DNA from: a virus | IMG/VR virus record: IMGVR_UViG_3300017971_000664 | Coordinates: 1-27,901 of that record | Strand: one strand, 5' to 3' | Length of the DNA: 27,901 bases | Shown here: positions 1-27,901 of the stretch, piece after piece | Layout of the letters: each line of letters starts with the position of its first letter | Position numbering within the stretch: the first letter of the stretch is position 1 | The notes under the pieces: model-generated | Database searches by the model: none | Seen by the model: the letters and a program-made list of their open reading frames with translations, nothing else | What the model was told of the DNA's origin: nothing | Translations under genes and position numbers: made by a program

Positions 1-19
1 AAAAAAGTTCCCTGGCGAT

Positions 20-55
20 ATCGGCTTTAATTACAGATAGTTAAGGCCGATTTTT
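20..55 (+). terminator. Rho-independent terminator at the left end
   Basis: ATCGGCTTTAA (20-30) pairs with TTAAGGCCGAT (41-51) as an 11-bp stem with one G-T wobble and a 10-base loop, followed by a run of T (51-55). No gene precedes it in the window. If the genome circularises or is concatemeric, it would end + strand transcription coming from the small terminase genes at the right end. Confidence 0.75.
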
Positions 56-69
56 GCCAAAAAAAATTC

Positions 70-81
70 CATTCCGACCAA
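70..81. repeat. Left arm of a 12-bp inverted repeat near the two window ends
   Basis: CATTCCGACCAA here is the exact reverse complement of TTGGTCGGAATG at 27781-27792. A GGCCGA at 45-50 is likewise matched by TCGGCC at 27803-27808, in the order expected of a longer imperfect inverted repeat. Function is unknown. Confidence 0.6.
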
Positions 82-254
82 GATTTGAAAATTGAGCTCT
101 GAAGACGCCCTATTGACGCTGGTTTCGGCTGTGCGCACGTTTGAATAGAATAAACAATCACTGACATGGGGTAGGTGATTTAGTAGTTTTATTTGGGGAT
201 AACAGGGGCAGCGGGAGACCCCTTGTATTTAACTTAACCTTAAGGAGTATAATT

Positions 255-428
255 ATGACACATGAAGAAGCTCAAATTTTGGTTGATATGTTTAATGGTG
301 GTAATTATGTCCATGCAGATGACATCGATTACGACGTACACCACAGAGATTTTATCTTTTCAGACCAGATCAGAGAAGAGATCGAAAAAGACGGATACCG
401 TATTTTACCATTTGATCCTGCAGAATAG
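255..428 (+). CDS. Small acidic protein, 57 aa, unknown function
   Basis: The reading frame begins with ATG 255, seven bases after a clean AAGGAG (242-247), and ends at TAG 426-428. The product is acidic (MTHEEAQILVDMFNGG at the start, ILPFDPAE at the end), with no signal peptide, membrane segment or motif I recognise. It is preferred over the longer overlapping frame from ATG 262 because that ATG lies 14 bases from the Shine-Dalgarno sequence and the overlapping N-terminal part has an unnatural composition. It overlaps the start of the lysozyme-like gene by 17 bases, which suggests translational coupling. It is the first gene of the replication-side operon. Confidence 0.6.
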   Translation: MTHEEAQILVDMFNGGNYVHADDIDYDVHHRDFIFSDQIREEIEKDGYRILPFDPAE

Positions 429-852
429 AATCAAATCAGTATTAACCAAATATGGTCTACCTTATGATTCTAATGTGATTCAACTGCTACTTGGAACAGC
501 AGCACATGAAAGTCATTTGGGTAAATGGATGAAACAGATCAATGGACCAGCTCTTGGTCTATTTCAAATGGAACCGAATACAATCAAAGATATACAAGAG
601 AATTACTTAAAGTATAGGCCTCAATTAAGAAGGCAATTATTAGATGTCTCCAATATCTTAGATACTTCAGATTTCATTTCGAATATTGATCATCAAATTG
701 TTTATGCAAGATTACATTATTTAAGAGTGTCTTCCTCAGTACCTGTGTCTCTATGGGGACAAGCTGTGTATTGGAAAACATACTGGAACTCCTATAAGGG
801 GAAAGGAACAGTTAAACGTTACGTGGAGGACTATAGGAGATTAGTTAAATGA
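412..852 (+). CDS. Lysozyme-like / lytic transglycosylase-fold protein
   Basis: This product of about 146 aa has the signature of the phage lysozyme-like proteins that carry a catalytic Glu in an A-H-E-S segment (GTAAHESHLG) followed by a GPALGLFQMEP strand. It would cleave peptidoglycan as an endolysin or a virion-associated wall hydrolase. The open frame extends back to ATG 262, but family members begin only about a dozen residues before the R-I-K-x-V-L helix. I therefore favour TTG 412, which overlaps the upstream 57-aa gene by 17 bases and would depend on coupled translation because it has no good ribosome site. No signal peptide is then present. It ends in an ATGA overlap with the next small gene. 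The fold is fairly sure; the start and exact role are not. Confidence 0.7.
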   Translation: MILQNRIKSVLTKYGLPYDSNVIQLLLGTAAHESHLGKWMKQINGPALGLFQMEPNTIKDIQENYLKYRPQLRRQLLDVSNILDTSDFISNIDHQIVYARLHYLRVSSSVPVSLWGQAVYWKTYWNSYKGKGTVKRYVEDYRRLVK

Positions 853-980
853 AAATTGAACGTACAAGAAGTAACGTACTTCGGTATAGAGTAGTAGTAG
901 ATAGGGTAGTAATTTTGACCAAAACGAAAGAAAGAGCAGCTGAACTGGCCGCTATCGAAATGGCAAAAGGAGAGAAATAA
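849..980 (+). CDS. Small basic protein, 43 aa, unknown function
   Basis: ATG 849 overlaps the stop of the lysozyme-like gene as ATGA, and the frame closes at TAA 978-980, one base before the SSB start. The product is basic and Lys/Arg-rich (MKIERTRSNVLRYRVVVDRV at the N-terminus, MAKGEK at the C-terminus) with a central alternating V/R stretch that could form a beta hairpin and an Ala/Glu-rich helix. It is not recognised. It fills the only gap between two sure genes, which supports its reality. The AAAGGAGA that serves the SSB lies within its last codons. Confidence 0.6.
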   Translation: MKIERTRSNVLRYRVVVDRVVILTKTKERAAELAAIEMAKGEK

Positions 981-981
981 C

Positions 982-1611
982 ATGGCAAAAAAATCAGCAA
1001 CCGATCTGTTTTTGACACCTGCTGGAACTCTGAGTGGTTATGTAGCCCTTCAGGTACCAAGTGCAAAATATGATGCATACAACGCTACGATCCACATTGA
1101 TATGGATGATGCAGGTAAGAAACTGCACGGCTATTTGAAAAAGCTACAGGCTTATGCACTTAAGAAGTTCGAGTATGATTCAAAATCAGACTGTCACACT
1201 CCTTGGGAAGTTGACGATGATGTACTGAAAGTAAAGACAAAACTGAAAGCAACGATTAAGACTCGTAAGGGTGATGTAATCGAAAAGAAGATCGCCATAT
1301 TTGATGCTGCCGCTAAAAAGGTAGAAAAGAACCTTAATATAGGTGAAGGCACTGTATGCCGGATTCAGATATCTCCGTACTTCTGGGAAACTGGTAGTAA
1401 ATGTGGTATCACACTGCAGCCTAGTGCAGTTCAGATTATTGAACTGGTTAAGTTTGAAGGCGGTGGAAAGTCTAATCCGTTTGAAGCTGTAGATGGTTCC
1501 TTTAAACCAGGTAATGATGATGTATTTGGTGACGATGATGACGACGATCTTGATGCTGAAATCACAGCTGTAGATGTCGATGATGACGACGATGATGATA
1601 TTGGATTCTAA
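982..1611 (+). CDS. Single-stranded DNA-binding protein, T7 gp2.5-like
   Basis: This 209-aa protein would coat ssDNA at the replication fork and help assemble the replisome. It has a basic, beta-rich body compatible with an OB fold (about residues 10-155) followed by an extremely acidic tail (about 178-209) with two runs of Asp, ending in IGF. T7 gp2.5 has the same design: an OB fold plus an acidic C-terminus whose last Phe is essential for contacts with polymerase and helicase. The start at ATG 982 follows AAAGGAGA by eight bases. Its place directly before endonuclease I and the primase-helicase matches the T7 gene 2.5-3-4 order. Primary sequence similarity is not something I could verify, so the call rests on architecture and context. 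Confidence 0.85.
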   Translation: MAKKSATDLFLTPAGTLSGYVALQVPSAKYDAYNATIHIDMDDAGKKLHGYLKKLQAYALKKFEYDSKSDCHTPWEVDDDVLKVKTKLKATIKTRKGDVIEKKIAIFDAAAKKVEKNLNIGEGTVCRIQISPYFWETGSKCGITLQPSAVQIIELVKFEGGGKSNPFEAVDGSFKPGNDDVFGDDDDDDLDAEITAVDVDDDDDDDIGF

Positions 1612-1631
1612 ATAGAAAGGAGGTAATTAGC

Positions 1632-1943
1632 ATGTTTAACTTAAATTCGTGGTGGTTACCTCTACTATTAAAGGTACGCTTCACCCGTATAATAATGTGG
1701 ATGGAGCGTACTATATTACAATTTATCGCTTGGAAGTGGATTCATGGTGATATTGCCGACTACACACAGATCAGATGCGATGCTTATCAACTTTGGAATA
1801 ATGGGTACGATGCCTTCGAGATATCAGGTGCCCTTAGATTGCCAAGATGGCTAGTAACAAATTGGGTATCCATCTGGGAACTGTACATAGCAGTACTGGG
1901 GGATCAGGATGGGGAAACGAGTAAACGTAGCGAAGGATGTTAA
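1632..1943 (+). CDS. Small HTH-like protein; N-terminal frame uncertain
   Basis: ATG 1632 follows an excellent AAAGGAGG (1617-1624), and the frame runs 103 aa into the start of the endonuclease gene. The C-terminal half looks real: residues around YDAFEISGALRLPRWLVTNW resemble a helix-turn-helix of the kind seen in small phage DNA-binding or packaging proteins. The first 35 residues have an odd, hydrophobic, Trp-rich composition. In another frame the same DNA (GTG 1649 to TGA 1750) encodes a natural-looking 33-residue stretch, VVVTSTIKGTLHPYNNVDGA and on. Either two tiny overlapping genes exist here, or a frame change occurred. In-frame ATGs at 1695 and 1701 are alternative starts for the HTH part. 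Function unknown. Confidence 0.5.
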   Translation: MFNLNSWWLPLLLKVRFTRIIMWMERTILQFIAWKWIHGDIADYTQIRCDAYQLWNNGYDAFEISGALRLPRWLVTNWVSIWELYIAVLGDQDGETSKRSEGC

Positions 1944-2415
1944 AGAACTCGGATTTAGATCAAAATTTGAATATATTATAAACAAACAACTTATTGAAGC
2001 AGGATTAAAGTTCGACTATGAAGGGGCAAACAACACGATCTATTATGTAAAGCCGGTAGAAGTTAAAAGGTATGTTTCAGACTTCTTACTGGAGAACGGG
2101 ATAATAGTAGAATGTAAAGGTTTTTTCGATGCACAAGATCGAAAGAAGCATGTGCTTATACATGAGCAATACCCTGAATTAGACGTACGTATTCTTTTTA
2201 TGAATAGTAAGAACAAACTATCGAAACGTAGCCGGACCTCTTATGGCGAATGGTGCGACAAAATAGGAATACCATACGCAGATAAGATGATTCCAGAGAG
2301 CTGGCTGAAAGAGAAGAAGACGAAGAAAGAGCTTCTATCAATCAAACAAACGCTCAAGCGAATGAATAAAGAGTTCGCCTTGTGTACATACGCCGAAAGG
2401 GAACATAATGGGTAA
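1909..2415 (+). CDS. Endonuclease I, T7 gp3-like Holliday-junction resolvase
   Basis: This is a 168-aa homodimeric nuclease that cuts branched DNA before packaging; in T7 it also degrades host DNA. It matches the T7 gp3 pattern: E21 in the first helix, then D58 in the strand YVSDFLL, then E68 and K70 in IIVECKG, the PD-(D/E)xK catalytic set corresponding to T7 E20/D55/E65/K67. Further shared segments are DRKKHVLI, the P-E-L-D-x-R-I strand, TSYGEWC and the IPYADKMIPESW motif. The Lys-rich tail after residue 135 is usual for the family. It overlaps the upstream HTH-like frame by 35 bases and the phosphoesterase by 8. SSB-endonuclease I-helicase order is as in T7. Confidence 0.95.
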   Translation: MGKRVNVAKDVKELGFRSKFEYIINKQLIEAGLKFDYEGANNTIYYVKPVEVKRYVSDFLLENGIIVECKGFFDAQDRKKHVLIHEQYPELDVRILFMNSKNKLSKRSRTSYGEWCDKIGIPYADKMIPESWLKEKKTKKELLSIKQTLKRMNKEFALCTYAEREHNG

Positions 2416-3244
2416 AAAATTAGATAAAGCAGTAGAAGTTGTTCTGGCCGGGACTACAGATCCTAAAAAAGTAATGAAACAAGCTCGTGTATCAGTTGCT
2501 ACTGCTTATGCAGCTATCAGGGAAGCCGAGAACAAAATTGAAAAGGCAAGACTGTCATTACAGAGCATTCCTAAGCCGAAATCAAACGTTTTGGTTATTA
2601 GTGATACTCATGTACCATTTGAACATCCAAAAGCCATTGAGCATTGCTTAAGGACGCAGGAACGGTTTAAATGTGATACTGTTGTTCATATCGGTGACCT
2701 CGTTGATAATCATGCGGCATCTAGATTTGATAATGAACTGACAGCAATGAATGTAGTTGATGAACTTGAAGTGACACAGAAAGAAGTACAGCGGTGGGTT
2801 AAGGCTTTTCCGAATGTGAAAATCTGTTTAGGTAACCACGATCGTATTCCAGTGCGCCAGGCAAAGGCTCTTGGAATTTCTCCGCACTTCTTGAAATCAT
2901 TTAATGAACTGTATAATCTTCCTGATACTTGGGAAGCAAGCATGAGACACGTTATTGATGATGTGATCTATGAACATGGTGTTGGTTCTGGCGGAATGTA
3001 TGGTGCCAAGAACACATCCCTACAGTATGGTAAATCTTTCGTACAGGGACATACTCACAGGTTTGGTGGATCTTTCTATCATTACAGAGATGATGGATCA
3101 TCCATGTTTGGTCTGAATGTTGGATGTCTGGCATCTGATGATCAATACAATTCAAACTATGCTGAGAACTACATCGGGAAGACTACTCTCGGTTGTGGTG
3201 TTGTTATCGAAGGACGTGAAGGACATTTTATTCCACTGGTATAA
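2408..3244 (+). CDS. Calcineurin-like metallophosphoesterase with N-terminal HTH-like region
   Basis: The 278-aa protein carries the ordered metal-binding motifs of calcineurin-like phosphoesterases: SDTH (65-68), GDLVD (96-100), GNHD (142-145) and GHTH (214-217), so a two-metal phosphoesterase or nuclease is expected. The first 45 residues look like a helical helix-turn-helix (VMKQARVSVATAYAAIREAE), which could bind nucleic acid, followed by a short linker before the catalytic core at about residue 60. Such proteins occur in many phage replication modules but the substrate is not known. It overlaps the end of endonuclease I by 8 bases (ATGGGTAA context) and is followed by a tiny gene. Confidence 0.88.
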   Translation: MGKKLDKAVEVVLAGTTDPKKVMKQARVSVATAYAAIREAENKIEKARLSLQSIPKPKSNVLVISDTHVPFEHPKAIEHCLRTQERFKCDTVVHIGDLVDNHAASRFDNELTAMNVVDELEVTQKEVQRWVKAFPNVKICLGNHDRIPVRQAKALGISPHFLKSFNELYNLPDTWEASMRHVIDDVIYEHGVGSGGMYGAKNTSLQYGKSFVQGHTHRFGGSFYHYRDDGSSMFGLNVGCLASDDQYNSNYAENYIGKTTLGCGVVIEGREGHFIPLV

Positions 3245-3253
3245 AGGACACAT

Positions 3254-3409
3254 ATGGAAGATAATGAAAGAAGTCTGGAATGTGAGATTGCGATAGCAAG
3301 ATTATCAACATATCGTGATATTATTAAGGCTCTAGACAGCTTATCTGTAGATCCTTCTGTTGCTGTTAAGGAATTAGATAAACTGTTAGATGATCTTAAA
3401 AAAATATAA
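3254..3409 (+). CDS. Small helical protein, 51 aa, unknown function
   Basis: A frame from ATG 3254 to TAA 3409 fills the gap before the primase-helicase. A possible AAAGGA ribosome site (3243-3248) lies five bases upstream. The product is acidic and predicted by eye to be entirely helical: MEDNERSLECEIAIARLSTY, then a hinge with SVDPSV, then KELDKLLDDLKKI. It has one Cys and no membrane segment. It is not recognised; small helical proteins of this kind in replication modules may be inhibitors or adaptors, but nothing here decides that. Confidence 0.65.
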   Translation: MEDNERSLECEIAIARLSTYRDIIKALDSLSVDPSVAVKELDKLLDDLKKI

Positions 3410-3424
3410 ACTAAGGAGCATGAG

Positions 3425-5077
3425 ATGTACGAAGATAATATAGAAAGTGAAGTGATTGAAGCGCATGTCTCATGTGATAAATGTGGTAGCTCCGATGCTC
3501 GTTCGAATTACTCGGACGGGCACGGTTACTGCTATTCATGTGGACATTACTACCACCCTGAAGGTAAACCTTATACAGGAGGAACTAAACGTATGCCAGT
3601 AGATTTTACCCCTGTTGAGGGAACTGTAAAACCACTTAAAGTACGTGGGATTACAAAAGAGACCTGCCAAAAGTTCGGATATAAGATCGGAAAATACAAT
3701 GGAGAGCCTGCTCACATTGCTAACTACCACAAAGATGGTAATTTGGTTGGTCAGAAAATAAGACTTGCAAATAAAGAGTTCCGCTGGAATGGAATTAAAG
3801 AGCGTCCGCTGTTTGGGATGCATCTCTGGAAGTCCGGTGGTAAGATGATTGTGGTAACTGAAGGTGAAATAGATTGCCTGACAGTATCACAGGTCCAGGA
3901 CAATCGCTGGCCTGTAGTATCAATACCACAGGGTGCCCAGGGCGCCAAACGAGCAATCTCAGATAATATCGAGTATCTAGAAGGTTTTGAAAGTGTTGTT
4001 CTGATGTTCGATCAGGATGAACCAGGACAGAAGGCTGCTAAAGAGTGCGCACAGTTATTAAGTCCAGGTAAAGCAAAGATAGCTTCACTTCCTCTTAAAG
4101 ACCCTAATGAGATGTTACTTGCAGGAAAAGAAGATGCGATCAGATCATGTATCTGGAATGCTTCCGACTATGCTCCAGATGCTATTGTGAATATGGAAGA
4201 TCTGTGGGAAGGTATCAATCAGAAAGTTGAAAGAGGATTATCATATCCTTGGCCTACGCTGACTGAGATAACTGATGGTGTACGGCTTCATGAGATGATT
4301 CTATTAGGAGCTGGTACAGGACTCGGTAAGACAACATTCTTCAGGCAGATCATTCACCATTTTGTAATGGAACATAAGTTAGACGTAGGAATCGTTTTCT
4401 CTGAAGAGACAGTTGAAGAGACAGCAAGAGAGCTAGTAGCTCTTGAGCTTGAAGTACCACTGTCAAGAGAAGATGCTGATATGGAAAAGAAAAGAGAGGC
4501 ATTCGAGAAATTCGGAAGCAAAGTACATATGATCAAGAACTTTCTCACCGTTGGTTTCGATGGGATTGTCAGCCGGATTCGTTATTTGCATCTCAGTAAG
4601 GGAGTACAGTACTTCTTTGTTGACCATGTAACAGCAATGGTATCTGGTGGTGACTTTGATAATGAACGAATTGCATTAGATAATATAATGACAAAACTTC
4701 GGGACTTAACAACCGAACTTAACATAACAATTATGATGATATCTCATCTGACAACACCAGAGAAAGGAGCCCATGAAGAAGGAGCGAACGTATCAATCAG
4801 ACAGTTCCGTGGATCAAGAGCTCTTGGACAATGGCCGAACACAATCCTTGCTATTGAGCGTAATCAGCAGGATGAAGACGAGTCTAGGCGGCATACAAGC
4901 ATCGTTAAAGTGCTTAAGCATAGACCCAGAGGTTCAGTTGTTGGGAGGAAAATACCTCTTAAGTTTAATGAGAGAACCGCGAAACTAACAGAACTAAAAT
5001 TTGATGAAGAACCAAAGTCAGCTGGTACTCCAGATACCTGGGAAGAAATCAGTGATGATGACTTTGATGCGTTCTAA
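3425..5077 (+). CDS. Bifunctional primase-helicase, T7 gp4-like
   Basis: This 550-aa replicative primase and 5'-3' helicase unwinds the fork and makes primers. Domains in order: a four-Cys zinc-binding domain (C17, C20, C36, C39) that recognises priming sites; a TOPRIM primase core with the catalytic Glu in VVTEGEID (143-150) and DQDEPG (196-201); a linker; and a DnaB/RecA-type helicase with Walker A GAGTGLGKTT (295-304), Walker B FFVDH (397-401), and the later SIRQFRGSRAL segment. The C-terminus is acidic and ends in DDDFDAF; a terminal Phe after acidic residues is how T7 gp4 contacts the polymerase. RBS AAGGAG is at 3413-3418. Length and order agree with T7 gp4 (566 aa). Confidence 0.96.
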   Translation: MYEDNIESEVIEAHVSCDKCGSSDARSNYSDGHGYCYSCGHYYHPEGKPYTGGTKRMPVDFTPVEGTVKPLKVRGITKETCQKFGYKIGKYNGEPAHIANYHKDGNLVGQKIRLANKEFRWNGIKERPLFGMHLWKSGGKMIVVTEGEIDCLTVSQVQDNRWPVVSIPQGAQGAKRAISDNIEYLEGFESVVLMFDQDEPGQKAAKECAQLLSPGKAKIASLPLKDPNEMLLAGKEDAIRSCIWNASDYAPDAIVNMEDLWEGINQKVERGLSYPWPTLTEITDGVRLHEMILLGAGTGLGKTTFFRQIIHHFVMEHKLDVGIVFSEETVEETARELVALELEVPLSREDADMEKKREAFEKFGSKVHMIKNFLTVGFDGIVSRIRYLHLSKGVQYFFVDHVTAMVSGGDFDNERIALDNIMTKLRDLTTELNITIMMISHLTTPEKGAHEEGANVSIRQFRGSRALGQWPNTILAIERNQQDEDESRRHTSIVKVLKHRPRGSVVGRKIPLKFNERTAKLTELKFDEEPKSAGTPDTWEEISDDDFDAF

Positions 5078-5088
5078 GGAGATATAAT

Positions 5089-5319
5089 ATGAGTAAAAGT
5101 CATAAGTTAGGCGAACGCTTTATAAAAATGAATGCCCTTAAGATACTTGTGGGTAGATCAAAATCAATGGAAATAAAGCTAATCGATCATGTAAAAGATG
5201 GTGTGTTAGTAGTCATTAATAAGGATAATGTCGACAAGAGTGTAGTACTTATGGATTCTGATAGAGTTACAATTGACGAGTCTGAAGTATTCGTTAAACA
5301 ATTGCTGGAGAAACTATGA
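5089..5319 (+). CDS. Hypothetical protein, 76 aa
   Basis: ATG 5089 follows AAGGAGA (5077-5083). The product begins with a basic segment (MSKSHKLGERFIKMNALKIL), then looks like a small beta-rich fold with alternating hydrophobic residues (KDGVLVVINKDNVDKSVVLM), and ends in a helix, KQLLEKL. It has no Cys, no signal peptide and no motif I know. It lies between the primase-helicase and a DUF1353 gene, overlapping the latter by ATGA, so translation is probably coupled. A replication accessory role would be a guess from position only. Confidence 0.7.
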   Translation: MSKSHKLGERFIKMNALKILVGRSKSMEIKLIDHVKDGVLVVINKDNVDKSVVLMDSDRVTIDESEVFVKQLLEKL

Positions 5320-5699
5320 AGAAACTTAATAACCTATTCACTGAAAAGATTGGACCAAAGCTGTGGGTGCTTACTAAACCACTTAAATTCGATGGAATTA
5401 CCATTCCAGAAGGATTCGTTACTGATGGGGCTAGTGCTCCTAACGTTGCTGCCAGCATAGCTCCACCTATGGGATTTGCAGGAGCTGCAGCTGCAGTACT
5501 TCACGATTGGTTTTACAGTCTAGATTCAGGTAAGAGCAATATCTCACGTAAAGAGGCTGATAAAATATTCTATGAAACTATGAGATCCTGTGGTGTTGGA
5601 TATTTCAGAGCCAAGGCAATCTACTGGGCTGTGAGAGCAGGTGGTAGTTTCTCATTCAAGAAATGCTATTCAAAAGAAAAACTCGAAGATAACCAATAG
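5316..5699 (+). CDS. DUF1353 family protein
   Basis: This 127-aa protein fits the DUF1353 family, short phage proteins of unknown biochemical function. The diagnostic stretches are a beta strand with PEGFVTDGASAPN (about 28-40), then AAAVLHDWFYS (58-68), RKEADKIFYE (77-86) and a C-terminal AKAIYWAVRAGG (98-109). The His-Asp pair in LHDW and the Asp in TDGAS are the family's conserved polar residues. Family members are usually near lysis or tail genes, so its placement inside a replication block between helicase and polymerase is slightly unusual. It starts by ATGA overlap with the 76-aa gene and is followed by a nine-base gap. Confidence 0.88.
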   Translation: MKKLNNLFTEKIGPKLWVLTKPLKFDGITIPEGFVTDGASAPNVAASIAPPMGFAGAAAAVLHDWFYSLDSGKSNISRKEADKIFYETMRSCGVGYFRAKAIYWAVRAGGSFSFKKCYSKEKLEDNQ

Positions 5700-5708
5700 G
5701 AGAAAATA

Positions 5709-6008
5709 ATGGGCGGAACTAAACATGACGCTCAGAAACCCCGTATGGATCTCATCCCGGCTGAATCCTTGGTCGGGATGGGTGAGGTACTTGGATTTGG
5801 AGCTAAAAAATATGATGAACACAACTGGAGAAAAGGGATCGACCATAGTAGGCTTTTTGCTGCTGCTCAGCGTCATTTGTGGAAGTATTGGAATGGAGAT
5901 ACTCTCGATGAAGAGTCTGGTATCAGCCATCTTGCTCATGCCATGACTAATATAGCCATGATGATGGCAAGTCCTGATTATGATGATCGTTATAAGAAGG
6001 AGGAATAA
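5709..6008 (+). CDS. dATP/dGTP diphosphohydrolase-like protein (DUF5664/MazZ-type)
   Basis: The 99-aa product matches the short phage proteins of the MazG-like all-helical pyrophosphohydrolase group: an N-terminal G-x-K-x-D-x-x-K-P-R-x-D-L-I-P motif (GGTKHDAQKPRMDLIP), then GFGAKKYDEHNW, an R-H-L-W-K-Y-W-x-G helix and the metal-binding-looking DEESGISHLAHAM helix. The predicted reaction is dNTP to dNMP plus pyrophosphate. One characterised member, MazZ, supplies precursors for 2-aminoadenine DNA, but no PurZ or DatZ is visible here, so a general dNTP-pool role is safer. The stop overlaps the polymerase start (TAATG), implying coupled synthesis with the polymerase. Confidence 0.75.
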   Translation: MGGTKHDAQKPRMDLIPAESLVGMGEVLGFGAKKYDEHNWRKGIDHSRLFAAAQRHLWKYWNGDTLDEESGISHLAHAMTNIAMMMASPDYDDRYKKEE

Positions 6009-7807
6009 TGACAAGGTACACTTTTGACATTGAAACTAACGGATTATTAGATGATGTATCTGAATTACATTGTGTTGTAGCTGAAGATTTAGACAGCGGA
6101 GAAGTGCTTATTGGCACAAGCCGGGATAAAGCCGGTATGGATAAGATTATCCGGAAGCTCGAAAATGCTGACTTAATCATCGCTCACAACGGTATTGGAT
6201 ACGATGTACCAGCTCTTGATATACTCGTTGGATTCGAGCCAAAAGGGTACGTATTCGATACATTAATAGCAGCCCGTTTAATATGGGCCGATATTAAAGG
6301 GCATGATTTTCAGAGGAATAAGAAAGGAAACTATCCTGCAAGACTTATTGGATCACATTCACTTGAGGCGTATGGTTATAGGCTTGGTGAATTGAAGGGT
6401 GATTTTGGTAAGCAAGAGAATGCTTGGGAAGTACTAACAGATGATATGATTACATATTGTGTACAGGATGTGAAGGTCTTAACAAAGCTGTACAACTACA
6501 TCCTATCAAAGAAATATTCCAAGCAAGCCCTCGATATCGAAATGAAGTTTGCAACCATCATTGAAGCACAGATCAGACATGGTGTTAAGTTTGATGAAGA
6601 CTTAGCTATTCAGACCATGCTTGAGATCAGATCAAAGATGGATGAGATAGGAGCGAAGCTTCAAGAAGCATTTCCTCCTCGTTATGTCTCACCAGATCAA
6701 GGTAAAGTGAATACCAGTAAGGTAAACAATAAGAAACTTGGAAAGACAAAAGGATGTCAGTTCTGTAAGATCAAACTTGAGACATTCAATCCAGGATCAA
6801 GATTACAGATAGGTCAGAGGCTTATCGATAAATATAACTGGTCACCTGATGTCTTCACAGAAACAGGAATACCAAAAGTAGATGAAACTATCTTAGCATC
6901 TCTAAAGTATCCCGAAGCACAATTAATATCAGAATACATGACACTGGCTAAACGTATTGGACAGATCAGTGATGGTCGACAGGGTTGGCTAAAGGCTGTT
7001 AAGAACGGGAGGATACATGGAAGAGTTAACACACTTGGTGCAGTTTCTGGAAGATGTACTCATTCAAGTCCAAACCTTGCTCAAGTTCCTGCCGTCCGGG
7101 CTGCATACGGTAGGGAGTGCCGTAGAATGTTTACTGCACCTCCTGGATATGTTATTGTTGGTTGCGATGCATCTGGCCTTGAGTTACGTGGTTTTGCTCA
7201 CTATCTGTCTCCTTGGGATGGAGGGGCATATGCCAAGAAAGTTCTTGAAGAAGATATTCACTCATTCAACCAGCACGCTGCGGGCCTTCCTACACGTGAT
7301 ATGGCGAAGACGATGATATACGGCCTACTATATGGCGCCGGAGATCAGAAGCTAGGTACAATCGTAGATGGAGGTATCAAAGAAGGTAAGAAGATCAGAT
7401 CCAAGTTTATGGCGATGCTCCCAGCTTACAAGAAGCTTGCGGAGACAATTAAAACCAGAATGAATAATACAGACAAAAAGAAACATGTCTTGAAAGGAAT
7501 CGATGGAAGAATTCTTAAGCCACGTTCTGAGCATAGCGCTCTTAATCTACTTATCCAGTCTTCTGGTGCAGTTATCATGAAGGTAGCACTCATTGAGTGT
7601 GATAGGATGGCTAGAGAGGCTGGACTGGATTACCATTTTGTCTTAAATATCCACGATGAGTGGCAGGCAGAAGTTAAAGAAGAACATGCGAAACAGTTTG
7701 CGACTATATCCGAACAGGCTATTAGAAATGCTGGAGATATCTTGAAGTTCAAGTGTCCTCTAGATGGCGAAGCTAAGATCGGTAAAACATGGGAAGATAC
7801 ACATTAA
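6008..7807 (+). CDS. DNA polymerase, family A, T7 gp5-like
   Basis: This 599-aa replicative polymerase has 3'-5' proofreading. The exonuclease domain shows DIETNG (7-12), HNGIGYDVPAL (60-70), GSHSLEAYGYRLGELKGDF (115-133) and YCVQDV (150-155). The polymerase domain shows motif A CDASGLELR (386-394), motif B RDMAKTMIYGLLYGAGD (430-446; R430, K434, Y438) and motif C HDE (549-551). The order and wording follow T7 gp5 closely. The protein is about 100 residues shorter than T7's 704. Part of the difference falls where T7 has its 76-residue thioredoxin-binding loop: here only about 35 residues (225-260) are present, with a CQFC pair. It starts one base inside the preceding stop. Confidence 0.96.
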   Translation: MTRYTFDIETNGLLDDVSELHCVVAEDLDSGEVLIGTSRDKAGMDKIIRKLENADLIIAHNGIGYDVPALDILVGFEPKGYVFDTLIAARLIWADIKGHDFQRNKKGNYPARLIGSHSLEAYGYRLGELKGDFGKQENAWEVLTDDMITYCVQDVKVLTKLYNYILSKKYSKQALDIEMKFATIIEAQIRHGVKFDEDLAIQTMLEIRSKMDEIGAKLQEAFPPRYVSPDQGKVNTSKVNNKKLGKTKGCQFCKIKLETFNPGSRLQIGQRLIDKYNWSPDVFTETGIPKVDETILASLKYPEAQLISEYMTLAKRIGQISDGRQGWLKAVKNGRIHGRVNTLGAVSGRCTHSSPNLAQVPAVRAAYGRECRRMFTAPPGYVIVGCDASGLELRGFAHYLSPWDGGAYAKKVLEEDIHSFNQHAAGLPTRDMAKTMIYGLLYGAGDQKLGTIVDGGIKEGKKIRSKFMAMLPAYKKLAETIKTRMNNTDKKKHVLKGIDGRILKPRSEHSALNLLIQSSGAVIMKVALIECDRMAREAGLDYHFVLNIHDEWQAEVKEEHAKQFATISEQAIRNAGDILKFKCPLDGEAKIGKTWEDTH

Positions 7808-7816
7808 GGAGATAAT

Positions 7817-8002
7817 ATGAAAAACGCTATTGTAGCTTTACTTGCAGGCATTATGCTCACAGGATGCACAGCATCACTCAGTGCTATCAAGCCAGCATAT
7901 CAGGCAGCACGGGACGCTTATATCGAAGCTCGTGACAGTTATGTCGAAGTAAAAGAAGATATTGACTATGTACGTAAAGACATTGAAGGAGAATTAAGAT
8001 GA
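7817..8002 (+). CDS. Small lipoprotein, 61 aa (possible outer-membrane spanin-like)
   Basis: ATG 7817 follows AAGGAGA (7806-7812). The N-terminus is a typical lipoprotein signal: a short basic start, a hydrophobic core and the lipobox LTGC with C17 as lipidated residue. The mature part is a single charged, Ala/Asp/Glu/Tyr-rich helix with a heptad look (QAARDAYIEARDSYVEVKED). It would sit in the periplasm on the outer (or inner) membrane. It could be an outer-membrane spanin partner for lysis or a superinfection-exclusion lipoprotein; it lacks the Pro richness of lambda Rz1, and no partner is encoded next to it, so the role is open. It ends in an ATGA overlap with a possible 18-codon ORF just before a ribozyme-like element. 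Confidence 0.8.
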   Translation: MKNAIVALLAGIMLTGCTASLSAIKPAYQAARDAYIEARDSYVEVKEDIDYVRKDIEGELR

Positions 8003-8055
8003 GAGAATTTCTGAACGCATTAATGAATACTCACCTGAAACTGAGACTGCTGTAA
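7999..8055 (+). CDS. Possible 18-aa leader-like ORF before the ribozyme
   Basis: ATG 7999 overlaps the lipoprotein stop as ATGA and is preceded by AAGGAGAATTA (7986-7996). The frame reads MREFLNALMNTHLKLRLL and stops at TAA 8053-8055, immediately before the stem II strand of the hammerhead-like element. It is too short to be sure. Ribosomes translating it would reach the edge of the ribozyme fold, which could affect folding or cleavage. It may equally be chance. Confidence 0.3.
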   Translation: MREFLNALMNTHLKLRLL

Positions 8056-8117
8056 TTTCGAAACTCCCTTCGGGGAGTCTGATGTCTTAGGCAAGCATCA
8101 CTGATGAGATAGCCTAA
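8056..8117 (+). ncRNA. Type II hammerhead ribozyme (self-cleaving RNA)
   Basis: All conserved parts of the hammerhead core are present in the circularly permuted order where stem II is open. C 8059 (11.1) is followed by GAA 8060-8062. Stem III is ACUCCC (8063-8068) with loop UUCG and GGGAGU (8073-8078), which includes the A15.1-U16.1 pair. The residue before the cleavage site is C 8079. Stem I is UGAUGU (8080-8085) with GCAUCA (8095-8100), last pair a wobble. CUGAUGA occupies 8101-8107, and G 8108 pairs with C 8059. Loop I UUAGGC (8087-8092) is fully complementary to GCCUAA (8112-8117), a probable tertiary pseudoknot. Stem II itself is short (G-C, A-U, a U-U mismatch, A-U). Predicted cleavage lies between 8079 and 8080. 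Known hammerheads leave 2',3'-cyclic phosphate and 5'-OH ends. Confidence 0.88.
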
Positions 8118-8137
8118 AATAATTATAAAGGAGGTAC

Positions 8138-8320
8138 ATGAAGACCGCTGAAGAACTGTGTGAACGACTTGCTGAGATCCGTAAAGGATACGACTATGTG
8201 AGAGAATTACGATCATCTCTACACATTGATGAGCTTGGTACTTATACCGAAAAGCTAGACAACATGTCGATCGCTTTACATTCCGAAGAATTAGATATTT
8301 ATCGTGAATTAAGGAGATAG
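8138..8320 (+). CDS. Small helical protein, 60 aa, downstream of the ribozyme
   Basis: ATG 8138 lies only three bases after a perfect AGGAGG core (8129-8134, within AAAGGAGGT). The product is a charged all-helical protein (MKTAEELCERLAEIRKGYDY, then RELRSSLHIDELG and EKLDNMSIALHSEELDIYRE) with Leu heptads that could dimerise. No known motif. Its ribosome site starts ten bases after the pseudoknot strand of the hammerhead, so it is the first gene on the 3' cleavage product and its translation may be influenced by ribozyme folding. Function unknown. Confidence 0.7.
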   Translation: MKTAEELCERLAEIRKGYDYVRELRSSLHIDELGTYTEKLDNMSIALHSEELDIYRELRR

Positions 8321-8330
8321 GAGAAAAATT

Positions 8331-8489
8331 ATGTATAGATGGATTACTGATGATTATTTAGATACAGAAGAAGCCCGGCGGGAAGCTGCCTCGGACTTTG
8401 TTGAGGAATATTGTAGCCACTGCAAGCACCTGCTTGATGGTGACTGTGTTGAATGTTTTGGTGACGGATATTACTTTGAAGAGGAGTAA
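8331..8489 (+). CDS. Small zinc-ribbon-like protein, 52 aa
   Basis: ATG 8331 (after AGGAGAAAAATT, AGGAG at 8319-8323) to TAA 8489. The protein is acidic and carries two CxxC knuckles, C28-x2-C31 and C39-x2-C42 (segment CSHCKHLLDGDCVEC), so it probably binds one zinc ion. The ends are acidic (DDYLDTEEARREAA; GYYFEEE). Such mini zinc proteins in phages may act as adaptors or transcription modulators, but no function can be assigned. It is three bases upstream of the exonuclease gene. Confidence 0.7.
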   Translation: MYRWITDDYLDTEEARREAASDFVEEYCSHCKHLLDGDCVECFGDGYYFEEE

Positions 8490-8491
8490 CT

Positions 8492-9295
8492 ATGGCAACT
8501 AAAAAACGTGGGTTTAATCAGCTGTTAATCGATGCAGATGGATACATATTCAGCACAGCTTGCGTATGTGAAAAACCAAATCCTTTTGATCCTAACGAAC
8601 CTCCCGTAGTAGATGTAAACATGGGGCAGGCTATTCTACGGAAACGGTTCAATGAACTTTTTGACAGGCTAAGAGCCGACAGCTACATTATGTTCCTTTC
8701 CTGTAGGAGAGAAGAGGGACATCGTCGGTTAATGGTAGATGAAAGCTACAAAGCAAACCGGAATAATAAGAAGTCCCCGGCAGCGCTACAGCCTTTGAGG
8801 AAATGGGTAGAAGAGAATTATGAATGCATGAGTGTACCTCATCTGGAAGCGGATGATCTAATTGGTATTTATGCTACAGAGAAACAGACCACTTACAATA
8901 GGATTATCGTGTCATTTGATAAGGACGTAATTGGTCTTCCAGGTAAGACGTATCATCCGAAGCAAGAAAAGAGGAGGATGGTAAAGAAGACAACCAGCTT
9001 TAAATTCTTTATCTATCAGTGTATCGTTGGTGATACTGCTGATGGTTATAAGGGAATCCCAAGAGTAGGGAAAGTTGGGGCTAATAAATTCCTGGCTTCA
9101 TGCCGGACATTACGTGAGATGTGGCCTAAACTTATTGAGTTCGCTGCATCGAAAGGATTAGATGAAGAATACATGCTTAAACAGGCTCGCATGGCATATC
9201 TTTTGCGACATTGGAATTATGATATGGATACTGGCGAGATTCGGTTATTTGATCCGGAAGTCGATATTGAGAAGATGATAACTGGTGAATATTAA
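8492..9295 (+). CDS. 5'-3' exonuclease, T7 gp6-like (FEN superfamily)
   Basis: This 267-aa metal-dependent exonuclease removes RNA primers and, in T7, degrades host DNA. Acidic active-site residues are in LIDADG (12-17), LEADDLIG (118-125), SFDKDV (141-146) and VGDTADGYKGIP (179-190). The last leads into a helix-hairpin-helix, GIPRVGKVGANKF (188-200), typical of the PIN/FEN fold. It follows the same late position in the replication module as gene 6 in T7 and is the last replication gene before packaging and head genes. Start ATG 8492 follows GAAGAGGAG in the end of the zinc-ribbon gene. Confidence 0.95.
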   Translation: MATKKRGFNQLLIDADGYIFSTACVCEKPNPFDPNEPPVVDVNMGQAILRKRFNELFDRLRADSYIMFLSCRREEGHRRLMVDESYKANRNNKKSPAALQPLRKWVEENYECMSVPHLEADDLIGIYATEKQTTYNRIIVSFDKDVIGLPGKTYHPKQEKRRMVKKTTSFKFFIYQCIVGDTADGYKGIPRVGKVGANKFLASCRTLREMWPKLIEFAASKGLDEEYMLKQARMAYLLRHWNYDMDTGEIRLFDPEVDIEKMITGEY

Positions 9296-9312
9296 TATAG
9301 AGGAGGATGGTG

Positions 9313-11268
9313 ATGGAGATTAACAGTCCAATACTAAAAGATACTATTCATAACCTCGCACCATCCTCAGATTTAACAGTATCTGAGTGGGGAGCGAAGT
9401 ACAGGGTAATGACCCAATATGATAGCCCCGCCGCTGGCCAACTGTTCGATAACAACAGAGTTCCCTATACAGTAGGGATTATGGATTCATTCTCTCAGCA
9501 AAGTGTGAGAATGATAGTGTTCAAGGCTGGAACTCAGATCGGAAAAACGAACATGATGATGAACATGCTTGGATGGGTTGCAAGTGAAAAACCTGGTCCA
9601 ACCATGCTCGCATTACCTACAAAGGAATCAGTGGACAGATTCTCATCTGCCCGAATAGATCCGATGTTCAAAGCAAGTCCAAAGTTGAAACCGTTACAGC
9701 AGAAGAAGTGGCGAACACAGCAGAAACACTTCAATGGTGGCGTGCTTTACCTTGCTACCTCAAATTCATCTGCTCAGATGTCCTCAGCATCAGTTGAGTA
9801 TGTATTTGCTGATGAGTTGAAAGACTGGAAGTCCTCTGTTAATACTGGTGGATCAGATGCTGTAAAGTATCTACTTGATAGACAGAAGACTTTCCCCTAC
9901 ACTAAAAAAGCCGTATTGGTATCCTCACCTTCTGGTGAAGAATCAATGCTTGAAAAATACTATGACGCTTGCGAAGTCAAAGTACAATACCATGTAAGAT
10001 GTCCGAAGTGTCAGTATCAACATGTGCTGAAATTTGAGAACATTGACTTTGGTGAAGAGTACTTTCCATTTGATGTTCCTAGAGAGAAAGACAACAGTGA
10101 TTACTGGGCAGCTGCCAGGAAACACGCTTGCTATATATGCCCTGAGTGTAGTCATAGAATAACCGATTACATGAAGCCAAAGATGAATCGAGCAGGAGAG
10201 TGGCTTACAGAAGATGGTGATCCTATTCCTAAAGATGCTGTGTCTATTGGATTCCAGCTGTCCTCTCTATACTCTCAAGACTTGAAGTGGGGTGACATTG
10301 TTTTTGAATTCCTAGAATCACGTCAGGATCGGCATAAGCTCGAGAACTTCATCACCGGATGGTTGGGTGAATGTTGGACCAATGACGTAGTCGCTACTAG
10401 TGAAGAAGAGCTTAGGAATAATATTATTGATCTTGATCCTGTAACAGCTCCAGTAGACACAATTGCTATCACGGCTGGTATTGACTGCCAGGCAACTCAT
10501 TTCTATTTCAGTGTCTGGGCATGGAATAAAGCAGGGGATGGAACGATGATTCACCATGGAATGTTAAATACATTCGAGGAAGTAAGTGATCTAGTCCATA
10601 CTAATGAATATCCAATCTTAGGTACAGATGAAACCATGCAGATCTGGCGTGCTTCAATAGATACAGGTGGTGGAATGTCTACCAATGAAGCTGGTATGGA
10701 GTACTCAATGACAGATGCTGCATATAGGTTTGTCAGAGAACATAGTAGAGGTAAGATATTTGCCGTAAAGGGTAATTCGGTTAAGATGGCTGGACGTAGA
10801 GTTCAGATGTCCATGCTTGACAAATTCCCAAATGGTAAAGCAATGCCAGGTGGACTCGCTCTTTATTTACTTAACACAGAGGAGTTCAAGGAAACATTAT
10901 TCTGGAGATTTGCAAGAGAAGAAGGTGAGCAGAATAGATTGGTATTCAATAAGGATGTCGATAAAACATGGTTTGCACACCTGACAGCGGAAAAGAAAGT
11001 TTTAAATGATAAAGATGTATGGGAATGGAAGCAGGTTAAGAAGCGTAACGATTACCTCGATACCTGCGTGTATAACTTAGCTTTAATTGATCCTCAGTTC
11101 GGTGGTGGACTTAAGGTACTCGGAAACAAGAGAGCCTCATTAAATAAGTCAAAAACAGTACAGGATCAAATGGCTGAACTTAACCATTTCGCACAGCAAA
11201 ATAAAAAACCGCCAGCCTATAACCAACCGGTACGACGCCGGATAAGTGATGGGTGGCACAGGAGGTAA
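9313..11268 (+). CDS. Terminase large subunit, GpA family
   Basis: This is the packaging ATPase and cos-type nuclease of about 651 aa (lambda gpA 641). Numbered from ATG 9313: the N-terminal helix SEWGAKYRVM (24-33) is typical; Walker A is KAGTQIGKT (71-79); Walker B is YVFADE (163-168). Two Cys pairs (C230/C233 and C276/C279) form the zinc knuckle usual in GpA proteins. The nuclease domain shows acidic strands in AGIDCQATHFYF, ASIDTGGG and DYLDTCVYN. AGGAGG (9301-9306) is six bases from ATG 9313, so that start is preferred to ATG 9307, which touches the ribosome site. Small terminase candidates are far away at the right end, unlike lambda, where Nu1 directly precedes A. Confidence 0.96.
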   Translation: MEINSPILKDTIHNLAPSSDLTVSEWGAKYRVMTQYDSPAAGQLFDNNRVPYTVGIMDSFSQQSVRMIVFKAGTQIGKTNMMMNMLGWVASEKPGPTMLALPTKESVDRFSSARIDPMFKASPKLKPLQQKKWRTQQKHFNGGVLYLATSNSSAQMSSASVEYVFADELKDWKSSVNTGGSDAVKYLLDRQKTFPYTKKAVLVSSPSGEESMLEKYYDACEVKVQYHVRCPKCQYQHVLKFENIDFGEEYFPFDVPREKDNSDYWAAARKHACYICPECSHRITDYMKPKMNRAGEWLTEDGDPIPKDAVSIGFQLSSLYSQDLKWGDIVFEFLESRQDRHKLENFITGWLGECWTNDVVATSEEELRNNIIDLDPVTAPVDTIAITAGIDCQATHFYFSVWAWNKAGDGTMIHHGMLNTFEEVSDLVHTNEYPILGTDETMQIWRASIDTGGGMSTNEAGMEYSMTDAAYRFVREHSRGKIFAVKGNSVKMAGRRVQMSMLDKFPNGKAMPGGLALYLLNTEEFKETLFWRFAREEGEQNRLVFNKDVDKTWFAHLTAEKKVLNDKDVWEWKQVKKRNDYLDTCVYNLALIDPQFGGGLKVLGNKRASLNKSKTVQDQMAELNHFAQQNKKPPAYNQPVRRRISDGWHRR

Positions 11269-11272
11269 CAAA

Positions 11273-11494
11273 ATGGCAGTTAAAACTCTTGTAGAAAGAA
11301 TCGAAGAAGTACAGCAGGCCATTACCGAATGTCTCACCTCCCAGGAATTGACCACACAGGCTGGTTCTGTTATGAGAGCCCGTCTTGACTTTCTGACCAA
11401 GTACGAAAGACAGCTACTTGATCAGTATGAGTTAGAACAGGCAGGATCTACTGGTGGATTCCAGAACAAAGTGAGATTTAGGAGGGTGAGGTAA
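11273..11494 (+). CDS. Head-tail connector gpW-like protein
   Basis: Starting at ATG 11273 (AGGAGG at 11260-11265), the 73-aa product begins with a helix, MAVKTLVERIEEVQQAIT, a polar turn, then RLDFLTKYERQLLDQYELEQ, and a flexible Gly and Arg-rich tail. Size and helix-turn-helix layout match the lambda gpW family, which fills the portal vertex before tail joining, and the position between TerL and portal is exactly the lambda A-W-B order. It overlaps the portal start by one base (TAATG). Sequence identity is not obvious by eye, so position carries much of the call. Confidence 0.8.
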   Translation: MAVKTLVERIEEVQQAITECLTSQELTTQAGSVMRARLDFLTKYERQLLDQYELEQAGSTGGFQNKVRFRRVR

Positions 11495-13020
11495 TGACGA
11501 TACTGGATATGAACGGAAACCCGGTTGAATCGAAAGTCCGTAAGTTCAGTAACGCTCCTCGTTACTCAGGTGCTGATTTAAGCCGACTTACGAATGACTG
11601 GGTATCATCTTCTATGGACAAGGCAGATGCTAACTCTTGGGATGCGTATGCTCTTCGTGTACGGTCCAGAGACTTAATGAGAAACGACCCGGTTGCTTTT
11701 GCAGTAATTGACACCATGATCACCAATGTGATTGGATATGGGTTACAACTTCAGTCAGACATCAGTGCAAAGAAACTCGGAGTATCCGAAGAAAAAGCCG
11801 CCAAGATTCAGGATGCATGTGAAGATGTATTCTGTGAATGGTCTAAAAATGCTGACAAAGCTCGGGTACTGAACTTCAACGAGTATCAGAGACTAGCCTT
11901 TCAGAAGATTATGGTAGATGGAGAAGCTATTGTTCTTCCAACATGGGCCGAAGGTCCTAGGAAGGAATTTGGCAGATGTCTTCAGATGCTAGAGTCAGAG
12001 GAATTGGATACGAATTGGATACCGAATGATAAGACATTGAACGGGATTACGTTTGACACAGATGGAGCTCCCAAAACATATTGGCTGAAGAAGTACAAGA
12101 AAACCGAAAGATTATCGACCTCTATGCGTCCACAGGCTATTAAGGCTAGGGATGAGATGGGAAGACCTAATGTTTTACATATTTTCGAAACTGCTAGACC
12201 GAACCAGACTAGGGGTTTACCTAAACTTACTCCGGTTATGTCTAAGTTCCAGGACTTCAACGAATACCTTGAAGCTGAGATTGTCTCTGCTCGTGTTGCG
12301 GCATGCTTGGCAGTATTTGTTCAGAAGAATGATGCCGTAAGTGCGGCACAGGCAATGGGTGCTGATGACTATGATTACTATGGTCAGAGACAGCAGGATA
12401 TAGAACCTGGTGTTATTAACTATTTGGAACCAGGTGAGACCATTGAAGTTGTCGATCCTAAACGTAATGATTCAATTGGAGCTTTTACATCATCAATTAT
12501 GCAGATTGTTGGAATGGCTACCGGACTTCCATATGAACTCTTGGTAAAAGACTTCTCAAAGACAAACTATAGCTCCGCACGGGCTGCTCTTTTGGAAGCA
12601 AGACGTCAGTTTGAATACTATCGTAAATGGTTCGCAGATAAATTCTGTCAGCCGATATACGAGCTGGTTATTGAAGAAGCTTACTACAGAGGTATGCTGC
12701 CAATTACCCAGGCTCAGTTCGATAGTAAATTCAGTCAGATCACAAAAGCAAAATGGAATGGATCTCCGTTTGGTCAGATTGATGAGGTTAAAGAGACTCA
12801 GGCAGCTATCCTTAGGATTAATTCTGGTCTGTCATCGTATGCTGATGAGCTTACTGGTGATGGTAAAGATTGGAAGAATGTATTCGCTCAGAGAAAACGA
12901 GAGAATGAACTGTCAAAAGAATATGGATTAGGTTTTGAGTTATCTACTACTCTAAGTAAAGGCAAAACTCCAGGATCAGGAACAGGAGGTAACTCGAATG
13001 CCGACACCGAAGAAGAATGA
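11494..13020 (+). CDS. Portal protein, lambda gpB-like
   Basis: This 508-aa portal would form the dodecameric ring at the capsid vertex for DNA passage (lambda gpB 533 aa). Typical segments include the N-terminal RSRDLMRNDPVAFAVIDTMI followed by NVIGYGLQLQ, the PNQTRGLPKLTPVM core motif, EYLEAEIVSARVAACLAVFV, and the C-terminal SSARAALLEARRQFEYYRKW. The C-terminus is Gly/Ser/Thr-rich and disordered. The end overlaps the protease gene by 23 bases, which places the AGGAGG for the protease inside the portal frame. The lambda-like portal family is well supported. Confidence 0.95.
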   Translation: MTILDMNGNPVESKVRKFSNAPRYSGADLSRLTNDWVSSSMDKADANSWDAYALRVRSRDLMRNDPVAFAVIDTMITNVIGYGLQLQSDISAKKLGVSEEKAAKIQDACEDVFCEWSKNADKARVLNFNEYQRLAFQKIMVDGEAIVLPTWAEGPRKEFGRCLQMLESEELDTNWIPNDKTLNGITFDTDGAPKTYWLKKYKKTERLSTSMRPQAIKARDEMGRPNVLHIFETARPNQTRGLPKLTPVMSKFQDFNEYLEAEIVSARVAACLAVFVQKNDAVSAAQAMGADDYDYYGQRQQDIEPGVINYLEPGETIEVVDPKRNDSIGAFTSSIMQIVGMATGLPYELLVKDFSKTNYSSARAALLEARRQFEYYRKWFADKFCQPIYELVIEEAYYRGMLPITQAQFDSKFSQITKAKWNGSPFGQIDEVKETQAAILRINSGLSSYADELTGDGKDWKNVFAQRKRENELSKEYGLGFELSTTLSKGKTPGSGTGGNSNADTEEE

Positions 13021-14170
13021 AACACGCAAAGATTTTATTGACCGTTGCATTCCGTACGTAATTAAGGACGGAACTGCCAAGGATGGCAAACAAGCTTATG
13101 CCGTGTGTAGATCAATGTATGATCGAAAGGACAAAAAGAAAATGTCGAATGCAACCTTGAATGCGGACGTAAAGTGCTTTGCCCAGACCGACGGTGCTGA
13201 AAAAGAATTTGATTTCGAGCTGGTAGGCTATACCGGAAAGATTATGTCTCAGATGGGTCATAATTTTATCTTTGATCTTGATGGTATCGAAGCCAAAGAT
13301 GGTGGGGTAATCATTTTGCGAGAACACGAACGTGATCGGATTGTTGGTCATGGTCAGGTATCTAAAGATGAACGAGGTCTGGTAGTAAGAGGTAAATTCT
13401 CCCAGGCTACTAAAGATGGTAAAGAGATAAAAGCCATCCTGGAAGAGGGGATAGTACCTCTCCAGTGTTCCGTTGGGATTGCACCTGAATCAGTAAGAGC
13501 TGGAGAAGATGGAATGTCTATCAACGGGTTCGCTATCAACGATAGGGTTCAGGTTTGGGATAAAAGTTATGTGGGTGAAGTCTCTATCTGCTCATGGGGA
13601 GTTGATACTGACACATCCGTAAGATCTTTTGCGAAGGAAATAGATATGGAAGATATCAAGAAAGAAGAAATCAAAGAAGAAGAAGTAAAGGCTTGTGAAG
13701 AATGCGGTAAGGACGTTTGCGAATGTGGAGACGATCATGCTGACGAATCTAAAGAAGAAGTTAAAGAAGAGAAAGTTGAAGAAAAGGCTGGAGACGATAC
13801 GGAAGAGAAGAAATTTAGCGCTGCTGACATGGACGCTGCTATACTCGCCGAAAGAGCAAGGGTAGCTGGTATCCTTGATGCTGGTGCTCCTCTGGAGCTG
13901 GCTCACAAAGCTATCACTGATGGTATGGATGAAGGAGCTGCTTACAAATTCTTCTGGCAGTCTGAGAAAAGCAAGAAAGACGTTGGTCTTGCTGAAATGG
14001 CTGCTGCTGCTCCTGTTGTTGAAAAAGTTATTGAAGACAAGAAAGATGCTGAGCCTGGATACACTGAACTTATCGAACTTGCAAAAGCCGAAGGTAAATC
14101 ACACATGGACGCTATGGCTCACGTGATGAAAAACCACCCGGAAGCTTACGCTAAATTTATTGAGGGATAA
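12998..14170 (+). CDS. Prohead maturation protease with C-terminal scaffold region
   Basis: The 390-aa product has three parts. Residues 1-48 hold the R-K-D-F-I-x-R-C-I-P motif often found at the start of phage prohead proteases. Residues 55-212 form the protease core, with a likely catalytic H110 in REHERDRIVG and S158 in LQCSVGI, as in HK97-type (U35) serine proteases. A charged Lys/Glu linker (213-272) contains a Cys cluster (C233, C236, C241, C243). Residues 273-390 are helical with AERARVAGIL and look like a scaffold. It would guide capsid assembly and cleave scaffold and itself. A second in-frame start with its own ribosome site lies at 13646. Gene order portal-protease-decoration-capsid follows lambda. 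Confidence 0.9.
   Translation: MPTPKKNETRKDFIDRCIPYVIKDGTAKDGKQAYAVCRSMYDRKDKKKMSNATLNADVKCFAQTDGAEKEFDFELVGYTGKIMSQMGHNFIFDLDGIEAKDGGVIILREHERDRIVGHGQVSKDERGLVVRGKFSQATKDGKEIKAILEEGIVPLQCSVGIAPESVRAGEDGMSINGFAINDRVQVWDKSYVGEVSICSWGVDTDTSVRSFAKEIDMEDIKKEEIKEEEVKACEECGKDVCECGDDHADESKEEVKEEKVEEKAGDDTEEKKFSAADMDAAILAERARVAGILDAGAPLELAHKAITDGMDEGAAYKFFWQSEKSKKDVGLAEMAAAAPVVEKVIEDKKDAEPGYTELIELAKAEGKSHMDAMAHVMKNHPEAYAKFIEG
13646..14170 (+). CDS. Possible nested scaffold protein from an internal start
   Basis: ATG 13646 is codon 217 of the protease frame and is preceded by AAGGA (13634-13638) with a seven-base spacer. It falls exactly at the end of the protease domain, so it would give a 174-aa scaffold-only product (start MEDIKKEEIKEEEVKACEEC). 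Lambda makes its scaffold Nu3 from the same kind of internal start inside gene C. The ribosome site is partial, so this is inferred rather than shown. Confidence 0.45.
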   Translation: MEDIKKEEIKEEEVKACEECGKDVCECGDDHADESKEEVKEEKVEEKAGDDTEEKKFSAADMDAAILAERARVAGILDAGAPLELAHKAITDGMDEGAAYKFFWQSEKSKKDVGLAEMAAAAPVVEKVIEDKKDAEPGYTELIELAKAEGKSHMDAMAHVMKNHPEAYAKFIEG

Positions 14171-14172
14171 TT

Positions 14173-14619
14173 ATGCCGAGACGTGATGTACAATTGACCG
14201 TAGCCCTTGGCGCTGGCCCGAACACGACTCCAATTTCGGGGTCGTGGAATCAGGGCATTGCAGTAGCTGCTGACGGCCATGATGATTGGGGCATGCTGAA
14301 GGGTAAAGTTGCTTCAACTGGTGATGATATCATCGGATGGACTATTAAACCTCAATTAGAGGGTGATATTGCAACTCTTCGGACTATGTTTGACGGTACC
14401 ATAGACGTAGAACTCGGTCCAGGTTATCCAGCTGAGCTGACAACTTGGGTAGGTGATCCTCTATGGCTGATGAATGATGAAAGTGGACGTTTAACTAAAA
14501 ACGGTGATCTTGTTCCTGCAGCACAGCAGTATTGTGCACTTGCCCTTGAAGCGGGTAAAGTAGAAGGAAATCGCTGTGAAGTTTACGTCTTTACTCAGAA
14601 AAATATTCTTAACAGATAA
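14173..14619 (+). CDS. Decoration-protein-like, copy 1 of 7 (148 aa)
   Basis: The start ATG 14173 is two bases after the protease stop. The product begins PRRDVQLTVALGAGPN, and its middle (GWTIKPQLEGDIATLRTMFD then GTIDVELGPGYPAE) can be laid on the same turn-strand-GT pattern seen in the next six genes. It is the most divergent copy and may be a separate capsid-associated protein. It sits where lambda has the decoration gene D, between protease-scaffold and major capsid genes. Likely role: capsid surface cement. No Cys pair or enzymatic motif. Confidence 0.55.
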   Translation: MPRRDVQLTVALGAGPNTTPISGSWNQGIAVAADGHDDWGMLKGKVASTGDDIIGWTIKPQLEGDIATLRTMFDGTIDVELGPGYPAELTTWVGDPLWLMNDESGRLTKNGDLVPAAQQYCALALEAGKVEGNRCEVYVFTQKNILNR

Positions 14620-14630
14620 GGAGTGAGGAC

Positions 14631-15323
14631 ATGGCAACTTTTTATGATCATGACTACTGGGAATTTACTGCCGATGTTACTTCCGCTCCTGTATATGTAG
14701 GTACGGCTGTAGACTTCGTACGTAGAGTCGATGGTAATCCGATTCCGCTTGTAAAACCTGCTACTGCTGATAATGATGTATATGATGACAATGCGAGAAC
14801 AACTTATATTGGAGTAGCAATGCAGGCTGGCGCAGTGGGTGATAGGATTACCTGTCGCTGTTGGGCTGCTGGTACAATGCCAGCATTGGTTGAAACTGAG
14901 ATCGATTTGGAAGCTGGAAGTGAGTTATATTGGGACGGTGCTAAGTTTGTATTGAATGATCCGGCTACCACAGAGTACACCACTACTGGGATAAGCGACA
15001 ACGGAACTTCCGAACTTTATCTTGATGTAGCCGCAGCTGGATGGACCGCCAATGAGTGGCAGCATCATGAGCTTATCATAACTAGTGGTGAGCACGCAGA
15101 TGAAAGATTCATCGTTCACTCAAACACAGCTACACGAATTGTGATTGAAACTATCGATCTGGTTGATTGGACTTCTCCTATTACCTTCGAAATTTGTAAC
15201 GACAACGAAGCTGGGTATGGTAGGAGAACAGCTGTAAACATGTCTAAAATTACCGGTACACCCGCTCCTAATGCTGAACCTCAGATTTGTGAACTACTCG
15301 TATTAAAAGGAGGACGTACATAA
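14631..15323 (+). CDS. Decoration-protein-like, copy 2 of 7 (230 aa), with inserted beta module
   Basis: A clear ribosome site (AAGGAG) precedes ATG 14631. Residues 25-110 follow the decoration pattern (YIGVAMQAGAVGDRITCRCW, then AGTMPALVE and LEAGSELYWDGAKF). Residues about 138-190 form an additional module beginning WTANEW and containing LIITSG, followed by IVHSNTATRIVIET. The same kind of module occurs in copy 4, in the longer tube protein and in the hub protein. The C-terminal 40 residues return to the capsid-like fold (PQICELLVLKGG). Probable capsid cement with a surface-exposed insertion. Stop and next start overlap (TAATG). Confidence 0.65.
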   Translation: MATFYDHDYWEFTADVTSAPVYVGTAVDFVRRVDGNPIPLVKPATADNDVYDDNARTTYIGVAMQAGAVGDRITCRCWAAGTMPALVETEIDLEAGSELYWDGAKFVLNDPATTEYTTTGISDNGTSELYLDVAAAGWTANEWQHHELIITSGEHADERFIVHSNTATRIVIETIDLVDWTSPITFEICNDNEAGYGRRTAVNMSKITGTPAPNAEPQICELLVLKGGRT

Positions 15324-15727
15324 TGCCTACTCACAATATTTCAATGACATGTATAGCTAATGAAGATATCGATCTGTATGCTGCTGTTAAAATAGTACGA
15401 GAAGAAAATCCAACAGATGGACTTCCTGCCGTTGAGATGACAGATACAGCAACAGATATTGTATTTGGAATCTGCATGAATGCGGCACGGGCAGGTGAAT
15501 TAGTAACTGTCCGTAATCCATTCAGTGGCATCCTTCCTGCTTATGCATACATCAATGTAGAACCTGGTGATAGATTAACACTCGGACTATCTCGTCCTGG
15601 GTCTTTCTCAAATAATACAGACGCTCAGTACAGTAGAAGTATAGCGTATGTTATGCAGATAGGGGACTCCTCTGATACTGAAGAGACCAGATGTGCTATT
15701 ATCTTTACCAGAGCATACTACGTATAA
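15323..15727 (+). CDS. Decoration-protein-like, copy 3 of 7 (134 aa)
   Basis: This compact copy shows the repeated fold most simply: a first strand pair (DIDLYAAVKIV), FGICMNAARAGELVTVRNPF, SGILPAYAYINVEPGDRLTL and a final strand, TRCAIIFTRAYYV. The A-x-A-G-E-L-x-T-V-R turn resembles the DUF2190-like capsid cement proteins and is shared with copies 5 and 7. AAAAGGAGG at 15307-15315 precedes the start at the previous stop. Likely outer capsid stabiliser at three-fold or pseudo-three-fold sites, by analogy with lambda gpD. Confidence 0.7.
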   Translation: MPTHNISMTCIANEDIDLYAAVKIVREENPTDGLPAVEMTDTATDIVFGICMNAARAGELVTVRNPFSGILPAYAYINVEPGDRLTLGLSRPGSFSNNTDAQYSRSIAYVMQIGDSSDTEETRCAIIFTRAYYV

Positions 15728-15736
15728 GGAGAGAAA

Positions 15737-16360
15737 ATGGGACATAGAAATCATAATTTAAGCTATATTGCTGCGGCAGATATCCATGCCGGACGAGCTT
15801 TACAACTTCAGTCAGATGGAACAGTAAGAGAGCTTGAGGACATCAACCTTCCAATTATCGGCTGGGCACAGGAAAACGTTCATGCTGGATTTCCTGTATC
15901 AGTTAGATTGATGGTTGAGGGTACACTGATGGTTGAATTTGATCCGCTTGATGATTGGTCAATATCTGCCGGAAAGATGTTAGAACTTAGCAGGGATACG
16001 CTTGGAACTGTTAGAACTCGCAGGAATGAGATATCTTCCACATCTACAACCGTAACTGTCGGTTCTGGGGAGGTAACTTTCAACAATGTTGAGGATACCT
16101 TTGTAGTTGATGAACTTGTTGGCCTTACATGCTGGTTCCGTGATGGGACTAATGCCGGAAAATCCGGTATTGTAACTGCAAATGGAGTCAACTCTATTAC
16201 TGTACAAACTACCTTAACAACCTGGGAAGATGTTACTTTGGTAACTACTGGCGCGAATATGATGGGATATTCTCTGGAAAGACGGGAACCAGCAGATACT
16301 ACGAAGAAGTATATTCATGCACTTATTATCCGTCAGTTATCCATGTCTGAAAGACAGTAA
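15737..16360 (+). CDS. Decoration-protein-like, copy 4 of 7 (207 aa), with inserted beta module
   Basis: The N-terminal 95 residues follow the decoration pattern (IAAADIHAGRALQLQSDGTV; IGWAQENVHAGFPVSVRLMV; EGTLMVEFD). An inserted module at about 122-175 (FVVDELVGLTCWFRDGTNAG, ending near TTGANM) resembles those in copy 2 and in the hub protein at 22740. The chain then closes with the usual last strand (HALIIRQLS). AAGGAGA (15727-15733) precedes ATG 15737. Expected on the capsid surface. Confidence 0.65.
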   Translation: MGHRNHNLSYIAAADIHAGRALQLQSDGTVRELEDINLPIIGWAQENVHAGFPVSVRLMVEGTLMVEFDPLDDWSISAGKMLELSRDTLGTVRTRRNEISSTSTTVTVGSGEVTFNNVEDTFVVDELVGLTCWFRDGTNAGKSGIVTANGVNSITVQTTLTTWEDVTLVTTGANMMGYSLERREPADTTKKYIHALIIRQLSMSERQ

Positions 16361-16371
16361 GGAGATAAATA

Positions 16372-16818
16372 ATGGATGCAACAAGAGAAGTAACAATAAC
16401 AGGGAGAGCCAGAGTTGATTTTGAAGTTGGGGATGCTGTTTATATCTTCTACCAGAACAGCGAAGCGAACCCAACTGATATAGGTGTAAGCTTTTCAAAG
16501 CCGCCTACCTCAGGAAACGAAGGTAGAGTTGTACATGGAGCTGCTATTACAAATGCCAAAAGCGGAGAGTTAATGACAGTTCGCCTGGCATTTGCTGGAA
16601 CTTTAGGAATTAAAGTAAACTGGACAGGCAATCTAACACCAGGTACTTTACTTTATCCGCCGGCAGAGTCCGCAGACTCATTATCTGCAATCCCTGGAGC
16701 ATTCCGTACAAATGCGCTCGGGTTCTATGTTGGTAAAGATATTCATCCTGAGTCGGTATCCGGACAGATTTGCGAAGTTTTAATCGTTAGAGTCGGTCCT
16801 GACTATTCCGTAGTATAG
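16372..16818 (+). CDS. Decoration-protein-like, copy 5 of 7 (148 aa)
   Basis: The gene starts behind AAGGAGATAAATA. It shows all the shared elements: FEVGDAVYIFYQNSEANPTD, HGAAITNAKSGELMTVRLAF, AGTLGIKVNW, LTPGTLLYPPAES and the last strand GQICEVLIVRVGP. The N-terminal A-T-R-E-V-T-I-T-G-R-A-R-V strand is unique to this copy and may contact a neighbouring subunit. It belongs to the capsid cement array, with no insertion. Confidence 0.7.
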   Translation: MDATREVTITGRARVDFEVGDAVYIFYQNSEANPTDIGVSFSKPPTSGNEGRVVHGAAITNAKSGELMTVRLAFAGTLGIKVNWTGNLTPGTLLYPPAESADSLSAIPGAFRTNALGFYVGKDIHPESVSGQICEVLIVRVGPDYSVV

Positions 16819-16830
16819 GGAGGTAGAATT

Positions 16831-17259
16831 ATGAATAAACCGTATGGCTCACTATTCGTTGAGCTGACAGAAGATATTGACTCCGGAATGAGGGTCCGAG
16901 CTACAGGAGAAAACCATACAGGTTTGTACCCTAAGGTAGAAAAAGCTTTGAATAAAGTAAAAGCTTGGTTTGGAATTACTTTAGAAGGTGGAAAAGAAGG
17001 TGATATTGTACCTGTATATCCGCCTTATTCCGGAACCGTTATGGCACGAGTCCTTGCAGATGTAAACCCCGTTAGAACTGGTGATTGGGTCTATACAGAT
17101 TCGTCTGGATATTTTACTACAACTACTGGGACTGGACGTATTCCTACGGCAATTATCGTAACGCCGTTGATGAATGAAGCACCAGCTCCAAATAAAATTG
17201 TTAAAGCAATGGTATTTGTTGGACGTTATCTTTATGATGGCGGCGGATATCAGCCTTAA
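16831..17259 (+). CDS. Decoration-protein-like, copy 6 of 7 (142 aa)
   Basis: GGGAGGT (16819-16825) precedes ATG 16831. The product follows the shared pattern: SLFVELTEDIDSGMRVRATG, then FGITLEGGKEGDIVPVYPPY, SGTVMARVLAD, VRTGDWVYTDSSGYFTTTTG and a final strand, IVKAMVFVGRYLY. The Val-Arg of the turn is replaced by Val-Tyr. No insertion. Likely capsid cement. Confidence 0.68.
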   Translation: MNKPYGSLFVELTEDIDSGMRVRATGENHTGLYPKVEKALNKVKAWFGITLEGGKEGDIVPVYPPYSGTVMARVLADVNPVRTGDWVYTDSSGYFTTTTGTGRIPTAIIVTPLMNEAPAPNKIVKAMVFVGRYLYDGGGYQP

Positions 17260-17268
17260 GGAGACAGT

Positions 17269-18366
17269 ATGCCTTATACAACTGGTGCGAAAACTTATAC
17301 GGCCTATGAAGATATGCCGAAACACCGTATTGTTGTTCTTCGTAACAGTTCTACCGATCCGTTTGAAGTAGAGCTCGCCAATCAGGATTCTGAACATCTG
17401 TTTGGCGTGACTCTTACAGCTGCGAAAGCCGGAGAACTTATATCCGTCAGACCTTTTGATAATGACGGAACATTTGAAATCGAATCTGCTGGCACTATCG
17501 CACATGGAAGTCGTGTCTATGTGTATGATGGGACCGGTAGAGTAAATGATGAGGTCAGGGTTCCAATTGTTGGTAGAGCCTTAAACTCTGCTACCGTTGG
17601 TCAGGTTGTCACCGTTGCTCTGACAAAAGATATGGTTTACACACTTCCGGCTGAAGATATAACCATAGAGGATACCGGTGATCATTATACATCTGATAAT
17701 GTTGAAGGTGCTCTTCAAGAAGTCGGTACATCTATCGATACCATTGAATCGGACATCACAACCATTGAATCTACTCTGACAGACCTGCAGGATACCAAAA
17801 CCATTATTGAGTGGTTTGATTTTGATGATGCAGTGTCAGCAGCTGGTGGGGGTAACGGTAGTCCTGCGTCTAGTAGGCTGATTCCGATACTCAGTGAATA
17901 TGCTGACCCGACAGGTGCTGATGCTGGAAAACTCTATAGGCAGGATTTAGGTAGTGGATACTATGGTGCAACCTATATCAGGAATATTGCATCAGGTTCC
18001 CTGGATACCAGAGACTACTATATGAGCATGAATATCAGACCTCGTCACAAGATTCATACAGCTGGGGCTATATCTTTTAGATTATATGCCTCTCAGGAGT
18101 CTACCGCTGGATCTACTCATTTTCATCATAGAGTAACAGCGCGTGGAACAGCTTCATCATTTGATGTTACACCGTACAGTATCATTTATTTAAGTGGACA
18201 ATCATCCGCCGGATGGCATACGGGTGTATCATTCACCGCTGGACAGTTATCGTTCGATCCATCATCTTTCATGGTCTTCATGAGGATAGAATCAGATGGA
18301 ACAACGAATACAACTTCTTTCTATGGTCTGGAAATGACCTATGAAACCGATATTAACGATTTGTAA
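17269..18366 (+). CDS. Decoration-like domain fused to coiled coil and beta domain: probable head fibre
   Basis: Copy 7 is 365 aa. Residues 1-120 repeat the decoration fold (FGVTLTAAKAGELISVRPFD, then VGQVVTVAL). Residues 138-177 carry the Y-T-S-D-N-V-E-G-A-L-Q-E-V motif typical of phage fibre proteins, followed by a heptad of I/L (TIESDITTIESTLTDLQ) that suggests a trimeric coiled coil. Residues 181-365 are an aromatic and Gly/Ser-rich beta domain (WFDFDDAVSAAGGGNG at its start) such as found at fibre tips. The simplest reading is a fibre anchored to the capsid by a decoration domain. It is the last gene before the capsid promoter. Confidence 0.7.
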   Translation: MPYTTGAKTYTAYEDMPKHRIVVLRNSSTDPFEVELANQDSEHLFGVTLTAAKAGELISVRPFDNDGTFEIESAGTIAHGSRVYVYDGTGRVNDEVRVPIVGRALNSATVGQVVTVALTKDMVYTLPAEDITIEDTGDHYTSDNVEGALQEVGTSIDTIESDITTIESTLTDLQDTKTIIEWFDFDDAVSAAGGGNGSPASSRLIPILSEYADPTGADAGKLYRQDLGSGYYGATYIRNIASGSLDTRDYYMSMNIRPRHKIHTAGAISFRLYASQESTAGSTHFHHRVTARGTASSFDVTPYSIIYLSGQSSAGWHTGVSFTAGQLSFDPSSFMVFMRIESDGTTNTTSFYGLEMTYETDINDL

Positions 18367-18393
18367 TTAAACAAATAAAATATAATTAAAAAT
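18361..18393 (+). promoter_or_regulatory. Candidate sigma-70-type promoter for the major capsid gene
   Basis: A perfect TATAAT lies at 18381-18386 in a strongly AT-rich stretch. The best upstream hexamer, TTGTAA (18361-18366), is at a short 14-base spacing, so activity may depend on the AT-rich context. Start of transcription would be near 18393, three bases before a long hairpin. The gap of 115 bases before the capsid gene is the largest non-coding interval inside the structural region, which supports a regulatory site. Confidence 0.45.
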
Positions 18394-18395
18394 AA

Positions 18396-18441
18396 TGATT
18401 TACTGATTCCGAAGGGTAACACACCTGGAAAAGTTAAATCA
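18396..18441 (+). promoter_or_regulatory. 5'-leader hairpin of the capsid mRNA
   Basis: TGATTTACT (18396-18404) pairs with AG-T-TAAATCA (18432-18441) through nine base pairs with one bulged T. Inside are TTCC/GGAA (18407-18410 with 18427-18430) and AGG/CCT (18413-18415 with 18424-18426). A second small hairpin, GCGTA-AAA-TACGC (18452-18464), follows before the ribosome site AAAGGAAA. Placed at the predicted 5' end of the transcript, the structure could protect the abundant capsid mRNA from decay. Confidence 0.5.
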
Positions 18442-18481
18442 CAATAAATTAGCGTAAAATACGCACAGAAAGGAAACTATT

Positions 18482-19486
18482 ATGCCTTCACCGAAACTTA
18501 ATACTGTTGTTCGTAGACCTGACCTTGGCGGAGCCGTTATTGAAATGCTGGAAGCTGCTGGCGAAATGGGCTACATTGGAACTACTCTTCTTCCGATCCG
18601 TAAAGTTGGCGAAAATGCCGGCGTTTATCCGGTTATCCCGAAAGAAGCACTGATGAAAAATGTTAACCCCGCTCGTGCTCCGAAGTCTGCTTACATTCGG
18701 ACTAACTACGAATACGAACGTGGTACTTACATGACTTATGAGTACGGCGTTGAAGAAGTAATCGATGACGTTGAAAGAAAACTGTTCGACCAGGAAGCTC
18801 CTGGCATGGCTGATATGCTTGCTGCCAAAAGAGCCGCTGCCTTCCTTATGAGAGCTCAGGAAAGAAGGATTGCTAATATGTTCTTCTCCACTACTGCTGC
18901 CGCTCGTTTTGGTACTGTTTCTGTTACCAACGAATGGAATGATTACTCTAATGCTACTCCGATCACTGACGTTAAAGCTCAGCTCCAGAACTTCCGTCTT
19001 AAGAAAGGTCGGACTCCGGATGCCCTCGTAGTTAACTGGGAAGTATTCAACAACCTGACTCAGTGTACTCAGATCGTTGATCAGATTAAATATACCTTCG
19101 GAGCTGCTCTTGATATCCGTAACCTGACTCCGTCTCAGATTGCTCAGGCTCTTGGTGTACCTCGTCTTATCGTTGCTGGTGGTCTGCAGGATACTGCTGG
19201 TTTTGGTCTTGACTCTACTATCGCTGACATCTGGTCTAATGAATATGCAGCTCTCGTTGCTCTTGATTCTATGAGAGAATCCAACTTGGGTAGCACTTTT
19301 ATGTGGACTCCGGATGCGAATGGCGTTGTTGTTGAGCAGTATCGTGAAGAAGCTGTTCGCGGTGACGTATATCGTGTTCGCCATTATGTTGGTGAAAACT
19401 TCACTGCATCTGTTGATGAAACTGGTACTATCGTTTCTGACGTTGCTTCTGATAACATCATCCTGTTCGACAATATCACTGGATAA
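18482..19486 (+). CDS. Major capsid protein, HK97 fold (lambda gpE-like)
   Basis: This 334-aa capsid subunit (lambda gpE 341 aa) shows the family hallmarks: the N-terminal strand region ending in SAYIRTNYEYERGTYMTYEY, a spine helix with MADMLAAKRAAAFLMRAQER (108-127), the P-domain segment TPDALVVNWEVFNNL, LGVPRLIVAGGLQDTAG, and a C-terminal beta strand EEAVRGDVYRVRHY. Codon use is visibly more biased than in neighbours (many GCT, CGT, GTT, ACT), as expected for a highly expressed gene. It is flanked by its own putative promoter, leader hairpin and a strong terminator, so it can be transcribed as a single-gene unit. Confidence 0.94.
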   Translation: MPSPKLNTVVRRPDLGGAVIEMLEAAGEMGYIGTTLLPIRKVGENAGVYPVIPKEALMKNVNPARAPKSAYIRTNYEYERGTYMTYEYGVEEVIDDVERKLFDQEAPGMADMLAAKRAAAFLMRAQERRIANMFFSTTAAARFGTVSVTNEWNDYSNATPITDVKAQLQNFRLKKGRTPDALVVNWEVFNNLTQCTQIVDQIKYTFGAALDIRNLTPSQIAQALGVPRLIVAGGLQDTAGFGLDSTIADIWSNEYAALVALDSMRESNLGSTFMWTPDANGVVVEQYREEAVRGDVYRVRHYVGENFTASVDETGTIVSDVASDNIILFDNITG

Positions 19487-19494
19487 GTTATATA

Positions 19495-19520
19495 GGGCCC
19501 TCTTCGGAGGGTCCTTTTAT
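19495..19520 (+). terminator. Rho-independent terminator after the capsid gene
   Basis: GGGCCCTC (19495-19502), loop TTCG and GAGGGTCC (19507-19514) form an eight-pair stem with one G-T pair, followed by TTTTATT. It lies nine bases after the capsid stop and 14 bases before the next gene. Confidence 0.92.
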
Positions 19521-19533
19521 TAAAGGGGGAAAT

Positions 19534-19896
19534 ATGGCTCTGCCCACCCTAAAACAGCAAGTATTGGCTGATATGGACCTACTATTCGAGGATCCAATGC
19601 CGTGGCATGAAGACTGTGTTTATACTCCAATTGGGGGCTCGCCTGTTACCATTCCGTGTCATCTCTCAGGAGATATAGACACATTCTCTAATATGGAGCA
19701 GTATGTTGGCCGTGGAGAAGAAAACGCAGAGTTCTACTGCTGGTTCAAGAAGGCTGATGTACCAACCCCTCAGTGGAGGGATAAATTTACAATCCGCGGA
19801 GTTGACTATTGGTTTGGTGAAATGGGTGTAGTTAAACAGGACCTATATTCCACCAAAATACACCTCCGCAGAGACTTTGATTGTGAGGACTTTTAA
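19534..19896 (+). CDS. Head-tail joining protein, lambda gpFII-like
   Basis: The 120-aa product directly after the capsid gene fits the lambda FII family (117 aa): an N-terminal helix (KQQVLADMDLLF), a beta barrel with SGDIDTFSNMEQYVGRGEEN, a strand FYCWFKKADVP, the turn W-R-D-K-F-T-I-R-G, V-D-Y-W-F-G-E-M, and a closing strand, YSTKIHLRRDF. Lambda has a comparable R-R-G-D-x-L-T-I-G-E-E-N-F-W-V pattern. It would complete the head so that the tail can dock. The stop overlaps the next start (TAATG). Confidence 0.78.
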   Translation: MALPTLKQQVLADMDLLFEDPMPWHEDCVYTPIGGSPVTIPCHLSGDIDTFSNMEQYVGRGEENAEFYCWFKKADVPTPQWRDKFTIRGVDYWFGEMGVVKQDLYSTKIHLRRDFDCEDF

Positions 19897-20738
19897 TGAT
19901 CTTTCAAGGAAAAGATGGTGTACTGAGAATTACAGATAATCATCAAGATACCACAAACTATTTGAGAGTCAGGTTCAGAAATATGGATTTCAGTTCCCAG
20001 CTCGGTAGACCTGCTCTTGAAGAAAGACTTGTTTTGGATACCGGCAAGGTGAACGAATGTTCTCATTATGTTACCGGTAATGATATGGTAATTTATGATC
20101 CATTTGGTTTGTCTTTCTCATTCATGATGGACACCACCTGTAATCGTGATCCTCAGGGGTCTGGACGAGACTTGGTCTACGAAGCGCTTATATGCCGTAA
20201 TGCGAATAACTTCGGGGCCAGTCCGGCTCAAACTTGGGCTGGTTATGGTAACTCAACCAAAGGAACAACTGAAAATAAACCTGGTACGCCTAATCCGGAG
20301 TTCACAGAAAAAATTGGAAAAACTCCGTATGCTACCGGTACGGTAACCGCGGCATTTGCAAACGATATTCTTATATCAGAATCATACCTTCTGAATTATC
20401 TGGCTAATGGTGTTGCTAAGTTTACATCCGGCATATACACCGGTCAGGAGTTCTTAGTTGATTGGAACGAGCCAGATAGTAATACTCTAGTGGCTTTTAA
20501 GGGTATTGACCACAGTACCATCGGAATTGGAGATACGTTCGAAGTATGGGAGAACTACCGTACAGTAGACATCCAGTTCAAACTAGATAATGGATTAGGT
20601 ACTCCAATTGTTTGGAAATTTAATGAAGTTTACTTTCCGCCGAATGAGATTATCTTGGCTGAAAGCGAAGAAAGTATAAACGTTACTGCGACTGGGGGCG
20701 TATACGGCACCGTACAGCGTGGAACAGATTGGATATAA
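19896..20738 (+). CDS. Tail tube-like protein A (280 aa), with insertion
   Basis: This protein is a paralogue of the next gene. Shared segments are the beta hairpin at the start, RPALEERLVLDTGKVNECSH then YVTGND (about 38-63), a D-x-x-x-x-S-F-S-x-M strand, and the C-terminal KFNEVYFPPNEIILAESEES followed by GVYGTVQRGTDW. Between the halves (about residues 100-222) it carries extra sequence that includes the reused beta module (YLANGVAKFTSGIYTGQEFL, about 164-218). A tail tube or tail terminator-associated protein is likely; it may form the tube end or a surface-decorated ring. Starts within the stop of the joining protein. Confidence 0.65.
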   Translation: MIFQGKDGVLRITDNHQDTTNYLRVRFRNMDFSSQLGRPALEERLVLDTGKVNECSHYVTGNDMVIYDPFGLSFSFMMDTTCNRDPQGSGRDLVYEALICRNANNFGASPAQTWAGYGNSTKGTTENKPGTPNPEFTEKIGKTPYATGTVTAAFANDILISESYLLNYLANGVAKFTSGIYTGQEFLVDWNEPDSNTLVAFKGIDHSTIGIGDTFEVWENYRTVDIQFKLDNGLGTPIVWKFNEVYFPPNEIILAESEESINVTATGGVYGTVQRGTDWI

Positions 20739-20749
20739 AGGAATAAAAT

Positions 20750-21316
20750 ATGTCAATTTATCAAAATAAAGATGCTAAGATCAGACTCTATGATGGAACC
20801 GCTACTCCCTTCTACCTGGAACTGTGCCTGGACAACGGTGACTTCACTGGTCCGATGGGTGATCCTGTTCTTGAAGAAAGACTGATCCTTGACCGTGGTC
20901 TCGTTGGTGCCTGTACTCATTATGTAACCGGAAACGATTCACCAGTCATGGAACCTGTAGATATATCTTTCTCTATCATGGTTAATGATGGAGATAAGTT
21001 TGAGTATTTCATGGACTGGCTGGAAGGTACCGATGTTAATAGTAACACCATCGTTACAACCAAAGGGACCAATCCACGTCTGGGTTCTGGTCTTTCATTT
21101 GCAGATACTACAAAGAGATGCTGTAACATTGAGTATAAGGCGCTCGTATCTACCGTTAACTTCAAAATGACTTACAACGAAGTTTACTTTGACATGGCTT
21201 CTCTGTCTCTTGCTGAGTCTGAAGAGGCTGTTACCATTTCTATTACCGGACGTTGTTACGGAACTATTGAACGTTCTGCGGATGACTTCACAGCTGGTAC
21301 CGATGTAACGGCTTAA
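20750..21316 (+). CDS. Major tail tube-like protein B (188 aa)
   Basis: The compact paralogue of the preceding gene shares DPVLEERLILDRGLVGACTH, YVTGND, a D-x-S-F-S-I-M-V strand, TYNEVYFDMASLSLAESEEA and GRCYGTIERS. It lacks the insertion of copy A. Capsid-like codon bias and the terminator right after it suggest very high expression, as expected of the main tube subunit, which polymerises into the tail shaft. The family is inferred from length, beta-rich composition and position; I cannot match it to a named tube protein. Confidence 0.7.
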   Translation: MSIYQNKDAKIRLYDGTATPFYLELCLDNGDFTGPMGDPVLEERLILDRGLVGACTHYVTGNDSPVMEPVDISFSIMVNDGDKFEYFMDWLEGTDVNSNTIVTTKGTNPRLGSGLSFADTTKRCCNIEYKALVSTVNFKMTYNEVYFDMASLSLAESEEAVTISITGRCYGTIERSADDFTAGTDVTA

Positions 21317-21322
21317 TCTTAG

Positions 21323-21348
21323 GGCCTACCTTCGGGTGGGCCTTTTTT
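21323..21348 (+). terminator. Rho-independent terminator after the tube gene
   Basis: GGCCTACC (21323-21330), loop TTCG, GGTGGGCC (21335-21342) with one T-G pair, followed by six T. It is seven bases after the tube gene stop. Confidence 0.92.
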
Positions 21349-21363
21349 CATTTAGGGGGAACT

Positions 21364-22149
21364 ATGAGACTTTCAAAACTCCTACCAGACACTACAAAAC
21401 TTACCTGCACCGGTACTGTGGCTGTCAATGTAAACGGTGCACCTATAGAACTCCCGATTACATCTGAGGGAGTACTTGAACTTCGGGATGAGATGCTACA
21501 TCACCGTCCTATTGCTCCTAAAAAGGCATTAACGATCAAGGCTGATTCAGAGACCGGTAAAGAACTAGGTCTATCTGAAGACACAGTCAAGTTGGTACAG
21601 GATGAAGCGGATGAAGGGTATATCCAGCAGTTGAATCAATACCATGAAGATTTCCTTTGGCAGATCGTTATCAAAGGCCTTACAATTGAATTTGAAGATA
21701 TCACCGGTACGCCTGTAGAAGATTTCGACGGAAAGAAAGCCGTACTACTGGCGAACGGGTTAACAATAGCTCAGATACAGATTATCTTTGATGCAATAGT
21801 TAAACTTGGATTTCAGCATTCCCAAGAACTCGATGAATATATCGAACGGTCGGTTGGAATTACAAAAGCGATAAAAAGAAAGATGGTATCCAAAGCTAAG
21901 AAGAACAAGGATACCGGGAATACTGGGACTTTCAACGAAGTCAGTATCATGAGTGAGTACTCTATATCCCCTATTGAGTGGGCAGAGCTCACCTCAATTG
22001 ACAAGCGTGTCCTGAACTATTCCCTTTTGCTAAAATACCATCAAGAAGCTGAGCGCATGGAACAACTTAAGCGCCAACAGAAGCTTGAATCAAATAAACA
22101 GAGAGCGTTGGGCAAGATGCCTACTTTCAGTAACAGAGGAGGGCGTTAA
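21364..22149 (+). CDS. Probable tail assembly chaperone (261 aa)
   Basis: The N-terminal 60 residues are beta-rich (LTCTGTVAVNVNGAPIELPI), the middle is helical and acidic (LWQIVIKGLTIEFEDITGT; GLTIAQIQIIFDAIVKLGFQ), and the tail is very basic (ITKAIKRKMVSKAKKNKDTG; RQQKLESNKQRALGK). Position after the tube gene suggests a tape-measure chaperone, and many such proteins have a helical core plus a basic extension. I found no convincing slippery heptamer for a frameshifted long form, and no tape measure gene follows, so function is tentative. It abuts the next gene without a gap. Confidence 0.5.
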   Translation: MRLSKLLPDTTKLTCTGTVAVNVNGAPIELPITSEGVLELRDEMLHHRPIAPKKALTIKADSETGKELGLSEDTVKLVQDEADEGYIQQLNQYHEDFLWQIVIKGLTIEFEDITGTPVEDFDGKKAVLLANGLTIAQIQIIFDAIVKLGFQHSQELDEYIERSVGITKAIKRKMVSKAKKNKDTGNTGTFNEVSIMSEYSISPIEWAELTSIDKRVLNYSLLLKYHQEAERMEQLKRQQKLESNKQRALGKMPTFSNRGGR

Positions 22150-22740
22150 ATGGTAAACTATAGGATCGGGTATCACGATGCTGCTGCATCAGCCCGAACA
22201 ATTGACCTACTCCCGGGCGATGATGGTGTACGGATTGAATGGAGAACTGAAATCAATCGTAACGTGTCCTCCACCGGTAAGTATGAGAATGTGGTACAGA
22301 ATACTCTGCGTTTTATCACATTTGAAGCATATTTCAAGGAGGCGGCATTTCATAAGCTTGAGACTTTCATGTCTTTCGCTCAGCAGGGACAGCCGTTTTC
22401 TTTCACAAAGAATCCAGCTAAAGGATCAGAGACTCTCAATGGTGCTGTAAGTACAGGTGATAACAGTCTTATTGCATCCGCTACTGTAACTGGGTTTGAA
22501 GTTGGTGACTTTATTATTCTTAGGGACACGGAAGGACTGACATGGGATGTCTGTGAGGTTGAAGCGATTGCTGATACGACTATTACATTAGTAGATCCTA
22601 TCACGCATGACTATGACGATGGAACTAGTATATTCTGGTACTATGATTTTCCTGCACTGTATCTCATCGATGAAAAATTTGATCCTGATAGAGATGGGGA
22701 TTATTGGAATCATACCTTTAACTGTGTTGAGGTGCGATAA
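22150..22740 (+). CDS. Distal-tail-like protein (196 aa)
   Basis: The N-terminal part (DGVRIEWRTEINRNVSSTGK, then NTLRFITFEAYFKEAAFHKL) and the C-terminal strand (DGDYWNHTFNCVEVR) would form one beta fold of the kind found in distal tail or baseplate-adaptor proteins. Between them (about 97-170) lies an inserted beta module with the widespread pattern T-G-x-x-V-G-D-x-I-x-L-x-D (TGFEVGDFIILRDTEG, then DTTITLVDPITHDYDDGTSI). Its position directly before the large hub-like protein supports a tail-tip role. The stop overlaps the start of that gene (TAATG). Confidence 0.6.
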   Translation: MVNYRIGYHDAAASARTIDLLPGDDGVRIEWRTEINRNVSSTGKYENVVQNTLRFITFEAYFKEAAFHKLETFMSFAQQGQPFSFTKNPAKGSETLNGAVSTGDNSLIASATVTGFEVGDFIILRDTEGLTWDVCEVEAIADTTITLVDPITHDYDDGTSIFWYYDFPALYLIDEKFDPDRDGDYWNHTFNCVEVR

Positions 22741-24668
22741 TGGCAATTAATCCTTCTCCTGCCTATGAGGCCGCAAACGAGCTTGCTTACAAGACTCCGA
22801 TGTATACCGTGTCCTTTCAGACAATCGCAGGAACTGAAGAGTACACAGTAACAGATCTAAATATTTCATTTCCACTATGGATAAAAAGGGCAATATCTGT
22901 TGATCAACCTGCATGGACTGTTGATGAGCTCGCTGGGTACACCTGCGTTATCACTACAAGACGTGGGGAACAGGTTACCAGAGAAGTGGATGGTAATACG
23001 GCAGATACAGTTACTTTTATTCAGAGTCTTCCTATGGATACAGTGGATATAGACGATACGTTCGTATTGGATTTCTATGAGGATTTCTGCACGTATCAGC
23101 CAGCAGACAGTGTATTCACGAACAGAACATATAAACCGTACGTGTCTTATATTTCTGGTGGTGGATATAGTATCACTCCAGATGAAGGAAATACTTCTTC
23201 GGCAACACTAAGCATTGATATGGTTGACACAGATGATGAGATCACACAGATGATCCATAATGCTACTGGTCGTCTCCAGAAGAAAACCTGCATTGTTAAT
23301 GCTGGGTATGTCGGTATGGATATCCATGATATGATAACAGTGTTCACAGGAGAAGTTACTGACTATAAATATACCAAGAAAGGTATATGGACTATCAAGG
23401 TTTCTGATGCAATACGTGATCTGAACAAGAATATATTTAGGGATGCTAGTGATGACAACGTAAATGTTATCACAGGTAACCCTATAAACTTGATTCTGTC
23501 CCTTCTGATAAGTAACACAGGGGATGGTACAAAAGGTGTATACGACATTTTCCCTTTAGGGTATGGGTTGAATATGCCGATATCAAAGATAGATATAGAG
23601 GCTTTTGAAGAAATCCGAGATACATATTATCCTGGAACGTCTGTTACATTTTGGTTCGAGATGACCTCTCGTGAAAGTGCTAATGACTTCTTTAAGGCTC
23701 AATTCTATCAGCCGTTAAACATGTACCCAGTAGTGACAGGTGACGGAAAATACTCTGCCAAGATCTACCGGCAGCCTCTTCCTCCATATGTTCCGTATTC
23801 TATTAATGAGAATGATATGCTTGAGGTTCCAAATTATGATGGTAACCTGAGTGATCTTATTAATGAGGTACAGTTCAGCTATAACTACAATGATGATGAC
23901 GGTAAGTATGAAGATATAACTGTATTTGCAGATGCCGAGTCAATTAATGCCAGAGGTGTGGGTGATAGAACGCTTGAGATCGAATGTCTTGGCGTTAGGG
24001 ATACCAATCCAGATACTGGAGGCATACTGATGGATACACAGGGCTTCATCGAGAAAAGTGCTAAACGTATTTTCTCAAGGTATGCAGAACCTCCGGTAAA
24101 GTTGTCTGTTGATCTCATGTACAGATACCTTCTGATCGAAACCGGGGATATAATTCTTGTATCTAATAAGTTCCTACCAAATCTAAGGACCGGGAATTTT
24201 GATCTTGAAAACATTCCGATGGAAGTCATCAAAAGAACCGTTGACTGGAAGCGTGGGAAGGTAAAGCTTGAGCTATTGCAGACAGGGTATGCAGATCTCA
24301 AATATGCTGGTATTAGTCCTATATTAGAAGTAGATACCCCAGTAAATAATGAAGCATTCACTGTTGCGGATGTTGGAAATTACAGAGAAGGGTATCGGGT
24401 TACACACTGGAGACCTGTATTTGAATTTGAACGGACAGATGATCCGAGTACACTCAAGGGAAATGAGGAAACACGTCCGTACTACCATATGAAGAAACTT
24501 GAAGACAACTTAACAATAACAACTATTAATGGATTACTAATAACAATCAGCGGGCTATCTAATCCTCCATTGGAAGGCGATGTATTTACCTTCAATGATA
24601 CTGGGACTCTAACAGTAGATCAGGAGTTCTGGGGACGTATAGGAGCCGGATATCTGATAGCACCATAA
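22740..24668 (+). CDS. Large tail-tip / baseplate hub-like protein (642 aa)
   Basis: This is the largest tail protein in the window. Residues 59-111 are the reused beta module (WTVDELAGYTCVITTRRGEQ, ending in DIDDTFVLD). Residues about 120-260 contain SISGGG-type turns and VFTGEVTDYKYTKKGIWTIK with VSDAIRDLNKNIF, reminiscent of hub proteins that fold like phage T4 gp27. The 400-560 region (RIFSRYAEPPVKLSVDLMYR and RTVDWKRGKVKLELLQTGYA) resembles late hub domains. The C-terminus (550-642) is a separate beta domain. No lysozyme or metallopeptidase motif is seen. Probably the central spike or hub that initiates tail assembly and DNA passage. Confidence 0.62.
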   Translation: MAINPSPAYEAANELAYKTPMYTVSFQTIAGTEEYTVTDLNISFPLWIKRAISVDQPAWTVDELAGYTCVITTRRGEQVTREVDGNTADTVTFIQSLPMDTVDIDDTFVLDFYEDFCTYQPADSVFTNRTYKPYVSYISGGGYSITPDEGNTSSATLSIDMVDTDDEITQMIHNATGRLQKKTCIVNAGYVGMDIHDMITVFTGEVTDYKYTKKGIWTIKVSDAIRDLNKNIFRDASDDNVNVITGNPINLILSLLISNTGDGTKGVYDIFPLGYGLNMPISKIDIEAFEEIRDTYYPGTSVTFWFEMTSRESANDFFKAQFYQPLNMYPVVTGDGKYSAKIYRQPLPPYVPYSINENDMLEVPNYDGNLSDLINEVQFSYNYNDDDGKYEDITVFADAESINARGVGDRTLEIECLGVRDTNPDTGGILMDTQGFIEKSAKRIFSRYAEPPVKLSVDLMYRYLLIETGDIILVSNKFLPNLRTGNFDLENIPMEVIKRTVDWKRGKVKLELLQTGYADLKYAGISPILEVDTPVNNEAFTVADVGNYREGYRVTHWRPVFEFERTDDPSTLKGNEETRPYYHMKKLEDNLTITTINGLLITISGLSNPPLEGDVFTFNDTGTLTVDQEFWGRIGAGYLIAP

Positions 24669-24678
24669 GGAGATTTAT

Positions 24679-25602
24679 ATGGGATTTTTAGACCCTAATA
24701 CTGATTTTAGATTCATACTACCTACTGAGACTGATGCAAATTCACCGATAAGTGAAGAGCTGATGTCCCAGATCAGAGAGAACCTGGAATCTAACATGAA
24801 GGACACCAAGTATTCCGGACTAAGGTTCGAAGTGGTGTCTGTGGATAGTGATACCCAGATGACCGTTACAAAAGTTGATCCTGGAGATGAGGGCTGGGAA
24901 GCAGGTGAGCTTGCTCTGTTGATTACATCGATGCAGACCGGGAACGCTCTTGGGTTCAACTATAATATTAACGTTAATACAGCATTAAGTACAGGTACTG
25001 CTACAATTACGTACACAGGTACTACACTGTTATCCGATGGTATATTAGCAGGCGATATTGGGCTGATAATGTACTCTTTTACTGGTGTAGCCCATACGCA
25101 TGATGGGATTAACTCTCCGGCTATTAGTGCTGACGATAGCTGGCATACATCAGTTGATGGAGGACAGTGGACTAATCCTTCTGTGGTTGAAACATTTGAT
25201 TCTGTCACATATTTCTCTGGGGATTCTGTTGGTAGGGTATTCTGTAAGGTTCGGATGACCGGATTGAGTATATCTTCTTCTAATTTATCGGGGATGCAAC
25301 TTAGGATGCGAATTAAGGCCGGTACGTATGAGTATATAGAAGCAACTACCGGAAACTATGCGACATATACAATAGCATCTGATTATCTTGGACCTACGAT
25401 GACAGTAGGAACTGTGCCAGATGGCTTATCTCATCTCTGGATCCCAATGGACAAAGGACTTTACTCTGTTGATCTAGCTTCTGCTGGTGTACCCTTTGAT
25501 GCTCCTATGTTTCCTCAGCTTGATCTCATCAGTAGCGCGTCTTTTCCTGCTTTTACTACTCTGAATTTTACTGCAGAAATAACCTGGTACTCAGCACCGT
25601 AA
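24679..25602 (+). CDS. Candidate tail fibre / receptor-binding protein (307 aa)
   Basis: AAGGAGA precedes ATG 24679. The N-terminal 60 residues (start GFLDPNTDFRFILPTETDAN) probably anchor to the tail tip. A middle part with many Thr/Gly and a GVAHTHDGINSPAIS segment (about 141-155, His-rich, as at metal-binding fibre sites) leads into a C-terminal beta domain of about 150 residues rich in Ser, Thr and aromatic residues, ending ITWYSAP. It is the last tail gene, the usual position for receptor-binding proteins. There is no intramolecular chaperone signature and no enzymatic motif. No fibre assembly gene follows. Confidence 0.5.
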   Translation: MGFLDPNTDFRFILPTETDANSPISEELMSQIRENLESNMKDTKYSGLRFEVVSVDSDTQMTVTKVDPGDEGWEAGELALLITSMQTGNALGFNYNINVNTALSTGTATITYTGTTLLSDGILAGDIGLIMYSFTGVAHTHDGINSPAISADDSWHTSVDGGQWTNPSVVETFDSVTYFSGDSVGRVFCKVRMTGLSISSSNLSGMQLRMRIKAGTYEYIEATTGNYATYTIASDYLGPTMTVGTVPDGLSHLWIPMDKGLYSVDLASAGVPFDAPMFPQLDLISSASFPAFTTLNFTAEITWYSAP

Positions 25603-25612
25603 GGAGAGACAG

Positions 25613-25894
25613 ATGGGAGCAAATATGGTTGAAATTCTCTCCTCGCTGGGGATGTTGTTAGGATGTTCTGGTATCTTTCTCTATCTGATCAAGATGCAAA
25701 ATACTAAACTTGATGATCTGGATAATAAGAAACTAGATAAGGAAATGTTCAAAGAACACCTGAAGACATTTGATGAGTTGAAGAGTGAAGTTAAAGATGT
25801 CCGAAACGATATGAAAGATATAAGAGGGATGATTAACTCAAATACAGAATTGTTGATCCGAGTAGATGAACGTATATCGAGGATTAACAAGTAG
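25613..25894 (+). CDS. Small membrane protein with coiled coil (holin- or spanin-like)
   Basis: The 93-aa product has one N-terminal membrane helix (about residues 5-27, ILSSLGMLLGCSGIFLYLI) followed by a long charged coiled coil (about 30-93, with KLDDLDNKKLDKEMFKEHLK and DVRNDMKDIRGMI). This layout fits an inner-membrane spanin (Rz-like) or an XhlA/holin-type lysis protein. Lambda-like inner spanins have the same order of parts but are usually longer. The only visible lipoprotein partner is 17 kb away at 7817. Lysis role is therefore an inference. Confidence 0.55.
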   Translation: MGANMVEILSSLGMLLGCSGIFLYLIKMQNTKLDDLDNKKLDKEMFKEHLKTFDELKSEVKDVRNDMKDIRGMINSNTELLIRVDERISRINK

Positions 25895-25904
25895 AGGTAG
25901 TAAC

Positions 25905-26474
25905 GTGGCTCAAGATACGAATAGCATAGCCAAAAACGTTACTTACTTTCTTACAGTTCTATGTGGTGCACTTATGATATTAGGAAGCCTCTATCTCCGT
26001 CTTAATTACGGAGAAGGGGCTGCTCCTGAGGTTGAGACGATTAAATATAACTACCCTAATGTCAGTGGGGATCCAATTAGACGGAATAGATTTAGGAATA
26101 TTCGAATATCTTTTAATACCCTAAAACAGGTAGTACCAGGGGAAACAAAGGATGTTAGAATGGTAATCAGTAGATCAATGGAAGTAGATTCAGGACCTGT
26201 CCACGATGGGGTAGTATTTTCATTGGTCATTGAGAATATGGCTAGATTTAAATCAATTCTATTTGATTATGATAGATGTGTAATTGAGCGAGAGACAACC
26301 ACGGATATCGTAGTATATTTACTAATCGATGGACTACAGGGTGTAACCATGCGTAAGCTGATTATATACATAGACAGACGTACAGATACAGTAAGTTTAG
26401 CTGGTTATGAAATAGATGCAAAAGATATATTGGATAAGGACTTAGAGATAGCACTTAATCAATTAAGAGGATAG
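25905..26474 (+). CDS. Membrane-anchored protein of unknown function (189 aa)
   Basis: GTG 25905 is preferred: AGAGGT (25893-25898) lies six bases upstream, whereas ATG 25866 in the same frame overlaps the previous gene and has no ribosome site. From GTG, residues 12-31 form one membrane helix (YFLTVLCGALMILGSLYLRL) with a short polar N-terminus. The remaining 155 residues are a soluble mixed alpha/beta domain (VVPGETKDVRMVISRSMEVD; RKLIIYIDRRTDTVSLAGYE). No motif is recognised. It follows another single-helix protein, so the pair may act together at the membrane, for example in lysis or superinfection exclusion. Confidence 0.65.
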   Translation: MAQDTNSIAKNVTYFLTVLCGALMILGSLYLRLNYGEGAAPEVETIKYNYPNVSGDPIRRNRFRNIRISFNTLKQVVPGETKDVRMVISRSMEVDSGPVHDGVVFSLVIENMARFKSILFDYDRCVIERETTTDIVVYLLIDGLQGVTMRKLIIYIDRRTDTVSLAGYEIDAKDILDKDLEIALNQLRG

Positions 26475-26479
26475 AACAT

Positions 26480-26983
26480 ATGGCAACCAAAACCGAGTTG
26501 ACCGAAAGGGAGATCAGGTATGCTACAGGTGCCAGTACAGCCGATATCAAACGCTGGTTGGGCGAGGGACTACTTGCTTGTCGGACCAGCGACGATAATT
26601 ATGATGCCAGGAAATTCTTCTTGTGGTACAGGGACAATGTGTACAGACCATCCTTAGGTAAGGGGGATACTGGCGTTGATCTGGATGTAACTGCGCATAA
26701 AGCAAGGTATGAGAAAGCAAGAGCCCAGAAGTATCAGATTAGACTTAAAAGACTGATGGATGGACTCATATCTATTGATGCTGCAGAACTTGCTCTTTAT
26801 GAGCTGCAGGAGGTCTTCGAAGAGATCAGTAAGAAACTACCTAAGATGATCGCAAAAAAGGTAGCAGGTAAGGACGAAGCTGAGATAATGATGAAGACTG
26901 ACGAATATATCAGGAAGATTTTGATCAACTATTCAAAACTAGGAGATGATAGTGAAGATAGTGAAGACAAAAAAGAAGAGTAG
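26480..26983 (+). CDS. Terminase small subunit candidate 1, Nu1-like (167 aa)
   Basis: The N-terminal winged helix-turn-helix (TEREIRYATGASTADIKRWL, then GEGLLACRTSDDNYDARKFF) matches the Nu1-type DNA-binding domain that recognises cos sites. The next helices (RYEKARAQKYQIRLKRLMDG, then a long helix with ELQEVFEEISKKLPKMIAKK) match the dimerisation and large-subunit-binding part. The tail is acidic (GDDSEDSEDKKEE). It would bind phage DNA near the packaging start and hand it to the GpA-type large subunit. It is separated from that gene by 15 kb in window coordinates. Confidence 0.8.
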   Translation: MATKTELTEREIRYATGASTADIKRWLGEGLLACRTSDDNYDARKFFLWYRDNVYRPSLGKGDTGVDLDVTAHKARYEKARAQKYQIRLKRLMDGLISIDAAELALYELQEVFEEISKKLPKMIAKKVAGKDEAEIMMKTDEYIRKILINYSKLGDDSEDSEDKKEE

Positions 26984-27218
26984 GCTACGGGTTAAAGAGT
27001 TACGTGGATTTGCTGATAGAGTTAATAGTTATGTTGAGGGTCTATCACATAGTGGCCTGATGACTGACTGGATCTTTGCAAATGCTGATATGATTCTGGA
27101 AGTTTTCTTTACAGCAGCGAAGGAGATATACAATGCCAAGAGGGAAGAAAGATACCGCGAAGAAGCAGACAAAGCGTGGACCTACGTCCGGGACAACGTG
27201 GACTACCTGTCCAGCTAA
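26952..27218 (+). CDS. Small protein between the two small terminase genes (about 88 aa)
   Basis: The frame opens at ATG 26946, but AGGAG (26941-26945) touches that ATG, so GTG 26952 with a six-base spacer is the likelier start. It overlaps the end of terminase candidate 1 and, at its other end, the start of candidate 2 by 86 bases. The product is basic at first (KTKKKSRLRVKELRGFADRV), then helical and hydrophobic (WIFANADMILEVFFTAAKEI), then acidic. Unknown function; possibly a packaging accessory. Confidence 0.5.
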   Translation: MKIVKTKKKSRLRVKELRGFADRVNSYVEGLSHSGLMTDWIFANADMILEVFFTAAKEIYNAKREERYREEADKAWTYVRDNVDYLSS

Positions 27219-27693
27219 GTTAGTAACGTATCTAGCGTCGATATCTGAGAGAGCTCTTACTGACTGGGTTAGGAAAGGATTAGTCAAAAAGACTGGTCAC
27301 GGTAAGTATAATATCAAGTCTGTACTTAAGGCTGCTCTTGAGCGAGATGTATTTCAGGGAGGTACTTCATTAAATGAGGTAACTACTGATGAGATTCAAC
27401 AGAATAAGGCGTTATTGGAGAAAGCACGTGCTGATTTGGCAGAAACTGAAGTAGCGATAGAGAAGCGTAAGCTGGTGGAGGTAGAGGATCTAAAGGGGTT
27501 CCTAGCTAATCAGATGGTGATGTTTAAGAAGGATCTAATGTCATTACCTCGAACAATTCCAGGGGCTTGCTACGGATTAACGGAGAAGGAAATTGAAGAG
27601 GATTTATCTTCAAGAATTTCGAAGTATTGTGAAGAACGGTTTGATAATACCGAATTATCTTCATTTATTAAATTTCTCGATCACGCTAAATAA
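27133..27693 (+). CDS. Terminase small subunit candidate 2, Nu1-like (186 aa)
   Basis: AAGGAG (27120-27125) is seven bases before ATG 27133. After a basic, probably disordered N-terminus (PRGKKDTAKKQTKRG), a helix-turn-helix (YLASISERALTDWVRKGLVK then KTGHGKYNIKSVLKAAL) and a long helix (NKALLEKARADLAETEVAIE) are followed by EVEDLKGFLANQMVMFKKDL and S-L-P-R-T-I-P-G. This is the Nu1 architecture again, but it is clearly different from the gene 150 bases upstream. It is the last gene of the window, directly before an AT-rich repeat region. It may be a second terminase subunit or a paralogue with a regulatory job. Confidence 0.78.
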   Translation: MPRGKKDTAKKQTKRGPTSGTTWTTCPAKLVTYLASISERALTDWVRKGLVKKTGHGKYNIKSVLKAALERDVFQGGTSLNEVTTDEIQQNKALLEKARADLAETEVAIEKRKLVEVEDLKGFLANQMVMFKKDLMSLPRTIPGACYGLTEKEIEEDLSSRISKYCEERFDNTELSSFIKFLDHAK

Positions 27694-27719
27694 TTAATTT
27701 TATTGGATATAAATAATAT

Positions 27720-27782
27720 TTTTTATGTAATAACTAAATATTTTTATGTGAAATTAATTTATTTTTATGTGGAAATTTATTT
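27720..27782. repeat. Three direct repeats with exact 21-bp period
   Basis: The core TTTTTATGT begins at 27720, 27741 and 27762, each followed by A/G-rich bases and an AAAT or TTA-rich tail, so the units are in phase over two helical turns. Position next to two small terminase genes suggests protein-binding iterons, for example a cosB-like terminase site. Confidence 0.65.
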
Positions 27783-27792
27783 GGTCGGAATG
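27781..27792. repeat. Right arm of the 12-bp inverted repeat
   Basis: TTGGTCGGAATG is the exact reverse complement of 70-81. The nearby TCGGCC (27803-27808) extends the symmetry imperfectly. Confidence 0.6.
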
Positions 27793-27901
27793 TAAAATAA
27801 TTTCGGCCACTTAAATATTTTTGATATAGTGAAATTTTTTGTCAAGGCTACTGAAGTCATTTTTTCGCAAATTACTAGAAAAACCACTTGCCGCCGAGAC
27901 C

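Follow-up and report, generated by a model that had tools for sequence, protein, structure and literature searches.

In phage lambda, the cosB segment spans about 120 bp and contains three binding sites for the small terminase subunit (TerS), of which R2 is inverted relative to R3 and R1, and across lambda-like phages a match at R3 accompanies a match in the TerS recognition helix (PMC4669245). The same cos region carries intrinsic bends at I1 and I2 (PMC4856287). In the Lactococcus 936-type phages, according to PMC6105707, cos is flanked by 5-6 copies of the short direct repeat AATCT and by putative terminase-binding sites R1-R3. According to the authors of PhageTerm, assemblers naturally put cos ends at contig limits, and end repair duplicates the 5' overhangs (PMC5557969).

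Here we compare with these systems a stretch of 27,901 nucleotides of viral DNA (hereafter, the window; record IMGVR_UViG_3300017971_000664, classed as linear). Like lambda cos (cosQ-cosN-cosB, served by gpNu1/gpA), the locus combines a GpA-type large terminase (TerL), encoded in the window, with a predicted winged-helix TerS, a TerS gene beside the candidate cosB, and three candidate TerS sites located about 180 bp or less from an apparent cohesive end. Unlike lambda, with its inverted R2, the window has all three copies in the same orientation, at an exact spacing of 21 bp, and no inverted copy of the repeated word is present anywhere in the window; lambda, in turn, has I1, a bend or IHF site, between R3 and R2. 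Furthermore, the window encodes two TerS genes, with TerL 15 kb away, and its cosB-side end lies to the right of the late genes, with the TerS genes running towards that end. The 936-type cos is similar in its flanking direct repeats and putative terminase-binding sites, but its repeat unit is a different one, and its 11 nt carry inverted repeats of 10 bp, a feature not seen in the window. The Roseobacter phages CRP-811, CRP-821 and CRP-831, together with IMG/VR phages that encode GpA terminases, share with the window the end pattern GGT...YTAG, the GpA TerL and a relative of TerS2 (~30% identity), but have a single annotated TerS beside TerL and an end upstream of TerS; the IMG/VR ends, moreover, lack phased repeats.

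The repeat array and the adjoining small-terminase genes

The word TTTTTATGT occurs three times in the leader that runs from the second of two small-terminase genes in tandem to the contig end (Table 1), with start-to-start spacings of 21 and 21. The first copy starts 26 bp after the TerS2 stop, and the repeats lie 131-181 bp inside the contig end, a position comparable to that of cosB in lambda. Tandem Repeats Finder (TRF) delineates the same array at 27720-27782 (period 21, 3.0 copies, score 73), and no other exact 9-mer in the 27.9 kb window has three copies separated by one and the same interval of 15-45 nt. No equally spaced triple arose in 20,000 dinucleotide-preserving shuffles of positions 27694-27901, and such triples appeared in 2 of the 20,000 shuffles confined to the AT-rich leader (27694-27832). 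These observations confirm that the repeats are real and beyond chance. They bear out the initial annotation, which had pointed to three identical words 21 bases apart; its description of the stretch as AT-rich holds as well (83% AT at 27694-27832), as does the location beside terminase genes, because two small-terminase-like genes (PHROG phrog_57) adjoin the array. Degenerate copies extend the periodicity upstream of the first copy, with an identity of 0.63 at lags 21 and 23, a value attained in 26 of 5000 shuffles. A search for the triple pattern across all viral contigs gave 0 matches.

Table 1. Positions of the terminase genes, the repeats and the end-proximal features in the window
Feature	Coordinates	Strand	Remarks
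TerL, lambda GpA-type large terminase with an ATPase and a nuclease domain	9307..11268	+	PF05876 E 3.8e-54, PF20454 E 2.1e-50
TerS1, small-terminase-like, 167 aa	26480..26983	+	PHROG phrog_57 E 1.3e-10
TerS2, small-terminase-like, 186 aa, predicted winged-helix N-terminus	27133..27693	+	PHROG phrog_57 E 9.3e-17
Wider AT-rich periodicity of ~21 bp, degenerate copies upstream of copy 1	27687..27782		TRF rows 27687-27770 and 27720-27782
Repeat copy 1, TTTTTATGT	27720..27728	+	
Repeat copy 2, TTTTTATGT	27741..27749	+	
Repeat copy 3, TTTTTATGT	27762..27770	+	
RNA hairpin with a stem of 10 bp, two of them G-U, and a lower stem of 5 bp, then ATTTTT	27775..27816	+	likely late-operon terminator
End-proximal stretch aligning with the relative's right contig end	27842..27901		last 60 nt
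Putative cohesive (cos) end	27870..27901	-	inwards GGT...CTAG (CTAG at 27875-27878), a pattern shared with the ends of other GpA phages

The two TerS proteins show no pairwise likeness in BLASTP. In the structural model of TerS2 (pLDDT 71-82 across residues 21-70), the N-terminus resembles viral DNA-packaging and MerR-type DNA-binding domains (7lxs, 7lw0, 6hn7; Z 5.8-6.5); in the Foldseek comparison, the best E value for any chain was 0.034, and the sequence profile gave only weak matches to solved structures, one of them (E 0.35) to the small subunit of a terminase. The model thus suggests a winged-helix-like N-terminus, the fold matches being modest and not proof of membership. The sequence profile of TerS1 matched no solved structure, and the model of this protein (pLDDT 51) was set aside as poor.

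With regard to the genome as a whole, a T7-like replication set (gp2.5-type protein, endonuclease, primase-helicase, polymerase and exonuclease) is followed by the GpA TerL, the portal, protease and capsid genes, a series of mostly match-less genes and, finally, the two TerS-like genes. A 99.9% identical contig extends 2.7 kb upstream of base 1, where it encodes a ribonucleotide reductase and a T7-type RNA polymerase; base 1 is therefore no end, and the window covers the right-hand portion of a genome that extends beyond it. A circular genome was rejected because this contig continues upstream of base 1 into unrelated sequence. At positions 13-60, after the ribonucleotide reductase gene, a strong hairpin with a T-run forms a likely terminator. 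A search of the window and the upstream 2.7 kb for a phage-RNA-polymerase promoter family yielded no pair of 20-mers matching at 18 or more of the 20 positions. In our preferred explanation, which we put forward as a whole only tentatively, the window belongs to an uncultured hybrid phage, in which T7-type replication and RNA polymerase genes are joined to a lambda-type (GpA) packaging module.

The contig limit as a candidate cohesive end

With TerS2, TerL or the primase as single queries, the near-identical contig was the only relative found, and a search of genome contigs with the TerS2 alignment found none. A 43.4 kb record, IMGVR_UViG_3300010413_000064 (hereafter, the relative), was reached by way of aligned TerL sequences. 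Its TerL is 58% identical to that of the window, and it encodes both small terminases in the order seen in the window (52% identity for TerS1 and 40% for TerS2), also separated from TerL. The window stops 208 bp after TerS2 and the relative stops 248 bp after it. When the last 60 nt of the two contigs were aligned end to end, the score was reached in 2 of 2000 shuffles; local alignment of the two leaders, not anchored at the ends, was no better than shuffles (1009/2000). The two ends of the relative have GGACC in common, and, when joined, form the near-palindrome GCGCGGACCCGCGC.

We further compared the window end with 74 GpA loci (near-duplicates included) for which the locus start coincides with the contig end. 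GGT is found within the first four bases in 26 of the 74, and in 18 of the 26 loci that have their TerL start at 500-900 bp (Fisher p 1e-5). Many of the IMG/VR GpA-terminase contigs start with GGT and a conserved end motif, which suggests that cos ends are readable from contig limits. In 13 of 15 GpA ends, CRP-811 among them, YTAG follows 25-26 nt from GGT; in the window end, read inwards, the distance is 24. Scored against these 15 ends, the window end ranked best among the 752 GGT-starting sites on both strands (19.8, next 17.5), a score reached by none of 6000 random 32-mers and by 2 of 2000 shuffles. CRP-811, a circular record, has the same kind of end sequence directly upstream of TerS. 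The window end was absent from the matches, up to E 100, of an nhmmer profile built from 18 GpA ends, and the right end of the relative did not exceed shuffles in the comparison with the 15 ends (561/2000). In six other GpA records, the right ends had no overlap with the left ends, these records being probably incomplete. The second terminus of the window phage was not found.

Because the end aligns with that of the relative and resembles other GpA contig ends, the window probably terminates at a cohesive end, and we consider it very likely that the contig limit is a physical terminus. In its sequence, the right end of the window looks like the end that lies on the TerS side in other GpA phages, inverted with respect to the direction in which the late genes run, and it is somewhat more probably than not the end that is packaged first. 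The end common to the relative, the likeness to GpA ends and the adjoining TerS genes thus lend support to the location proposed for the packaging region in the initial annotation. That the contig stopped here by an accident of assembly, with no terminus at this place, is improbable: linear records such as this one are often fragments, and the window start is indeed no terminus, but the contigs of two divergent phages stop at one aligned position, the window end matches those of other GpA contigs, and the repeats sit 131 bp before the contig end rather than at it.

Alternative explanations of the repeats

The main rival to a cosB-like array is a neutral or structural 3' leader, that is, an AT-rich tract that separates the last late gene from its terminator, arose by slippage or local duplication and has no role in packaging, TerS binding instead to the conserved stretch at 27842-27901. 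The hairpin that directly follows the array is pertinent here. On the + strand, it folds at -15.5 kcal/mol (z -4.2), compared to -4.4 kcal/mol (z -0.9) on the - strand, the two G-U pairs in the + strand stem accounting for the difference, and it fits a terminator of the late operon better than a palindromic DNA site for a protein. The position of this terminator-like element between the repeats and the contig end counts against the cosB reading; the repeats therefore probably belong to a transcribed 3' leader as well as to cos-proximal DNA, which keeps the neutral alternative alive. So does the comparison with other phages: the last 60 nt are conserved in the relative but the phased repeats have no counterpart there (its record holds no exact 9-mer in three copies with a single interval of 15-45 nt), its region after TerS2 is likewise an AT-rich leader with hairpins, and none of the 26 other GpA contig ends (first 250 nt each, near-duplicates included) has such a triple, so that phased direct repeats are no general mark of GpA ends. 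On the other hand, a neutral origin does not readily account for the exact 21-bp spacing of three identical 9-mers, given its rarity in shuffles. In addition, the putative recognition helix of TerS2 matches that of the relative in 1 of 10 residues, compared to 31 of 52 in the coiled region, so a changed binding site would not be surprising and differing sites are to be expected. On balance, we regard the neutral leader as a serious but rather unlikely explanation.

One half of the hairpin stem, at 27781, is the 12-mer TTGGTCGGAATG, which has exactly two copies in the window, in opposite orientations and in two intergenic regions (27781-27792 on the + strand and 70-81 on the - strand). A bipartite motif combining TTGGTCGGAATG with a downstream TCGGCC was rejected: it occurs in three records, one of which is the same phage; the other two, with the motif in a tail-like gene and in a stretch resembling a tRNA, look unrelated on inspection.

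A further alternative is that the phased T-tracts produce a static or host-protein-assisted bend that aids terminase assembly, without direct contact with TerS, in the manner of I1 and I2. The T5 tracts are indeed two turns apart, and the intrinsic bends of lambda cos provide a precedent (PMC4856287). Under a wedge model, the stretch curves by ~61 degrees per 63 bp, which is within the top 4% of the window. However, among 1000 shuffled versions of this stretch, 222 curve as strongly. The predicted curvature of the repeats is thus no more than their composition gives, so that the earlier description of the stretch as bendable holds only in part, and a dedicated bending element appears improbable.

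In general, iterons are AT-rich direct repeats, and the array resembles them in this respect. Nevertheless, a replication origin with iterons, the other option in the initial annotation, is very unlikely: the recognized replication genes (the last being the exonuclease gene, 8492-9295) are at least 18 kb from the repeats in the window, the replication set is T7-like, no initiator was recognized among the genes scanned, and the longer, different AT array of the relative is inside its replication module, with none at its end. That array, at 13526-13866 in phage orientation, consists of ATTATTATTATAATATACT-type repeats and is itself a possible origin.

A proposed cosB-like array in a hybrid phage

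Based on the sequence evidence of the repeats, the two TerS genes, the contig end common to the relative and the likeness of this end to those of GpA phages, we propose that the array is a candidate cosB-like set of TerS-binding sites in a hybrid T7/lambda phage, a reading that we favor without considering it probable. Under this proposal, the 208 bp from the TerS2 gene to the contig end would be the cos-proximal packaging region. With one copy for every two turns, the helix would present one and the same side each time, and TerS (TerS2, perhaps together with TerS1) would bind the copies 131-181 bp inside the end; such binding to the putative sites is plausible, at somewhat less than an even chance. 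Against the idea in the initial annotation that the copies act as R sites like those of lambda, which is possible, stand their common orientation, their absence from the relative and from the 26 other GpA ends, and the lack of excess curvature. TerS on the repeats would anchor the GpA large terminase, which would then nick a GC-rich cosN at the end, so that packaging would start from the right end of the window.

A more elaborate version, which we consider doubtful, is a split, mirror-image module: a cosB end with in-phase direct repeats as candidate TerS sites would be read by a tandem, perhaps hetero-oligomeric, TerS pair kept beside the site, with TerL moved 15 kb away, and packaging would proceed from the right end, against the direction of transcription, in a phage with T7-type replication. 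In the portions of the literature that were covered, concerning direct repeats at cos, small terminases in tandem, and hybrid phages, we found no description of this arrangement.

If the contig ends considered here are cos ends, the limits of metagenomic contigs would directly give the packaging sites of uncultured GpA phages. In the window, TerS and the end appear to have stayed linked after TerL moved away, and the two TerS genes are conserved. Whether the inherited unit of packaging specificity is TerS with its site, rather than TerS with TerL, thus becomes a question that can be tested now.
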